From: Thioalkalivibrio thiocyanoxidans ARh2
Lineage (GTDB): Bacteria > Pseudomonadota > Gammaproteobacteria > Ectothiorhodospirales > Ectothiorhodospiraceae
DNA length: 64,000 nucleotides
Reading direction: 5' to 3'
Assembly: GCF_000385215.1 (NCBI RefSeq)
Contig: NZ_ARQK01000050.1
Span: 1-64,000 of the forward strand
Part shown: positions 1 through 64,000 of the stretch, in pieces
Position numbering within the stretch: position 1 is the stretch's first letter
Layout: every line of letters starts with the position of its first letter
Position numbers and translations under genes: made by a program
The notes under the pieces: model-generated
Database searches by the model: none
Told to the model about the DNA's origin: nothing
The model's input: the letters and a program-made list of their open reading frames with translations, nothing else

Positions 1-176
1 AGAAAGTACCCAAAGAAGGGCACCCGGATTCCGCCCGGGGACCTTGCTCCAGGGCCCTCGGGCCGGCGGCGCTGAAACTCGCTACGCCTTCGGCTACGCT
101 CAGACAGTCAGCGCCTCTTTTCCGTCCCGAGGACCCTTCCGCAAGGGGCTTCATACGGGGGGATAAGGTCAAGACA
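1..176 (-). repeat. dispersed palindromic repeat, left copy (cut by window edge)
   Basis: This stretch matches the reverse complement of 424-601 over most of its length. Shared blocks are the CTTGCTCC segment, the GCCGGCGGCGCTGAAACTCG block, the CAGACAGTCAGCGCC block and the CAAGGGGCT segment near the end. The copy appears to start just left of the window, because its first bases look like the right half of the hairpin seen intact at 571-600. No reading frame inside resembles a known protein. With the 424-601 copy it forms an inverted pair. It looks like a non-coding dispersed element; the copy number in the genome cannot be judged here. Confidence 0.6.
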
Positions 177-423
177 ACGGCTGTCCTGACGTTCGTGCCA
201 GTGGATGGAGGCAAGGTGTTCCGACATCCTGGGCACGCGCGGCCTTCGGCCCTGGCGTGCCGCGCCCGCCAGCGGGCGCCAGCGGGCGCCAGCCCCCATG
301 TAGGATGCTGATGAGCGCAGCGAATCGCATCAGGGTTGCCCCGACGTTGGCAGGGTGCGTTTCGCTGCGCTCAACGCACCCTACAGCTCAAGCTTGTAGC
401 GGGTGCTCGAATACCGCCCGTTT
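177..423. other. gene-free spacer with tandem 10-mer and two palindromes
   Basis: No credible gene lies here. At 271-294 the 10-mer AGCGGGCGCC occurs twice in tandem and begins a third time. At 308-333 there is an imperfect palindrome, CTGATG to CATCAG, around GCGCAGCGAA. At 352-382 there is a perfect 10-bp stem, AGGGTGCGTT / AACGCACCCT, with an 11-nt loop CGCTGCGC-type core. These hairpins sit between the two inverted repeat copies. Confidence 0.5.
352..382. repeat. palindromic repeat, 10-bp stem
   Basis: AGGGTGCGTT (352-361) pairs perfectly with AACGCACCCT (373-382) across an 11-nt loop. The loop TCGCTGCGCTC resembles, in reverse complement, the core of the palindrome at 308-333. The form is typical of small dispersed palindromes in gammaproteobacterial intergenic DNA. 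A role as mRNA stabiliser or terminator is possible but not shown. Confidence 0.55.
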
Positions 424-601
424 TGACCTACCCTCCCGATATGAGCCCCTTGTGGAGGGCGTGACAGGCCGGGGAGAAGGCGCTGACTGTCTGAGCGAAG
501 CGAGTTTCAGCGCCGCCGGCCTGGCGCGTCCGGAGCAAGGTTCCCGGGCGAATCCCGGGCGTGTTTCTTGGTTACTTCTTTGCACGAGCAAAGAAGTAAC
601 T
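424..601 (+). repeat. dispersed palindromic repeat, right copy with 13-bp hairpin
   Basis: Inverted relative to the copy at 1-176. Its outer end is a perfect hairpin: 13 bases at 571-583 (GTTACTTCTTTGC) pair with 588-600 across the loop ACGA. A second small hairpin, CCCGGG-CGAAT-CCCGGG, lies at 543-559. The remainder carries the GCGCTGACTGTCTGAGCG and AGTTTCAGCGCCGCCGG blocks found reversed in the left copy. Short open frames across it are by-products of the repeat. The two copies face outward and enclose about 250 bases. Confidence 0.65.
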
Positions 602-735
602 CGGGGGGCGCTGCCGAAACAGCGCTTGGCAGGCGGCAAGACGAAGCCACCGTAAACACCGGATGCCGAACCGTGCCCAGCCACAAGACGTGTGCTGCTG
701 CCACGTCTGACCCGGCGGGGCCCGGGGACCTGGCC
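602..735. other. intergenic, no gene recognised
   Basis: Spacer between the repeat and the 3' end of the glutathione S-transferase gene. A GC-rich run near 711-732 (GGCGGGGCCCGGGG type) could fold weakly downstream of that gene on the minus strand, but there is no U-run and no terminator is called. Confidence 0.4.
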
Positions 736-1425
736 TCAGGCCGTGTCGGCGAGTCGCGAGGCGATGTGCGCCGGGGCGAAGCCTTGCTGGGCGCGCAGGT
801 AGGCGGCCAGGCGCGCCGCAAAGTCATCGGGTACCGAGGTGGAGACCGCGTCCATGCCGCGCAACGTTTCCCAGCGTTCGGCCAGGCGCGGATACGCCTC
901 CGGCTCCCAGGGATTGTCGATGTCGTCGATCAGGCTGTAGCGCAGCAGGATCGGCGCCAGAGTGGCGTCGATCAGGGTGAAGGCATGCCCGGCGAGCAGC
1001 GGATCGCCCGCCAGCTCGCGTTCCAGCCGCTCCAGCCCGCGCGAGGCCGCATGCCGTTCCATCTCGAAGGCCGCCTCGTCGGTCGCCGTCATCCAGCGAT
1101 ACTGGGTCATCGTCTGCTCGCCCAGGTATTCGATCCAGGCGCGGGTGCGGGCCTGCTGCAGCGGCGTGTCCGGCATCAGCGGCGGCGGGGTAATCGCGTC
1201 GACGTATTCGTTGATGACCGCCGACTCGAACAGCACGGTGTCGTGATCGACCTTCAGGATCGGCACCTTGCCGAGCGGGGACTGTTCGCGAAACCAGTCG
1301 GGTGGGTCGGCGAGATCGATATAGGTCACTTCGAACGGTGCCTGCTTGTATTTCAGCGTGATCACGCTACGCTGAACGAAAGGACAAAGGTCAAAGCTGA
1401 TCAGGTGCAGATGCGGGAGTTTCAT
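736..1425 (-). CDS. glutathione S-transferase family protein
   Basis: A 229-residue protein with an N-terminal thioredoxin-like GST domain, roughly residues 1-80, and an all-helical C-terminal domain. Near the N-terminus the motif LCPFVQR places a cysteine where omega/beta-class GSTs carry the catalytic residue. The SPLGKVPIL segment supplies the cis-proline, and DTVLFESAVI the glutathione-binding Glu-Ser pair. The substrate is unknown; members conjugate or reduce thiols in the cytoplasm. The frame stays open upstream to 1935, but homology begins at the ATG at 1425. The ribosome site there is weak, so the start is likely but not certain. It is convergent with the repeat region and divergent from hslR. 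Confidence 0.88.
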   Translation of the reverse strand: MKLPHLHLISFDLCPFVQRSVITLKYKQAPFEVTYIDLADPPDWFREQSPLGKVPILKVDHDTVLFESAVINEYVDAITPPPLMPDTPLQQARTRAWIEYLGEQTMTQYRWMTATDEAAFEMERHAASRGLERLERELAGDPLLAGHAFTLIDATLAPILLRYSLIDDIDNPWEPEAYPRLAERWETLRGMDAVSTSVPDDFAARLAAYLRAQQGFAPAHIASRLADTA

Positions 1426-1534
1426 GACGTATCGAAGCCCCACGCGGGGCCCCATCCTCTGATGGCGGAAAGCCGCGCATTGTCCATGCCTGCGATCCGG
1501 CGGGAAAGTCCAGTGTCTCCAGTGTGGGGGTTCC

Positions 1535-1960
1535 TTGGCCGGGGCTGAGGCACGCGCGGCGCCCGCCGGCGGGCTGCGCATCGACAAGTGGCTGTGGGCC
1601 GCGCGCTTCTTCAAGACCCGCGCGCTGGCCACCGAGGCCGTTAGTGGCGGCAAGGTCCATGTGAACGGCGAGCGCTGCAAGCCGGCGCGCCGGGTGCACC
1701 CGGGCGATCGCCTGACGATCCATCGCGGCCAGCAGACCTGGGAGATCGACGTGCGGGCGCTGAATGACCAGCGTCGGCCCGCGACCGAGGCGCGCGAGCT
1801 GTATACCGAGACACCCGAGAGCGAGGCCCGGCGTGAGGCCGAATCCGAACGTCGCCGCGCGGAGCGAGCGATGGCCGACAGTGCCCCCAGCGGGCGTCCG
1901 GACAAGCGCCAGCGCCGCCAGATCCGGCGTTTCATCCGCCAGGACGGTCAGGGCGAATGA
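1535..1960 (+). CDS. hslR: ribosome-associated heat shock protein Hsp15 (S4 domain)
   Basis: A 141-residue protein with an S4 RNA-binding domain near residues 12-75: RIDKWLWAARFFKTR, then VNGERCKPARRVHPGD. A basic tail rich in Arg and Glu follows, as in Hsp15. Known family members bind free 50S subunits carrying stalled nascent chains. I chose the TTG at 1535, preceded by a GGGGG-type ribosome site, because no ATG or GTG in frame precedes the S4 domain. The stop overlaps the start of the next gene (ATGA), indicating translational coupling. Confidence 0.87.
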   Translation: MAGAEARAAPAGGLRIDKWLWAARFFKTRALATEAVSGGKVHVNGERCKPARRVHPGDRLTIHRGQQTWEIDVRALNDQRRPATEARELYTETPESEARREAESERRRAERAMADSAPSGRPDKRQRRQIRRFIRQDGQGE

Positions 1961-2427
1961 GTGGCCCACCGCAAACTCCCTTGCTGGCCGCGGATGTGGT
2001 GATCCATCATCCCGCCCATCCTGGCTGCGTGCTGGTGATCGAGCGCCGCAACCCGCCCCATGGCTGGGCCCTCCCCGGGGGGTTCGTGGATGTCGGCGAG
2101 TCGGTCGAGCAGGCCGCCGTACGCGAGGCCCTGGAGGAAACCGGTCTGGAGGTCAGGCTGGAGGCCTTGCTGGGCGTCTATTCCGATCCCGCGCGGGATC
2201 CGCGCGGGCACACCGTCAGTGCCGTATTCGTGGCGCGCGGCGCGGGCGAGGCCCGTGCGGCCGATGACGCCGCGGACTGTGCCTGGCTGGATCCCGAAGA
2301 TCAGGGCCAGCTGCTGGCCTTTGACCATCGGCGCATCCTTGATGACTATCTGCGCTATCGCCTGACCGGAGAAACCGCGCCGCTGCGTCTGCAGTCTTCC
2401 AGTGCGATACGAGGGGCTGGGGCATGA
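1957..2427 (+). CDS. NUDIX hydrolase
   Basis: A 156-residue single-domain protein. The Nudix box is intact around residues 38-60: GGFVDVGESVEQAAVREA followed by LEETG, giving the GX5EX7REUXEEXGU pattern that binds the divalent metal. The family hydrolyses a nucleoside diphosphate linked to another moiety; the substrate cannot be told from sequence. The start overlaps the hslR stop by four bases, so the two are probably one transcript. The C-terminus ends just before the pcnB leader. Confidence 0.9.
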   Translation: MSGPPQTPLLAADVVIHHPAHPGCVLVIERRNPPHGWALPGGFVDVGESVEQAAVREALEETGLEVRLEALLGVYSDPARDPRGHTVSAVFVARGAGEARAADDAADCAWLDPEDQGQLLAFDHRRILDDYLRYRLTGETAPLRLQSSSAIRGAGA

Positions 2428-2503
2428 CGTCGGGCGGTTCGGTCCTTTCCCGAACCAGCTTGCTGTTACCATACTGCGCTTTCGTTCACGGAACCCGAAC
2501 CGA

Positions 2504-3889
2504 GTGACCCAGGCCGATCCTGCAACCCCGTCCGCCGCGATACCGGAACCGCGCGTGTATTCACGCGAGGAACACGGCATCTCGCGCGCCGCGATCGACG
2601 ACAACGCCCTGAAGGTGCTCTATCGCCTGCGCGATGCGGGCTATCGCGCCTGTCTGGTGGGCGGGGGCGTGCGCGACCTGCTGCTGGGGCGCGAGCCCAA
2701 GGATTTCGATGTGGCCACCGATGCCACACCGGATCAGGTGCGCGGGCTGTTCCGTAACTGTCGCCTGATCGGGCGGCGTTTCCGTCTGGCCCATGTCCTG
2801 TTCGGCCGCGATGTGATCGAGGTCGCCACCTTCCGGGCGCCACACGACGAGGACGACGACAGCGACGGGCAGGTGGCGCTGAGCGAAGAGGGCCGCATCC
2901 TGCGCGACAACCGCTACGGCACGATCGAGCAGGACGCGGTGCGCCGGGACTTCAGCGTGAATGCGCTGTACTACGACATCGACGATTTCTCGGTGCTCGA
3001 CTACACCGGCGGGGTCGAGGACCTGCGCGAGGGTGTGTTGCGCCTGATCGGGGACGATGTTGAAACACGGCTGCGCGAGGACCCGGTGCGCATGCTGCGC
3101 GCGGTGCGCTTCTCCGCGAAGCTGGGACTGCGCATCGCGCCCGAGGTCGAGGCCGGGATCCACGACCTCGCGGGCCTGATGCAGACGGTGGCCCCGGCGC
3201 GGCTGTTCGACGAGGTGATCAAGCTGTTCCACAGCGGTGCGGCGGTCACCTGCCTGGACGAGCTGGAGCGCTTCGGTCTGTTCGCACCGATGTTCCCGGA
3301 GGCGGCCGAGTGCTTTGCCGATCCGGATCTGGGTGCCGAGCGGCGGCAGTTCCTGGTCGAGTCGCTGCTCAATACCGACAAGCGCATCAACGAGGAGCTT
3401 GGGGTCAACCCGGCGTTCCTCTATGCCGCAATCCTGTGGGCCCCGGTGCAGGTGGCGGCGGCCCGGCGCATCGAGGAAGACGAGCAGGAGATCCCGGCCT
3501 GGCAGCAGGCGATGGCCGAGGTGCTGGATCGCCAGGTGAAGACGGTCTCGATCCCCAAGCGCTTCAGCCTGATCGTGCGCGAGATCTGGGAGCTGCAGGC
3601 GCGGCTGGAGCGGGCGCGCGGCGGGCGTGCGCTGCGCCTGCTGACGCACCCGCGTTTCCGTGCCGGATACGATTTCCTCTGCCTGCGCGCCCGCGCGGGC
3701 GATGCCGACCCGGAACTGTGTCGCTGGTGGACCGAGTTCCAGGAAAAGGACGAGGGCGAACAGAAGAAGATGGCCGGCGGCGGTGGAAAGGGCAAGAGTC
3801 GTGCCCGCCGTGGCGGGCGTCGTCGCAAGCGCCGGCGCAAGGGCGATGGCGAGTCCGGCGGCTCGAATGACGGGGGGGATGCGGCATGA
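2504..3889 (+). CDS. pcnB: poly(A) polymerase I
   Basis: Adds 3' poly(A) tails that prime RNA decay. The nucleotidyltransferase head near residues 30-120 has LVGGGVRDLLLGREPKDFDVATDA, giving the GG/RRD-type loop and the DxD metal ligands. It is followed by the R[RV]DFSVNALYYD block and the RNA-binding domain with EDPVRMLRAVRFSAKLG. A GTG at 2504 gives 461 residues, close to the usual PcnB length. A longer frame from 2402 would overlap the NUDIX gene. The C-terminal tail is strongly basic (RARRGGRRRKRRRKG), probably an RNA contact. It heads the folK-pan gene group and overlaps folK by four bases. Confidence 0.95.
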   Translation: MTQADPATPSAAIPEPRVYSREEHGISRAAIDDNALKVLYRLRDAGYRACLVGGGVRDLLLGREPKDFDVATDATPDQVRGLFRNCRLIGRRFRLAHVLFGRDVIEVATFRAPHDEDDDSDGQVALSEEGRILRDNRYGTIEQDAVRRDFSVNALYYDIDDFSVLDYTGGVEDLREGVLRLIGDDVETRLREDPVRMLRAVRFSAKLGLRIAPEVEAGIHDLAGLMQTVAPARLFDEVIKLFHSGAAVTCLDELERFGLFAPMFPEAAECFADPDLGAERRQFLVESLLNTDKRINEELGVNPAFLYAAILWAPVQVAAARRIEEDEQEIPAWQQAMAEVLDRQVKTVSIPKRFSLIVREIWELQARLERARGGRALRLLTHPRFRAGYDFLCLRARAGDADPELCRWWTEFQEKDEGEQKKMAGGGGKGKSRARRGGRRRKRRRKGDGESGGSNDGGDAA

Positions 3890-4416
3890 CCGACGCCGGT
3901 TTGCAGGTGTTCGTGGGTATCGGCGCCAATCTTGGCGACCCCGAGGCCCAGGTGCGCGAGGCCTTTCGGCGCCTGGCCGGTGATGTGCCGCAGACGCTGC
4001 TGACGGGGCAGTCGCGGCTATACCGTAACCCGCCGATGGGCCCGCAGGACCAGCCGGACTACGTGAATGCAGTGGCCCGGTTGCACACCCGGCTCGAGCC
4101 CCTGGAGTTGCTGCACGCGCTACAGGCGATCGAGGCCGACTGTGGCCGCGAGCGTGACGGCACCCGCTGGGGCCCGCGCCTGCTTGATCTGGACATCCTG
4201 TTGTTCGGGGATCAGGTGCTGGACCTGCCCGGGCTGCATGTACCCCATCCGGGTCTGGCCGAGCGCGATTTCGTCGTCCTCCCGCTGGCCGAGCTGGCAC
4301 CGGGTCTGAAGATTCCGGGCGAGGGCCTGATCGAGCGGCTTGCCCACCGCTTCGACGGCGCCTCGCTGGTTGCGCTGGAGGACCCGGACGTTGCCCGTGC
4401 CGGGGGGCAGCGGTGA
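3886..4416 (+). CDS. folK: 2-amino-4-hydroxy-6-hydroxymethyldihydropteridine pyrophosphokinase
   Basis: HPPK transfers pyrophosphate from ATP to hydroxymethyldihydropterin in folate synthesis. The 176-residue sequence opens with the conserved VFVGIGANLGDP block. It has the LYRNPPMG / DQPDYVNAVA substrate loop, and the catalytic signature RWGPRLLDLDILLFG near residues 90-105, whose paired Asp residues bind magnesium. PHPGLAERDFVVLPLAEL ends the core. It starts within the pcnB stop and overlaps the next gene by GTGA, so translation is coupled on both sides. Confidence 0.97.
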   Translation: MTDAGLQVFVGIGANLGDPEAQVREAFRRLAGDVPQTLLTGQSRLYRNPPMGPQDQPDYVNAVARLHTRLEPLELLHALQAIEADCGRERDGTRWGPRLLDLDILLFGDQVLDLPGLHVPHPGLAERDFVVLPLAELAPGLKIPGEGLIERLAHRFDGASLVALEDPDVARAGGQR

Positions 4417-5063
4417 GTCTGAGCGACTTCGACTTTGTTGCGGTGGAGGGTCCGATCGGGGTGGGCAAGTCCAGCCTCGCACGGCTGCTGTCGGAACACC
4501 TGCGGGCCGAGGGGATCTTCGAGGCGCCGGACGAGAACCCGTTCCTCGAGCGCTTCTACCAGGAGCCGGACAAACACGCCCTGGCCACGCAGCTGCATTT
4601 TCTGGTGCAGCGTGTGCGGCAGCTGACGCCGGTCAGCCAGAAGGGCCTGTTCGAGCAGCGCCACGTGGCCGACTACGTGATGGACAAGGACCCGCTGTTC
4701 GCCGAGCTCAACCTGCACCCCGACGAGCTGGAGATCTACCGCGAGATGTTTCGGCACCTGCGCGCGGGCCTGCCACGGCCTGATCTGGTGATCTACCTGC
4801 AGGCGCCGGTGGAGGTCCTGCTGGATCGCATCCGCCAGCGTGCGCGACCGTACGAACGTCACATCGAGGCGCATTATCTGGAGCGCCTGAACGCGGCTTA
4901 TGCGGAATTCTTCTATCATTTCGAAGGGGCGGCACTGGTGATCGTGAACGCCACCGAGATCGACTGGGTGAACAACCCGGCCGACTTCGAACAGCTGGTG
5001 CAGTTCCTGGAGCCGATCCAGGGTGGCCGACACTATTTCAATCCGCTGCCGATCACGCTCTGA
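4413..5063 (+). CDS. deoxynucleoside kinase family protein
   Basis: A 216-residue P-loop kinase of the deoxyadenosine/deoxycytidine/deoxyguanosine kinase family, acting in nucleoside salvage. The Walker A motif GPIGVGKS is at residues 13-20. ENPFLERFY corresponds to the conserved E-N-P region, the DRH/ERS-type motif is ADYVMDKDPLF, and the lid region is RIRQRARPYERHI. Specificity cannot be assigned. It begins with GTG inside the folK stop and lies 36 bases before panB. Its place between folK and panB means it is co-transcribed with folate and pantothenate genes. Confidence 0.9.
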   Translation: MSLSDFDFVAVEGPIGVGKSSLARLLSEHLRAEGIFEAPDENPFLERFYQEPDKHALATQLHFLVQRVRQLTPVSQKGLFEQRHVADYVMDKDPLFAELNLHPDELEIYREMFRHLRAGLPRPDLVIYLQAPVEVLLDRIRQRARPYERHIEAHYLERLNAAYAEFFYHFEGAALVIVNATEIDWVNNPADFEQLVQFLEPIQGGRHYFNPLPITL

Positions 5064-5099
5064 CGTGCGGCAGATCGATCCCGCCCGGGAGGCAGACTG

Positions 5100-5894
5100 A
5101 TGCGGCCGATCACCGTCAATACGCTGGCCAGGCGCAAGCAGGCCGGCGAACCGATTACCTGTCTGACGGCCTATGACGCGTCCTTTGCCGCGCTGCTGGA
5201 CCGCTGCGGCGTGGACGTCATCCTGGTCGGCGATTCCCTGGGTATGGTGGTGCAGGGGCACCCGACCACGCTGCCGGTGACGATCGACGACATGTGCTAT
5301 CACGTCGCCAGTGTCGCGCGGGTGGTCCACAACGCGATGATCATGGCGGACCTGCCGTTTCTCGGAGACGCCGATGTCCCGACCGCGTTGCAGCAGTCCG
5401 GGGCCTTGATGCGCGCCGGCGCGCACATGGTCAAGATCGAGTGCGGGCTGGCCGAGCTGCCGATTGTCGAGCGGCTGGTGGCCGCCGGAATCCCGGTATG
5501 CGCGCATCTGGGCCTGACGCCGCAGGCGGTGCATCGCATGGGCGGCTTCCGTGTGCAGGGTCGCGACCCCCACGCCGCCGCCGAGATGGAATCGCTGGCC
5601 GCGCGCCTGGAGGCCGCCGGTGCCCAGGGGCTGCTCCTGGAAAGCGTGCCGGAGGAACTGGCGGACGCGATCGTTCGCGCGACCGATATCCCGGTGATCG
5701 GGATCGGCGCCAGCGCGCGCTGTGATGGCCAGGTCCTGGTGATCCAGGACGTGATTGGCCTGACGCCCGAGCCACCTCGCTTCGCACGCGATTTCCTGGG
5801 CGAGGGCGGCTCGCTGGAGGGCGCGGTACGCGCCTATTGCGAGGCGGTGCGGGCACGCACGTTCCCTGAATCCGGCGTGCACACTTTCCGTTAG
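5100..5894 (+). CDS. panB: 3-methyl-2-oxobutanoate hydroxymethyltransferase
   Basis: First step of pantothenate synthesis: transfers a hydroxymethyl group from methylene-THF to ketoisovalerate, giving ketopantoate. The protein is 264 residues, the usual size. The (beta/alpha)8 barrel shows ITCLTAYDASFAALLD, then VGDSLGMVVQGHPTTLPVT with the metal-binding Asp, then HMVKIECG and HLGLTPQAVH. GIGASARCDGQVLVIQD closes the active site. An AGGCAG-type site precedes the ATG. It needs the folate made by the upstream folK pathway as cofactor. Confidence 0.98.
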   Translation: MRPITVNTLARRKQAGEPITCLTAYDASFAALLDRCGVDVILVGDSLGMVVQGHPTTLPVTIDDMCYHVASVARVVHNAMIMADLPFLGDADVPTALQQSGALMRAGAHMVKIECGLAELPIVERLVAAGIPVCAHLGLTPQAVHRMGGFRVQGRDPHAAAEMESLAARLEAAGAQGLLLESVPEELADAIVRATDIPVIGIGASARCDGQVLVIQDVIGLTPEPPRFARDFLGEGGSLEGAVRAYCEAVRARTFPESGVHTFR

Positions 5895-5945
5895 TTCTTT
5901 CATTCTTCCGTCCATGAGGACCCCGGCCCAAGAGACCCCTGGCCC

Positions 5946-6827
5946 ATGAGAATCCTGCGTGACCGGCCCCAGCTGGTGGCCATGCATCGAGAATGGGCCC
6001 GCAAGGGCCGCGGAACCATTGCCCTGGTCCCCACGATGGGACACCTGCACGAGGGGCACATGACGCTGATCCGGCATGCCCGCGCACGGGCGCAGCGCGT
6101 AGTGGTGTCGATCTTCGTGAATCCGATGCAGTTCGACCGTCTCGAAGACCTCGAGCGCTATCCGCGCACCCTGGAGGAGGACTCGCGTCTGCTGACCGAG
6201 GCCGGCGTGGACGCGGTGTTCTGTCCGTCCGAGGAAGACATGTACCCGAGCGACGGCAGGCCCCCGGTGCGGGTGGTGGTACCGGGGCTTTCGGAGATCC
6301 TGGAGGGGGCCTTCCGCCCCGGGCACTACGATGGCGTGGCCACGGTGGTGACCAAGCTGTTCAACCTCGTGCGGCCGGATATCGCACTGTTCGGCGAGAA
6401 GGACTTTCAGCAGTTCAAGCTGATCGAGCGCATGGTGCAGGGGCTGGACATCCCGGTGCGGGTCGAGGCGATCCCGACGGTGCGCGAGAAGGACGGCCTG
6501 GCCTGCAGTTCGCGCAACGACCAGCTGCCCGAGGAGGCGCGGGTGATCGCACCGGAGCTCAAGCGCGTGCTGGACGAGGTGGCCACGGTCTGCCGAGGGG
6601 CGACGGTTTTCGATGCCGAGCGCATCCCCGAGGTCGAGGGGCGTGCCTGCGACCGCCTGCGCGAGATCGGCTTCGACCCCGAATACCTGTCCATCCGGCG
6701 TGCGGAGGATCTGGCCGAGCCGGAGCACGGCGTGGCGCTGGCCGACCAGGACCTGGTGGTGCTGGCCGCCGCCTGGCTGGCGGAAGTCCGTCTGATCGAC
6801 AACGTGCGCACCCGCCCGGCGAGCTGA
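5946..6827 (+). CDS. panC: pantoate-beta-alanine ligase
   Basis: Condenses pantoate with beta-alanine using ATP to give pantothenate. At 293 residues it is slightly longer than E. coli PanC. The nucleotide-binding HIGH-like motif lies in [14 protein letters not shown] at about residues 29-42, the pantoate site in [19 protein letters not shown], and the second signature in [15 protein letters not shown]. The KMSKS-like loop is [10 protein letters not shown]. It follows panB after 51 bases, likely in the same operon. Confidence 0.97.
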
Positions 6828-6853
6828 TTCGTGCCCGCGCCGGGGTGGGCCAT

Positions 6854-6882
6854 TTGCCGCGCCCGGCACAATCGCGGATAAT
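6854..6882 (+). promoter_or_regulatory. sigma-70 promoter for panD
   Basis: TTGCCG at 6854-6859 and GATAAT at 6877-6882 are separated by exactly 17 bases. Transcription would begin near 6889-6890, giving a leader of about 30 bases before the panD ATG at 6920. It suggests panD can be expressed independently of panBC. Confidence 0.6.
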
Positions 6883-6919
6883 TTTGCGCCCTCAGAGGTT
6901 ATCGCCGGAAAATTCGCCG

Positions 6920-7300
6920 ATGCACGTCACCATGCTCAAGGGCAAGCTGCACAAGGCCCAGGTCACTCATTGTGAGCTGGAGTACGAGGGCTCGTGCGCC
7001 ATCGATACGCGGCTGCTGGAAGCCGCCGGTATCCTGCCGTTCGAGCAGATCCAGATCTACAACGTGGACAACGGCGAGCGCTTTACCACCTACGCGATCG
7101 AGGGCGAGCCGGGCTCCGGCATCATCTCGGTCAATGGCGCGGCCGCGCACAAGGCGGCGGTGGGGCATCGCGTGATTATCTGTGCCTACGCGCAGATGGA
7201 CGCGGCCGAGGCCCGCGAATTTACCCCGAACCTGGTGTATCTCGACGACCGCAACGCGATCGTGCGTACCGGCCACGGCATCCCGGTGCAGGCCGCTTGA
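6920..7300 (+). CDS. panD: aspartate 1-decarboxylase
   Basis: Makes beta-alanine for PanC. The protein has 126 residues, the same length as E. coli PanD. The self-cleavage site is intact: Gly24-Ser25 in EYEGSCAID, where Ser25 becomes the pyruvoyl cofactor. Lys9 (MLKGK) and Tyr58-type residues of the active site are in place, as is the GAAAHKA motif at residues 72-78. The start was chosen to match this fixed numbering. A separate promoter lies upstream. Confidence 0.97.
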
Positions 7301-7305
7301 GAAAA

Positions 7306-7376
7306 CGCTGATTTATCTGCGTTTCCTTGCGGCGCAGCGTGCGCTGAGGAAGCCGGGATGGCTTTATTCAGCGCTG
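7306..7376. repeat. long imperfect inverted repeat after panD
   Basis: Just past the panD stop the arms CGCTGATTTATC... and ...TTTATTCAGCG are imperfectly complementary. A GC-rich middle (TTCCTTGCGGCGCAGC / GCGCTGAGGAAG) also self-pairs through TTCCT and AGGAA. It may act as a terminator or be a dispersed palindromic element. No U-run follows on either strand, so its role is uncertain. Confidence 0.4.
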
Positions 7377-7426
7377 CCATAAGCACACGCCCTCGCCTTC
7401 GTCCCCGCAGTTGTCCGGCCTCGCAG

Positions 7427-7455
7427 TTGTCGGGCAACGGGCGCACCGCTATCCT
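7427..7455 (+). promoter_or_regulatory. sigma-70 promoter for sucCD, very short leader
   Basis: TTGTCG at 7427-7432 and TATCCT at 7450-7455 have a 17-base spacer. The sucC ATG is at 7464, only 8 bases past the -10 box. Transcription would therefore start at or a base or two before the start codon, giving a leaderless or almost leaderless mRNA. Consistent with this, no Shine-Dalgarno sequence is visible before the ATG. Confidence 0.5.
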
Positions 7456-7463
7456 CCACACCC

Positions 7464-8624
7464 ATGAATCTCCACGAATTTCAGGCCAAGGCGCGCTTTC
7501 GCGACGCCGGCATCCCCGTTCCCGACGGACAGGTGATCACCCACCCCGACGAGCTCCCCGCCGCCTGGCAGGCACTGGGCGCCGAGCGCGTGCTGGTCAA
7601 GGCCCAGGTGCATTCCGGCGGGCGCGGCAAGGCCGGTGGCGTGGTGATGGCGGATTCCCCCGAGGCCGCGCGCGAGGCCGCGGAAAAGCTGCTGGGCTCG
7701 CGCCTGGTCACCGGGCAGAGCGGCCCCGAGGGCCTGCCGGTGGATCAGCTCCTGCTGGAGCCGGCCGCCGACATCGCCCGCGAATTCTACTTTGCCCTGC
7801 TGGTGGACCGGGCCCGCGAGCGCCTGGCGCTGGTGGTCTCCGCCGAGGGGGGCATGGACATCGAGACCCTGGCCGCCGAGCGGCCCGAGGCGGTGATCAC
7901 CCTGCCGATCCACCCGGCCACGGGCGTGATGCCGTTTCACGGGCGGCGGGTCGCCTTTGCCCTCGGGCTGTCGGGCGAGCCGGCCAAGGCGATGGCCCAA
8001 CTGGTGACCAATGCCCATGCCCTGTTCCAGCAGGTGGATGCGCAGCTGCTGGAGATCAACCCGCTGGTGCTGACCGCTGACGACCAGCTGCTGGCCATCG
8101 ACGCCAAGCTGACCGTGGACGACTCTGCCGCCTACCGCCAGAAGGCGCTGATGGCCGAACGCGACGCGCGCCAGCGCGACCCGGCCGAGGAACAGGCGCA
8201 CGAGCACGACCTCAACTACATCCGCCTGGACGGTTCCATCGGCTGCATGGTGAACGGCGCGGGGCTGGCCATGGCCACCATGGACCTGATCAAGCACCAC
8301 GGCGGCGAGCCGGCCAACTTCCTGGATGTCGGCGGCGGCACGACGGTGGAGCGGGTCACGGCCGCGTTCAAGCTGATCCTGTCGGACCCCTCGGTGAAGG
8401 CGGTGCTGGTGAACATCTTTGGCGGCATCGTGCGCTGCGACCTGATCGCCGAGGGCATCATCGCTGCGATTCGCGAGGTGCAGGTCCAGGTGCCGGTGGT
8501 GGTGCGGCTGGAAGGCACGAATGCCGAGCAGGGCCGCGAGGCCCTGGCCAGCTCCGGCCTGGACGTGATCCCGGCCGCGGACCTCGACCGCGCGGCGCGC
8601 ACCGTGGTGGAGGCCGTGGCATGA
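7464..8624 (+). CDS. sucC: succinate-CoA ligase (ADP-forming), beta subunit
   Basis: Nucleotide-binding subunit of the TCA-cycle enzyme that makes ATP from succinyl-CoA. It has 386 residues against 388 in E. coli. An ATP-grasp fold covers residues 1-235, with [18 protein letters not shown] binding phosphate and the magnesium ligands in [13 protein letters not shown]. The C-terminal ligase domain contains [26 protein letters not shown] and [14 protein letters not shown], the loop that contacts the alpha subunit. The stop overlaps the sucD start (ATGA). No other TCA genes (sucAB, sdh) are adjacent in the window. Confidence 0.98.
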
Positions 8625-9496
8625 GCATCCTCGTCGACCGCGATACGAAGGTGATCTGCCAGGGCTTTACCGGCAAGCAGGGCAGTTTCCACTCCGAGCA
8701 GGCGATTGCCTATGGCACGCGTCTGGTCGGGGGTGTGACGCCCGGCAAGGGCGGGCAGACGCATCTGGACCGTCCGGTGTTCGATACCGTCGCCGATGCG
8801 GTGGCGCAGACCGGTGCGACCGTCAGCATGATCTATGTCCCGGCCCCGTTCGCGGCCGATGCGATCTGCGAAGCGGCGGATGCCGGCATCGAGCTGGCCG
8901 TGTGCATCACCGAGGGCATCCCGGTACAGGACATGATCCGGGTAAAGCAGGTCCTGGCCGGCAGCCCGACCCGCCTGATCGGCCCGAACTGTCCCGGCAT
9001 CATCACGCCGGATGCCTGCAAGGTCGGCATCATGCCCGGCTATATCCACCAGCGCGGGCGCATCGGTATCGTTTCGCGCTCCGGTACCCTGACCTACGAG
9101 GCCGTCAAGCAGACCTCGGATCGGGGGCTGGGCCAGAGCACCTGCATCGGCATCGGTGGCGACCCGATCCAGGGGCTCGACTTCGTCGACTGCCTGCGGC
9201 TGTTTCGCGACGACCCGGAGACCGACGGCGTGCTGCTGGTCGGCGAGATCGGTGGCGATGCCGAGGAGCGCGCCGCGCGCTATATCGAGAGTGAATTCGA
9301 CAAGCCGGTGGCGGCCTATATCGCGGGCGCCACCGCGCCGCCCGGACGTCGCATGGGCCATGCCGGGGCGATCATCGCCGGCGGCCAGGGCACGGCCGAA
9401 CAGAAGATGGCGGCCCTGCGCGCGGCGGGTGCGAGCGTGGCCGAGAGCCCGGCCGAACTCGGCCAGGCCATGCAGTCCGCGCTCGATCGCGCCTGA
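8621..9496 (+). CDS. sucD: succinate-CoA ligase (ADP-forming), alpha subunit
   Basis: CoA-binding catalytic subunit that pairs with SucC; 291 residues. The N-terminal Rossmann CoA-binding domain shows [18 protein letters not shown] and [11 protein letters not shown]. The ligase domain carries [10 protein letters not shown] and [13 protein letters not shown]. The phosphorylated histidine lies in [14 protein letters not shown] near residue 247. The start overlaps the sucC stop by four bases, so the two subunits are translationally coupled. nadE follows after 9 bases. Confidence 0.98.
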
Positions 9497-9505
9497 CCCG
9501 CCGCG

Positions 9506-11200
9506 ATGGCGTTCGCCGATGACCTGCCGCTGGCCCTGGCCCAGATCAACCCGATCGTGGGTGGGCTGGATACGAACCGCCACCTGATCGAGGACGCGAT
9601 CGAACAGGCCCGCGCCGCCGGTGCGTGCGCGGTGGTCTTCCCCGAGCTCGCCCTGACCGGCTACCCCCCGGAGGACCTGCTGCTGCGCCCGGCCTTCCTG
9701 CGCGCGGTGGAACAGTCCCTGGCGGCGATCACGCGCTCGGTAGCGGGTATCGACGTGATACTCGGCGCACCGGTTGCCACTGAGCAGGGCCTGGTGAATG
9801 CGGCGCTGTGGCTGCGCGACGGCCGCGAGATCGCGCGTTATGCCAAGCAGGTATTACCCAACTACTCGGTATTCGACGAACAGCGCTATTTTGTCGCGGG
9901 CGACCAGGCCTGTGTGGTCGAGCTCGCGGGCTGGCGGATCGGTCTGACCGTCTGCGAGGACATCTGGCAGGCGGCACCGCTCGCCGCCGCGCAGGCGGCC
10001 GGGGCCGAACTGATCCTGAACCTGAATGCCTCGCCCTATCACCGTGGCAAGGCCGAGGAGCGCCTGCAGGTAGTGGGCGCGCGCGTCGCCGAGACCGGCT
10101 GCCCGGTGGTCTACGTGAACCAGGTGGGCGGGCAGGACGAGCTGGTGTTTGATGGCCGCTCCTTCGTGCACGACGCCGCGCACGGGGCGCGTGCGGCGCT
10201 GCCGGCCTGGGCGACCGGATACGCGCTGGTGCAGGCCCGGCGCGGGCCGTCGGGGATCGAGCTGCAGCCGCGGCCCGAGACCATGCACCTGTCCGCCTGC
10301 GGGATCCGTCCTACACTGACCGACCCCGGCCCGGAGCCGGACGAGGCGGATGCCCGCGACCTCTACCAGGCCCTGATGATCGGCATCCGCGACTATGTCG
10401 CCAAGAATGGCTTTCCCGGCGTGCTGCTGGGCCTGTCCGGTGGTATCGACTCGGGGCTGACGGCCGCGCTGGCGGTGGATGCGCTGGGCCCGGCTGCGGT
10501 GACGGCGGTGATGATGCCGTATCGCTACACCGCGTCGATGAGTATCGAGGATGCCGAGGCCCAGGCCCGGCTGCTGGGTATCGAGTACCACGAGATCGCG
10601 ATCGAGCCGATGGTGCAGGACTTTCTGGCCGGGCTGTCACCGGCATTCGCCGCCATGCCCGCCCACGCGGGGGATGTGACCGAGGAAAACCTGCAGTCGC
10701 GCGCCCGCGGGGTGCTGCTGATGGCACTGTCGAACCGCAGCGGCAGGCTGCTGCTGGCGACCGGCAACAAGTCCGAGATGGCCGTCGGCTATTCCACGCT
10801 GTACGGCGACATGAACGGCGGCTTCGCCCCGCTCAAGGACGTCTCCAAGCAGTGGGTGTACCGCCTGGCGCGCTGGCGCAATACGCGCGGCGCGGCGATC
10901 CCCGAGCGGGTGATCGAGCGCCCGCCCAGCGCGGAACTGGCGCCTGACCAGCAGGATGCCGATTCGCTGCCCCCCTACGAGGTGCTGGATGCGGTGCTGG
11001 AGGCCTTCGTCGAGCAGGAGCGATCGGTGGAGGAGATCGTGGCCGATGGCTTTGATCGGGCCACCGTGGAGCGCATCGCGCGGCTGGTTTTCCTGGCCGA
11101 GTACAAGCGCCGCCAGGCCCCGCCCGGGGTGCGCGTCAGCCGGCGGGCCTTCGGCCGCGACCGGCGCTACCCGATCACCTCGGGTTATCGTCCGGATTGA
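9506..11200 (+). CDS. nadE: glutamine-dependent NAD+ synthetase
   Basis: Amidates nicotinate adenine dinucleotide to NAD. The 564 residues hold two domains. The N-terminal nitrilase-like glutaminase (about 1-260) has the Glu-Lys-Cys triad in PELALTGYPPEDLL, AKQVLPNYSVFDEQRYF and VCEDIW (Cys150). The C-terminal synthetase (about 285-560) has the PP-loop LSGGIDSGLTAA near residues 310-320 and LLATGNKSEMAVGYSTLYGD. The glutaminase domain means it can use glutamine, unlike the short ammonia-dependent NadE. No clear ribosome site precedes the ATG; coupling to sucD 9 bases upstream may suffice. Confidence 0.97.
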   Translation: MAFADDLPLALAQINPIVGGLDTNRHLIEDAIEQARAAGACAVVFPELALTGYPPEDLLLRPAFLRAVEQSLAAITRSVAGIDVILGAPVATEQGLVNAALWLRDGREIARYAKQVLPNYSVFDEQRYFVAGDQACVVELAGWRIGLTVCEDIWQAAPLAAAQAAGAELILNLNASPYHRGKAEERLQVVGARVAETGCPVVYVNQVGGQDELVFDGRSFVHDAAHGARAALPAWATGYALVQARRGPSGIELQPRPETMHLSACGIRPTLTDPGPEPDEADARDLYQALMIGIRDYVAKNGFPGVLLGLSGGIDSGLTAALAVDALGPAAVTAVMMPYRYTASMSIEDAEAQARLLGIEYHEIAIEPMVQDFLAGLSPAFAAMPAHAGDVTEENLQSRARGVLLMALSNRSGRLLLATGNKSEMAVGYSTLYGDMNGGFAPLKDVSKQWVYRLARWRNTRGAAIPERVIERPPSAELAPDQQDADSLPPYEVLDAVLEAFVEQERSVEEIVADGFDRATVERIARLVFLAEYKRRQAPPGVRVSRRAFGRDRRYPITSGYRPD

Positions 11201-11228
11201 GCGACACTCGACGCCGGACCCGAGCACC

Positions 11229-11350
11229 GTCATTGCGAGGAGGCGAAGCCGGAGCGGCAACCTCTGTCCGGAGCCACCGATATTCGCCTTGGCCTATGCC
11301 GGGGGCATCCACGGAGATCGCCACGGCGCTGCGCGCCTCGCGATGACGGT
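11229..11350. repeat. inverted-repeat element 1 upstream of glnB
   Basis: The left arm begins GTCATTGCGAGGAGGCG at 11229. The right arm ends CGCCTCGCGATGAC at 11347. The reverse complement of the right arm lines up with the left arm over about 35 bases with mismatches. It is the first of three related units around glnB. The form is that of the short dispersed inverted-repeat elements found in many proteobacteria. No protein is encoded. Confidence 0.65.
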
Positions 11351-11364
11351 TCCTTCGGGATCCG

Positions 11365-11536
11365 GTCATTGCGAGGAGGCGAAGCCGACGTGGCAATCTC
11401 CTGAAGCTCGCAGAGCGCCGGGATCCGGTGGTTCCGGACGGAGGTGACTCGCTGCGCTCGCCCTGCGGGCCGGCCTGCGGCCGTTCAACGCGCTTCGCGC
11501 TTTTGTGCCGCGGCCCCTGCGGGGCCTCGCAATGAC
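11365..11536. repeat. inverted-repeat element 2 upstream of glnB
   Basis: Starts GTCATTGCGAGGAGGCG at 11365 and ends CCTCGCAATGAC at 11536, so the termini are perfect complements over about 12 bases. The middle carries further GC-rich self-complementary stretches. It follows element 1 by 14 bases in the same orientation. The remaining 108 bases before glnB (11537-11644) should hold its promoter; I see a possible -10, TACACT, near 11595-11600 but no convincing -35 and no sigma-54 (GG-N10-GC) signature. Confidence 0.65.
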
Positions 11537-11587
11537 GGGGGACTGGGACCGCTCAGGGGCAGATCCAGCACGGGGTCGGGGGTTTGA

Positions 11588-11983
<396 letters not shown>

Positions 11984-12006
11984 CCCTCGGCCTCGGGCTT
12001 TGTCCC

Positions 12007-12120
12007 GTCATTGCAAGGAGCGCAGCGACGAAGCAATCGGCCGGACCCGGCGATCCCCGGATTCAGGCCTGCGGGTTCAGGAAACCCATTGCCGCGTCGC
12101 CTTCGGCTCCTCGCAATGAC
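12007..12120. repeat. inverted-repeat element 3 downstream of glnB
   Basis: GTCATTGCAAGGAGCG at 12007 and CGGCTCCTCGCAATGAC ending at 12120 form complementary termini. The next inner bases, GCGACGAAGCAAT and ATTGCCGCGTCGC, also pair imperfectly. It is related to elements 1 and 2. It fills most of the convergent gap between glnB and bamD, where it could end transcription from both sides. Confidence 0.65.
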
Positions 12121-12160
12121 GGTTTGATTGCGAAGCCGGGGGAGTACGGATGCTCCGAGG

Positions 12161-13000
12161 TCAGTTTGTGAAGAACGGCAGGCGGTCGAACACGCGCCAC
12201 AGGCCGCCGCGGTCCTCGCCCGTCTCGATCGGGTCTCCGGCGCGCACGGCGACGGCCGCGTCGGGGTAGTTCATCTCCAGGACCATCATCGTCGCGTCGG
12301 CGTAGTCCTCGAGCCCCAGTTCGGTATAGGCGCGCCACAGCACGCCCAGGGCCTGAGGCTGGACCTCGGCACCGGGGTAGGTGGACAGCAGGTAGCGCGC
12401 GCGCTCGGCGCCCGCGACCCAGGCGGTGCGCTCCATGTAGAACTCGGCCACGCGCAGTTCGTAGGCGGCCAGCGCGTTGCGGATATAGACCATCCGCAGG
12501 TAGGAGTCCTGCGCGTAGCGGCTGTCGGGGAACTCGCGGATCAGGCGGTCGAAATCCTGGAAGGCCTGCTCGAAGGGCTCCGGGTCCATCTCCGCCGGAT
12601 CCCGCGGGAACAGGTTGGCGAGGACGCCCTGCTGGCGGTTGAAGTTGATCAGCCCGCGCAGGTAGTACGCATAATCCAGGTTCGGGTGGCGCGGATTGAG
12701 CTGGATGAAGCGGTCCACCGCGGCGATGGCGGCCTCCGGCTCGCGCGCCTTGTAGTAGGCGTACGGGATCTCGATCTGCGCCTGCTGGGCGTAGCGGCCG
12801 AACGGGTAACGCGCCTCGAGGATTTCGTAGTATTCGACGGCCTGATCGTAGTTGCCCTCGTTCAGGGCATTCTTCGCCTCGCCGTAGAGCTGACTGGCGG
12901 ACCAGCCCAGTGTCGGGTCCTCGCGTCCGGCGCAACCGGCAATCACGAGTGCCAGGAGCAGGACGGCGAGCAGGCGCAGCAGGTTTGGGGCAGAAATCAC
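12161..13000 (-). CDS. bamD: outer membrane assembly lipoprotein BamD
   Basis: A 279-residue lipoprotein of the BAM complex, which inserts beta-barrel proteins in the outer membrane. The signal peptide ends in the lipobox LVIAGC, acylated at Cys23. TPR repeats follow: SASQLYGEAKNALNEGNYDQAVEYYEILEARYPFGRYAQQAQ is a typical first repeat pair, and LDYAYYLRGLINFNRQ and FPDSRYAQDSYLRM continue the superhelix. I use the GTG at 13000, which has a GAGG site upstream. It is divergent from rluD, as is usual in gammaproteobacteria. Confidence 0.96.
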   Translation of the reverse strand: MISAPNLLRLLAVLLLALVIAGCAGREDPTLGWSASQLYGEAKNALNEGNYDQAVEYYEILEARYPFGRYAQQAQIEIPYAYYKAREPEAAIAAVDRFIQLNPRHPNLDYAYYLRGLINFNRQQGVLANLFPRDPAEMDPEPFEQAFQDFDRLIREFPDSRYAQDSYLRMVYIRNALAAYELRVAEFYMERTAWVAGAERARYLLSTYPGAEVQPQALGVLWRAYTELGLEDYADATMMVLEMNYPDAAVAVRAGDPIETGEDRGGLWRVFDRLPFFTN

Positions 13001-13098
13001 GATCGGGCCTCGCAGATGAAGCGGTGTTCGCGGATTCTACAACATCATGCCGTGCCTGGCCGTTCGCGGGTGCGGGAAAATCGAGACGAGTATCGTCA

Positions 13099-14058
13099 AT
13101 GAACGAATCGCGATCTGCGGAACTCCCCGAGGAAGAGGCTGGCCAGCGGCTGGATGCCGCGCTGGCGCGGCTGTTTCCGGAGTATTCGCGCAGCCAGCTG
13201 ACCCAGTGGCTGAAGGAAGGAGCCTTGACCGTGAACGGTGGCCAGCCGAAACCGCGCACGCCGGTGCAGGGCGGCGAGCATGTCGTACTGGAGCCCCCGG
13301 AGACCCCGGTCCTGGAGGCCGAGCCCGAGCCCATTGCGCTGGATATCGTCCATGAGGACCCCGCCGTACTGGTGATCAACAAGCCGGCCGGGCTGGTCGT
13401 GCACCCGGCGGCGGGGCATCGTGCCGGTACCCTGGTCAATGCCCTGCTGCACCATGACCCGAATCTCTCGCAGCTGCCGCGCGCCGGGGTGGTGCACCGG
13501 CTGGACAAGGACACCACCGGGCTGATGGTGGTTGCGCGTACGCCGCAGGCGCAGACCGCGCTGGTGCGCCAGTTGCAGGAGCGTACGGTGCACCGCGAAT
13601 ACCGGGCGCTGGTGCAGGGCCGCGTGATCAGCGGTGCCACCATCGAAGAGCCGATCGGCCGCCATCCGGTGGATCGCAAGCGCCAGGCGGTCACGGGCGG
13701 CGGCAAGCCGGCGGTGACCCACTATCGGGTGGCGGAGCGTTTCCCGGCCCACACCCTGCTCAACGTGCGTCTGGAGACCGGGCGTACCCACCAGATCCGC
13801 GTGCACATGGCGCATATCCGCCACCCGATCGTGGGCGATCCCGCCTATGGGGGGCGCCCGCGCCCGGTGCGCGGCATGGGCGAGGCGGCGAAGGCGGCGC
13901 TCGCGGCCTTTCGCCGCCAGGCCCTGCATGCGGCGCGGCTGGAATTCGAGCATCCTGACAGTGGCGAAGTGCTCGCCTTCGAGGCCCCCGTGCCCGAGGA
14001 TTTCGAGGCGCTGCTCGCCGCCCTGCGTACCGACCGGGAGGCCGAGAATGACCGCTGA
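13099..14058 (+). CDS. rluD: 23S rRNA pseudouridine synthase D
   Basis: Modifies helix 69 of 23S rRNA. The protein has 319 residues. An S4 domain covers residues 14-75 (GQRLDAALARLFPEYSRSQL). The catalytic domain has the signature GVVHRLDKDTTGLMVVA near residue 135, whose Asp is the nucleophile, plus the NKPAGLVVHPA block and GRTHQIRVHM. The ATG at 13099 fits the family's start; the longer frame from 12910 runs through the bamD promoter side. The 3' end overlaps yfiH by 11 bases. Confidence 0.95.
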   Translation: MNESRSAELPEEEAGQRLDAALARLFPEYSRSQLTQWLKEGALTVNGGQPKPRTPVQGGEHVVLEPPETPVLEAEPEPIALDIVHEDPAVLVINKPAGLVVHPAAGHRAGTLVNALLHHDPNLSQLPRAGVVHRLDKDTTGLMVVARTPQAQTALVRQLQERTVHREYRALVQGRVISGATIEEPIGRHPVDRKRQAVTGGGKPAVTHYRVAERFPAHTLLNVRLETGRTHQIRVHMAHIRHPIVGDPAYGGRPRPVRGMGEAAKAALAAFRRQALHAARLEFEHPDSGEVLAFEAPVPEDFEALLAALRTDREAENDR

Positions 14059-14833
14059 ACTGATCCCCACGCTCGCGCCGGACTTTGGCGACCTTCCGTC
14101 GGGTACATGGGCGGTACAGAGCACGCGCGAGGGGGGCGTGAGCACGGGCCCCTGGCACTCGCTGAATCTGGCCCTGCATACCGGCGATGACCCCGAACAC
14201 GTGGCCGAGAACCGCTACCGCCTGGAGCACAGCCTGGGGATCGCGGAGCCTGTCGCCTGGCCGCGTCAGGTCCACGGCACGCGCGTGATTCGGGCCGAGG
14301 ACCTGCTGGAGGCATGGGAGCAGGACGAGGTGCTCGAGGCCGATGCGGTATTCACCGACGCGCCCGGTGTGGTCTGCGCGGTGCAGACGGCGGACTGCCT
14401 GCCCGTCGTGCTGGCGACCGACGATGGCGAGGCGGTGGCCGTGGCCCATGCCGGCTGGCGTGGCCTGGCCGACGGGGTGCTCGAGGCGGCCGTCGAGGCC
14501 TTGCGCATCATGCGTCCCGAGGCGGAGATCCGCGCCTGGATGGGGGCGGCGATCGGGCCGGAGGCCTTCGAGGTCGGGCCGGAGGTGCGCGATACCTTCC
14601 TCGATCACGATGTCGAGGCCGCGCCCGCCTTCCGTGCCGGCCCGAACGGGCATTTCCACGCGGACATCTACGCGCTGGCCCGGCACCGGCTGGAGCGGGT
14701 CGATGTCGTGCAGGTGACGGGCGGCGGGCGCTGCACCTATTCGGAGGCCGGGCGGTTCTACTCCTATCGCCGGGACGGCGAGACCGGGCGCATGGGCACG
14801 CTGGCCTGGATCGGGCATCTGGACGAGGATTGA
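14048..14833 (+). CDS. pgeF: purine nucleoside phosphorylase-like / YfiH family protein
   Basis: A 261-residue member of the YfiH/PgeF family (once called polyphenol oxidase or laccase domain protein). Members have been shown to act as adenosine/purine nucleoside phosphorylases or as peptidoglycan-editing enzymes. Metal-site residues are conserved: His in WPRQVHGTRV, Cys-Asp in QTADCLPVVL, and His in AVAHAGWRGL near residues 138-145. The final ArgRFYSYRRD block is typical. It lies within the rluD-clpB neighbourhood and starts inside rluD. I am confident of the family, less of the reaction. Confidence 0.9.
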   Translation: MTAELIPTLAPDFGDLPSGTWAVQSTREGGVSTGPWHSLNLALHTGDDPEHVAENRYRLEHSLGIAEPVAWPRQVHGTRVIRAEDLLEAWEQDEVLEADAVFTDAPGVVCAVQTADCLPVVLATDDGEAVAVAHAGWRGLADGVLEAAVEALRIMRPEAEIRAWMGAAIGPEAFEVGPEVRDTFLDHDVEAAPAFRAGPNGHFHADIYALARHRLERVDVVQVTGGGRCTYSEAGRFYSYRRDGETGRMGTLAWIGHLDED

Positions 14834-14872
14834 AGATACCCGACTGGGCAGCCTCTGATTTCGGCGTCTAAC

Positions 14873-14898
14873 CTTGAAGCGACGGGCATTGCCCCCAT
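14873..14898 (+). promoter_or_regulatory. sigma-32 heat-shock promoter for clpB
   Basis: CTTGAAG at 14873-14879 and CCCCAT at 14893-14898 are 13 bases apart. This matches the RpoH consensus CTTGAA(A)-N11-16-CCCCAT closely. Transcription should begin near 14905. That leaves a leader of about 35 bases with a GAGGGG ribosome site at 14929-14933 before the clpB ATG. Confidence 0.85.
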
Positions 14899-14940
14899 GG
14901 TTCGTGTCAGTTCACCAAGATTTGACCGAGGGGTTTCCCA

Positions 14941-17529
<2,589 letters not shown>

Positions 17530-17595
17530 TCCGGCAGGATCGCGGTAGCGGGCCGACGTCCCTGCTGTCGGCAATCGCCACCGCTGGGTGAATGT

Positions 17596-17628
17596 CCCGG
17601 CGGCGGGCCTGTACGGCCCGCCGCCGGG
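17596..17628. terminator. strong hairpin between convergent clpB and gdhA
   Basis: CCCGGCGGCGGGCC (17596-17609) pairs perfectly with GGCCCGCCGCCGGG (17615-17628) across the 5-base loop TGTAC. It sits between the ends of clpB and gdhA and could serve both. Neither strand has a U-run after it, so it is not a canonical intrinsic terminator. It may block 3' exonucleases or pause polymerase. Confidence 0.55.
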
Positions 17629-17635
17629 CTGGCAA

Positions 17636-18991
<1,356 letters not shown>

Positions 18992-19029
18992 CTATCCTTG
19001 CGTTTAGCGTGAGGTTGGTGGGGCGTGTG

Positions 19030-19056
19030 TTTATACCCTACAGGCGACGACTGCAA
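19030..19056 (-). promoter_or_regulatory. possible sigma-70 promoter for gdhA
   Basis: On the minus strand TTGCAG (complement of 19051-19056) is followed after 15 bases by TATAAA (complement of 19030-19035). The spacer is short for sigma-70. The -10 is a good match and lies about 45 bases before the gdhA ATG. Confidence 0.35.
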
Positions 19057-19095
19057 GTCCCGGGGGTGCCTGCCAGGAGGTATTGGGGAGTCAGG

Positions 19096-20373
19096 ATGTG
19101 GACGAGAGGCTTGTGGTGCACATTGGGGGGCGTGGCCTGGGCGTGGTTGCTGACGGGCTGCGCATTGTGGGATGCCCGCGGCCAGTTGCTGATGATGGGC
19201 CAGGCCTGCACGATCACCGGTACCGTGATTGCGGATGACGAGGTGCCCGGGCCCTATGTGGTTGTGGCGTTCCGCGCGCCGGAGGAGGAGGGGGCGGTGC
19301 CGGAACCGGTGGACCATGTCGTGAGCGCCGGAGGTGGGGACTGGTTCTTCGGTTTGGCGCCGGGGCGCTACCAGGTGCTGGCTTTCGCTGACCCCGAGCG
19401 CGATGGGCAGCACGAGGAAGGTGCTCCGGTGTACCTGGCGAACGAGGGGGGCGTGCTGGAGTGTCCCGCGGGCACCCGTCTGACCGACATGGACATACGG
19501 ATTGGGGGTGACGTGGCTGCGGCACACGCGATCGAGTTGCCCCCAGTACGCGAGCGCGGCCCGGATGGCAGCCCCTTCAGCGTTGGCGGTGTAACGGTGT
19601 TTGGGGAGGTGATTTCGCTGGATGACCCGCGCTTCGACGACGATGTCGCGCGCGGGAGCCAGTGGCGGCCGCTGGACTTCATGCTGGCCGGTTATGCCGG
19701 GATCTACTTTCTGGAGCCCTACGACCCCGACCGCACCCCGGTGCTGTTCGTGCATGGCATGAATGGCTCGCCGCGGGGCTTCGCCGAACTCATCGACCAC
19801 CTCGATCGCGAGCGCTACCAGCCCTGGCTGTACTACTACCCGTCCGGGCTCCCCCTGCAGACGGTCGCGGCGCACCTGGCGCAGACCCTGGAAGAGCTCG
19901 AGTTGCGCTATGACGTGGAGTCCCTGCCGGTCGTGGCGCACAGTATGGGTGGGCTGGTGGCAAAGGGCTTTCTGCACGAGCGCGAGCGCCGGGCGACACC
20001 AGCCCGAATCCCGCGCATGATTGCGCTGTCCACACCCTGGCGCGGGCATGTCGCTGCGCAGTCGGGGGTGGACCGCTCGCCGGTGGTGATACCGGTGTGG
20101 CGCGACATGGCACCCGGCAGCGAGTATCAGCGCCGACTGTTCGAATCGGAACTGTCGGGGGAGACCGAACTGCACCTGCTGTTTGGCTTCCGTCGCCCGG
20201 ATGGCGGGGGACGCGCAGGGACCGACGGCGTGCTCACCCTGTCGACCATGCTGCATCCGCCGATACAGGGGATGGCGAGCAGCGTCTACGGGGTGGACGC
20301 CACCCATGCGGGGATTCTCGCGCATCCCCTGGCGCTGGAGCGGGTGCAGATGCTGCTCGAGCCGGCCCCCTGA
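19096..20373 (+). CDS. lipoprotein alpha/beta-hydrolase (lipase/esterase-like)
   Basis: A 425-residue predicted lipoprotein. Its signal peptide ends in LLTGC with Cys22 as the acylation site. Residues about 40-165 form a beta-rich region (TITGTVIADDEVPGPYVVVAF, FGLAPGRYQVLAFADPERDG) resembling the carboxypeptidase-regulatory/prealbumin-like fold. The hydrolase domain follows: PVLFVHGMNGSPRGF supplies the oxyanion loop, VVAHSMGGLVAKG the nucleophile Ser283, and DATHAGILAHP the probable catalytic His. Substrate is unknown; it would act in the periplasm on lipids or esters. The start is the ATG with GGGGAG upstream; the frame opens earlier without a signal peptide. Confidence 0.8.
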   Translation: MWTRGLWCTLGGVAWAWLLTGCALWDARGQLLMMGQACTITGTVIADDEVPGPYVVVAFRAPEEEGAVPEPVDHVVSAGGGDWFFGLAPGRYQVLAFADPERDGQHEEGAPVYLANEGGVLECPAGTRLTDMDIRIGGDVAAAHAIELPPVRERGPDGSPFSVGGVTVFGEVISLDDPRFDDDVARGSQWRPLDFMLAGYAGIYFLEPYDPDRTPVLFVHGMNGSPRGFAELIDHLDRERYQPWLYYYPSGLPLQTVAAHLAQTLEELELRYDVESLPVVAHSMGGLVAKGFLHERERRATPARIPRMIALSTPWRGHVAAQSGVDRSPVVIPVWRDMAPGSEYQRRLFESELSGETELHLLFGFRRPDGGGRAGTDGVLTLSTMLHPPIQGMASSVYGVDATHAGILAHPLALERVQMLLEPAP

Positions 20374-20375
20374 GT

Positions 20376-20401
20376 GTCGCGTGGGCGCCAAGCGCCGCGA
20401 C
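20376..20401 (+). terminator. possible hairpin after the lipoprotein hydrolase gene
   Basis: Immediately after the stop, GTCGCG-TG-GGCGC and GCGCC-GCGAC fold around the loop CAA. A U-run is missing. It may end the hydrolase transcript before the next gene's own ribosome site at about 20462. Confidence 0.3.
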
Positions 20402-20472
20402 GCATGCAGCGGTTTGGCGTAGGCTGACTCAAGTGCCGCGAATCGCGGGGCTGTGCTTTCCGGGAGGTCGTA

Positions 20473-21636
20473 ATGCAGCTGTTCGAGTGTGAAGGCTGCG
20501 GTAGTGTCATTTACTTCGACAACACCTACTGCAATGGCTGTGGTCGCCGGCTGGGCTTCCTGCCCGACCGCCTGGAGCTGTCCGCGCTGGAGATGGCCGG
20601 GGATGCGCTGGATGCCTCGGGGCAGCCGATCCCGGGCGGGCTGTGGCGGGTCGCGGGGGATCCGGACGGGCCGATCTATCGCCAGTGCCGCCACTATGCG
20701 GTGGATGCGGTCTGCAACTGGATGGTGCGCCACGACGACCCGGAGGCCTACTGCCGTGCCTGCCGGCTGAACCGGACCATCCCGGATCTGACCGTGCCCG
20801 GCAATGCGCGCCTGTGGGAACGGCTGGAGACGGAAAAGCGGCGCCTGGTGTACAGCCTGCTGCGCCTGGGCCTTCCGGTCGTCTCCAAGCAGACGGACTC
20901 CGCCGGTCTCGCGTTCGATTTCCTCGCCGACCCGAATCCGGACTTTCACGAGGGTGCTGGTGTGGTGACCGGGCATGCGAATGGCGTCATCACGCTCAAT
21001 ATCGCGGAGGCCGACCCCGCCGTGCGTGAAAGCATGCGCGAGGCGATGGCCGAGCCCTATCGCACGATCCTCGGCCATTTTCGCCATGAGTCGGCACACT
21101 ATTACTGGGACCGGCTGATCCGGGAGACGCGCTGGCACGAGCCCTTCCGCGAGCGCTTTGGGGACGAACGCGCCGATTATGATGCGGCCCTGCGCCAGCA
21201 CTATGACCAGGGTCCGCCGAGCGACTGGCAGGACCATTTCGTTTCGGCCTATGCCAGTTCGCATCCCTGGGAGGACTGGGCCGAGACCTGGGCGCACTAC
21301 CTGCATATCGTGGATGCCCTGGACACGGCCGCTGCCTATGGCATGGATGTCGCGCCCAGTGTGGGGGCGGCCGCGAGGCTGGGGCCGCAGGGCGGACAGT
21401 CGCATTTCGATGCCTATGCCACCGATGATCCGGACGCACTGGTGGCACACTGGCTGCCGCTGGCGGCGGCCCTGAACAGTCTGAATCGCAGCATGGGGCA
21501 CGCCCATGTCTATCCATTTGTACTGACCCCGGAGGCGATCGCGAAGCTGCGTTTTGTGCACCGGGTCATTCAGGACTTCCGCACGGGGAACCGTTCCGCC
21601 GGCGAGCGGGAACTGTTGCAGGCCCATCGCGTCTGA
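20473..21636 (+). CDS. zinc-ribbon putative metallopeptidase
   Basis: A 387-residue protein of a conserved uncharacterised family annotated as putative zinc-binding metallopeptidase. An N-terminal zinc ribbon has Cys6, Cys9, Cys20 and Cys23 (CEGC...CNGC). A second Cys cluster is in YRQCRHYA...CNWM...YCRACRLNRTIPDL. The peptidase signature HESAH lies at residues 205-209 in FRHESAHYYWDRLI, with EDWAETWAHYLHIVDALDT downstream, likely giving the third zinc ligand. No signal peptide is seen, so it is cytoplasmic. A GGGAGG site precedes the ATG. Role unknown; it sits 26 bases before the BCCT carrier gene. Confidence 0.8.
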   Translation: MQLFECEGCGSVIYFDNTYCNGCGRRLGFLPDRLELSALEMAGDALDASGQPIPGGLWRVAGDPDGPIYRQCRHYAVDAVCNWMVRHDDPEAYCRACRLNRTIPDLTVPGNARLWERLETEKRRLVYSLLRLGLPVVSKQTDSAGLAFDFLADPNPDFHEGAGVVTGHANGVITLNIAEADPAVRESMREAMAEPYRTILGHFRHESAHYYWDRLIRETRWHEPFRERFGDERADYDAALRQHYDQGPPSDWQDHFVSAYASSHPWEDWAETWAHYLHIVDALDTAAAYGMDVAPSVGAAARLGPQGGQSHFDAYATDDPDALVAHWLPLAAALNSLNRSMGHAHVYPFVLTPEAIAKLRFVHRVIQDFRTGNRSAGERELLQAHRV

Positions 21637-21662
21637 CGGCCCAGCACTTCACGGAGGAGCGG

Positions 21663-23339
21663 ATGTACAACGTCGCGACCCGAGGACCCTTCAAGGGACT
21701 GAACCCGCGCGTGGCCCCGGTCGCGTTGCTGCTGGTGGTGCTGATTGCGCTGTTCGCGATCTATCGCACGGATCAGCTCGAGGAGGCCGTCTCCGGTGCC
21801 CGCGCCTTTCTGACGCCGTTTCTCGAGTGGTACTACGTCGTCGCGATGGCCTTCTTTCTGGCCATCGTGATCTGGCTGGGCGTCGGACGCTACAAGGATG
21901 TGCGCCTCGGTCGGGATGACGAGGTCCCGGAGTTCACCACGCTGTCATGGCTGGCGATGCTGTTTGCCGCTGGTATGGGCGTGGGGCTGCTGTTCTGGGC
22001 GGTGGCCGAGCCGCTCAGCCACTACGGGGGCAATCCGTTCCTGCTGGACAATGGCGAGACGGCCGAGGCCGCCGACATGTCCATGGTGCTGACCTATTTT
22101 CACTGGGGTCTGAATGCCTGGGCGGTGTTTGCCCTGCTGGCACTGATCCTGGCCTATTTCGGCTTTCGCAAGGGGCAACCGCTGGCGCTGCGTTCCGCCC
22201 TGCATCCTCTTATCGGGAAATACAGCCATGGCTGGCCTGGCGACATCGTCGATCTGCTGGCGATCCTGGCCACGGTTTTCGGGATTGCGACGACACTGGG
22301 ACTGGGTATCCAGCAACTGGATACCGGTCTGGTGCATACGCTGGGTATTGGCGGTGGCGAGCACGGCCAACTGTTTTTGGCGGCGCTGCTCACGGCGATC
22401 GCCATCGTGTCCGTCATTACCGGTGTACAGGTCGGTGTGCAGCGGATCTCCCAGGCCAACATGTGGCTGAGCGTGGCCTTGATAGGCCTGCTGCTGATCT
22501 GGGGGCCAACCCAGTACCTGTTGGCGCTGTTCGTGCAGTCCTCCGGCAGCTACCTGCAGAACCTGCTGGGGTTGTCCCTGTACACCCACGCCCATCAGAC
22601 GGACCCCTGGCACTCCGACTGGACGGTGTTCTACTGGGGCTGGTGGCTGGCCTGGGCTCCGTTCGTGGGGCTGTTCATCGCGCGCATCTCGCGCGGCCGT
22701 ACGCTGCGCGAGTTCGTCCTGGGCGTCCTGCTGGTCCCTACGGTGATCACCTTCTTCTGGCTGGCGATGCTGGGTGGCACGGCCCTGCATGCCGAGATCG
22801 AACGGGGCGTGGGCATTGCCGACATCGTCGCCGAGGACCTGACCTTGGCCACCTTCGCGACCATGGACACGCTGGAGCCCTGGCTGGCCGCCAAGGTCGG
22901 GGGCGGGCTGATCACGATCCTGATCGCGACCTACCTGCTGACCTCGGCCAATGCCGGGATCGTCGTGATCAACACCCTTCTGGCCCACGGTTCGACAGAG
23001 CACCGCAAGCGACATCTGACCATCTGGGGTGCGCTGATCGGGCTGATTACCGCGGTTCTTTTGCTGGCGGGCGGGCTGGAGGTCCTGCAGAGCGCGGTGA
23101 TCCTCGCCGCCCTGCCGTTTTCGCTGGTGATCCTGATGATGATTGTCGGGCTGGTTCGAGGGCTGGAGCAGGAGCCCTGGGCACCACGGCCGGGCGAGCG
23201 GACGATCCTGCCCAGCGAGCCCTGGCAGGTGCCACCGGATCGCATGCACGAGCATTACGATACCGACGACGATGCCCCCGAATCCGGCCCGGACGACGAC
23301 GATCAAGAAGACCGGGAGCCACCGCCACGGCCGTGGTGA
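21663..23339 (+). CDS. BCCT family betaine/carnitine/choline transporter
   Basis: A 558-residue, 12-helix secondary carrier of the BCCT family, which imports glycine betaine, choline or related solutes using sodium or proton gradients. The family signature lies in DWTVFYWGWWLAWAPFVG and FIARISRGRTLREFVLG around residues 320-355, where tryptophans build the aromatic substrate box. MLFAAGMGVGLLFWAVAEPL marks TM3. The carboxyl tail is acidic (DDDAPESGPDDDDQED), possibly an osmosensing region as in BetP/BetT, which I infer only. GGAGG precedes the ATG. It fits life at high salinity. Confidence 0.93.
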   Translation: MYNVATRGPFKGLNPRVAPVALLLVVLIALFAIYRTDQLEEAVSGARAFLTPFLEWYYVVAMAFFLAIVIWLGVGRYKDVRLGRDDEVPEFTTLSWLAMLFAAGMGVGLLFWAVAEPLSHYGGNPFLLDNGETAEAADMSMVLTYFHWGLNAWAVFALLALILAYFGFRKGQPLALRSALHPLIGKYSHGWPGDIVDLLAILATVFGIATTLGLGIQQLDTGLVHTLGIGGGEHGQLFLAALLTAIAIVSVITGVQVGVQRISQANMWLSVALIGLLLIWGPTQYLLALFVQSSGSYLQNLLGLSLYTHAHQTDPWHSDWTVFYWGWWLAWAPFVGLFIARISRGRTLREFVLGVLLVPTVITFFWLAMLGGTALHAEIERGVGIADIVAEDLTLATFATMDTLEPWLAAKVGGGLITILIATYLLTSANAGIVVINTLLAHGSTEHRKRHLTIWGALIGLITAVLLLAGGLEVLQSAVILAALPFSLVILMMIVGLVRGLEQEPWAPRPGERTILPSEPWQVPPDRMHEHYDTDDDAPESGPDDDDQEDREPPPRPW

Positions 23340-23398
23340 GCGTTTGACGCCTCGTTTGGTCGGGCGGAAAGTCCCGCCGGCTTTGCGTTCACTTTCTG

Positions 23399-23426
23399 TT
23401 GCGCAGGCGTTGCCCTAGCCTATGCA
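23399..23426 (+). promoter_or_regulatory. possible promoter for the 23454 gene
   Basis: TTGCGC (23399-23404) and TATGCA (23421-23426) are separated by 16 bases. They lie about 28 bases before the start codon of the small gene at 23454. Confidence 0.4.
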
Positions 23427-23453
23427 ACAACGTTCGATAACCGAAGGAGCACC

Positions 23454-23744
23454 ATGAGTGACGATACCCTGCAGCTGTCCGGCGACCTGATCCAGAAGAT
23501 CCAGGACGTGCTGGTCGAGACCGATCCCAGGGCCCAGCAGCCCATCGTGGCGGTACAGTATCTGAGTGCGATTACCGGCTTTCTGGTCGCGCAGATGCCG
23601 GAGTCGGTGAACGAGCGCAAGGAATATCTCAAGCAGCTGTCGCAGTTCACCGAATCGGTATTTGTGGATATGGAAAGCCGCAAGCAGGCGGCTCCGCCGC
23701 CGCAGCAGGAGGCCAGTGGCGTCTGGCGCCCGGGCGACAGCTGA
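23454..23744 (+). CDS. small conserved-looking hypothetical protein
   Basis: A 96-residue soluble protein I do not recognise. It is predicted largely helical: SGDLIQKIQDVLVETDPRAQQPIVAVQYLSAITGFLVAQMP, then NERKEYLKQLSQFTESVFVDME, ending in a proline/glutamine-rich tail. There is no signal peptide, metal motif or cysteine. A strong AAGGAG ribosome site six bases before the ATG and a plausible promoter support real expression. It is convergent with the next gene. Confidence 0.7.
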   Translation: MSDDTLQLSGDLIQKIQDVLVETDPRAQQPIVAVQYLSAITGFLVAQMPESVNERKEYLKQLSQFTESVFVDMESRKQAAPPPQQEASGVWRPGDS

Positions 23745-23773
23745 AAACCGTCGGGCTCCCCCAGGGCCGGGGC

Positions 23774-24352
23774 CTAGTGATCCCCGGTCTCGTCCTTCCT
23801 GTGTGAGCGCATCTGGCGCAGCATCGCCTCCTGTTCGTTGAAGCTCGGCATGCGCCGCTTACCGCCCGTGTCGCGATCGCGATCACTGGCCCCGGCGGTG
23901 CCCGGGTGTCCGGCGCGCTCGCTTTCCTTGATCGACTGGTACTCGGCCAGTTCGCGCTGGGCGTCCTCGTCGCTGGTGTAGCGGCCGCGATAGTCCTGCG
24001 GCGGTTTGTGACCCTTGCGCAGGAACACCTGCTTGCGCAGTTCCTTGTTGTAGTCCGTCACGCGGCGGTCGATCCAGATCAGATCAAACGCTGCCCACGC
24101 GGCTGCGGCACCCGCCGGGATCAGCCACCACCAGCCGGTTAGCAGCCAGGCCACGATCAGTGTGGCCGCGGTGAGGCCGATGAATCCCGTGCCCCCGAGC
24201 GGCTCGCGCAGGTAGAAGCGGTGCAGCCCTAGCGGAAACAGGATCCAGGCGATGTAGGCAGGCGGGCGCGCGCGCATCTCGGCCGCAAGTTTCGCGTTGA
24301 TCGCCTGCAGGCCGCCGCCCTCGAGATCCAGTTCCTTCCACGCCTTGCGCAT
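23774..24352 (-). CDS. TM2-like membrane protein with charged tail
   Basis: A 192-residue protein with two or three membrane helices near residues 30-90. The segment ILFPLGLHRFYLREPLGGTGFIGL matches the TM2-domain pattern (G-x-HRFYLG). The cytoplasmic tail, residues 95-192, is highly charged with several Arg/Asp/Glu clusters and no known domain. Function of bacterial TM2 proteins is mostly unknown. The short N-terminal helix KELDLEGGGLQAINAKLAAEMRAR is amphipathic. It ends 29 bases from the convergent 23454 gene. Confidence 0.72.
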   Translation of the reverse strand: MRKAWKELDLEGGGLQAINAKLAAEMRARPPAYIAWILFPLGLHRFYLREPLGGTGFIGLTAATLIVAWLLTGWWWLIPAGAAAAWAAFDLIWIDRRVTDYNKELRKQVFLRKGHKPPQDYRGRYTSDEDAQRELAEYQSIKESERAGHPGTAGASDRDRDTGGKRRMPSFNEQEAMLRQMRSHRKDETGDH

Positions 24353-24435
24353 GGATGCCTCCCAGCTGTGGACAATCGTCCGTGCACGGTAACGAACCGC
24401 ACGAACGGGTGCGATTGCGCGGGTTCGGCTCGGGG

Positions 24436-25434
24436 TTACCCGGTCGGGTTCTCGTGGGTCGGATCGCGTTCCAGCAGGCGGCGTGCGGCCTCGCGTACCG
24501 GTCGCCCCTGGTAGAGCACGGCGTGGACCTCCGCGCAGATGGGCATGTCCACCGACAGGGCCTCGGCGCGCGTGCTGATCTGGCGCGCGGTCTCCACCCC
24601 CTCGACCGACTGGCCGATACGGGCACGGGCCGTCTCCAGGTCATAGCCCTGACCCAGCAGGCGCCCCAGGCGACGGTTGCGCGACTGGTCGTCGGTGCAG
24701 GTGAGGATCAGATCGCCGAGACCGGACAGCCCGGTCAGCGTGCCCGGCTGGGCCCCGACCGCCTCGCCCAGGCGCTGCATTTCGGCCAGACCGCGGGTCA
24801 TCAGCGCGGCGCGGGCATTGCCGCCGTAGCCCGCGCCGTCGGCGATCCCGGTCGCGACCGCGAGGACGTTCTTCAGGGCCCCCCCCATCTCCACACCGAT
24901 CACGTCGTGATTGCGATAGATGCGCAGAGCGTCGCCATGCAGTGCGCCGGCCAGGCGGTCCAGGCTGTGTTCGCTCTGCGAGGCCGCCGTCAGTGCGGTG
25001 GGCTGGCCGCGGGCCACCTCTGCGGCGAAGGAGGGTCCGGAGATCAGCGCGGGCGGGAAGCCGGAGCCCAGTTCTTCCTCGGCGATCTCGTGCAGCCAGG
25101 CCCCGCTGGACGTCTCCAGTCCCTTGGTGGCCCAGGCGACCGTCTGGTCTTCGCGCAGGCGGGGCTGCATCCAGCGCAGCGTCTCGCGAAAGGCCCCGGA
25201 CGGGACGGCGAGCAGCACCAGCTCCGCGTGGTCGATCACGCCCTGGTCGGCGCTGATGGAGAGATTCTCCGGGAAGGGGATGCCAGGCAGATAGCGGGCG
25301 TTTTCGCGTTCGCGATTCAGCCGCTCGGCGGCCTCGTCCTTGCGGACCCAGAGCGCGACGTCCTGGTGCAGCCGCGCGGCGTGGATCGCCAGCGCGGTAC
25401 CCCAGGAGCCGCCACCCAGGAGTGCAATGCGCAC
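24436..25434 (-). CDS. gpsA: glycerol-3-phosphate dehydrogenase [NAD(P)+]
   Basis: Reduces dihydroxyacetone phosphate to sn-glycerol 3-phosphate for phospholipids. It has 332 residues. The N-terminal Rossmann loop is ALLGGGSWGTALA. Catalytic residues lie in GGALKNVLAVATGIADG near residue 190 (the active-site Lys) and GLSGLGDLILTCTDDQSRNRRLG. The start is GTG at 25434. It is the last gene of the yibN-like rhodanese - grxC - secB - gpsA operon, whose order is the same in E. coli. Confidence 0.97.
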   Translation of the reverse strand: MRIALLGGGSWGTALAIHAARLHQDVALWVRKDEAAERLNRERENARYLPGIPFPENLSISADQGVIDHAELVLLAVPSGAFRETLRWMQPRLREDQTVAWATKGLETSSGAWLHEIAEEELGSGFPPALISGPSFAAEVARGQPTALTAASQSEHSLDRLAGALHGDALRIYRNHDVIGVEMGGALKNVLAVATGIADGAGYGGNARAALMTRGLAEMQRLGEAVGAQPGTLTGLSGLGDLILTCTDDQSRNRRLGRLLGQGYDLETARARIGQSVEGVETARQISTRAEALSVDMPICAEVHAVLYQGRPVREAARRLLERDPTHENPTG

Positions 25435-25450
25435 GGGTACGAGTCCCGGC

Positions 25451-25987
25451 TCAGGCCTGGGAGGTCGACTCCGGCGAGGCCGCCTGCGAGTCGCCGGACG
25501 CCTTCTTCTGGTCTTCCAGGTGTTGCTGGTACAGCGCCTCGAAGTTGACCGGCTGCAGCAGCAGCTGCGGGAAGCCGCCCTTGAGCACCAGGTCGGCGAC
25601 CGTTTCGCGGGCGAACGGGAACAGCAGGTTCGGGCAGTAGGAGCCGAGCAGCTGGTTGAGCTGGTCGCGGGGGAAGCCGCGGACGATGAAGACGCCGGCC
25701 TGGTTGATCTCGACCAGGTAGGCGGTCTTGCCGTTGGACTCGGTGGTCACGGTCAGTTTCAGCTCGACCTCGAACACGCCTTCCTCTTCGCGAATCGGGC
25801 GGGCGTTGGTGTTCAGCTGGATGTTCGTCTCGCCCTTCCACTCGTTCAGAAAGATCTCGGGGGCGTCCGGCGATTCGAACGAGATGTCCTTGATGAACAC
25901 CTTCTGGATGGAGAAGCCGGGGTTGTCCTGGGTGTTGCCCTGCGCACCTGCGCCGTTGCCGCTGGTGTTGGAAGTGTCTTCAGCCAT
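25451..25987 (-). CDS. secB: protein-export chaperone SecB
   Basis: Tetrameric chaperone that keeps secretory precursors unfolded and delivers them to SecA. The 178 residues cover the conserved core from FSIQKVFIKDISFESPDAP to GVFIVRGFPRDQLNQLLGSYCPNLLFPFARE. The C-terminal LEALYQQHL/EDQKKA segment corresponds to the SecA/ribosome-binding helix region. Extra low-complexity residues occur at both ends (NTSGNGAGAQGN; ASPESTSQA). It lies 16 bases before gpsA and about 72 after grxC. Confidence 0.97.
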   Translation of the reverse strand: MAEDTSNTSGNGAGAQGNTQDNPGFSIQKVFIKDISFESPDAPEIFLNEWKGETNIQLNTNARPIREEEGVFEVELKLTVTTESNGKTAYLVEINQAGVFIVRGFPRDQLNQLLGSYCPNLLFPFARETVADLVLKGGFPQLLLQPVNFEALYQQHLEDQKKASGDSQAASPESTSQA

Positions 25988-26059
25988 GATGTCGTTCCGA
26001 GTCGTGGAGAGTGGATTCGTATCGGGGCATCGTATAGCAATGCGGCGCCGGAATGGGGC

Positions 26060-26338
26060 TCAGCTCGCGCTGGCCGGCTCGATCCCGGCCGCTTCGGCCA
26101 TGTGTTGCAGTTCGCCGGAGCGGTCCAGCGCCTGCAGCTCGTCGTAGCCGCCAATGTGGGTGTCGCCGAGGAAGATCTGCGGTACCGAGCTGCGCCCGGC
26201 ACGCTGTTCCATTTCCGCGCGCGCACCGGGTTCGCGGTCGACCGGGTGGTCGTCGAAGGGGTAGCCGTGGTGGATCAGCAGCCGGCGGGCCAGCAGGCAG
26301 AATGGGCACCGGACCGTGCCATAGACCTCGAAGCGCAT
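26060..26338 (-). CDS. grxC: glutaredoxin 3
   Basis: A 92-residue dithiol glutaredoxin using the active site CPFC at residues 11-14 to reduce disulfides with glutathione. The cis-proline segment is SSVPQIFLGDTHIGGYDEL, which binds glutathione, with the terminal GG-x-DEL motif. The gene's ATG shares one base with the stop of the upstream rhodanese gene (TAATG), so the two are translationally coupled. This links thiol repair with sulfur transfer. Confidence 0.95.
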   Translation of the reverse strand: MRFEVYGTVRCPFCLLARRLLIHHGYPFDDHPVDREPGARAEMEQRAGRSSVPQIFLGDTHIGGYDELQALDRSGELQHMAEAAGIEPASAS

Positions 26339-26766
26339 TATTTCTTCTTGATCGGCATGCCCGCGGATTGCCAGGCCTGGATGCCGCCCTGGAGGTTCAC
26401 GACATCCTGGAAGCCCGCTGCGGTTAGTTGCGAGGCCGCCATCGCGGAGCGATTGCCGCTGCGGCAGTAGACCACTACCGGCTTGTCCTTGTACTTGGCG
26501 ATGTCGTCCATGCGCTTTTGCAGACTACCCACCGGGATGTGCTTGGCGCCACTGATGCGCCCGGAGGCAATCTCGTTGTCCTCGCGCACGTCCAGTACCA
26601 GGCTGTCGTCCTGGTTGATCACGCGCACGGCCTCGCTCGGAGACAGGGTGCGGTACTTGCGGGTCAGGCGGCGGAACTCGGTGAACAGGATCATCCCGAC
26701 GACCGCGAGCAGGGCACCGGTCAGGATCGGGTGATTGGACAGGAATTCAGGGAGTCTTTCGAGCAT
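26338..26766 (-). CDS. membrane-anchored rhodanese (YibN type)
   Basis: A 142-residue single-domain rhodanese anchored by one N-terminal helix (HPILTGALLAVVGMILFTEF, residues 12-31). The persulfide-carrying Cys101 is in the loop VVYCRSGNRSAMAA, a six-residue CRSGNR loop typical of sulfurtransferases. LVLDVREDNEIASGRISGAKHIPVG is the family's first motif. The E. coli orthologue YibN occupies the same operon position. It may pass sulfane sulfur at the cytoplasmic face of the membrane. The upstream regulator gene 27 bases away suggests sulfur-responsive control. Confidence 0.93.
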   Translation of the reverse strand: MLERLPEFLSNHPILTGALLAVVGMILFTEFRRLTRKYRTLSPSEAVRVINQDDSLVLDVREDNEIASGRISGAKHIPVGSLQKRMDDIAKYKDKPVVVYCRSGNRSAMAASQLTAAGFQDVVNLQGGIQAWQSAGMPIKKK

Positions 26767-26793
26767 TCAGGGGCCGCGTTGGTCAGGGAGATG

Positions 26794-27129
26794 TCAGGAG
26801 CTGCAGAAAACGTCCTGCATCATACCGATCAGGCGCAGTGTGCGGGAGTCCCCCACCCGGTAGTAGACGCGGTTCGCATCCTTGCGGGTGGCCAGAATGC
26901 CCTTATCGCGCAGGATGCCCAGATGCTGCGAAATGTTGCTCTGCGAGGTCCCGACCTGATCGACAATTTCCTGTACGCTGATCTCGCGATCGCCGAGAAT
27001 GCAGAGGATCTTGAGCCGCAGGGGGTGGGACATGGCCTTGAGCGAGCGCGAGGCCCGCTCGATGTCCTCGTCCTGGGACATCAGTTCGTCTTCGACCACC
27101 TTTTCGTCTTCGAGCGTTTCGTTGCTCAC
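26794..27129 (-). CDS. ArsR family regulator, BigR/SqrR-like (candidate persulfide sensor)
   Basis: A 111-residue winged-helix repressor-type protein. The recognition helix lies in VDQVGTSQSNISQHLGILRDKGILATRKDANRVYYRV. Two cysteines, Cys43 (RLKILCIL) and Cys109 (MQDVFCSS), are 66 residues apart. That is the same spacing as the disulfide/tetrasulfide pair of the sulfide sensors SqrR (Cys41/Cys107) and BigR (Cys42/Cys108). The arsenic- or metal-binding CVC motif of classical ArsR is missing. I use the GTG at 27129, with AGAGG seven bases upstream. It reads into the rhodanese-grxC-secB-gpsA operon and is divergent from envC. Confidence 0.88.
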   Translation of the reverse strand: MSNETLEDEKVVEDELMSQDEDIERASRSLKAMSHPLRLKILCILGDREISVQEIVDQVGTSQSNISQHLGILRDKGILATRKDANRVYYRVGDSRTLRLIGMMQDVFCSS

Positions 27130-27144
27130 GGCATGCCTCTTTAT

Positions 27145-27158
27145 TGTTTTGCGAAACA
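27145..27158. promoter_or_regulatory. inverted repeat upstream of the ArsR gene, candidate operator
   Basis: TGTTT-TGCG-AAACA is a perfect 5-bp inverted repeat 15 bases ahead of the regulator's start codon. A second small symmetry, GTAC-N6-GTAC, lies at 27187-27200, 6 bases before the envC start. Either could be the operator controlling the divergent pair. ArsR-family operators are typically short inverted repeats, but neither is a known consensus. Confidence 0.3.
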
Positions 27159-27206
27159 GCAGGCCCGTAACCGGGTGAGAATATAAGTACCTAAACGTAC
27201 CCCGAT

Positions 27207-28406
27207 ATGCGAATTTGCGCAATCTTGACTTCCCGATACCCCTTACCGCTTGTTCTGGCAGTATTTTTTTTCGCCTCGGCAGGAGGGCTGTCGGCGCTCG
27301 AGCCGGAGGCCGAACTGGAAGAGACGCTGGAGGCGATCCGCGACCTGGAGCGCAGCCAGGAGGAACGCCAGGCCGCGCTTGAGCGTCTGGAGGATGAGCT
27401 CGAGCGCGCGGCGCGGGGCAGTGGCGAGTCGCGGCGCGAACTGCGCGAACTGGAGGCCGAACGCGAACAGCAGGCCGAGGTGATCGCCGATCACGAAGCG
27501 CGAGTCGAACAGGAGGAGGACCGGCTGCGCGAGGAGCGCGTGCAGGCGGGGCGCCTGCTGCGCGACCAGTGGCAGCGCGACCGGCATCCGGGGCGCGTGC
27601 CGGGCACCGGGGGCGAGGGCGAGCTGGGCCGGCTGCACCCGGAGATCGCCGCGCGGTTGCGCGAGGCGCGGGCCGAGGCGCTGGCCGCGCTGGGCGAACA
27701 GCTCGAGGTGCTGCGCGCCGCGCGCGATGACCTGGAGCGCGAGCAGGCGGTGCTGGCCGAGCAGGAAGCGGAGCTGCGCGAGGTGGTAGCCGATCTCGAA
27801 CGCGAGGAGGAACGGCAGCGCACGGCGATGGAGGAGCTGGAGCGCGCGATCGAGGACGAGGCACTGGAGCTGGCACGGCTGGAGCGCAACGCGGAAACGC
27901 TGGAGGAGGTGATTCGCGAGGTGGAGCGCGCTGCGGCCGAGCGCGAGGAGCGCGCCGCGCGGGATGATCCTCCCCCCGAGCGGGCCCCTGTGCGCTCCGA
28001 TGTGGCCTTCGAGGAACTCCAGGGCGAGCTCCCCAAGCCCGCGGAAGGGTCGGTGGCCCGGCGCTTCAACGAGCCGCGCGGAAGCCGTCTGCAGTCACGC
28101 TGGCGCGGGACGGTGCTGGAGGTCGACAACGGCGAGGCCGTGCACGCGGTCCATTTTGGCCGAGTGGTCTACGCCGACTGGATGCAGGGTTACGGTTTTC
28201 TGGTCATCCTCGACCACGGAGACGGCTACCTGACGCTGTACAGCAATCTGGAGGAAATTCTGGTTGCCGAGGGTGAGGAGGTCGAGGGGGGTGCGCGCAT
28301 GGCCCTGGCCGGGGCCGGGCGCGAGGCGATCGCGCCGGGGCTCTATTTCGAGATTCGGCGAAATGGCGATCCGTTGAACCCTGAGGACTGGTGGCTATCA
28401 CAATGA
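27207..28406 (+). CDS. envC: murein hydrolase activator EnvC
   Basis: A 399-residue periplasmic protein that activates amidases AmiA/AmiB at the septum. It has a signal peptide (about 1-31, ending ...ASAGGLSALEP). A very long coiled coil covers about residues 33-255, almost all Glu, Arg, Ala and Leu. A C-terminal LytM-like domain runs from about 280 to 399. That domain is degenerate: the usual YAHL reads YSNL and the HLHFE motif reads GLYFE, so zinc ligands are gone, as known for EnvC. It precedes ctpA. In E. coli gpmI lies between yibN and envC; here it is replaced by the arsR gene. Confidence 0.9.
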   Translation: MRICAILTSRYPLPLVLAVFFFASAGGLSALEPEAELEETLEAIRDLERSQEERQAALERLEDELERAARGSGESRRELRELEAEREQQAEVIADHEARVEQEEDRLREERVQAGRLLRDQWQRDRHPGRVPGTGGEGELGRLHPEIAARLREARAEALAALGEQLEVLRAARDDLEREQAVLAEQEAELREVVADLEREEERQRTAMEELERAIEDEALELARLERNAETLEEVIREVERAAAEREERAARDDPPPERAPVRSDVAFEELQGELPKPAEGSVARRFNEPRGSRLQSRWRGTVLEVDNGEAVHAVHFGRVVYADWMQGYGFLVILDHGDGYLTLYSNLEEILVAEGEEVEGGARMALAGAGREAIAPGLYFEIRRNGDPLNPEDWWLSQ

Positions 28407-28410
28407 CGGG

Positions 28411-28431
28411 TGTCACGAAAAAATCGTGACA
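28411..28431. other. perfect palindrome between envC and ctpA
   Basis: TGTCACGA (28411-28418) pairs with TCGTGACA (28424-28431) across AAAAA. It starts five bases after the envC stop. It may be a hairpin ending envC, or an operator for ctpA; no U-run follows. Confidence 0.45.
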
Positions 28432-28496
28432 AGGTTGGAACGATTTGTCCGGCGAAAACAGCAGACAGAGTCGGGCGTTCAGGCAGGGGTCAGATT

Positions 28497-28514
28497 CGCG
28501 ATGCTACCATCGCG
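28497..28514 (+). promoter_or_regulatory. palindrome overlapping a probable extended -10 of ctpA
   Basis: CGCGATG-CTAC-CATCGCG is a perfect 7-bp inverted repeat. Within it TGCTACCAT reads as an extended -10 element (TGN-TACCAT), 38 bases before the ctpA ATG. A regulator binding the symmetry would block the promoter. The -35 is weak. Confidence 0.35.
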
Positions 28515-28547
28515 ACGATGAATACCTCCGTTTCTAGAGGATCAGTA

Positions 28548-29837
28548 ATGAAGAAGGCTTGTCGCACCGGGTACGCCCTGGTGGTGGGGTTGGTGGTCGG
28601 CGTCATGCTGAGCGTATCGGTGGCGGTATACGCCGATCGCGAAAATGGCGCCAAGAATGCCCTGCCGGTAGAGGATCTGCAGCGGTTCACCGAGGTGTAT
28701 ATGCGCATCAAGCGCAATTACGTCACCGAGGTGGACGACAAGGAGCTGCTGGACAACGCCATCCAGGGGATGCTCTCCGGGCTGGATCCGCACTCGGCCT
28801 ACCTCGACGAGCAGGACTTCGAGGACATGCAGGTCGGGACCTCCGGCGAGTTCGGTGGCCTGGGTATCGAGGTCGGTATGGAGGATGGCTTTGTCAAAGT
28901 CATCGCCCCGATCGACGACACACCGGCCAGCGAGGCGGGGATCGAGGCCGGTGACTTGATCATCCGCCTGGACGGCGAATCCGTGCAGGGCATGTCACTG
29001 TCGGATGCCGTCTCCAAGATGCGCGGCGAGAAGGGGAGCGACATCACCCTGACCATCGTGCGCGAGGGCGAGGATCAGCCGAAGGAGATCACGCTGACGC
29101 GCGACCGCATTCAGGTCCAGAGTGTGCGCTCGGAGATCCTGGAAGACGGCTATGGCTATCTGCGTATCAGCAACTTCCAGCAGCGCACCGCGCGCGATGT
29201 GGTGCGGGCAGTCGAAGAGTTGAAGGAAGAGGGTGACCTGCGCGGCCTGGTGCTGGATCTGCGCAACAACCCGGGCGGCATCCTCAATGGCGCGGTCGGC
29301 GTGTCCGATGCCTTCCTCGAGGATGGACTGATCGTCTACACGGAGGGCCGGCTGGAGGACTCGCAGTTCCGCTACCAGGCCTCGCCGGGGGACGTGCTTG
29401 ACGGTGCCCCGATGGTGGTGCTGGTAAACCGGGGTTCGGCCTCGGCCTCGGAGATCGTGGCTGGTGCGCTGCAGGACCACAAGCGTGCGGTGGTCATGGG
29501 TCAGAACACCTTTGGCAAGGGCTCGGTGCAGACGATCCTGCCGCTTACCGAGAACACCGGTATCAAGCTGACCACGGCGCGTTACTTCACGCCGGACGGG
29601 CGCAACATCGAGGAAGAGGGCGTGGCGCCCGATATCCGGCTGGAAAACCTCACGGTCACACGTGCCGAAGGAGATGATGAGCGCGAGTCCCAGGCCCGCA
29701 TGCAGCGCGAGCTGCAGGGCGAGGATGTGCCGGAAGACGAGGATGATGACAACGGCGAGAGCCTGGCCGAGCGTGACTACGGTCTGAGCGAGGCCCTGAA
29801 TCTGCTCAAGGGCCTGAACATCTACAACCAGCGCTGA
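28548..29837 (+). CDS. ctpA: carboxy-terminal processing protease
   Basis: A 429-residue periplasmic serine protease with an N-terminal signal/anchor helix (GYALVVGLVVGVMLSVSVAVYA). A PDZ domain spans about 90-180 (GIEVGMEDGFVKVIAPIDDTPASEAGIEAGDLIIRLDGE). The S41 catalytic domain carries the dyad Ser299 in NRGSASASEIVAGAL and Lys324 in NTFGKGSVQ, 25 residues apart as in known CtpA enzymes. The tail is acidic (EDVPEDEDDDNGE). It may trim lipoproteins or cell-wall hydrolases, in keeping with its neighbour envC. The start is the ATG with AGAGG seven bases upstream; an upstream ATG at 28518 lacks a ribosome site. Confidence 0.95.
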   Translation: MKKACRTGYALVVGLVVGVMLSVSVAVYADRENGAKNALPVEDLQRFTEVYMRIKRNYVTEVDDKELLDNAIQGMLSGLDPHSAYLDEQDFEDMQVGTSGEFGGLGIEVGMEDGFVKVIAPIDDTPASEAGIEAGDLIIRLDGESVQGMSLSDAVSKMRGEKGSDITLTIVREGEDQPKEITLTRDRIQVQSVRSEILEDGYGYLRISNFQQRTARDVVRAVEELKEEGDLRGLVLDLRNNPGGILNGAVGVSDAFLEDGLIVYTEGRLEDSQFRYQASPGDVLDGAPMVVLVNRGSASASEIVAGALQDHKRAVVMGQNTFGKGSVQTILPLTENTGIKLTTARYFTPDGRNIEEEGVAPDIRLENLTVTRAEGDDERESQARMQRELQGEDVPEDEDDDNGESLAERDYGLSEALNLLKGLNIYNQR

Positions 29838-29859
29838 TCGGCGCTGGACGGAGGTGGCC

Positions 29860-30414
29860 ATGACGCAGGAATATCCCCGCGTACTGGTACCGCTGGCGGC
29901 CGGGGCCGAGGAGCTGGAGGCCGTCACCATCATCGACCTGCTGCGCCGCGCGCGCTTCGAGGTCACGGTCGCGGGGCTCGAATCGGGCCCCGTGCGCTGT
30001 TCGCGCGGTACGGTGATCCAGCCGGATACGACGCTGGATTCGGTTCAGGAGGATGCCTTCGATCTGATCGTGCTGCCCGGTGGCCTGCCGGGGGCCGATC
30101 ACCTGCGCGACGATCCGCGTGTGCAGGCCATGCTGCGGGCACAGGCGGAGCGCGACGGCTGGCTCGGGGCGATCTGCGCCGGGCCCAAGGCGCTGGCGCA
30201 GGCGGGTGTGCTTGAAGGTCGCCGCGTGACCTCGTTTACCGGCGCACTGGACGAATCGGGCATCCCCTCGACCGGGGGGCTTGTGGAAGTCGACGAGCGC
30301 ATCATTACTGGCCGGGGGCCCGGTGCGGCGATGGACTTTGCCCTGACCCTGATCGAGCAGCTGGCCGGGCGCGAGGCCCGCGAGGCCGTCGAGGGACCGT
30401 TGCTGCGCCCCTGA
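29860..30414 (+). CDS. yajL: DJ-1/PfpI family protein, YajL type
   Basis: A 184-residue protein of the DJ-1 superfamily. The conserved nucleophile is Cys106 in AICAGPKAL, and the partner glutamate lies in AAGAEELEAVTIIDLL (residues 17-18). GGLPGADHLRDD and TGRGPGAAMDFALTLIEQL match YajL closely. YajL protects proteins during oxidative stress; deglycase activity has been claimed and disputed. The ATG at 29860 sits behind GGACGGAGG; a GTG two codons earlier overlaps that site and is less likely. It is 22 bases after ctpA. Confidence 0.9.
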   Translation: MTQEYPRVLVPLAAGAEELEAVTIIDLLRRARFEVTVAGLESGPVRCSRGTVIQPDTTLDSVQEDAFDLIVLPGGLPGADHLRDDPRVQAMLRAQAERDGWLGAICAGPKALAQAGVLEGRRVTSFTGALDESGIPSTGGLVEVDERIITGRGPGAAMDFALTLIEQLAGREAREAVEGPLLRP

Positions 30415-30561
30415 AACCGGTCCGTCCGGCCCCCGCACTACCTCCATCAAGCGTCACCTTGCGTCTTGGCATGAACCCAACATCCCCAGTCGATTAGACT
30501 GTGCGGGTCTCGCGGCCGCCTGGCCGCCCCCAACGAACCCAACGCAAGGAGTCGTGACCGA

Positions 30562-31299
30562 ATGGCAGGCCACAGCAAGTGGGCGAATATCCAGCACCGC
30601 AAGAATGCCCAGGACGCCAAGCGCGGCAAACTCTTTACCAAGCTGATCCGCGAGATCACCGTCGCCGCCCGGCAGGGCGGATCCGACCCCGAGACCAACC
30701 CGCGTCTGCGCCTGGCGATCGACAAGGCGCTGGGCGCCAACATGACCCGGGATACCATCGAGCGCGCGGCCAAACGCGGCGCCGGTGAGACCGATGGCGA
30801 TGCCATGGAGGAGATCCGCTACGAGGGCTATGGCCCGGGCGGAGCGGCGATCCTGGTTGATTGCATGACCGACAATCGCAACCGGACGGTGGCCGAGGTG
30901 CGTCACGCCTTCTCCAAGATGGGCGGAAACCTGGGCACCGATGGTTCGGTGGCCTATCTGTTCCAGAACAAGGGCGTGATCCGTTTTGCCCCGGGGCTGG
31001 ATGACGAGACGGTCATGGAGGCCGCGCTGGAGGGCGGGGCCGAGGACGTGCAGGTCGAGGACGACGGCGCGATCGAGGTCATTACCGAGCCCGATACCTA
31101 CCAGGACGTGCGCCAGGCACTGCTGGACCGCGGGCTGGAACCGGAGAGTTCGGAGGTCACCTGGCGCCCCGAGACCCTGTCGCCACTGGATGAAGAGACT
31201 GCCGAGACCGTGCTGAAGCTTCTGGAGATGCTGGACGACCTGGATGACGTGCAGAACGTCTACACCAACGCCGATTTCCCGGAAGGCGTGGGGCAGTAA
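30562..31299 (+). CDS. yebC: YebC/PmpR family transcriptional or translational regulator
   Basis: A 245-residue protein with the family opening [21 protein letters not shown], then [12 protein letters not shown] and [16 protein letters not shown]. The mid-domain signature is [24 protein letters not shown]. Family members bind DNA, and recent work ties them to ribosome function at difficult sequences. It is encoded immediately before ruvC, the usual gammaproteobacterial arrangement. AAGGAG precedes the ATG. Confidence 0.96.
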
Positions 31300-31318
31300 C
31301 GCGCCCCCGGACAAGCAG

Positions 31319-31834
31319 ATGCGTATCCTCGGTATCGACCCCGGCTCGCGGATCACCGGCTTTGCCGTGATCGAGTACGCCAGGGGTCAGGGCTGTTCCC
31401 GCGGCCATGGCGTGATCCGTCCCAGGGCCAGGGGGTTTCCCGAGCGCCTGGGCGAGATCTTTGCCGGCGTGGTCGAAGTTATCGACGAATTGAAGCCCGA
31501 CGTGCTGGCGATCGAGTCGGTCTTTGTCGCGCGCAATGCGCAGTCGGCGATCAAGCTCGGGCACGCCCGGGGGGCCGCCATCTGCGCGGCAACCCAGGCC
31601 GGACTCCCGGTACACGAATATGCCCCGCGCGCGATCAAGATGGCCGTGGTCGGCGTGGGCGGAGCGGACAAGGAGCAGGTCCAGCACATGATGCAGCAAC
31701 TGTTACGCCTGACCGAGCCGGCCAGCAGCGACGCCGCCGATGCGCTGGCTGTCGCACTGTGCCACGCCCATACCGCCCAGCACGAGGCGCGCCTGGCGGG
31801 GGCCGCATCGGCCGTGATCGGAGGGCGCCCATGA
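31319..31834 (+). CDS. ruvC: crossover junction endodeoxyribonuclease RuvC
   Basis: A 171-residue Holliday-junction resolvase. The catalytic acidic residues are Asp7 (ILGIDPGSRITGF), the glutamate in LAIESVFVARNAQSAIKLG, and the C-terminal aspartates in PASSDAADALAVALCHAH. The junction-binding KMAVVGVGGADKEQVQ loop is present. The ATG at 31319 begins 19 bases after the yebC stop. The 3' end overlaps ruvA by four bases. Confidence 0.97.
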   Translation: MRILGIDPGSRITGFAVIEYARGQGCSRGHGVIRPRARGFPERLGEIFAGVVEVIDELKPDVLAIESVFVARNAQSAIKLGHARGAAICAATQAGLPVHEYAPRAIKMAVVGVGGADKEQVQHMMQQLLRLTEPASSDAADALAVALCHAHTAQHEARLAGAASAVIGGRP

Positions 31835-32436
31835 TTGCCCGGCTGGAGGGGACGCTGATCAGCCGCGAGGTGAATGGCGTGGTCATCGACGCAGGGGGAG
31901 TGGGTTACGAGGTCGAGGTCCCGCTCTCCACGCTGGCGGCCCTGCCGGAACCGGGCGCCACTGTCGTGCTGACCACGCACCTCGTGGTGCGCGAGGATGC
32001 CCACCAGCTGTTCGGGTTCATGCACCAGCGCGACCGCGATCTGTTCCGGCGACTGATCCGGGTCAACGGGATCGGGGCCAGGCTCGCGCTGGCGATGCTC
32101 TCGACCTATGCGGGGGACGAGCTGGCCGGCCTGATCAGCGGCGGTGACGTGACCGGACTGGCCAAGGTCCCGGGGATCGGCAAGCGCACGGCCGAACGGG
32201 TGGTGCTGGAGCTGGGCGAACGACTGGCCGAGATGGGGTTCGCGGCCACGCCGGGTGTTGCGGGCGCAGGGGCCGATGCCCCGGCCGCCGCGATGGACGG
32301 CGAGGCACTGGCCGCGCTCGAGTCGCTGGGCTATCCACGCGCCAGCGCGGAGAAGATGGTCGCTGCCGTGCGCGACCAGGCCGATTCGGTGGAGACGCTC
32401 GTGCGCCTGGCACTGCGTGCCACCGTGAAGCGCTGA
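31831..32436 (+). CDS. ruvA: Holliday junction DNA helicase subunit RuvA
   Basis: A 201-residue protein that tetramerises on four-way junctions and loads the RuvB motor. Domain I is an OB fold (MIARLEGTLISREVNGVVIDAGGVGYEVEV). Domain II has two helix-hairpin-helix motifs, GIGARLALAMLS and VPGIGKRTAERVVLEL. Domain III, which binds RuvB, is the C-terminal ALESLGYPRASAEKMVAAV. ruvB is not adjacent: the next gene is on the opposite strand. The RuvB partner must be encoded elsewhere. Confidence 0.97.
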   Translation: MIARLEGTLISREVNGVVIDAGGVGYEVEVPLSTLAALPEPGATVVLTTHLVVREDAHQLFGFMHQRDRDLFRRLIRVNGIGARLALAMLSTYAGDELAGLISGGDVTGLAKVPGIGKRTAERVVLELGERLAEMGFAATPGVAGAGADAPAAAMDGEALAALESLGYPRASAEKMVAAVRDQADSVETLVRLALRATVKR

Positions 32437-32485
32437 GTACGCGCCCCGGGATCACCCGGGCCGGGGGGTTCCCGGGAGGTGGCCC

Positions 32486-32926
32486 CTAGCAGTCGCCGAT
32501 GCGCTGGCCTTCAACGGTGATGCGCACGGACATGGGGCCCATCGGCGAGTCGATCTCGCTGCGCATTTCGCCCTCGGCGCGGTCCCCCATGAACTGCATC
32601 GAGCCCTCCATGTCCATGCTGGTGCCGTCGGGGTCGGTGCAGGTCATCGTGTAGTCCACGCCGTCCGCGCGCATGTCCATGCTGTCCACGTTGCAGCCTT
32701 CGGGCGCCTCGATCATCTCCTCGCCGCGCGCGAGATCTTCCTCGGTCACGCACTCGGTGTAGGTCTCGGTCTGTTCCGGCATCTGGTGCGCGCCGTCCAT
32801 GGTGGTGGTGTTGGTGTATTCCCACTCGCCCGGCTCGATGTTCGGGGTCTCGGCCTGGGCCGCCAGCGGCAGAAAGGCGAACGGGATGGCGGCCAGTAGG
32901 CCGTAAAGGCTGGAACGAGGCATCAT
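32486..32926 (-). CDS. DUF3617 family secreted protein
   Basis: A 146-residue protein with a signal peptide (LLAAIPFAFLPLAAQA, cleavage near residue 25). The mature part opens with IEPGEWEYTNTTTMDG, typical of DUF3617 proteins of proteobacteria. Two cysteines (TECVTEEDL and EGCNVD) plus TMTCTDPDG and the C-terminal IGDC may form disulfides. The sequence is rich in Met, Asp and Glu. Function is unknown; a periplasmic location is inferred. Two ATG codons in tandem occur; the first, with GGGAG upstream, is used. Confidence 0.8.
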   Translation of the reverse strand: MMPRSSLYGLLAAIPFAFLPLAAQAETPNIEPGEWEYTNTTTMDGAHQMPEQTETYTECVTEEDLARGEEMIEAPEGCNVDSMDMRADGVDYTMTCTDPDGTSMDMEGSMQFMGDRAEGEMRSEIDSPMGPMSVRITVEGQRIGDC

Positions 32927-33045
32927 GATGGGGCTCTCCCTGCGAAATGTGTGTAGTTCATGGTGCCTCGGCGCCTGCAGGGGAGCAAATTGGCGAATGC
33001 CGCTGATCGTTGGCATGTTGCGGTTGGGGATCTCGGAGGGGATGC

Positions 33046-34005
33046 ATGGCCATACCGTTATGGATGCTGGGCGGTGCGGGTGCCGTGGTGCTGGGCGGGG
33101 CCGTGCTGCTGGACGGCGATCCGCGCGATTTCCTGGCGGGCGGGGGGCATCCGGCCGCGCCTGGCTGTGCGATTCCGGTGGAGATGCATCTGGGCGAGAT
33201 CGACCCGCGTTTCGAACTGGAGCCCGACGAAGTGCGCCGCGCACTCGATGCCGCCGTGGCGATGTGGGAGACCCATACCGAAGAACGGCTGTTCACCGCG
33301 CGCGACGGTGAAGGGATGGCCGTGCGGCTCGTGTTCGACGAACGTCAGGCCGGCGCCATGGCGCGGGAGCGCTCGCGCGCGCAGCTGGATCAAGCACAAG
33401 ACGACATCGACGACGCCCGGGAACGCCTGGATCGCCATCGCTCGGCGCTGAATGCCGACGTCGAGCTGTACGAACGCAGCGTGCGCGGGTTCGACGAGCG
33501 CCGCCGCGCGCATGAAGGCCGGGTCGCCGACTGGAACGCGGGTCGCGGGGAGCGCAGCGCGGCGGTCCGCGAGCGTCTGGAAGAGCAGGCGCGGGAGCTG
33601 CGCGAGGAACACGAGCGACTCGAGGAGCGCCGCCGCGGCCTGGAGGATCGCCGGGCAGATCTGAACGCAGCCGGTCGTGAACTGGAGCGCGAAATCGCGG
33701 CCTTCAATCAACAGGTCGATGAGTTCAACCGGGCGGCCGCCGCCGGCACCGGTTTCGACATGGCGGTTTATCAGCAGCAGGGGGATCGGCGCAGCATTAC
33801 GGTTTACAAGGCGAGCGACTTTGACGAGCTGCGCCTGACGCTGGCGCACGAGCTGGGGCATGCGCTGGGGATCGGACATGTCGATGACCCCGCCGCGGTC
33901 ATGCATGCGGAGCTGGGGCCGGCGAACGCGACCCGCGAGGACCTGACTGCGGCAGATCGCGCTGCGCTCGCAGAGTCTTGTGGGGTCGAGCTCGTGACCC
34001 CGTGA
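33046..34005 (+). CDS. matrixin/metzincin-like metalloprotease with coiled-coil insertion
   Basis: A 319-residue protein beginning with an uncleaved-looking hydrophobic segment (residues 3-23). Residues 41-100 resemble the start of a matrixin domain (AIPVEMHLGEIDPRF...MAVRLVFDER). Residues about 104-233 are a highly charged coiled coil. Then SITVYKASDFDELRLTLAHE leads to the zinc motif HELGHALGIGH (268-278), with the Met-turn at Met286 in AVMHAEL. All three zinc histidines and the catalytic Glu269 are intact, so it should be active. The coiled coil thus interrupts the protease fold. GGAGGGG precedes the ATG. Substrate unknown; likely envelope-located. Confidence 0.85.
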   Translation: MAIPLWMLGGAGAVVLGGAVLLDGDPRDFLAGGGHPAAPGCAIPVEMHLGEIDPRFELEPDEVRRALDAAVAMWETHTEERLFTARDGEGMAVRLVFDERQAGAMARERSRAQLDQAQDDIDDARERLDRHRSALNADVELYERSVRGFDERRRAHEGRVADWNAGRGERSAAVRERLEEQARELREEHERLEERRRGLEDRRADLNAAGRELEREIAAFNQQVDEFNRAAAAGTGFDMAVYQQQGDRRSITVYKASDFDELRLTLAHELGHALGIGHVDDPAAVMHAELGPANATREDLTAADRAALAESCGVELVTP

Positions 34006-34051
34006 AAAAACGGGGGCGATTGCGGTTTCCGGTTCTCGGACTGGTGGGTGT

Positions 34052-34240
34052 TCAGAAGAGCAGGAACAGCCCCAGTACAGCTGCAGTGACACCCCCGATC
34101 AGCAGGGCGAGTGTGCGCTGGGTGAAGCGACCAAGGAACAGCCGGGCGGCTCGTTCGCGCATGCCAAAGCTGTCCTGCAGGCCGACGATGGCCGCGATCA
34201 GGCCGCCGACCAGCAGGACAATGCCGAGGATCTGGATCAT
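34052..34240 (-). CDS. small two-helix membrane protein (DUF3185-like)
   Basis: A 62-residue protein with two membrane helices (ILGIVLLVGGLIAAIVGL and TLALLIGGVTAAVLGLFLLF) joined by a basic loop with a DSFGMRERAARLFLGRFT segment. This layout matches DUF3185 proteins. I start it at the inner ATG, eight bases after GGAGG; an ATG 15 bases earlier is itself part of that ribosome site. It lies 24 bases after the YeaQ-like gene and both may be stress-related membrane proteins. Confidence 0.75.
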   Translation of the reverse strand: MIQILGIVLLVGGLIAAIVGLQDSFGMRERAARLFLGRFTQRTLALLIGGVTAAVLGLFLLF

Positions 34241-34264
34241 CGCGTCTCCCTCCATGCGGTTCGT

Positions 34265-34522
34265 TTACCACTTGCGTGGTGCGATCAGACGCAGCAGCGC
34301 CAGCAGCAGGATGGCTCCAACCGTGGCCGCCACCAGGGTCCCGATCAGGCCGGCCGTCGGCACCCCCAGCTGGGTAAACAGCCAGCCGCCCAGCACCGCC
34401 CCGATGACCCCGATCACGATGTTCAACAGGATGCCCTGGCCTGCGCCGTGGACCAGCAAGCCCGCGAGCCAGCCGGCAATGCCGCCGATCAGCAGCAGCA
34501 ATAACAGTGATTCAACGGGCAT
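34265..34522 (-). CDS. GlsB/YeaQ/YmgE family stress response membrane protein
   Basis: An 85-residue protein with three hydrophobic helices and the family pattern GGIAGWLAGLLVHGAGQGILLNIVIGVIGAVLGGWLF. This glycine-rich group is called transglycosylase-associated, but members have no catalytic residues and are mostly induced by acid or envelope stress. A good AAGGAG site precedes the ATG. It follows recG on the same strand after 63 bases. Confidence 0.9.
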   Translation of the reverse strand: MPVESLLLLLLIGGIAGWLAGLLVHGAGQGILLNIVIGVIGAVLGGWLFTQLGVPTAGLIGTLVAATVGAILLLALLRLIAPRKW

Positions 34523-34585
34523 TGAGTGCTCCTTTGCTCTCTTATCTGATGGATGATGGGGCCGGGCGTTCCGTGCGGCCGTGAT

Positions 34586-36649
34586 TCAGCCGACGGTGGC
34601 ATAGCGCGTGGCGCTGCCCAGCCAGCGCTCGATCAGGGCCGCGGCGCGCGGCGGGTCCTCGCGCACGCGAAGGGCCAGTTCCGTGGCCTCCTCCAGCAGG
34701 TCCTGATCGCGTGACCAGTCGGCCACGCGGAAGCTGCGGTCGCCCGTCTGCCGCGTGCCCAGCAGCTCCCCGGGGCCGCGCAGCCGCAGGTCGACCTCCG
34801 CGATCTCGAAGCCATCGTCGGTGCGGCGCATCGCCTCCAGGCGTTCTCGGGCGGTTTCGCCCAGCGGCGGGCGGTAGAGCAGCACGCAGGCGGAGGCGGT
34901 GTTGCCGCGCCCGACACGGCCACGCAACTGGTGCAGCTGCGACAGCCCCATGCGTTCGGCATTCTCGATGATCATCAGGCTCGCATTGGGGACATCCACG
35001 CCGACCTCGATCACCGTGGTGGCGACCAGCAGATCGAGCGCGCCGGCACGAAAGCGTTCCATCACCGTATCGCGTTCGGGCCCCTTCATGCGCCCGTGGG
35101 CCAGCCCGATGCTCAGCTCCGGCAGCGCCTCGCGCAGGCGCTCGGCGGTCGCCTCGGCAGACTCCGCCTCCAGTTGTTCGGATTCCTCCACCAGCGGGCA
35201 GACCCAGTAGGCCTGGGTGCCGGAGCCGCAGGCGGCACGGATGCGCTCGATCACCTCGTCGCGGCGCTCGTGGCTGATCAGTGCAGTGCGCACGGGTGTG
35301 CGCCCCGGCGGGCGTTCGTCGATGACCGAGCTGTCCAGGTCGGCGTACAGGGCCATGGCCAGGGTGCGCGGGATCGGTGTCGCGGTCATGATCAGCTGAT
35401 GCGGCATCTGCCCGTTGCCCTTGTCGCGCAGGGCCATGCGCTGGTGCACGCCAAAGCGGTGCTGCTCGTCGATGATCGCCAGCCCCAGGCGGTGGAAGCG
35501 GACCTCCTCCTGGAACAGGGCGTGGGTGCCGATCGCGACCTGGCGCTGGCCACTGGCCAGTTCCGAAAGCAACTGGCCCCGCTCGCTGGCGCCCTGGCGT
35601 CCCCCCAGCCACGCCACCGACACACCCAGCGGTTCCAGCCACTGGGCGAGGTTGCGCCCGTGCTGACGGGCAAGCAGCTCGGTGGGGGCCATGAATGCCA
35701 CCTGATGGCCGGCCTCCACTGCTGCGAGGGCGGCCGCGACCGCGACCAGGGTCTTGCCGGAGCCGACGTCGCCCTGCACCAGCCGGTTCATCGGGATCGG
35801 GCGGGCCAGGTCCTCGCGCACCTCGCGGATCACGCGGTCCTGTGCACCGGTGGGCTCGAACGGGAGCTGGTCGCGCAGCTGTCGCCACAGTGCGCCCTCG
35901 GGGCGGATGACCGGCGCGCGGCGCGTATCCTGCGCGGTGTGACTTTGTTCCATGCGGGCGAGCTGGTGGGCGGTCAACTCCTCCAGTGCCAGGCGCGTGC
36001 GTGCGGGCCCGCGCTGCTCGGCGGTGTCCAGTGCGTCAAGGGCCTCGGCCCGCGCCGGGGGGTGGTGCAGCTGCTGCAGGGCCGTGTGCAGCCCGGGCAG
36101 CTGGCGCTGGTTCAGCTCCGGGAGCAGGTCGGGCAGCTGCCCGGTCGTCGGCAGGACCTCGGTTACCAGCTGGCGCAGGAGCTTCTGCGAGATGCCCTCG
36201 GTGGTGGGATAGATCGGAGTGAGGTGGGGCTCCAGCACGGGCGGTTTCGTGCCCACCACCTGGAGTTCCGGGTGCACGCACTCCATTGCGCCGGGCATAC
36301 CGCGGGGCTCGCCAAAGGCGCGAATGCGCGTGCCCGGGCTCAGGCGGCGTTGCTGACCACTGCCGAAATGGAAGAATCGCAGCAGGATGGACGCGCCGTC
36401 CTCTTCCAGCGTGACCACCAGCATGCGTCGGCGGCGATGGACGACCTCGGCATGGGTAACCCGGCCCTCGAACAGGGCGGGGAGTCCCGGGCGCAGGGCG
36501 CGGATTGGGGTCAGCCGGGTACGGTCCTCGAAGCGCAGCGGCAGGTGCAGGAGGAGGTCGCGGGCCTGTTCCAGGCCCAGGCGGGCCAGACGCTCGGCCA
36601 CTGCGGGGCCGACGCCCTTGAACCCCGTCAGCGGTGCCTGAAGGTCCAC
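34586..36649 (-). CDS. recG: ATP-dependent DNA helicase RecG
   Basis: Remodels stalled replication forks and junctions. About 687 residues from the GTG at 36649. The wedge/OB domain comes first (LLLHLPLRFEDRT...). The helicase follows, with Walker A LVQGDVGSGKTLVA, Walker B (DEQH) in AIIDEQHRFGVHQR, motif III TATPIPRTLAM and motif VI QLRGRVGRG. The C-terminal ELLGTRQTGDRSFRVADW block is family-specific. The frame stays open to a GTG at 36715 inside ridA; homology suggests the shorter form, but neither start has a good ribosome site. Together with ruvAC it is the third branch-migration gene in the window. Confidence 0.93.
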   Translation of the reverse strand: MDLQAPLTGFKGVGPAVAERLARLGLEQARDLLLHLPLRFEDRTRLTPIRALRPGLPALFEGRVTHAEVVHRRRRMLVVTLEEDGASILLRFFHFGSGQQRRLSPGTRIRAFGEPRGMPGAMECVHPELQVVGTKPPVLEPHLTPIYPTTEGISQKLLRQLVTEVLPTTGQLPDLLPELNQRQLPGLHTALQQLHHPPARAEALDALDTAEQRGPARTRLALEELTAHQLARMEQSHTAQDTRRAPVIRPEGALWRQLRDQLPFEPTGAQDRVIREVREDLARPIPMNRLVQGDVGSGKTLVAVAAALAAVEAGHQVAFMAPTELLARQHGRNLAQWLEPLGVSVAWLGGRQGASERGQLLSELASGQRQVAIGTHALFQEEVRFHRLGLAIIDEQHRFGVHQRMALRDKGNGQMPHQLIMTATPIPRTLAMALYADLDSSVIDERPPGRTPVRTALISHERRDEVIERIRAACGSGTQAYWVCPLVEESEQLEAESAEATAERLREALPELSIGLAHGRMKGPERDTVMERFRAGALDLLVATTVIEVGVDVPNASLMIIENAERMGLSQLHQLRGRVGRGNTASACVLLYRPPLGETARERLEAMRRTDDGFEIAEVDLRLRGPGELLGTRQTGDRSFRVADWSRDQDLLEEATELALRVREDPPRAAALIERWLGSATRYATVG

Positions 36650-36668
36650 CGCGGTCGCCGCGCGCGGA

Positions 36669-37058
36669 TCAGCCTCGCGGGCACCAGGCGATGGCGTCCA
36701 TCTCCACCTGCGCACCCTTGGGCAGGGCGGCTACGCCGATTGCGGCGCGGGCCGGGTACGGCTCGGCGAAGACCTCGCTCATGATCTTGTTGACCAGCGG
36801 GAAGTGGGTCAGGTCGATCAGGAAGATGTTCAGCTTGGCGATGTCGGAGAAATCCGCACCGGCGGCCTCCAGCACGGCCTTCAGGTTGTCGAACACGCGG
36901 CGGATCTGGTCTTCGATGCCGCCGTCGACCAGCTCCATCGTGGCCGGGTCCAGCGGGATCTGGCCGGACAGGTACAGGGTGTCGCCGGCACGCACGGCCT
37001 GGGAGTAGGGGCCGATCGCGGCCGGGGCATTTTCGGTCTGGATGATTTCGCGCGACAT
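36669..37058 (-). CDS. ridA: RidA family reactive intermediate deaminase
   Basis: A 129-residue trimeric enzyme that hydrolyses reactive enamine/imine intermediates made by PLP enzymes. Conserved features are [25 protein letters not shown], the key arginine in [24 protein letters not shown] near residue 105, and the closing glutamate in the same motif. AAGGAG precedes the ATG. It is 85 bases after proB and 19 before recG. Confidence 0.95.
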
Positions 37059-37143
37059 GCGGGCTCCTTGGCTCGGGTCGGTGATTCGGGATGCGGGCAC
37101 CTTACCGCATTCGTCGAGCGGTGGGATCGCCGGGGCAATGCAT

Positions 37144-39440
<2,297 letters not shown>

Positions 39441-39701
39441 TTACTGCTGCGGCTGCACGCTCACGAAGCGCCGGTTGTTCGGGCCACCGACCTTGAACAC
39501 GACTTCGCCGTCGACCTTCGCGAACAGCGTGTGGTCCTTGCCACAACCCACGTTCTCGCCGGGATGATACTGCGTCCCGCGCTGACGGACGAGGATGTTG
39601 CCGGCGCGCACGACCTGGCCGCCAAAGCGCTTTACGCCCAGGAGTTTGCTCTCGGAATCGCGCCCGTTGCGGGTACTCCCGCCTGCCTTTTTATGTGCCA
39701 T
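39441..39701 (-). CDS. rpmA: 50S ribosomal protein L27
   Basis: An 86-residue protein whose N-terminal tail reaches the peptidyl-transferase centre. [19 protein letters not shown] is the canonical beginning, with no Firmicutes-type cleaved extension. [17 protein letters not shown] and [11 protein letters not shown] follow. CAGGAG precedes the ATG. It is 33 bases after rplU and shares its promoter. Confidence 0.99.
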
Positions 39702-39734
39702 GGATTCGTTCTCCTGAAAAAGTGCGCCCGCGCG

Positions 39735-40046
39735 TCAGCCGGCAATGCCGGTGATGCGCACGGTGGTGTAGTGCTGGCGGTGCCCCATCTGCTTTTGCGA
39801 ATGCTTGCGGCGCCGGAATTTCATGATGTGGACCTTCTTGGCGCGGCCATGGTCCTCGACCTTGGCGGTCACCTTGCCGCCGTCGACCAGCGGGGCCCCG
39901 ACGCGGACATCGTCGCCCGAACCAACCATCAGCACCTGGTCGAACTCGACCTCGGAGCCGGCTTCGGCCTCAAGCTTCTCGATGCGGATCACGTCGCCTT
40001 CGGCGACGCGGTACTGTTTACCACCTGTTGCGATGATCGCGTACAT
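39735..40046 (-). CDS. rplU: 50S ribosomal protein L21
   Basis: A 103-residue large-subunit protein, the same length as E. coli L21. [18 protein letters not shown] starts the family signature, and [26 protein letters not shown] ends it. A leader of about 75 bases lies between its promoter and the ATG and contains a GACCGG / CCGGTC inverted repeat (40078-40083 with 40107-40112), which might be an autoregulatory leader; that is inference. Confidence 0.99.
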
Positions 40047-40128
40047 TTCCCTGGGACTCCGTTGCGATACCTGTGTGGACCGGCCCTTAAGGTCTGGAAC
40101 TGGAGACCGGTCTCGCGAAAGGGCGGAA

Positions 40129-40157
40129 ATGCTAGCAGTGAGTCGGCTTCGGGTCAA
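40129..40157 (-). promoter_or_regulatory. sigma-70 promoter for rplU-rpmA
   Basis: On the minus strand TTGACC (complement of 40152-40157) and TAGCAT (complement of 40129-40134) are 17 bases apart. Transcription should start near 40122, about 75 bases before rplU. Confidence 0.7.
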
Positions 40158-40178
40158 TGCCGCCGGTGCGGCGCGCGC

Positions 40179-40207
40179 TTGACACCCCACCGGGGCCTTC
40201 CTAGCAT
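40179..40207 (+). promoter_or_regulatory. sigma-70 promoter for ispB
   Basis: TTGACA (40179-40184), a perfect -35, and TAGCAT (40202-40207) are 17 bases apart. The start site would be near 40214, 36 bases before the ispB ATG. It is divergent from the rplU promoter, whose -35 lies 22 bases away; both share the same -10 sequence. Confidence 0.75.
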
Positions 40208-40249
40208 GCCAGCGCCTACCAACTTCCTCATACCGGCGCGCCTACCCGC

Positions 40250-41218
40250 ATGTCCATCAACGCAATCCGAGAGCTGGCTGCAGACGACATGCAGGCGGTC
40301 GACCAGTGCATCCGTGACCGGCTCAGTTCGCCGGTGGTGCTGATCAACCAGCTGGGCCACTACATTATCCACTCGGGCGGCAAGCGCCTGCGGCCCTTGC
40401 TGGCGACCCTGTCGGCGCGCGCCTGCGCGGTCGAGGGTGAGGAGCCGGTCGTGCTGGCGGCAGTGGTGGAGTTTATCCACACCGCGACCCTGCTGCACGA
40501 CGACGTGGTCGACGCCTCCGAGATGCGCCGGGGCAACGAGACCGCGAACCACATCTTTGGTAACGAGGCCGCGGTCCTGGTCGGCGATTTTCTCTACTCG
40601 CGCGCGTTCGAGATGATGGTCGAGGTCGGCTCGATGCGGGTGATGGAGATCCTGGCCCACGCGACCAACGTGATCGCCGAGGGCGAGGTGATGCAGTTGA
40701 TGAACTGCCACGACGCCGATGTCGACGAAGCCCGCTACATGAACGTGATCCAGTCGAAGACGGCCAAGCTGTTCGAGGCCGCCTGTCAGCTGGGCGCCGT
40801 CCTCGGCGAGCGGACGCGGGCCGAAGAAGAGTCCCTCGCGCGGTATGGCATGCATCTGGGTACGGCCTTCCAGCTGATCGACGATGTGCTCGACTATTCC
40901 TCGGATGATGCGGTGACCGGCAAGCGCATGGGCGACGACCTGGCCGAGGGCAAGCCGACCCTGCCGCTAATCCAGGCGATCCGGGTCGGTACGCCGGAGC
41001 AGCAGACCGTGGTGCGCCAGGCGATCGAGGACGGCGGGCGCGAGCAGGTGGATGCAGTGCTCGAGATCGTCCACGCCACCGGTGCCCTGGACTACGCCCG
41101 CGACCGCGCGGCCGCGGAGACCGAGGCGGCGATTGCGGCCGTTTCCGTGCTCCCCGAGTCGCCACACCGCCAGGCCCTGATTGACCTCGCACGCTTCGCG
41201 GTGGGTCGCGATCACTGA
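40250..41218 (+). CDS. ispB: octaprenyl diphosphate synthase
   Basis: Elongates isopentenyl units to the side chain of ubiquinone. The 322-residue all-helical protein has the two aspartate-rich motifs of long-chain prenyltransferases: LLHDDVVDASEMRRG near residue 83 and LIDDVLDYSSDD near residue 210. GGKRLRPLL is the IPP site. The residue pattern before the first Asp motif (VEFIHTATL) has small residues, as in long-chain enzymes. The divergence from rplU is the same as in E. coli. Confidence 0.96.
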   Translation: MSINAIRELAADDMQAVDQCIRDRLSSPVVLINQLGHYIIHSGGKRLRPLLATLSARACAVEGEEPVVLAAVVEFIHTATLLHDDVVDASEMRRGNETANHIFGNEAAVLVGDFLYSRAFEMMVEVGSMRVMEILAHATNVIAEGEVMQLMNCHDADVDEARYMNVIQSKTAKLFEAACQLGAVLGERTRAEEESLARYGMHLGTAFQLIDDVLDYSSDDAVTGKRMGDDLAEGKPTLPLIQAIRVGTPEQQTVVRQAIEDGGREQVDAVLEIVHATGALDYARDRAAAETEAAIAAVSVLPESPHRQALIDLARFAVGRDH

Positions 41219-41291
41219 GCGGGTCCGGCCGGTAATCGGTACATTCGCGTCCGCACAGGTGCGTGACGTTGCCCGGATCACACCTAGGGCA

Positions 41292-41320
41292 TGGACACGC
41301 CCGGAGTCGCTCGGCATAAT
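41292..41320 (+). promoter_or_regulatory. sigma-70 promoter for tRNA-Pro
   Basis: TGGACA (41292-41297) and CATAAT (41315-41320) have a 17-base spacer. The predicted start near 41327 is seven bases before the mature tRNA 5' end. Confidence 0.65.
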
Positions 41321-41333
41321 AGCGGGCTCGGTT

Positions 41334-41410
41334 CGGAGTGTAGCTCAGCTTGGTAGAGCACTGCCTTCGGGAGGCAGGGGTCGAAGGTTCGAATCCTTTC
41401 ACTCCGACCA
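41334..41410 (+). tRNA. proK: tRNA-Pro (anticodon CGG)
   Basis: A 77-base cloverleaf. The acceptor stem CGGAGTG (41334-41340) pairs with CACTCCG (41400-41406), then discriminator A and encoded CCA (41408-41410). The D arm contains AGCTCAGCTTGGTAGAGC, the anticodon stem CTGCC/GGCAG surrounds loop TTCGGGA with anticodon CGG, and the T arm has GGTTCGAATCC. It decodes the CCG proline codon, abundant in a GC-rich genome. No terminator follows; gmk starts 87 bases later. Confidence 0.97.
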
Positions 41411-41496
41411 ACTCTATTTCCCTGGTGTGTCGGATCTCTCGGGACCGGCGACCAGCCGATGATTCCATTCCTGGTTCTGCTCCTGCGGACGCGTTC

Positions 41497-42147
41497 ATGA
41501 CCGCCATTTCCCAGGCCGTTCGCGGCACCCTCTATATCGTTTCGGCGCCATCGGGCGCGGGCAAGACCAGCCTGGTCGCCGCTTTGCTGGAGCGCGTGGA
41601 GCAGGTCGAGGTCTCGGTCTCGCACACCACGCGCAAGCCGCGCGCCGGCGAGGTGAACGGCGAGCACTATCACTTTGTCTCGGCGGAGGAATTCCTCGGC
41701 ATGATCGAGGACGGCCAGCTGCTGGAACACGCGAAGGTGTTCGACAATTTCTACGGCACCGCGCGCGCCAGCGTCGAAGAGCGCCTGGACGCCGGCATGG
41801 ACGTGATCCTGGAGATCGACTGGCAGGGCGCGCGCCAGGTACGCGCGGCGGTGCCGGATGCGCACTCGATCTTCATCCTGCCGCCGTCGCGCGACGAACT
41901 GGAACGCCGCCTGCGCGGTCGCGGGCAGGACAGCGAAGAGGTCATCCAGCGGCGCCTGCGCGACGCGGAGTCCGATTGCACGCATTTCCGCGAATATGAC
42001 TACACAGTCGTCAACTCGGATTTCGAGCGGGCGGTCAGTGATCTGGCCAGCATCTTCCGCTCCAACCGTCTGCGCACGGTCGAGCAGGAGATTCGTTCCG
42101 CATCGACGATACGGAATCTGTTGGCGAGTACGCCGGGCACGGCGTAA
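41497..42147 (+). CDS. gmk: guanylate kinase
   Basis: Phosphorylates GMP to GDP; 216 residues. The P-loop SAPSGAGKTSL lies near residues 16-26. The GMP-binding region is SHTTRKPRAGEVNGEHYHFV, with EIDWQGARQVR as the Walker B-like block and a lid rich in Arg (RRLRGRGQDSEEVIQRRL). The ATG at 41497 fits the family start; the frame is open back into the tRNA. It heads gmk-rpoZ-spoT, the usual order linking guanine nucleotides with ppGpp. Confidence 0.97.
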   Translation: MTAISQAVRGTLYIVSAPSGAGKTSLVAALLERVEQVEVSVSHTTRKPRAGEVNGEHYHFVSAEEFLGMIEDGQLLEHAKVFDNFYGTARASVEERLDAGMDVILEIDWQGARQVRAAVPDAHSIFILPPSRDELERRLRGRGQDSEEVIQRRLRDAESDCTHFREYDYTVVNSDFERAVSDLASIFRSNRLRTVEQEIRSASTIRNLLASTPGTA

Positions 42148-42181
42148 CATGCAGTATTAACGACTCATAACCGGAGTACCC

Positions 42182-42457
42182 ATGGCACGCGTCACCGTCG
42201 AGGACTGCCTCGAAAAAGTGGACAATCGCTTCGAACTGGTGCTGATGGCGGCCCGCCGGGCCCGTCATATCGCACACGGCAAGGAGCCCCGTGTATCCGA
42301 GGACAACGACAAGCCCACGGTCATCGCCCTGCGCGAGATCGCCGACGGGCTGGTCGGCACCGAGGTGTTCGACGAGCACGATGAACGGCCCCAGAACCAG
42401 ATGCTGGACTTCAGCACCATCCGCCATCTGGAACAGCTGGAAGCCGACGAACGCTAG
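42182..42457 (+). CDS. rpoZ: RNA polymerase omega subunit
   Basis: A 91-residue subunit that assists assembly of beta' and forms part of the ppGpp site. [30 protein letters not shown] is canonical, followed by [21 protein letters not shown] site precedes the ATG. It lies between gmk and spoT with gaps of 34 and 13 bases. Confidence 0.98.
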
Positions 42458-42470
42458 GGGTCGATAATTC

Positions 42471-44642
42471 ATGGCCGCTGGGCAGCCAGCCGCGCCCGGG
42501 GCCGCATCGCCGGTACCCGGTGACTCGACCCGATTCCTGATCAGCGATCTGTGTTCCGAGCTCGAGGCCTATCTCGAGTCGGACGAAGTCGAGGAGGTCT
42601 ATCGCGCCTATCTCCTGGGCGCGGAGGCCCACGAAGGCCAGACCCGCAAGACCGGCGAGCCGTACATCTACCACCCCCTGGCCGTGGCCCGGACCATGGC
42701 CGAGATGCGGATGGACCACAAGGCCATCTGCGCCGCGATCCTCCACGACGTGATGGAGGACACCGCCACCAGCAAGGACCGCATCCACGCCGAATTCGGT
42801 GAGGAGGTGGCCGAGCTGGTGGACGGCGTCTCCAAGCTTACCCACCTGCAGTTCCAGTCCAAGGCCGAGGCGCAGGCGGAGAACTTCCGCAAGATGATGC
42901 TGGCGATCACCCGCGATATCCGGGTGATCCTGATCAAGCTGGCCGACCGCCTGCACAACATGCGCACCCTGGGCGTGATGCGCCCGGACAAGCGCCGCCG
43001 CATCGCCAAGGAAACCCTCGAAATCTACGCGCCGATCGCCCAGCGCCTGGGGATGAACGCGATCCGCCGCGAGCTGGAGCAGCTCGGCTTTTCCGCCAAG
43101 CACCCCTGGCGTGCCGCGGTCCTGGAGCGCGCCGTGCAGCGGGCCGGGGGCAATCGTCGCGAGCCGATGAAGAACATCGAGCAGGCCATCTGCTCGCGCA
43201 TGGAGGCGGCCGGGATTGTCGGGCGCATCTCCGGGCGCGAAAAGAGCCTGTACAGCATCTATCGCAAGATGCGCGACAAGCACCACTCGTTCGAGGAGGT
43301 GTTCGACGTCTTCGCGATCCGCATCATCGTCGATGATGTCGACACCTGCTATCGCTCGCTGGGCGTGGTGCACAACCTCTACAAGCCGGTGCCGGGGCGC
43401 TTCAAGGACTACATCGCGATCCCCAAGTCGAATGGCTACCAGTCGCTGCACACCATCCTGTTCGGGCCGCAGGCCATCCCGATCGAGGTGCAGATCCGCT
43501 CCACCGAGATGGATCGCGTGGCCGAGAGCGGGATCGCCGCGCACTGGCAGTACAAGGCCGGGGGCGAGTCCGCGCGTACCGCTCAGAGCCGCGCCCGCGA
43601 ATGGCTGAAGGATGTGCTGGAGATCCAGAACAGCGTCGGCAATTCCATCGAGTTCCTGGAGAACGTGAAGGTCGACCTGTTCCCGGACGAGGTATACACC
43701 TTCACCCCCGAGGGCGACATCCTGGTGCTGCCACGCGACGCGACCCCGATCGACTTTGCCTACGCGGTGCACTCCGATGTGGGCAACCGCTGCGTGGCCG
43801 TGAAGATCGATCGCCAGCTGGCGCCGCTCTCGGTGCGCCTGCAAAGCGGGCAGACGGTGGAGATCGTCACCGCGCCCGGCGCGCGCCCCAACCCCGCCTG
43901 GCTGTCCTTCGTCGTCACCGGCAAGGCCCGCTCCGGCATTCGGCACTGCCTGAAGTCGTTGCAGTCGGACGAGGCCCGGGCCCTGGGCGAACGCCTGCTG
44001 GAGAAGGCCCTGGGTGCGCTCGAGACCTCGCTTAAGCAGATCTCGCCGGCCCGTCTGGATCAGCTGCTCGACGCGATGCAGTTGCAGGACCTGGACAGCC
44101 TGCTGGTGGATATCGGCCTGGGCAATCGCATGGCCTCGCTGGTCGCCCGCCAGATGGTCGGGAAGGAGAGCGCGGACGCCGACAACACGACGCAGACCAC
44201 CCTGGCGGTCAAGGGCACCGAGGGGCTGGTGCTGAACTACGCGCGCTGCTGCCACCCGATCCCGGGGGATCCGATCATTGGCCAGCTGAGTGCCGGCCGC
44301 GGGCTGGTCGTGCACCGGGAGAGCTGTCGCAATGTGCTGCACGAAAGCCGTGATCGTGCCGACAAGACGATCGCGCTGGAGTGGTCGCACGAGCCGGAAC
44401 TGCAGTTCACCGCGGCCGTGCGTACCCGTACCGCCAACCGGCGTGGTGCGCTGGCCGACATGGCGGCCGTGATCGCCGACCACGGCTCGAATATCGAGCA
44501 CATCTCGTTCAACGAGCAGGACGGGCACTCCACCGCGATGACCTTCCTGCTGACGGTTAGCGATCGCCAGCACCTGGCCCAGATCATGCGTGGGCTGCGG
44601 CGCCTGCCGGATGTGCTGCGTATCGCGCGTCAGCGCGGGTAG
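42471..44642 (+). CDS. spoT: bifunctional (p)ppGpp synthetase/hydrolase SpoT
   Basis: A 723-residue RelA/SpoT enzyme. The HD hydrolase domain (about 40-200) keeps YHPLAVA, the catalytic pair in AAILHDVMEDT, and KLADRLHNMRTL, so hydrolase activity should be intact. The synthetase domain shows GREKSLYSIYRKM and GRFKDYIAIPKSNGYQSLHT. TGS (about 400-460, FTPEGDILVLPRDATPIDFAYAVHSDVG), helical/zinc-finger (LNYARCCHPIPGD) and ACT domains follow. Its synteny with gmk-rpoZ supports SpoT rather than RelA. Confidence 0.96.
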   Translation: MAAGQPAAPGAASPVPGDSTRFLISDLCSELEAYLESDEVEEVYRAYLLGAEAHEGQTRKTGEPYIYHPLAVARTMAEMRMDHKAICAAILHDVMEDTATSKDRIHAEFGEEVAELVDGVSKLTHLQFQSKAEAQAENFRKMMLAITRDIRVILIKLADRLHNMRTLGVMRPDKRRRIAKETLEIYAPIAQRLGMNAIRRELEQLGFSAKHPWRAAVLERAVQRAGGNRREPMKNIEQAICSRMEAAGIVGRISGREKSLYSIYRKMRDKHHSFEEVFDVFAIRIIVDDVDTCYRSLGVVHNLYKPVPGRFKDYIAIPKSNGYQSLHTILFGPQAIPIEVQIRSTEMDRVAESGIAAHWQYKAGGESARTAQSRAREWLKDVLEIQNSVGNSIEFLENVKVDLFPDEVYTFTPEGDILVLPRDATPIDFAYAVHSDVGNRCVAVKIDRQLAPLSVRLQSGQTVEIVTAPGARPNPAWLSFVVTGKARSGIRHCLKSLQSDEARALGERLLEKALGALETSLKQISPARLDQLLDAMQLQDLDSLLVDIGLGNRMASLVARQMVGKESADADNTTQTTLAVKGTEGLVLNYARCCHPIPGDPIIGQLSAGRGLVVHRESCRNVLHESRDRADKTIALEWSHEPELQFTAAVRTRTANRRGALADMAAVIADHGSNIEHISFNEQDGHSTAMTFLLTVSDRQHLAQIMRGLRRLPDVLRIARQRG

Positions 44643-44681
44643 TCAGTGTTTCACGGGTGATACCCGTACGTCCGCGGCTCC

Positions 44682-45497
44682 CTACCGCTGGCAGGTCGGA
44701 CAATACGCCGAGGCGCGCTGCCCGATGCGCCGGTTGCGCAGCGGTGTGGCGCACTGCAGGCACGGTTCCCCGGCGCGGCCGTAGACTCGAAGTGACTGGC
44801 GAAAATACCCGTGTGTCCCGTCCTCGCGCAGGAAGTCGCGCAGGGTCGTGCCGCCCTGTTCGATCGCCGCGCCCAGTACGGTGCGGACGCATTCGGCCAG
44901 CCGTTCGTATTCCGCCCGGGTCACGCGCCCGGCGGCCCGCCCCGGGCGGATTCCAGCCAGGAAAAGCGCCTCGGTCGCATAGATGTTGCCCACGCCGACC
45001 ACGATATCCTGATCCATGATGAAGGTCTTGACCGGCCCCCGGCGCCGGCGGCTGCGTTGGAACAGGTAGTCGCCGTCAAATGCGGTGTCCAGCGGTTCAG
45101 GCCCCAGGGCGGCCAGCAGGGGGTGTGGCGCGCCGGTCTCCGGGAGTGGCAGGCAGCACCCGAAGCGGCGCGGGTCATGAAAGCGCACCTGCGAGCCGTT
45201 CGTCAGGTGCAGGATCAGGTGGTCGTGCGTGCGCAGCGGGGTCGTCGCGGTGCAGTGGCGCAGCGAACCGGACATGCCGAGGTGCAGCAGTACCCCGCCA
45301 CGGTCGGTGGTCAGCAGCAGGTATTTGGCCCGCCGTTCGAGCGTCGCGATGCGGGCCCCGACCAGACGTTCGGGCAGCGCCTCCGGCACCGGCCAGCGCA
45401 GGCGTCCATCGCGGACTTCCAGCCGCTCGATGGTCTGGCCTTCCAGAAGAGGCGACAGGCCGCGTCGGGTGGTCTCGACCTCGGGGAGCTCAGGCAT
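44682..45497 (-). CDS. mutM: formamidopyrimidine-DNA glycosylase
   Basis: Excises 8-oxoguanine and ring-opened purines and nicks the abasic site. The 271 residues begin PELPEVETTRRGL, where the processed N-terminal Pro is the nucleophile and Glu the acid. Lys in YLLLTTDRGG-type beta strand, the H2TH element (VGNIYATEALFLAGIRPGR) and the C-terminal zinc finger (CLQC...CPTC) are present. It begins inside the upstream chorismatase gene (8-base overlap) and is convergent with spoT. Confidence 0.97.
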   Translation of the reverse strand: MPELPEVETTRRGLSPLLEGQTIERLEVRDGRLRWPVPEALPERLVGARIATLERRAKYLLLTTDRGGVLLHLGMSGSLRHCTATTPLRTHDHLILHLTNGSQVRFHDPRRFGCCLPLPETGAPHPLLAALGPEPLDTAFDGDYLFQRSRRRRGPVKTFIMDQDIVVGVGNIYATEALFLAGIRPGRAAGRVTRAEYERLAECVRTVLGAAIEQGGTTLRDFLREDGTHGYFRQSLRVYGRAGEPCLQCATPLRNRRIGQRASAYCPTCQR

Positions 45498-46434
45498 GCA
45501 CGCCCTCGATCTCGAGCAGGAGTTCCCGGCGACAGATGTCGCCCCGCGCCCACTGGATGACGGGGCCCGGCTTCATGCCCTTGTAGTGCGCGGCAATCAC
45601 GCCGGCGACCGCCGCGCGGTCTTCGGGGCGTCGCAGATAGACGCGCAGCCACGCCGGGCCGGGGAGTTCGCGCCCTGCCGCGTCGTGCAGGGCCTGCAGG
45701 TTGTTCAGAGTCTCGCGTGCCTGGGCGACCACATCGTCCAGGTGGCGGCTTTCGTGGCCGACGATGCTGGCGGTGCCGGAGACCATCAGCATGGGACCGG
45801 TCGCGGTCAGCAGCAGCGTGGCGCGGGCGAAGGCCGGACTCTTCGGGCTGTAGTGCTCCGGGTAGTGGTAGGCGCTGACCTGGCGCGGATTCTCGATCGC
45901 GCGGGCCGGTGTGCGGGTAGCGACCAGGTAGATGAACAGGCCCGGCTGCCGGGTGCCGATCGCGGTGGCCGCAGGCATGCTGCCCAACGGTACCTCGAGC
46001 GCTTCCAGGCCCTCGGCGCGCCCGACACAGAAGGCCTGGTAGCGTTCCTGGCCCTGCTCTTCGCCGTGGATATCGGAGAAGTAGTTCCAGATGCGTGCTG
46101 GGTGCTCGAAGCCGCGCTCGCGACAGGCCTGCAGTAACTGCCGGTAGGCCTGCTCGGTCTGTTCGCGCAGGGGGCGGTCCGGGCCCTCCCAGGCGGCGAA
46201 CAGCACGTCGTCGAACTCCAGCAGATGCAGGGGGGCGGCGTTCACCGGGCGTGCTGCACCGTGTCCCCGCCAGCTCTCCACATAGAGGTCCGGGAGCAGC
46301 GGTTCGAGACCCGGAGTGATCTGGAGCTGGCCGCCCATGGAATGAATACCCGCAGGTGCATCCAGCCGCACGTAAAGGCCATCCTGGGGCGTCGCTACGG
46401 GCGAGCCGAGCCGGTTATGCAGGTGGGGTGCCAT
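45490..46434 (-). CDS. chorismatase of the FkbO/Hyg5/XanB2 family
   Basis: A 314-residue protein with two RidA-like halves, as in chorismatases. The C-terminal half carries LMVSGTASIVGHESRHLDDVVAQARETLNNL, matching the catalytic region of FkbO/Hyg5 with the glutamate proposed to protonate the enol ether. The first half has NYFSDIHGEEQGQERYQAFCVGR. Relatives split chorismate to 3-hydroxybenzoate (Hyg5), to a dihydroxycyclohexadiene acid (FkbO), or to 3- and 4-hydroxybenzoate (XanB2), feeding aryl-polyene pigment and ubiquinone. Which product forms here cannot be told by eye. It overlaps mutM and follows the EAL-HDOD gene by 3 bases. Confidence 0.82.
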   Translation of the reverse strand: MAPHLHNRLGSPVATPQDGLYVRLDAPAGIHSMGGQLQITPGLEPLLPDLYVESWRGHGAARPVNAAPLHLLEFDDVLFAAWEGPDRPLREQTEQAYRQLLQACRERGFEHPARIWNYFSDIHGEEQGQERYQAFCVGRAEGLEALEVPLGSMPAATAIGTRQPGLFIYLVATRTPARAIENPRQVSAYHYPEHYSPKSPAFARATLLLTATGPMLMVSGTASIVGHESRHLDDVVAQARETLNNLQALHDAAGRELPGPAWLRVYLRRPEDRAAVAGVIAAHYKGMKPGPVIQWARGDICRRELLLEIEGVHA

Positions 46435-46437
46435 CAG

Positions 46438-47655
46438 TCAGGTCCTGGACAGCGAATCGAGTATGTCCTCGCTCCAGCGTACCGCTTCCAGGTAGAGCCG
46501 GCTGGCAACCTGTGGTGCCACCGGGGATTCTCCCGAGGCAGGGGGCGGGCTTGCGGGCCCCTCGAACGCCTCGATGGTCTCCAGCCAGGGGGCCAGCGGA
46601 CCCTTGTGTTCGATCAGCGCCTGTTCCATCTCTGGCGCCAGGCGCAGTTCGTTCAGGATGCGTCGCAGCGGAATCCCCAGCACGCGGTCCAGTCCCGAGA
46701 GCATCCCCAGCGAGAAGTAGCGTTCGGCTTCCGCGGGGGGCAGGTTGCGTGTCCGGGCGAGCAGCATCCCCATGCGCGCGCGGATCATGACCTGCTCGAC
46801 CGCGGCCGAGGGTCCGGCCGCGTTGTACAGTACCAGCAGCATGCCGATGCGGCGGACGCGACCCTGCCCCAGATGACCGATTGCCGCGGCCAGCTCTTCG
46901 GTGGGCCGTTCGTCCCGGTACGCGGGGCTGTTCGCGATGCGCAGGATCTGGTCGGCCAGGTCGGGTTCGGTGCCGATCCGGTGCTCCAGCTCCGCCGGCG
47001 CCGGATCGGGTTCCTGAAGCGTCTTGAGCAGCTTCAGCAGGGCGACTTCCAGGCTCTCCAGGCGCTGGCCCTCGATCACGTGCGGGTGCGACAGGTGGTA
47101 GCCTTGGTAATAGCGAAAACCCAGTTGCTGGCAGTGGCGGTAGCACTCGGCAGTTTCGACCTTTTCCGCCAGCAGATCCACGCCGAACGTGCGTAGCATC
47201 TCGACCTCGCGCGCCAGTGCCTTGGCGGAAAGGGCCAGCACGTCCAGCTTGACGATATCCGCCAGTGCCACCAGAGGCGAGTGGTGGACCTGGAATTGAT
47301 AGTCATCCAGCGCGATGCGGAAACCGCGCTTCTTCAGTTCCTGGACCGCACTGACGACCCCGGAGTCGATTTCGATGTCCTCGAGGATCTCCAGGACGAC
47401 CTGATCGGGCGGAAGGTGCGCGATGATTTCGTGATCGAGAAAGGACCGCGTCAGGTTGACGAAGGCCAGGTGCGGGCCGACCAGGTGGGGCAGGCCGATA
47501 TCCAGGAATGCGCTTCGCAGCAGGTCGGAGGTTGCGTCGTCACCGTTGGTGACCGCCGCTTCGGCACGGTGGCCGGCACGAAACAGGAGTTCGAAACCGA
47601 CCAGACGCTCGTGCGCGTCGAAGATGGGTTGCCGGCCGACAAAAATTGGGTGCAT
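46438..47655 (-). CDS. EAL-HDOD domain signalling protein (YuxH type)
   Basis: A 405-residue protein with an N-terminal EAL-like domain (about 1-205) and a C-terminal HDOD domain (about 205-400; RIGTEPDLADQILRIANSPAYRDERPTEELAAAIGHLGQGRVRRI). The EAL signature reads FELLFR and several metal ligands are changed, so c-di-GMP hydrolysis is unlikely; such proteins act as binding or scaffolding factors in chemotaxis or type IV pilus control. The conserved opening FVGRQPIFDAHERLVGFELLFR supports the family and the start. No chemotaxis gene is nearby. Confidence 0.9.
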   Translation of the reverse strand: MHPIFVGRQPIFDAHERLVGFELLFRAGHRAEAAVTNGDDATSDLLRSAFLDIGLPHLVGPHLAFVNLTRSFLDHEIIAHLPPDQVVLEILEDIEIDSGVVSAVQELKKRGFRIALDDYQFQVHHSPLVALADIVKLDVLALSAKALAREVEMLRTFGVDLLAEKVETAECYRHCQQLGFRYYQGYHLSHPHVIEGQRLESLEVALLKLLKTLQEPDPAPAELEHRIGTEPDLADQILRIANSPAYRDERPTEELAAAIGHLGQGRVRRIGMLLVLYNAAGPSAAVEQVMIRARMGMLLARTRNLPPAEAERYFSLGMLSGLDRVLGIPLRRILNELRLAPEMEQALIEHKGPLAPWLETIEAFEGPASPPPASGESPVAPQVASRLYLEAVRWSEDILDSLSRT

Positions 47656-47729
47656 GCTTGCGTTTTGCCAGTAAGTGATGAGGCGGCCCCGGTCTGCGCG
47701 CGGCCGGCCCGGGAGAGAGCGAACACATC

Positions 47730-47969
47730 ATGGAGTCGATTGATGCGCCGTTTGGCGAGGTCGTGGAGCTGCGGCAGATACTGCACGACTCGGGGGTCCC
47801 TCTCCTGAGGGTTATTATCCGCGATGGTGGTCGCTATACCAAGATCGAGCTGGACCCGTCAACCGCCCATCGGTGGGGGCGCATGATGGTGCGCTGGGCG
47901 GAGACCGCCGTGGAAGATCGGGATTCGGAGGGTGGCTTGGCCCGCCCCGGGTTGACCCGGGGGCCCTGA
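47730..47969 (+). CDS. small hypothetical protein
   Basis: A 79-residue soluble protein I cannot assign. Its core, VVELRQILHDSGVPLLRVIIRDGGRYTKIELDPSTAHRWGRMMVRWA, looks like a compact alpha/beta fold, and the last 15 residues look unstructured. It is divergent from the EAL-HDOD gene (74 bases) and is followed by a strong bidirectional terminator, which supports real transcription. Confidence 0.6.
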   Translation: MESIDAPFGEVVELRQILHDSGVPLLRVIIRDGGRYTKIELDPSTAHRWGRMMVRWAETAVEDRDSEGGLARPGLTRGP

Positions 47970-48000
47970 TCAACAGGCGCTCTCGCAGCCGCAAGGCACA

Positions 48001-48029
48001 AAAAAGCCCGGCATGGCCGGGCTTTTTTT
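48001..48029. terminator. bidirectional rho-independent terminator
   Basis: AAAAAGCCCGGC (48001-48012) pairs perfectly with GCCGGGCTTTTT (48016-48027) across ATG. Seven T residues follow on the plus strand, and six on the minus strand counting the paired run. It serves the small gene ending at 47969 on the plus strand and rpmB-rpmG ending at 48063 on the minus strand. Confidence 0.9.
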
Positions 48030-48062
48030 ACCTGCAATCAGGCGATCACGCGCGGGCGATGA

Positions 48063-48233
48063 TCACTTGATCTTGGCTTCCTTGTACATCACGTGCTTGC
48101 GGATGACGGGATCGAACTTCTTGATCTCCATCTTTTCGGGCATGTTCCGCTTGTTCTTGGACGTGGTGTAGAAATGGCCGGTGCCGGCGGAGGACACCAG
48201 GCGGATCTTGTCGCGTGCGCTCTTCGCTGCCAT
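48063..48233 (-). CDS. rpmG: 50S ribosomal protein L33
   Basis: A 56-residue protein with the proteobacterial pattern [21 protein letters not shown] and [18 protein letters not shown]. It lacks the four zinc-binding cysteines found in C+ forms, so it is a zinc-free C- version. It lies 10 bases after rpmB in one transcript ending at the hairpin at 48001. Confidence 0.98.
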
Positions 48234-48243
48234 GGGTAGCTCC

Positions 48244-48480
48244 TTACACCTTTTCGCCGCGTGCGCGGCAGTCCGCGAGCACCGCATCGATGCCCAGCTT
48301 GTCGATGATCCGCATGCCCTTGCTGCTCACGCGCAGCCGCACGAAGCGGTTCTCGCTCTCCACCCAGAAGCGGTGGGTGTGCAGATTGGGCAGGAAACGC
48401 CGCCGCGTCTTGCGGTGGGCGTGGGATACGTTGTTACCAGTCGCCGGGCGCTTGCCGGTCACCTGACATACTCGGGCCAT
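48244..48480 (-). CDS. rpmB: 50S ribosomal protein L28
   Basis: A 78-residue protein, the length of E. coli L28. [34 protein letters not shown] is canonical. One Cys is kept at CQVTG without a zinc pair. A CCGGAG ribosome site precedes the ATG. The promoter lies at 48521-48549. Confidence 0.98.
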
Positions 48481-48520
48481 CTCGGGGACTCCGGAAATTG
48501 GGTCTAGCAAAAGACGGCGG

Positions 48521-48549
48521 ATCTTAGCCCAGTCGGCGCCCGTGCGCAA
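48521..48549 (-). promoter_or_regulatory. sigma-70 promoter for rpmB-rpmG
   Basis: On the minus strand TTGCGC (complement of 48544-48549) and TAAGAT (complement of 48521-48526) are 17 bases apart. Transcription should start near 48514, leaving a leader of about 34 bases. The promoter sits directly after the stop of the upstream EAL gene. Confidence 0.7.
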
Positions 48550-48554
48550 GATCA

Positions 48555-50291
48555 TCAGGGATCCCCGTGTTCGAGGGCGCACGCACGCCGCAGCGAGGGC
48601 TCGATCGTCTGCCGGCGTGCCCAGGCCAGTGTCTCGTCGAAGGGCATGGGGCGGGCGATCCCGAAGCCCTGGGCGGCATCGCAGCCCAGTTCTCGCAGCA
48701 TGGCGAGGGACTGCCCGTCTTCCACGCCCTCGGCCACCACCTTCAGGCCAAGGTCGTGCGCGAGCCCCACGGCCGCACGGGTGATCTGCTCGTCCACCCT
48801 CTGCGTCGCCATGTGGGACACGAACGTCTGGTCGACCTTGAGGGTCGTGACCGGCAGGCGTCTGAGGTATTCCAGGGAAGAGTATCCCGTGCCGAAGTCG
48901 TCGATGGAGAGCGCCAGGCCCCGCTCGGTCAGGCGGCGCAGCGCCTTTATGACCTCGTCGGGGTCGGCCATCAGGGCCGTCTCGGTGAACTCGATTTCCA
49001 GGGCGCAGGCCGGGAGGCCCGCGGCCTCCACCCGTTCAATGATGGTTTGCGCGAACCCGGGATCGAGGAAATTGCGCGCCGAGACGTTGATGCTGACGGG
49101 GACCATGATTCCGTGCTCGCGCAGGGTGAGGAGGTCGGCGATGGCCAGGTCCAGCACCGTGAGCGTCAAGGGGTGGATGAGCCCCGTGCGCTCGGTTTGT
49201 GCAATGAACTGACCGGGCGGTATCTGCCCCCGTTGCGGGTGCTCCCAGCGGACGAGAGCCTCGAAGCCGCACAGTTCCCCGCGTAGCAGGTTGATCTTGG
49301 GCTGGTAATACAGGTGAAACTGGTCCTGTTTCAGGGCGTTTTGCAGCTCGCCCAGCAGCTCCACGGTCTGGCGGCCGGCATCGTTGCTACGCCGGTCGTA
49401 TGCGCGGTAGCGACGGCCTGATTGGCTGGCCTCGTGCATTGCCATCCAGGCCTTCGTCAAGAGGCTTTGCGGGTCGTCCTGCTCGTGGAACGGGAACGAG
49501 GACACACCAGCGTGGGCCCCAACGTAGACCGGCAGCCCAAGCACCTCGAATGGGGCCTGCAACTCTTCCACGGCCTCCTGCGTGGTGGCCAGGCACTCCT
49601 GTCGGCTGCGGTGAGGCAGCAGCAGGGCGAAGTGGTCGTCGTGGATGTGGTAGACGAGCGTGTCCGGGCTGCCGGCGACCGCCTGCAGTCGCTCGGCAAT
49701 CCCCATCAGCAACGGCCGTTCCGCGGCAAAGCCCAGGGCATTGATCGTATCCGGGTAGTTATCCATTTGCAGGCTGATCACGAATACCCGGGTCGCGGGA
49801 GCGTCGGTGCCCTTGGCTTGCGCCATCAGCTGACGGATATGCTGTTCCAGCGACTCGCGATTGGGCAGACCGGTGACGGCGTTGTGGTAGGCCTGGTCGA
49901 GCAGCCGGGCCGCGTGCTGGCGCAGTTGGGAGAACAGCCAGCCGCTGAGCCCGCCGAGGACCAGATAGATCCCCGCCCGGGTCACCCAGTTGAGCGTGGG
50001 CTGGGCGATCCCCTCGTCCACATTCATGGGCATGAATGGCCCCAGCAGCAACCCGGCGAGCAGCCCGAACGCCAGCCCACCCCAAAGACCCATCAAGGCG
50101 GCCGCCAGCAGTACCGGAATCAGGATGAAATTGAGATAGGCGGTGCTGGTTCCGCCGGTTTCGTAGACCAGCAGCGTGACGCCGGCCATCAGAATCAGGA
50201 TCAGCCCCACCCCGGCCAGGCGCCAGGCGCCGGTCACTCCCAGCCAGGACTCGGGGCGCCATGGTTGGTCGAACTCCGATAGCCGCTCCAT
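48555..50291 (-). CDS. membrane GGDEF-EAL protein with degenerate GGDEF, probable c-di-GMP phosphodiesterase
   Basis: About 578 residues. Four to five membrane helices occupy residues 22-122. A GGDEF-type domain follows (about 130-300), with the signature reduced to HDDHF at 217-221, so cyclase activity is not expected. The EAL domain (about 308-570) is complete: [10 protein letters not shown] (EAL 344-346), [39 protein letters not shown] and VVAEGVED. This predicts hydrolysis of c-di-GMP, perhaps gated by GTP binding to the GGDEF domain. I use the ATG at 50291 with AAGGG six bases upstream; an ATG at 50312 is also open. Confidence 0.9.
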
Positions 50292-50503
50292 GTGCATCCC
50301 TTCTTGTGGCATGAGTTTTGTAGTGCTTCCCTCTTTATAGACGCATTCTAGTAGTCGGACTTGTTCTTATCACCGGCACTCGCGGGGGTGGACATCGGGG
50401 CCGCCGCGTGCCACGGGAACGACTGGGTCCGGCGTTTCCCTGGCTGTCACGCTTGGGACCGGCTTGGTAGCATGCCGAAGGGTACGGGGTTGCGGAGTGG
50501 TGC

Positions 50504-51463
50504 ATGGCCGATCGACGTTTGCAGGTCTTTCTCACGGTGGCGCGTTTGCTGTCCTTCACTCGGGCGGCCGAGGTCCTGCACATGACCCAGCCGGCGGTCA
50601 CCTTCCAGGTGCGCCAGCTGGAGGAGCAGCTGGAGACGCGGCTGTTCGACCGCAACCACAACCGGGTCACCCTGACCGACGCCGGGCGCCTGGTACAGCG
50701 CTATGCCGAGCGCATCTTCGATACCTATGGCGAGCTCGAGGCCGCACTGCGCGAGCTGAAGGGCGCCGACGGCGGAGCGATCGTGATCGGCGCCAGCATG
50801 ACGGTGGCCGGGTACATGCTGCCGGCGCTGCTCGGGGCCTTCCGTCGGGCACACCCGGACATCGGCATCCGCCTGCGTGTCGGGAATACCGAGAATGTCG
50901 TCGCGATGGTCGAGGAGGGCAGTGTCGACCTGGGTATTGTCGAGGCGCCGGTGAACCACCGTACCCTGCTGGTCCAGCCCTGCACGGTGGATCAGCTGCG
51001 CCTGATCGTGCCCCCGGAACACGAACTGGCCGGGCGCACGAGCGTGCGGGTCGCGGAATTCGTCGAGCAGCCATTCATATGCCGCGAGGAGGGTTCCGGG
51101 ACCCGCGAGGTCATCATGGAGTACCTTGGGCGGTCCGGTTACGACCGCAACACCCTGCGCGGGTGTATGGAGCTCGGCAGCCCCGAAGCCATCAAGGGCG
51201 CCGTGGCGGCGGGTATGGGCGTGTCGGTACTGTCCGAGGCCGTGGTCGCGAAGGAACTGGCGCTGGGCGAACTGGTGGCGATCCCGCTGGACCCGCCGCT
51301 GGAACGCCCGATCTCGCTGGTGCATGCGCGCCAGCAGTTCCGCGTGCCGACGCTGGAGGTGCTGATGCAGTTCCTGCGCGGCTACTGCACGGGCCTGGGC
51401 CCCGGCGCGGCCGAGGATGACCCCGCGAATACAGAATCCAATCGAATAGAAGACGCGACATGA
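50504..51463 (+). CDS. LysR family transcriptional regulator
   Basis: A 319-residue regulator. The N-terminal winged helix is RLQVFLTVARLLSFTRAAEVLHMTQPAVTFQVRQLEEQLETRLFDR, and the linker helix and periplasmic-binding-like effector domain (about 92-300) follow. Ligand-site residues include IGASMTVAGYMLP and REEGSGTREVIMEYL, similar to the CysB/CbbR branch, but the effector is unknown. Unusually, it is co-directional with its neighbours: its stop overlaps the next start (ATGA). It may regulate the whole four-gene unit. Confidence 0.93.
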   Translation: MADRRLQVFLTVARLLSFTRAAEVLHMTQPAVTFQVRQLEEQLETRLFDRNHNRVTLTDAGRLVQRYAERIFDTYGELEAALRELKGADGGAIVIGASMTVAGYMLPALLGAFRRAHPDIGIRLRVGNTENVVAMVEEGSVDLGIVEAPVNHRTLLVQPCTVDQLRLIVPPEHELAGRTSVRVAEFVEQPFICREEGSGTREVIMEYLGRSGYDRNTLRGCMELGSPEAIKGAVAAGMGVSVLSEAVVAKELALGELVAIPLDPPLERPISLVHARQQFRVPTLEVLMQFLRGYCTGLGPGAAEDDPANTESNRIEDAT

Positions 51464-52203
51464 AGAATTACTGCGTAGTGCAGCACAGCTATTCCGAGTT
51501 TCTCGGCCTGATCGAATCGCAGCTCGAGAAGCGCGATATCGGCTTTTCCTATTACCGGCCCTTTGTTGGCCAGGATCTCCCGGGGTCGGCGGCCCAGTTC
51601 GACGGCCTGTGGTTGCTCGGTGGTGCCTGGCCGACCGCCGATCATGAAGAAAACCCGCAGGTCCCCGACGAGCTGGCCCTGATCGATATCTTCCGCCGTT
51701 CGCAGCGCCCAGTTGTCGGGTTGGGCATGGGCGGGCTGCTGGTGGCCGAGCAGGCCGGCGGCACCGCGCATGAGGACCCGATGTACCGGGCCCGTTTCGT
51801 GACCGCGCACAAGACCGCGGCCGGCGAGGGCGACGACCTGGCCGAGACCCTGGACGGGCGCCGCGTGCTGCAGCTGGTCAACGGCCGCGTGGATCTGCCG
51901 GAGGGGCTGGAGCCGGTCCTGGTGGACGACGATGGTGACTGGCTGGCGGTCCGGCCGGACAAGCTGACCTATGGCCTGCTGTTCCGGCCCGAAATGAAGC
52001 CGGGCATGCTCGAAGACATCATCATGGAGGCCAAGCACAACCCGCCGCCGAACATGGGCGAGCTGCTGGGCGAGGCGCGCATGGAATGGGGTGACATGCA
52101 AAAGGTCACCGAGGACGTGATCGTCGCCCTGGTCAAGGAACTTGGCCTGATGCAGGAGCGGCGCAAGATGCCCGTGTTCAGCCTGAAGATCGAGAACGAA
52201 TAG
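51460..52203 (+). CDS. class I glutamine amidotransferase-like protein lacking catalytic residues
   Basis: A 247-residue protein with the GATase-1 layout: FDGLWLLGGAWPTADHEENPQVPDELALI, then PVVGLGMGG where the nucleophile elbow should read G-I-C-x-G, then TYGLLFRPEM where Y-G-x-Q-F-H-P-E is expected. Gly89 replaces the catalytic Cys and Arg177 replaces the His; Glu179 remains. It therefore should not hydrolyse glutamine. A C-terminal helical extension (about 185-247) is not part of the standard fold. It is coupled to the LysR gene by ATGA overlap and is followed after 2 bases by the next gene. Function unknown. Confidence 0.72.
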   Translation: MKNYCVVQHSYSEFLGLIESQLEKRDIGFSYYRPFVGQDLPGSAAQFDGLWLLGGAWPTADHEENPQVPDELALIDIFRRSQRPVVGLGMGGLLVAEQAGGTAHEDPMYRARFVTAHKTAAGEGDDLAETLDGRRVLQLVNGRVDLPEGLEPVLVDDDGDWLAVRPDKLTYGLLFRPEMKPGMLEDIIMEAKHNPPPNMGELLGEARMEWGDMQKVTEDVIVALVKELGLMQERRKMPVFSLKIENE

Positions 52204-52205
52204 CG

Positions 52206-52694
52206 ATGCTTCCGCCGATGGGCAGTCCCGGCGGGCTGGGCGGGGGCGATGTCGCCTCCGCCCTGGCCCGTGGCAAGAAGAAAAAGGACGACCCGGCGCG
52301 CGAGCTGGCCGAGATCGCGGCGCGTCTGTCGCCCGAGGATCAGGCCAGCCTGCTGAAGTTCGCGCGCTTCCTCGAACAGGAGTCGCCGGCCCCGGCGCCG
52401 GAACCCGTGCCCGAGCCGGAGCCGATCCCGCGCCCGGAGCAGGAGTCGGTGGTCAAGGCCATGCGGCGCCTGTCGGCGACCTACCACATGCTGGACCGCT
52501 CCAAGCTTCTCAACGAGACCTCGGCCCTGATGGCCCAGCACGTGATGCAGGGGCGTTCGGCGGTGGAGGTGATCGACGAGCTGGAGGTCGTGTTCCGGTC
52601 CCACTACGAAAAGGTGGTGGCCGAGGACCCGACGCGTCAGGACGTGGACACCCGGACGAAGGGTGACGCGCCGGACGGGGACGAGTCGCGATGA
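52206..52694 (+). CDS. hypothetical protein with proline-rich linker
   Basis: A 162-residue soluble protein, unrecognised. Parts in order: a glycine-rich start, a lysine cluster (ARGKKKKDD), a helix LSPEDQASLLKFARFLEQE resembling a short degradation/antitoxin-like DUF2281 helix only in style, a Pro-Glu linker (about 62-78), and a helical C-terminal module KAMRRLSATYHMLDRSKLLNETSALMAQHVMQGRSAVEVIDELEVVF. It starts 2 bases after the pseudo-amidotransferase and overlaps the transporter by ATGA, so it is surely co-translated with them. Confidence 0.75.
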   Translation: MLPPMGSPGGLGGGDVASALARGKKKKDDPARELAEIAARLSPEDQASLLKFARFLEQESPAPAPEPVPEPEPIPRPEQESVVKAMRRLSATYHMLDRSKLLNETSALMAQHVMQGRSAVEVIDELEVVFRSHYEKVVAEDPTRQDVDTRTKGDAPDGDESR

Positions 52695-53809
52695 TCGACG
52701 TCCTGCGCGAGTGGTACCGACGGCATTTCACTGATCCCCAGGTAGTGATCCTGGCCTTCCTGCTGCTGGCGGGGTTCCTGATCATTGTCTTCGCCGGGCG
52801 CATTCTCGCCCCGCTTCTGGCTTCACTGATTATTGCCTATCTGCTGGAGGGGGCGGTCCAGAAGCTGATACGCCTGCATGTTCCACGCCTGCTGGCGGTC
52901 ACGATCGTGCTGCTCGTCTTCCTGGCGCTGACGGTGGCCGCGTTGTTCAGTGTCGTGCCGCTGATGTCGGCCCAGGTGACGCAACTGGTGCGCGAACTGC
53001 CGGGCATGATCCGCGAGGGGCAGGCCCTGCTCCTGCAGCTGCCCGAGCGCTATCCGCAACTGATCACCGACGAGCAGGTGCGCGATCTGATGGGGGCCAT
53101 CCAGGCCGAGGCCACCATGCTGGGGCAGCGGGTGGTTTCCTTCTCGCTGGCTGGTGCCCGCCACCTGGTGGATGTCGTGATCTACCTGATCGTGGTGCCG
53201 CTGATGGTGTTCTTCATGTTGAAGGATCGCGACTTGATCCTCGACTGGGTACGCAGCTTCATGCCGCGCGATTCGCACCTGGCCAGCCAGGTGTGGCGCG
53301 AGGTCAACGTGAAGATCGCCAGCTATGTGCGTGGCAAGTTCATCGAGATCCTGATTGTCTGGGCAGTCAGCTTCCTGACATTCAACTGGTTCGGGCTGGA
53401 ATACGCCGTGCTGCTGTCGTTCATGGTCGGCATCTCGGTGATCATCCCGTATATCGGGGCGGCCGTTGTGACGATCCCGGTAGCGGCCGTGGCCTATTTC
53501 CAGTTCGGGCTGAGCTCCGAATTCGCCTGGGTGCTGATCGCCTACGGGGTCATCCAGTTCCTGGACGGCAATGTACTCGTGCCGCTGCTGTTCTCCGAGG
53601 TGGTCAATCTGCACCCGGTCGCGATCATCGCGGCGGTGTTCGTATTCGGTGGCATCTGGGGGCTTTGGGGCGTGTTCTTCGCGATCCCGCTGGCGACCCT
53701 GGTGCACGCGGTGATCAAGTCCTGGCCGCGTACCGACCAGCTCGAGGCAAGGGGCGAGACCGAGCCACCGTCCGCGGCGGCCGAGCCCGCCGAAGCCGCA
53801 CCCAAGTAG
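52691..53809 (+). CDS. AI-2E family transporter (PerM/YdiK type)
   Basis: A 372-residue inner-membrane protein with about eight helices. The family pattern is clear: an N-terminal helix pair (VVILAFLLLAGFLIIVFAGRILAPLLASLIIAYLLEGAV), a long helical periplasmic loop (SAQVTQLVRELPGMIREGQAL), VPLMVFFMLKDRD, then SYVRGKFIEILIVW, GISVIIPYIGAAVV, and the end GGIWGLWGVFFAIPLATLVHAVIKSW. Members export autoinducer-2, act in Na+/H+ exchange in halophiles, or are of unknown role. Given the likely saline, alkaline habitat an ion role is conceivable, but this is inference. Confidence 0.88.
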   Translation: MIDVLREWYRRHFTDPQVVILAFLLLAGFLIIVFAGRILAPLLASLIIAYLLEGAVQKLIRLHVPRLLAVTIVLLVFLALTVAALFSVVPLMSAQVTQLVRELPGMIREGQALLLQLPERYPQLITDEQVRDLMGAIQAEATMLGQRVVSFSLAGARHLVDVVIYLIVVPLMVFFMLKDRDLILDWVRSFMPRDSHLASQVWREVNVKIASYVRGKFIEILIVWAVSFLTFNWFGLEYAVLLSFMVGISVIIPYIGAAVVTIPVAAVAYFQFGLSSEFAWVLIAYGVIQFLDGNVLVPLLFSEVVNLHPVAIIAAVFVFGGIWGLWGVFFAIPLATLVHAVIKSWPRTDQLEARGETEPPSAAAEPAEAAPK

Positions 53810-53890
53810 CCCCGCCGGGCCGGCGTTCCGTGTCCGCGCGGGAGGCCGGCGCGGACCGTACATTCACAACAACAAGAAGAAAAACCCAGC

Positions 53891-55402
53891 ATGACCGGTA
53901 CCGAAATCCTGATGAACGTGACCCCCCAGGAAAGCCGCGTGGCCCTGGTCGAGAATGGCGTTCTGACCGAACTGCATCTGGAGCGAACCCGCCGGCGCGG
54001 GATCGTCGGCAATATCTACAAGGGCCGTGTCGTGCGCGTGCTGCCGGGCATGGATGCCGCTTTCGTGGACATTGGTCTGGAGCGCACGGCCTTTCTGCAC
54101 GCATCGGACGTGGCCCCGCTGGAGCGTGAGGAACTCAACGGCGCCAATGGCGCGGGCAATGGCAATGGTGGCGGTAATGGTTCCGGTCGCGCCGAGACCA
54201 TCCGCGAGCTGCTGCGCGAGGGCCAGGATGTGCTGGTGCAGGTGATCAAGGACCCGCTGGGCACCAAGGGCGCCCGGCTGACGACCTATATCACCGTGCC
54301 GTCGCGCCACCTGGTGCTGATGCCGAACCAGACCAATGTCGGTGTTTCCACCCGCATCGAGGACGAGGGGTCACGCAGCCGCCTGCGCGAGAAGGTGGAG
54401 GCGCTGCGTAGCGAGATTGCCCCGCAGCACGGCTTCATCGTGCGCACCGCGGCGGAGCTGGTGGACGACGAGGCGCTGGAGAATGACACCGCCTTCCTGA
54501 AAAAGGTCTGGGACAGCATCCAGATCGCCGCCTCCGAGGCCGGCCCCGGAGAGGAGGTCTATGCCGACCTGCCGCTGGTGCTGCGCATCCTGCGCGACAT
54601 GGTCGGGGTGGAGATCGAGCGCATCCGCATCGATTCGCGCGAGACCTACCAGAAGGTGTGCGAGTTCGTCGCACAGTACCTGCCGGAACTGGTCGGCCGG
54701 ATCGAGCACTACCCCGGCGAGCGCCCGATCTTCGATCTGTTCAACGTCGAGGAGGAGATCCAGCGGGCGCTGGAGCGCAAGGTGGAGCTGAAGTCCGGTG
54801 GATATCTGATCTTCGATCAGACCGAGGCGATGACCACGGTGGACATCAACACCGGCGGCTTCGTCGGGCATCGCAAGCTGGAGGAGACGATCTTCAAGAC
54901 CAACCTCGAGGCGGCCCAGGCGATCGGGCGCCAGCTGCGCCTGCGCAATCTCGGCGGGATCATCATCATCGATTTCATCGACATGCAGGACGACGAGCAC
55001 AAGCGCCAGGTGATCCGTGCGCTGGAGAAGGCGCTCGAGCGCGACCACGTCAAGACGCAGATCTGCGATGTCTCGCCACTGGGGCTGGTGGAGATGACGC
55101 GCAAGCGCACGCGCGAGAGTCTGGAACACCAGCTCTGCGAGCCGTGTCCAACCTGTGCGGGGCGGGGCTATCTGAAGTCGGCCGAGACCGTTTGCTACGA
55201 GCTGTTTCGCGAGATCCTGCGCGAGGTACGTCAGTACGACGCGCGCGAACTGCGCGTGCTCGCCTCGCAGAACGTGATTGATCTGCTGCTCGACGAGGAA
55301 TCGGCCAGCCTGGCGGAGCTGCAAAGCTTCGTCGGCATCCCGATTCGATTTCAGGTTGAGACGCTGTACAGCCAGGAGCAGTTCGACGTGGTGTTCGTCT
55401 AG
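53891..55402 (+). CDS. rng: ribonuclease G
   Basis: A 503-residue endoribonuclease that matures the 16S rRNA 5' end and degrades mRNAs. MNVTPQESRVALVENG starts the RNase E/G core. The S1 domain (about 38-128) is interrupted by a Gly/Asn-rich insertion (about residues 83-99, NGANGAGNGNGGGNGSG). Catalytic aspartates lie in TTVDINTGGFVG and IIIDFIDMQDDEHK, and the zinc-link motif is CPTCAGRG. It lacks the long C-terminal scaffold of RNase E, so it is RNase G. The order rng-yhdP-tldD is conserved; maf and mre genes, common upstream, are absent. Confidence 0.96.
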   Translation: MTGTEILMNVTPQESRVALVENGVLTELHLERTRRRGIVGNIYKGRVVRVLPGMDAAFVDIGLERTAFLHASDVAPLEREELNGANGAGNGNGGGNGSGRAETIRELLREGQDVLVQVIKDPLGTKGARLTTYITVPSRHLVLMPNQTNVGVSTRIEDEGSRSRLREKVEALRSEIAPQHGFIVRTAAELVDDEALENDTAFLKKVWDSIQIAASEAGPGEEVYADLPLVLRILRDMVGVEIERIRIDSRETYQKVCEFVAQYLPELVGRIEHYPGERPIFDLFNVEEEIQRALERKVELKSGGYLIFDQTEAMTTVDINTGGFVGHRKLEETIFKTNLEAAQAIGRQLRLRNLGGIIIIDFIDMQDDEHKRQVIRALEKALERDHVKTQICDVSPLGLVEMTRKRTRESLEHQLCEPCPTCAGRGYLKSAETVCYELFREILREVRQYDARELRVLASQNVIDLLLDEESASLAELQSFVGIPIRFQVETLYSQEQFDVVFV

Positions 55403-55539
55403 TCAGGGAAGCGCGGGGAGAGGATTGTCCATCCAAGAGCGGAGGAGGATACGAACGGCGTGACAGCGATGCGCGGACCCAGTCATTGCAGGGGTCCCGG
55501 CACACCGGGCCGGCCGTCTTGCGGCCGTTCGGGGGAGAA

Positions 55540-58500
55540 ATGAGAGTCCTGTCACACTCCGTCCGTATTGCGGCCGGTGTCCTCCTCCTGCTCATCGCGC
55601 TGGCCGCGCTCACCCTGCTGGCCCTGCGCCTCACGGTGGCCCACTGGGCCGGGCTGGGTGACTGGGTGGAGACCACGGCAACCGAGCAGCTGGGCTACCC
55701 GATACAGACGGAGGAGATCGAGCTGGGCTGGTCCGGCTGGTCGCCGGCGCTGGTCGCCCGGGGGGTGAGTGTCGACCTGTCCGGCGACGAGCCGCTACAC
55801 CTCGAACGCCTGCGCCTGTCATTAAGTGCCGGCGCTACACTCCGCAGCCGCTATCCGTCGATGCAGGTCGAAGTGGCCGGGGCCGACATTCACCTGGTCC
55901 GCGAGGCCGATGGCGCGATTCATGTCCACGGCTACGAGGTGGGGCTGGGGGATGGTGCCTTGCTGGAGATCCCGGCGGAACGCTGGCCGGATCTCGAGGC
56001 CAGCGACGTAAGCGTCACCTGGGAGGACCGCGGGGCGGGCCTCGAGTCGATCCTGGACGTACGGCGTCTGGCCGTGCGGTCGGACGCCCAGAGTCGGCTT
56101 CGACTGTTTCTGGAGGGAGCCATGGCGGGGGCGGCCGACGGGGACTTCATCCTCGGGGTGGAGGTGCCGGATGCGACCATGCGCGACGCCCGCTTCTTTC
56201 TCGATACCGAGCCAGTGGCACTGGTGGCGTGGTCTCCCTGGCTGGTGCGGCTGGGCTGGGAGCCGCCGCCCGGCACCAGCTCCCTGCGGCTGTGGGGCGA
56301 ACTCGAGGATGGCAGTGTGGTGGCACTGCGGGGCGAGCATGACACCCGGCTGGACGGGGCCGGGGACCAGCCCGGCGGGGCCTTTGGCCATCGCTTCGAC
56401 TGGCGAATCCGCGACGGTGCCCACGAATCGAACTGGACGGCTACGCGCCCGGGCTCCGGCGATCTGCGGTTGCGCTACACCCTGGCCGGCGAGCCCGAGG
56501 CCCTGGTCGTCGAGGAGCTGGAACTTGCGGCCAGGGACCTGGAAGTAGAGCCGTATGCACCCTTGCTGTTTCTGGTGGAACAGCGTGCGCCCGAGCTGTC
56601 CGATCATTTGCGGGAGGTACGTCCGCGGGGTCGCCTCGGCGATGCATGGATTCGCGCGCGTCACGACGGGGAGCGTCTGGAGCCGGTCGATGGCCATGCG
56701 GATCTGCGTGATCTGCAATGGCATGCGGGCGATCACGGGCCCGGTGTGCAGGGGGTCGATGGCGAATTCTCCTGGCGCGAAGGGGGTATGGAGCTCGATC
56801 TCGACAGCCGCAATGTCCGCTTCGAAATGCCCACGCTCTTCGATGATCCCCTGTGGATCGAGACGGCGAAGGGCAGGCTGCGCGCGGAGCGCACTGAGTC
56901 CGGTGATTGGCACATTGCCGGAGAAGGACTCGATGTGGCGAACGAGCACGCAGCGGCGCGGGGCCGAATGCGGCTGTTGTTCGACGGCCACGAATCGGGT
57001 CCGCGCGTCGATCTGGCGCTGGACATCCTGCGCGCCGACGGCGATTACACCCAGCGATACCTGCCGGTTCACCTGCTGCCGGCGAATACCTATCAGTGGC
57101 TGGCCGAGAGCATCCAGACCGGGGTTTCCAGTGGCGGCGGCATGGTCTATCGCGGCCGTGGTCGTGATTTCCCGTTCGCGGATCAGGAGGGGGTGTTCGA
57201 TCTCTGGGCAGATATCGAGGGAGGCCGACTCGAGTATGAGCCCGGCTGGCCCGTGGCCGAGGAGTTGCGGGGACGTCTGTTCTTTCATAACGCGAGCTTT
57301 CGCGCGACCGATGTGTCCGGGCGCATCCTGGATACGGCCGTTCACGGGACCGAGGTATGGATCGACGACATGATGGGGGACCCGGTCCTGGGGATCGAGG
57401 GGACGGCCGATGGCACCGCTCAGGACTTGTTGCTGTTCCTGCGGCAGGCGGGACTGCTCGAGGAGGCCGCGGATTTTCGCGATGCGGCAAGCATCGAGGG
57501 TGCAACACGACTCGCCCTGGGGATCACCCTTCCGCTGGCCGAGGATCGTTTGCAGGATGTGCGTGTTCAGGGGCGCCTGGATCTGCTGCACAACCGGGCC
57601 GAGGTCGCGGGCTGGCCCACCGGTTTCGAGTCGGTTGAGGGGGCCGTGCATTTTGATACCCACGACCGTGTATGGGCCGACGATGTGCAGGCGCGGGTCC
57701 ATGGCGAGTGGATCAACCTTGACGTCGACTGGCCGTTGAATGGTGAAGAGGCCACGATCCGGGCCTATGGTCCGCAGCCGCTGGAGCCCTGGCTGGAGGA
57801 GGTGCCCACCCTGCAGCCCTACCTGGACGGACACGCGACCTGGGATGCAAGCCTGCGATTGGGGGATGCAGTCGATGGTGTTCGCCTCGATTTGAGCTCG
57901 GACCTCGTCGGGGTCGGGATCGACTGGCCCAGCCCGATTGGCAAGGGCCCCGAGGAGGAGCGGCCGTTGGAGGTCAGTCTCCCGTTCGCTCACAGCGGGG
58001 CGGGGATCGGGCATGTGCAGCTGGGCGAGACCCTGCGGGCCCATTTGCGCCTGAGCCCGACCGAGGCATCGGACGATCCGGCGGCCCGCGGGGTGGAGCC
58101 GCGGGCCGCCGCCACGGGGATGGAGGTCCAGGCCATGGCCTTGGAGCTTGGCACCCCGGCCGCAACGCTGCTGCCGCTCCCCAGCGAGGGTCTGTCGGTG
58201 CGGGCACGTTTGCCGGAGCTGGAGGTCCAGCCCTGGCTGGAGGCCTTGGCCGAGGCGCCCTGGGCGCGAGATGTGGACCTGGGCGATGTGGAAGCCGCGG
58301 ATGGCAACGGCGGGCTGAGTCTGCAGCGGTTCGAGCTGGATGTGCATGACTGGATCCGCTGGGGCGAGCTGGAGATCCCGGGTACGCGTCTGCAGGGACA
58401 GCGTCGCGAGGATGGCTGGGACCTGGAGGCCCAGTCACCCTGGCTGGCGGGTAGTGCCACATGGCGTGCGGCGGCCGATGGGCGTGATCGCTGGGAGGCC

Positions 58501-59442
58501 CGTCTGCGTCACTTGGTGCTGGAAGACGTGGACATTGACGGTGAGCCCGATACGGATGCCGCCATACGCGCCGTCGATGAAGGCGGCCTGGACGACCCGC
58601 GGGAATGGCCGGGACTGGACCTGAACGTCGACCGGCTGCAGGTCGGCGAGTACCGTCTGGCCGACGTGAATCTAATACTCGAGCCGGTAGATCAGGGGTT
58701 GCGTGTGGACAGTCTGCGGGCGCGCGGGCCGGACGGCGATCTGCAGTTGGGAGCCGATGGCCATTGGCATGTCCTCGCCGACGGGCGTCCTGATACGCGT
58801 CTGGATCTTCACCTGTCGGGCGACGACTGGGGCGGGGCCCTGGAGTCGATCCGCCTTTCGCGCGCCCTGCTGGGGGCTGCGGGCGAGGGGCGCATGGAGA
58901 TTTCCTGGCCGGGCCCGCTTTATGCACCGCGTCTGGCATTGCTGGACGGTACGCTTGAGCTGGACCTGGAAGATGGCCGCCTGGCGGATGTCGAGCCGGG
59001 GGCAGGTCGCCTGCTCGGGTTGGTGAGTCTGGATGTGCTGCCCCGGCGTCTGCGGCTTGATTTCCGCGACGTGTTCGAGGAAGGGCTGTCCTTTGACCGC
59101 CTGCAGGCGACGGCGACGCTGCAGGATGGCAATCTGCACGTCCCCGATCTGGAAATGCGAGGGCCGTCCGCGCGAGTACGCCTGAGTGGTCGTACCGGTT
59201 TGATCGCGCGGGACTATGACCACCACATCGTGGTGGTGCCGAGCCTCCGCGCGGCATTGCCGATCGTCGGGGCCCTGGTGGGCGGGCCTGTGACCGGGGT
59301 GGTGGTGCTGTTTGCGGAACGTGTGCTGGGCATCGGAGATCAAATCGAAGAGGCCGCGCGTGTAGAGTACCGGGTCACCGGTCCGTGGGACGAACCGGAA
59401 GTACGGACTCTGGTGCAGCCTGCTGACGACAACGACGACTAG
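55540..59442 (+). CDS. yhdP: YhdP family AsmA-like phospholipid transport protein
   Basis: A giant 1300-residue envelope protein. One N-terminal helix (VRIAAGVLLLLIALAALTLLALRLTV) anchors it in the inner membrane. The rest is repeating beta-groove structure (DUF3971 and AsmA C-terminal regions), predicted to span the periplasm as a lipid conduit, as shown for the E. coli paralogues YhdP, TamB and YdbH. The C-terminal part (DRLQATATLQDGNLHVPDLEMRGPSARVRLSGRTGL) is family-typical. The ATG at 55540 with GGGGAG upstream gives the transmembrane start. Confidence 0.93.
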   Translation: MRVLSHSVRIAAGVLLLLIALAALTLLALRLTVAHWAGLGDWVETTATEQLGYPIQTEEIELGWSGWSPALVARGVSVDLSGDEPLHLERLRLSLSAGATLRSRYPSMQVEVAGADIHLVREADGAIHVHGYEVGLGDGALLEIPAERWPDLEASDVSVTWEDRGAGLESILDVRRLAVRSDAQSRLRLFLEGAMAGAADGDFILGVEVPDATMRDARFFLDTEPVALVAWSPWLVRLGWEPPPGTSSLRLWGELEDGSVVALRGEHDTRLDGAGDQPGGAFGHRFDWRIRDGAHESNWTATRPGSGDLRLRYTLAGEPEALVVEELELAARDLEVEPYAPLLFLVEQRAPELSDHLREVRPRGRLGDAWIRARHDGERLEPVDGHADLRDLQWHAGDHGPGVQGVDGEFSWREGGMELDLDSRNVRFEMPTLFDDPLWIETAKGRLRAERTESGDWHIAGEGLDVANEHAAARGRMRLLFDGHESGPRVDLALDILRADGDYTQRYLPVHLLPANTYQWLAESIQTGVSSGGGMVYRGRGRDFPFADQEGVFDLWADIEGGRLEYEPGWPVAEELRGRLFFHNASFRATDVSGRILDTAVHGTEVWIDDMMGDPVLGIEGTADGTAQDLLLFLRQAGLLEEAADFRDAASIEGATRLALGITLPLAEDRLQDVRVQGRLDLLHNRAEVAGWPTGFESVEGAVHFDTHDRVWADDVQARVHGEWINLDVDWPLNGEEATIRAYGPQPLEPWLEEVPTLQPYLDGHATWDASLRLGDAVDGVRLDLSSDLVGVGIDWPSPIGKGPEEERPLEVSLPFAHSGAGIGHVQLGETLRAHLRLSPTEASDDPAARGVEPRAAATGMEVQAMALELGTPAATLLPLPSEGLSVRARLPELEVQPWLEALAEAPWARDVDLGDVEAADGNGGLSLQRFELDVHDWIRWGELEIPGTRLQGQRREDGWDLEAQSPWLAGSATWRAAADGRDRWEARLRHLVLEDVDIDGEPDTDAAIRAVDEGGLDDPREWPGLDLNVDRLQVGEYRLADVNLILEPVDQGLRVDSLRARGPDGDLQLGADGHWHVLADGRPDTRLDLHLSGDDWGGALESIRLSRALLGAAGEGRMEISWPGPLYAPRLALLDGTLELDLEDGRLADVEPGAGRLLGLVSLDVLPRRLRLDFRDVFEEGLSFDRLQATATLQDGNLHVPDLEMRGPSARVRLSGRTGLIARDYDHHIVVVPSLRAALPIVGALVGGPVTGVVVLFAERVLGIGDQIEEAARVEYRVTGPWDEPEVRTLVQPADDNDD

Positions 59443-59446
59443 ACGG

Positions 59447-60286
59447 ATGCATTTGATGACTCAGGTAGCGGCAATACAGATGGCCTCCGGGCCTCAACCC
59501 CAGGCGAACCTGCTGGAGGCGAAGCGCCTGCTTCAGGAGGCCGCGGACAAGGGGGCCCGCCTGGCGGTGCTGCCGGAGAACTTCGCGTTCATGGGGATGC
59601 AGGAGATGGACATCCTGGGCATCGCCGAGGTCGCCGACGGGGCAGGACCCCTGCAGGCCTTTCTCGCCGAGCAGGCACGTCGCCTGGGGCTGTGGATTGT
59701 CGGTGGCACTGTGCCCCTGCAGACCGGAGACGGGGAGCGCGTGCGTTCCGCCTGTCTGGTGTTCGATGACCAGGGCCAGCAGGTGGCGCGCTACGACAAG
59801 ATCCACCTGTTCGATGTGCAGCTGCCGGACAGCAGCGAGGCCTATACCGAGTCGAAGGTGTTCGAGCGGGGCGAGCAGGTGGTCGTCGTCGATACCCCGG
59901 TCGGGCGCATGGGACTCGCGATCTGCTATGACCTGCGCTTCCCGGAGCTGTTTCGGGCCCTGCTCGATCAGGGGGCCGACTGGGTCGCGCTGCCAGCGGC
60001 GTTTACCGCGCAGACCGGCCAGGCCCACTGGGATGTCCTGCTGCGCGCACGCGCGATCGAGAACCAGTACTACATGCTCTCGGCGGCCCAGGGTGGATTT
60101 CACGTGAACGGGCGCGAGACCTATGGACACAGTGCTCTGGTGGACCCCTGGGGTCGGGTGGTGGATCAGCTGCAGCGCAACCCGGGTGTGCTGCTGGCCG
60201 ATCTGGATCATGCCCAGGTCGAACGCATCCGCATGGTGTTCCCGACCATCGAACATCGACGTCTGGCCTGCCCGGGGACGGTCTGA
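59447..60286 (+). CDS. nitrilase family carbon-nitrogen hydrolase (Nit1-like)
   Basis: A 279-residue hydrolase with the triad Glu in LAVLPENFAFMG, Lys in RYDKIHLFDVQLPD and Cys in GLAICYDLRFPELFR. Together with AGSDW-like LLDQGADWVALPAAFT and the YMLSAAQGG block it falls in the Nit1/NitFhit branch. Known members hydrolyse deaminated glutathione or 2-oxoglutaramate-like amides (metabolite repair). A second ATG three codons on (59456) is an equally good start. It begins 4 bases after yhdP. Confidence 0.9.
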   Translation: MHLMTQVAAIQMASGPQPQANLLEAKRLLQEAADKGARLAVLPENFAFMGMQEMDILGIAEVADGAGPLQAFLAEQARRLGLWIVGGTVPLQTGDGERVRSACLVFDDQGQQVARYDKIHLFDVQLPDSSEAYTESKVFERGEQVVVVDTPVGRMGLAICYDLRFPELFRALLDQGADWVALPAAFTAQTGQAHWDVLLRARAIENQYYMLSAAQGGFHVNGRETYGHSALVDPWGRVVDQLQRNPGVLLADLDHAQVERIRMVFPTIEHRRLACPGTV

Positions 60287-60322
60287 TCCGAACGTCCGCG
60301 TCAGGCATAACCGCGCGGCGCG

Positions 60323-60338
60323 CGGGCTTGAAAGCCCG
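60323..60338 (+). terminator. small hairpin before tldD
   Basis: CGGGCT-TGAA-AGCCCG lies 37 bases after the nitrilase stop and 57 before tldD. It has no U-run, so it is a pause or weak terminator at best. Confidence 0.25.
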
Positions 60339-60394
60339 GTACGGGCCCCAAACGCCATACTGGATACCACGCCTTTCCGAACCACGAGGATTCC

Positions 60395-61837
60395 ATGATC
60401 GACCGTCTTGCCCAACAAACCCTGCTCGACCCGGCTGGTCTCGGTGACCACGAGCTGACCACCCTGCTCGGCACGACCTTCGGCCGCGGCGTGGACGGGG
60501 GTGACTGCTACTTCCAGTTTGCCTGCCAGGAGGGCTGGTCGCTGGAGGATGGCATCGTCAAGTCGGCCAGCTTCAATATCGAGCGCGGCGTGGGCATCCG
60601 CGTGGTGCGCGGCGAGCAGACCGGCTTTGCCTACTCCGACGACATCGCGATGCCGGCACTGCTGGATGCGGCACGGACCGCGCGCAGCATCGCCGATGCG
60701 GGCCAGAGCGCGCGGATCGCGGTGGCGAGCCGCGCGCCCTCGCGTCCGGCGCTGTACGCCCCGGAGAACCCGATGGACTCGCTGGACGAGCAGTCCAAGA
60801 TCGATCTGCTCAAGGAAGTGGACGCCGCGGCGCGCGCCGCCGATCCGCGTGTGACCCAGGTGATGTGTTCCCTGTCCGGGGTGCACGAGGTGGTCCTGGT
60901 GCTGAATGCCCGTGGTGAGCTGACCACCGATGTGCGCCCGCTGGTCCGCCTGAGTGTTCAGGTGATCGCCCAGCAGGGCGATCGTCGCGAGTCCGGTACC
61001 TCCGGGGGCGGCGGCCGCTTCGGTTACCGCTATTTCCTCGAGAACGACCGCGCGGCCGGCTATGCCCGCGAGGCAGTGCGCCAGGCCCTGGTGAACCTGG
61101 AGGCGCGCGACGCGCCGGCCGGCACGATGAAGGTCGTGCTGGGTCCCGGCTGGCCCGGTGTGCTGCTGCACGAGGCGATTGGCCACGGCCTGGAGGGCGA
61201 TTTCAACCGCAAGGGGACCTCGGCCTTCTCCGGACGTATCGGCGAGCGGGTGGCCGCAAAGGGCATCACCATCGTCGACGACGGCACCCTGGAAGGGCGT
61301 CGCGGGTCGCTGAACGTGGACGACGAGGGCACCGCGACGCAGCAGACCGTGCTGATCGAGGACGGCATCCTGCGTGGCTACATGCAGGACGAGATGAACG
61401 CCCGGTTGACGGGTGTCCAGTCGACTGGCAACGGCCGGCGCGAGTCCTACGCCCACCTGCCGATGCCGCGCATGACCAATACCTACATGCTGGGCGGCGA
61501 GGCCGACCCGGAGGAGATCCTCGCCTCGGTGGAGGACGGTCTGTATGCGGTCAACTTCGGCGGCGGGCAGGTGGATATCACCTCCGGCAAGTTTGTCTTC
61601 TCCGCCTCGGAGGCCTATCGCGTCGAGAAGGGCAAGGTGACCTACCCGGTCAAGGGTGCGACCCTGATCGGCAACGGCCCGGACGTTCTGACCCGCGTCT
61701 CGATGGTGGGCAACGACATGCGCCTGGACCCCGGTGTGGGGACCTGTGGCAAGGAAGGACAAGGCGTGCCGGTGGGAGTGGGGCAGCCCACCCTGCGTAT
61801 CGACGGCATGACCGTGGGGGGCACCCAGGCGGCCTGA
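60395..61837 (+). CDS. tldD: metalloprotease TldD
   Basis: A 480-residue subunit of the TldD-TldE heterodimer, which trims leader-less peptides such as microcin B17 and the CcdA antitoxin. The zinc motif HExxxH is intact: His259-Glu260 and His264 in GVLLHEAIGHGLEGDFN. The third ligand is likely the Cys in VGTCGKEGQGVPVGVG near the C-terminus. The N-terminal domain has EDGIVKSASFNIERGVGIRVV. Its partner pmbA/tldE is encoded 397 bases downstream with a small gene between. Confidence 0.97.
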   Translation: MIDRLAQQTLLDPAGLGDHELTTLLGTTFGRGVDGGDCYFQFACQEGWSLEDGIVKSASFNIERGVGIRVVRGEQTGFAYSDDIAMPALLDAARTARSIADAGQSARIAVASRAPSRPALYAPENPMDSLDEQSKIDLLKEVDAAARAADPRVTQVMCSLSGVHEVVLVLNARGELTTDVRPLVRLSVQVIAQQGDRRESGTSGGGGRFGYRYFLENDRAAGYAREAVRQALVNLEARDAPAGTMKVVLGPGWPGVLLHEAIGHGLEGDFNRKGTSAFSGRIGERVAAKGITIVDDGTLEGRRGSLNVDDEGTATQQTVLIEDGILRGYMQDEMNARLTGVQSTGNGRRESYAHLPMPRMTNTYMLGGEADPEEILASVEDGLYAVNFGGGQVDITSGKFVFSASEAYRVEKGKVTYPVKGATLIGNGPDVLTRVSMVGNDMRLDPGVGTCGKEGQGVPVGVGQPTLRIDGMTVGGTQAA

Positions 61838-61883
61838 CGCCGGCCCGGAGTGCCCGCGAGCGAGCAGCGACAAGGAGGCTTAG

Positions 61884-62147
61884 ATGAAGCTGGATTTTCT
61901 GGATCAGGAACATTCCCTGCCGGAGGGGCATGGCCACGACAAGATCGTACAGTGGCATGTCTTCCGCGACCGCGAACGGGCCGAGCACTTCGCCGATCAC
62001 GTCGAGCTGGGTGCGGGCCAGGAACTGGTCGGCGGCTGGACCCGTGACAGCGTCGGCAAGCTCTACTGGGTCGGCGTGCATGTCGAAGACCTGGAACGCT
62101 GGGGCAACGTCGGCGCGGTGCACAAGCACACGGGCCGCCCCTCCTGA
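61884..62147 (+). CDS. small hypothetical protein between tldD and pmbA
   Basis: An 87-residue soluble protein I do not recognise. KIVQWHVFRDRERAEHFADHVE then ELVGGWTRDSVGKLYWVGVHVEDLERW suggests two beta-alpha units, a ferredoxin-like layout. It has four histidines in the N-terminal 30 residues and no cysteine. An excellent AAGGAGG site six to seven bases before the ATG indicates strong translation. It is co-directional with tldD (46 bases after) and pmbA (86 bases before). Whether it is functionally linked to the protease is unknown. Confidence 0.78.
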   Translation: MKLDFLDQEHSLPEGHGHDKIVQWHVFRDRERAEHFADHVELGAGQELVGGWTRDSVGKLYWVGVHVEDLERWGNVGAVHKHTGRPS

Positions 62148-62233
62148 AGCCCTGCGGGCCTTAACCACCGCGGTGGGCCGGGGATGACCTCGGCCCGCCG
62201 TCCACGTTTATCTGAATACCAACGGACGTCCGT

Positions 62234-63607
62234 ATGAGCACATCCCCCGAACGCATGGCACCGGATCTCGAGATCCAGGCCCTGTCCCATTCCGCCGAGT
62301 CCCTGCAGGGCCGCGTCCAGCGCACGCTGGACGCGGCCCGCGCGCAGGGGGCTTCGGATGCGCAGGCGGTGGTCAGCCACAGCGTCGGGCTGGAGCTCTC
62401 TGTGCGCAAGGGCGAGATCGAGACGCTGGAGTACGAACGCGACCAGAGCCTGTCGTTGATTGCCTATTTCGGCCAGTCGAAGGGGGCCGCCTCGACGACC
62501 GATTTCAGCGAGCAGGCCCTGCTGGATACGGTCGAGGCGGCCTGCCGCATTGCGCGCTACACCGAGCCGGACCCCCATGCCGGGATGCCCGATCCCGCGC
62601 TCAAGGCCGGGGATTGGGATGACCTGGACCTCGACCACCCCTGGGACTGCGATGCCGAGCAGGCGACCGAACTTGCGCGTGCGATCGAGGCCGCGGGCTT
62701 TGCCGCCGATTCACGGATCGAGAACTCCGAAGGTGCGAGCGTCAACACACGCCGGGCGATTGCCTTTCTCGGCGACTCCCAGGGCTTCATGGGCGGGTAT
62801 CGCAGTACGCGGCACGCGATGTCCTGCGCCCTGGTGGCGCGCGACGACGCCGGCATGCAGCGCGACTACGCCTACTCCGTGGCCCGCCACGCGGCGGATC
62901 TCGATGCCTGCGAGGCCATCGGGCGCATGGCCGCCGAGCGCACCGTGCGGCGCCTGGGCGGGCGCAAGCTGTCCACGCGCAGCTGCCCGGTGCTGTTTGC
63001 CCCGGAGATGGCGCGCACGCTGATCGGCAGTTTTACCCGTGCGATCTCCGGTCCCGCACAGTACCGCCACAGCTCGTTCCTGCTGAATGCGGTCGGGGAG
63101 CCCGTATTCCCCGACTGGATGCAGATCGAGGAACGCCCGCTGACCCCGCGCGCGCTCGGCAGCGCCCCGTTCGACGGCGAGGGCGTGCGCACGCGCAACC
63201 GTCCCCTGGTGGCCGATGGCGTACTGCAGAGCTACACCCTGGACAGCTACGCCGCCCGCCGCCTGGGGCTGGAGAGCACCGGCAACGCGGGTGGGGCGCG
63301 CAACGTGACCGTCAAACCGGGCGAGCGGGACTTTGCCGCCCTGCTGGCCGAGATGGGCACGGGCTTTCTGGTGACCGAACTGATCGGCCAGGGCGTAAAC
63401 ACGGTAACCGGCGACTACTCGCGCGGGGCCGCCGGCTTCTGGGTGGAGAATGGCGAGATCCAGTACCCAGTGGAAGAGATCACCATCGCCGGCAACCTGA
63501 AGGACATCTACCAGCGCATCGTCGCGGTGGGGACCGACGTCGACCGCCGGGGCAACATCCACACCGGCTCGATCCTGGTCGAATCGATGACCGTCGCCGG
63601 CGACTGA
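62234..63607 (+). CDS. pmbA: metalloprotease-associated subunit PmbA/TldE
   Basis: A 457-residue partner of TldD. It shares the fold but lacks the HExxxH motif, as in all TldE proteins. Typical blocks are SDAQAVVSHSVGLELSVRKGEIETLEYERDQSL, the central SSFLLNAVGEPVFPDWM region and the end GDYSRGAAGFWVENGEIQYPVEEITIAGNLKDI. No yjgA gene lies beside it; the neighbour is convergent apaH. Confidence 0.96.
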   Translation: MSTSPERMAPDLEIQALSHSAESLQGRVQRTLDAARAQGASDAQAVVSHSVGLELSVRKGEIETLEYERDQSLSLIAYFGQSKGAASTTDFSEQALLDTVEAACRIARYTEPDPHAGMPDPALKAGDWDDLDLDHPWDCDAEQATELARAIEAAGFAADSRIENSEGASVNTRRAIAFLGDSQGFMGGYRSTRHAMSCALVARDDAGMQRDYAYSVARHAADLDACEAIGRMAAERTVRRLGGRKLSTRSCPVLFAPEMARTLIGSFTRAISGPAQYRHSSFLLNAVGEPVFPDWMQIEERPLTPRALGSAPFDGEGVRTRNRPLVADGVLQSYTLDSYAARRLGLESTGNAGGARNVTVKPGERDFAALLAEMGTGFLVTELIGQGVNTVTGDYSRGAAGFWVENGEIQYPVEEITIAGNLKDIYQRIVAVGTDVDRRGNIHTGSILVESMTVAGD

Positions 63608-63611
63608 CTCC

Positions 63612-64000
63612 CTAACTGCAAGCCGCCTGCCAGGTAGGGACTTGGCCGGGGTCGCGGGTCTCGTCGAGGCGTGCGAGGGTCATTGCCCTGCCCCAGACGC
63701 AGCCGCTGTCCAGTGACAGCCAGTTGGCTCCTCGGCGATGGCCGAGCGCGGCCCAGTGACCGAACACCAGGGGAAAGCCTTCGCTCAAGCGGCCCGGCCA
63801 GGCAAACCACGGTGTCAGCGTGGTCGGGGCGTCTTCCGGTGGGCCATTGCCTGAGAATTCCAGTCCGCCATCGGGTAGCAGGTAGCGCATGCGGGTGAAG
63901 GCGTTGATCGTGTAGCGCAGGCGGTCATACCCGGTCAGATCCGGGTCCCAGTGGGCGGGTTCGTCGCCGTACATCACCTCGAACAGGGCATGGCGTCGCG
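63612..64000 (-). CDS. apaH: bis(5'-nucleosyl)-tetraphosphatase (symmetrical), 3' part
   Basis: The gene is cut by the window end; only the C-terminal part, about 128 residues, is seen. VMYGDEPAHWDPDLTGYDRLRYTINAFTRMRY is the ApaH signature, and VFGHWAALGHRRGANWLSLDSGCVWGRAMTLARLD carries the metal-binding GHW and the conserved Asp-Ser-Gly-Cys-VWG block. ApaH cleaves Ap4A to two ADP. It lies 4 bases from the convergent pmbA stop, without a terminator between. Confidence 0.93.
   Translation of the reverse strand, partial: RRHALFEVMYGDEPAHWDPDLTGYDRLRYTINAFTRMRYLLPDGGLEFSGNGPPEDAPTTLTPWFAWPGRLSEGFPLVFGHWAALGHRRGANWLSLDSGCVWGRAMTLARLDETRDPGQVPTWQAACS

Follow-up and report, generated by a model that had tools for sequence, protein, structure and literature searches.

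In Escherichia coli, yibN, grxC, secB and gpsA form a block beside gpmM-envC. The same gene order is found in the window, the stretch of 64,000 nucleotides from Thioalkalivibrio thiocyanoxidans ARh2 analysed here, but in the window the block is headed by a gene for an ArsR-family repressor (26794..27129, minus strand). What does this regulator respond to, and how far does its control extend into the genes behind it? The repressor gene starts with GTG and encodes 111 amino acids, with Met17 as an alternative start. It is followed on the minus strand, after a gap of 27 nt, by the gene of a membrane-anchored, YibN-like rhodanese with the loop CRSGNRS (26338..26766), which overlaps by 1 nt the gene of a GrxC-like glutaredoxin with CPFC (26060..26338). 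Further along the same strand lie secB, encoding the protein-export chaperone (25451..25987; SecB match, 1.7e-54), and gpsA, encoding glycerol-3-phosphate dehydrogenase (24436..25434). The gene of an envC-like M23 peptidase diverges on the plus strand (27207..28406). A search of the block from arsR to gpsA gave no terminator on the minus strand. The first-pass annotation had described the regulator as running straight into the rhodanese and the glutaredoxin, and the short gap, the overlap and the terminator search agree with this. It had also stated that the E. coli block has no such regulator; indeed, in MG1655 yibN-grxC-secB-gpsA-cysE diverges from gpmM-envC with no arsR between them.

The product of 26794-27129 matched the Pfam ArsR model PF01022 (HTH_5) at 2.8e-12, above the cut-off, and this score together with the fold match places it in the winged-HTH ArsR/SmtB superfamily. 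Its two predicted sensor cysteines, Cys43 (codon at 27001..27003, minus strand) and Cys109 (codon at 26803..26805, minus strand), are separated by 66 residues. In an AlphaFold2 model (pLDDT 82) Cys43 lies within alpha2 (residues 36-45) and Cys109 at the end of alpha5 (95-109), and the pair aligns with the cysteine pair of BigR, HlyU and YgaV. Among homologues with at least 45% identity, Cys43 was retained in 165 of 170 and Cys109 in 169 of 170. Because most of the protein is invariant within the clade, cysteine retention carries most weight in the 15 divergent orthologues (at most 60% identity, a group from another class being kept apart), 14 of which retain both residues. The alignment, the helix placement and this retention bear out the earlier claim that the spacing matches the sensor pair of SqrR and BigR. 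An alpha2/alpha5 cysteine pair marks the ArsR-type persulfide (RSS) sensors of SSN cluster 4. In a published network, all known persulfide sensors fall into one ArsR cluster, have such a pair and are often encoded near rhodaneses (PMC10509353). Known sensors with the pair respond to persulfides and not to H2O2, again with rhodaneses nearby (PMC10509353, PMC12423496).

Several natural variants of the protein were seen. Homologues from another class of the same phylum (L160-L164; 50-56% identity) have no Cys43 and retain Cys109. At the Ser29 position they carry a cysteine (RCMKAL), possibly a relocated sensor cysteine, and a rhodanese gene is next in 4 of the 5. The orthologue in L201, where synteny is complete, has lost Cys109 (end KTFSS) and is a natural single-cysteine variant. 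Genome G051 has a second copy (L045:4028-4282), about 54% identical and with both cysteines, that adjoins an mnmG-like gene (tRNA modification).

The first-pass annotation had called for a phylogeny with SqrR, BigR and YgaV. A tree built with PDB-derived references put the window protein together with its relatives in a clade of their own (99/96) beside BigR, SqrR, HlyU and YgaV. This clade and the four persulfide sensors were split at 98/88 from Rv0081 and seven metal sensors, including CzrA, SmtB, NmtR, CmtR, CadC and SrnR. The regulator groups with the known RSS sensors over the metal sensors, in a sister position and not nested among them, in a tree of 91 columns with long branches from which SoxR/sHdrR sequences were left out; the exact sister order is uncertain because of the few columns and the branch lengths. 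Foldseek ranked HlyU (4k2e), NolR, BigR, YgaV and SqrR highest for the regulator fold. BigR is also its best PDB sequence match (3pqj, 4.4e-19) and its nearest NCBIfam equivalog. Identity with BigR was rejected, since the score against NF040642 was 81.1 bits vs a curated cut-off of 155 and BigR lies in a separate clade. SqrR orthology was rejected because the regulator falls outside the SqrR clade. No cysteine was found in alpha3 of the regulator (residues 52-59), where a RexT-type peroxide sensor would have two proximal ones. The regulator apparently represents an undescribed subfamily, so far without a name, that stands as a sister to the reactive-sulfur sensors already known. That it belongs to a deeply conserved sister clade, and is not a local copy of BigR, was unexpected. 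Of the earlier assignment, a sulfane-sulfur sensor of BigR/SqrR-like type is supported by the phylogeny, the fold ranking, the cysteine pair, the rhodanese linkage and the SoxY co-occurrence described below; BigR or SqrR itself it is not.

The regulator shares with BigR of Xylella and Acinetobacter the ArsR fold, the spacing of the alpha2/alpha5 pair and a rhodanese neighbourhood, but BigR has another operon and another promoter element. With SqrR of Rhodobacter capsulatus it shares the pair and the fold; SqrR controls sulfide-responsive genes, whereas rhodanese-grx-secB-gpsA lie downstream here. YgaV of E. coli also has the pair and the fold, but its identity to the regulator is about 36% in the fold alignment and its gene is not at the yibN locus. 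HlyU of Vibrio has the pair and reacts with persulfides only (PMC10509353), but is a hemolysin activator. SqrR, YgaV and HlyU, like BigR, lie in clades separate from that of the regulator. In SoxR/sHdrR of Hyphomicrobium, both sulfane-sulfur-responsive repressors (PMC10451225, PMC12423496), the cysteines are likewise 66 apart (50/116), but the targets are sox and shdr genes.

The regulator was present in every searched genome of the same genus and of the same family. Within the class, at a threshold below 1e-30, an orthologue was found in 188 of 370 genomes, spread over 80 families. Its median identity outside the genus was 83%, compared with 56 for CtpA, 52 for GpsA, 51 for SecB, 49 for the glutaredoxin, 42 for the rhodanese and 32 for EnvC. 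By these figures the clade is an ancient one, and its conservation is extreme. Synteny was followed in 80 named loci from Thioalkalivibrio, Ectothiorhodospira, Allochromatium, Thiothrix, Sedimenticola, tubeworm symbionts and others. The rhodanese was directly downstream of arsR in 71 of 75 loci; the corresponding counts were 61/65 for secB and 58/63 for gpsA, and a glutaredoxin was detected in 35/73. Divergent gpmI/envC/ctpA genes were kept in most loci.

Betaproteobacterial loci differ: there the gene leads an RND efflux operon and not the rhodanese block. The orthologues in L106:6001-12285, L122:6001-12079 and L178:5003-6858 (betaproteobacterial and related) head OEP, HlyD and ACR_tran genes, and in L106 the rhodanese-grx-secB genes come after the efflux pump. 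An RND efflux neighbourhood has been reported for sulfane-sulfur ArsR proteins (PMC12423496). In one small genome (L193:888-2701) the orthologue is flanked by an MlaC-like gene and lgt (lipoprotein/lipid), and the surroundings are once more those of the envelope.

The orthologue was compared with SoxY (PF13501) over the 370 genomes: 154 had both, 34 arsR only, 45 SoxY only and 137 neither. With one genome per family the counts were 59, 13, 17 and 52, respectively (p 4e-12), so that SoxY occurred in 59/72 family representatives with arsR vs 17/69 of those without. The odds ratio was about 14 in both samplings. The association is correlational, and taking one genome per family lessens but does not remove shared ancestry; it supports sulfur sensing and is no proof of it. 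Since 13 of the 72 family representatives with arsR have no SoxY, the regulator also occurs outside the Sox-type sulfur oxidisers.

Motif discovery upstream of arsR gave one private AT-rich element of about 30 bp, with the best form TATTATTGTATAATGTTTTACTTATA. Across loci it occurred at 74 sites vs 2 in shuffled sequence, nearly all of them single and at the arsR promoter, and its orientation and distance follow arsR. Thioalkalivibrio carries a lineage-specific form, in the window ATATCGGGGTACGTTTAGGTACTTATATTC (27179..27208, minus strand), which is conserved and includes GTAC-N6-GTAC. A search of the window's genome with this 30-mer at 3 mismatches returned this single match and no further targets. 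The strict form was present in 33 of 276 genomes, at about one copy each and, by coordinates, mostly 90-250 bp before arsR. No second element was found before the rhodanese in the arsR-rhodanese gaps. Because dyad symmetry, tested over families, was not significant (p 0.13), we call it a promoter/operator-like element and not a proven palindromic operator; it may in part be the promoter itself. Autorepression of arsR is likely, because the element precedes arsR across families and is nearly unique in each genome. In the window the element extends to the envC start codon, so that predicted binding of the regulator could also affect envC expression.

The first-pass annotation had also placed secB and gpsA under persulfide control. 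Read-through to gpsA is possible because no minus-strand terminator intervenes. A -10-like box, TACGAT (26029..26034, minus strand), lies 47 nt before secB and is a candidate internal promoter. Of 48 independent grx-secB gaps, 22 had such a hexamer 33-63 nt ahead of secB, with 4.3 expected from shuffling; no excess was seen before gpsA (0/32 gaps), and a sigma-70 promoter scan of 23300-28500 gave no matches. In E. coli, complementation was carried out with a secB-gpsA unit under its own natural promoter (PMC3503863). The conserved box and the E. coli promoter weaken the earlier claim; on this evidence, any control of the two genes by persulfide would be at most partial.

We consider it rather probable that the regulator is an autorepressor that responds to sulfane sulfur and controls arsR, rhodanese and glutaredoxin, with read-through reaching secB-gpsA in part. 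Bound to the AT-rich element that covers its own promoter, the reduced dimeric repressor would keep expression of the three genes low. A rise in sulfane sulfur would create a Cys43-Cys109 polysulfide bridge inside each subunit and release the DNA. The rhodanese then made would move sulfane sulfur at the membrane, and the glutaredoxin would reduce persulfides and mixed disulfides. SecB and GpsA would be supplied by read-through from the arsR promoter and at a basal level from their own promoter. The extreme conservation of the regulator would seem to exceed the apparent need of a single target, and this counts against such an autorepressor. The BigR score below the cut-off, the non-significant dyad, the family representatives with arsR but no SoxY and the betaproteobacterial efflux operons weigh on the same side.

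The characterised sensors of this type act on genes of sulfur oxidation, detoxification or virulence. The present clade is separate from theirs and far more conserved, and in sulfur oxidisers, including those with genomes of about 1 Mb, it is fixed at an envelope/protein-export block. Our literature search found no paper on the association of the regulator with the rhodanese-secB block. It is conceivable, if doubtful, that in sulfur-oxidising Gammaproteobacteria an ancient sensor of sulfane sulfur, which the E. coli locus lacks, couples two processes to intracellular persulfide: the insertion and export of membrane proteins, through the YibN-like rhodanese and SecB, and phospholipid-precursor synthesis, through GpsA. 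If this is true, envelope biogenesis would be a persulfide-regulated process. The link is worth testing because YibN of E. coli reportedly co-purifies with SecYEG and interacts with YidC (PMC8082313, PMC12282094). If the regulator does sense persulfide, YibN, a rhodanese without a settled function in E. coli, would gain a role, and it could be tested directly whether export or membrane synthesis is set by sulfur status.

Two other readings are unlikely, to a similar degree. The regulator might be a general thiol-redox switch, in which oxidants produce a plain Cys43-Cys109 disulfide and glutaredoxin and rhodanese serve an oxidative-stress response. The glutaredoxin in the block is consistent with this, as is the ability of H. 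denitrificans SoxR to form a disulfide as well (PMC10451225). However, HlyU, with cysteines placed alike, is unreactive with H2O2 (PMC10509353), the glutaredoxin is found at far fewer loci than the rhodanese, and the co-occurrence with SoxY points to sulfur. Alternatively, the regulator might govern sulfur metabolism more widely from main targets elsewhere, the rhodanese block reflecting ancestral linkage and autoregulation. Its exceptional conservation, the SoxY association and the fact that other genes lie downstream in beta and other-class loci would fit, but the strict element is limited to roughly a single site in a genome, the one at arsR, and arsR stays with the rhodanese block down to the genomes of about 1 Mb. 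It is very unlikely that the regulator acts mainly on the divergent genes, which are envC in the window and gpmI-envC in most relatives: the reach of the element to the envC start codon and the divergent genes retained in most loci speak for it, whereas the element keeps its orientation and distance to arsR and sulfur genes are the targets of its known relatives (PMC12423496). A metal or metalloid sensor of ArsR/SmtB type was rejected as highly improbable, for although the protein passes the generic NCBIfam metalloregulator model (83.8 vs 55 bits), as do most ArsR proteins, its sequence has no alpha3 CxC motif, the tree sets it apart from the metal sensors, and its neighbours are sulfur and envelope genes.
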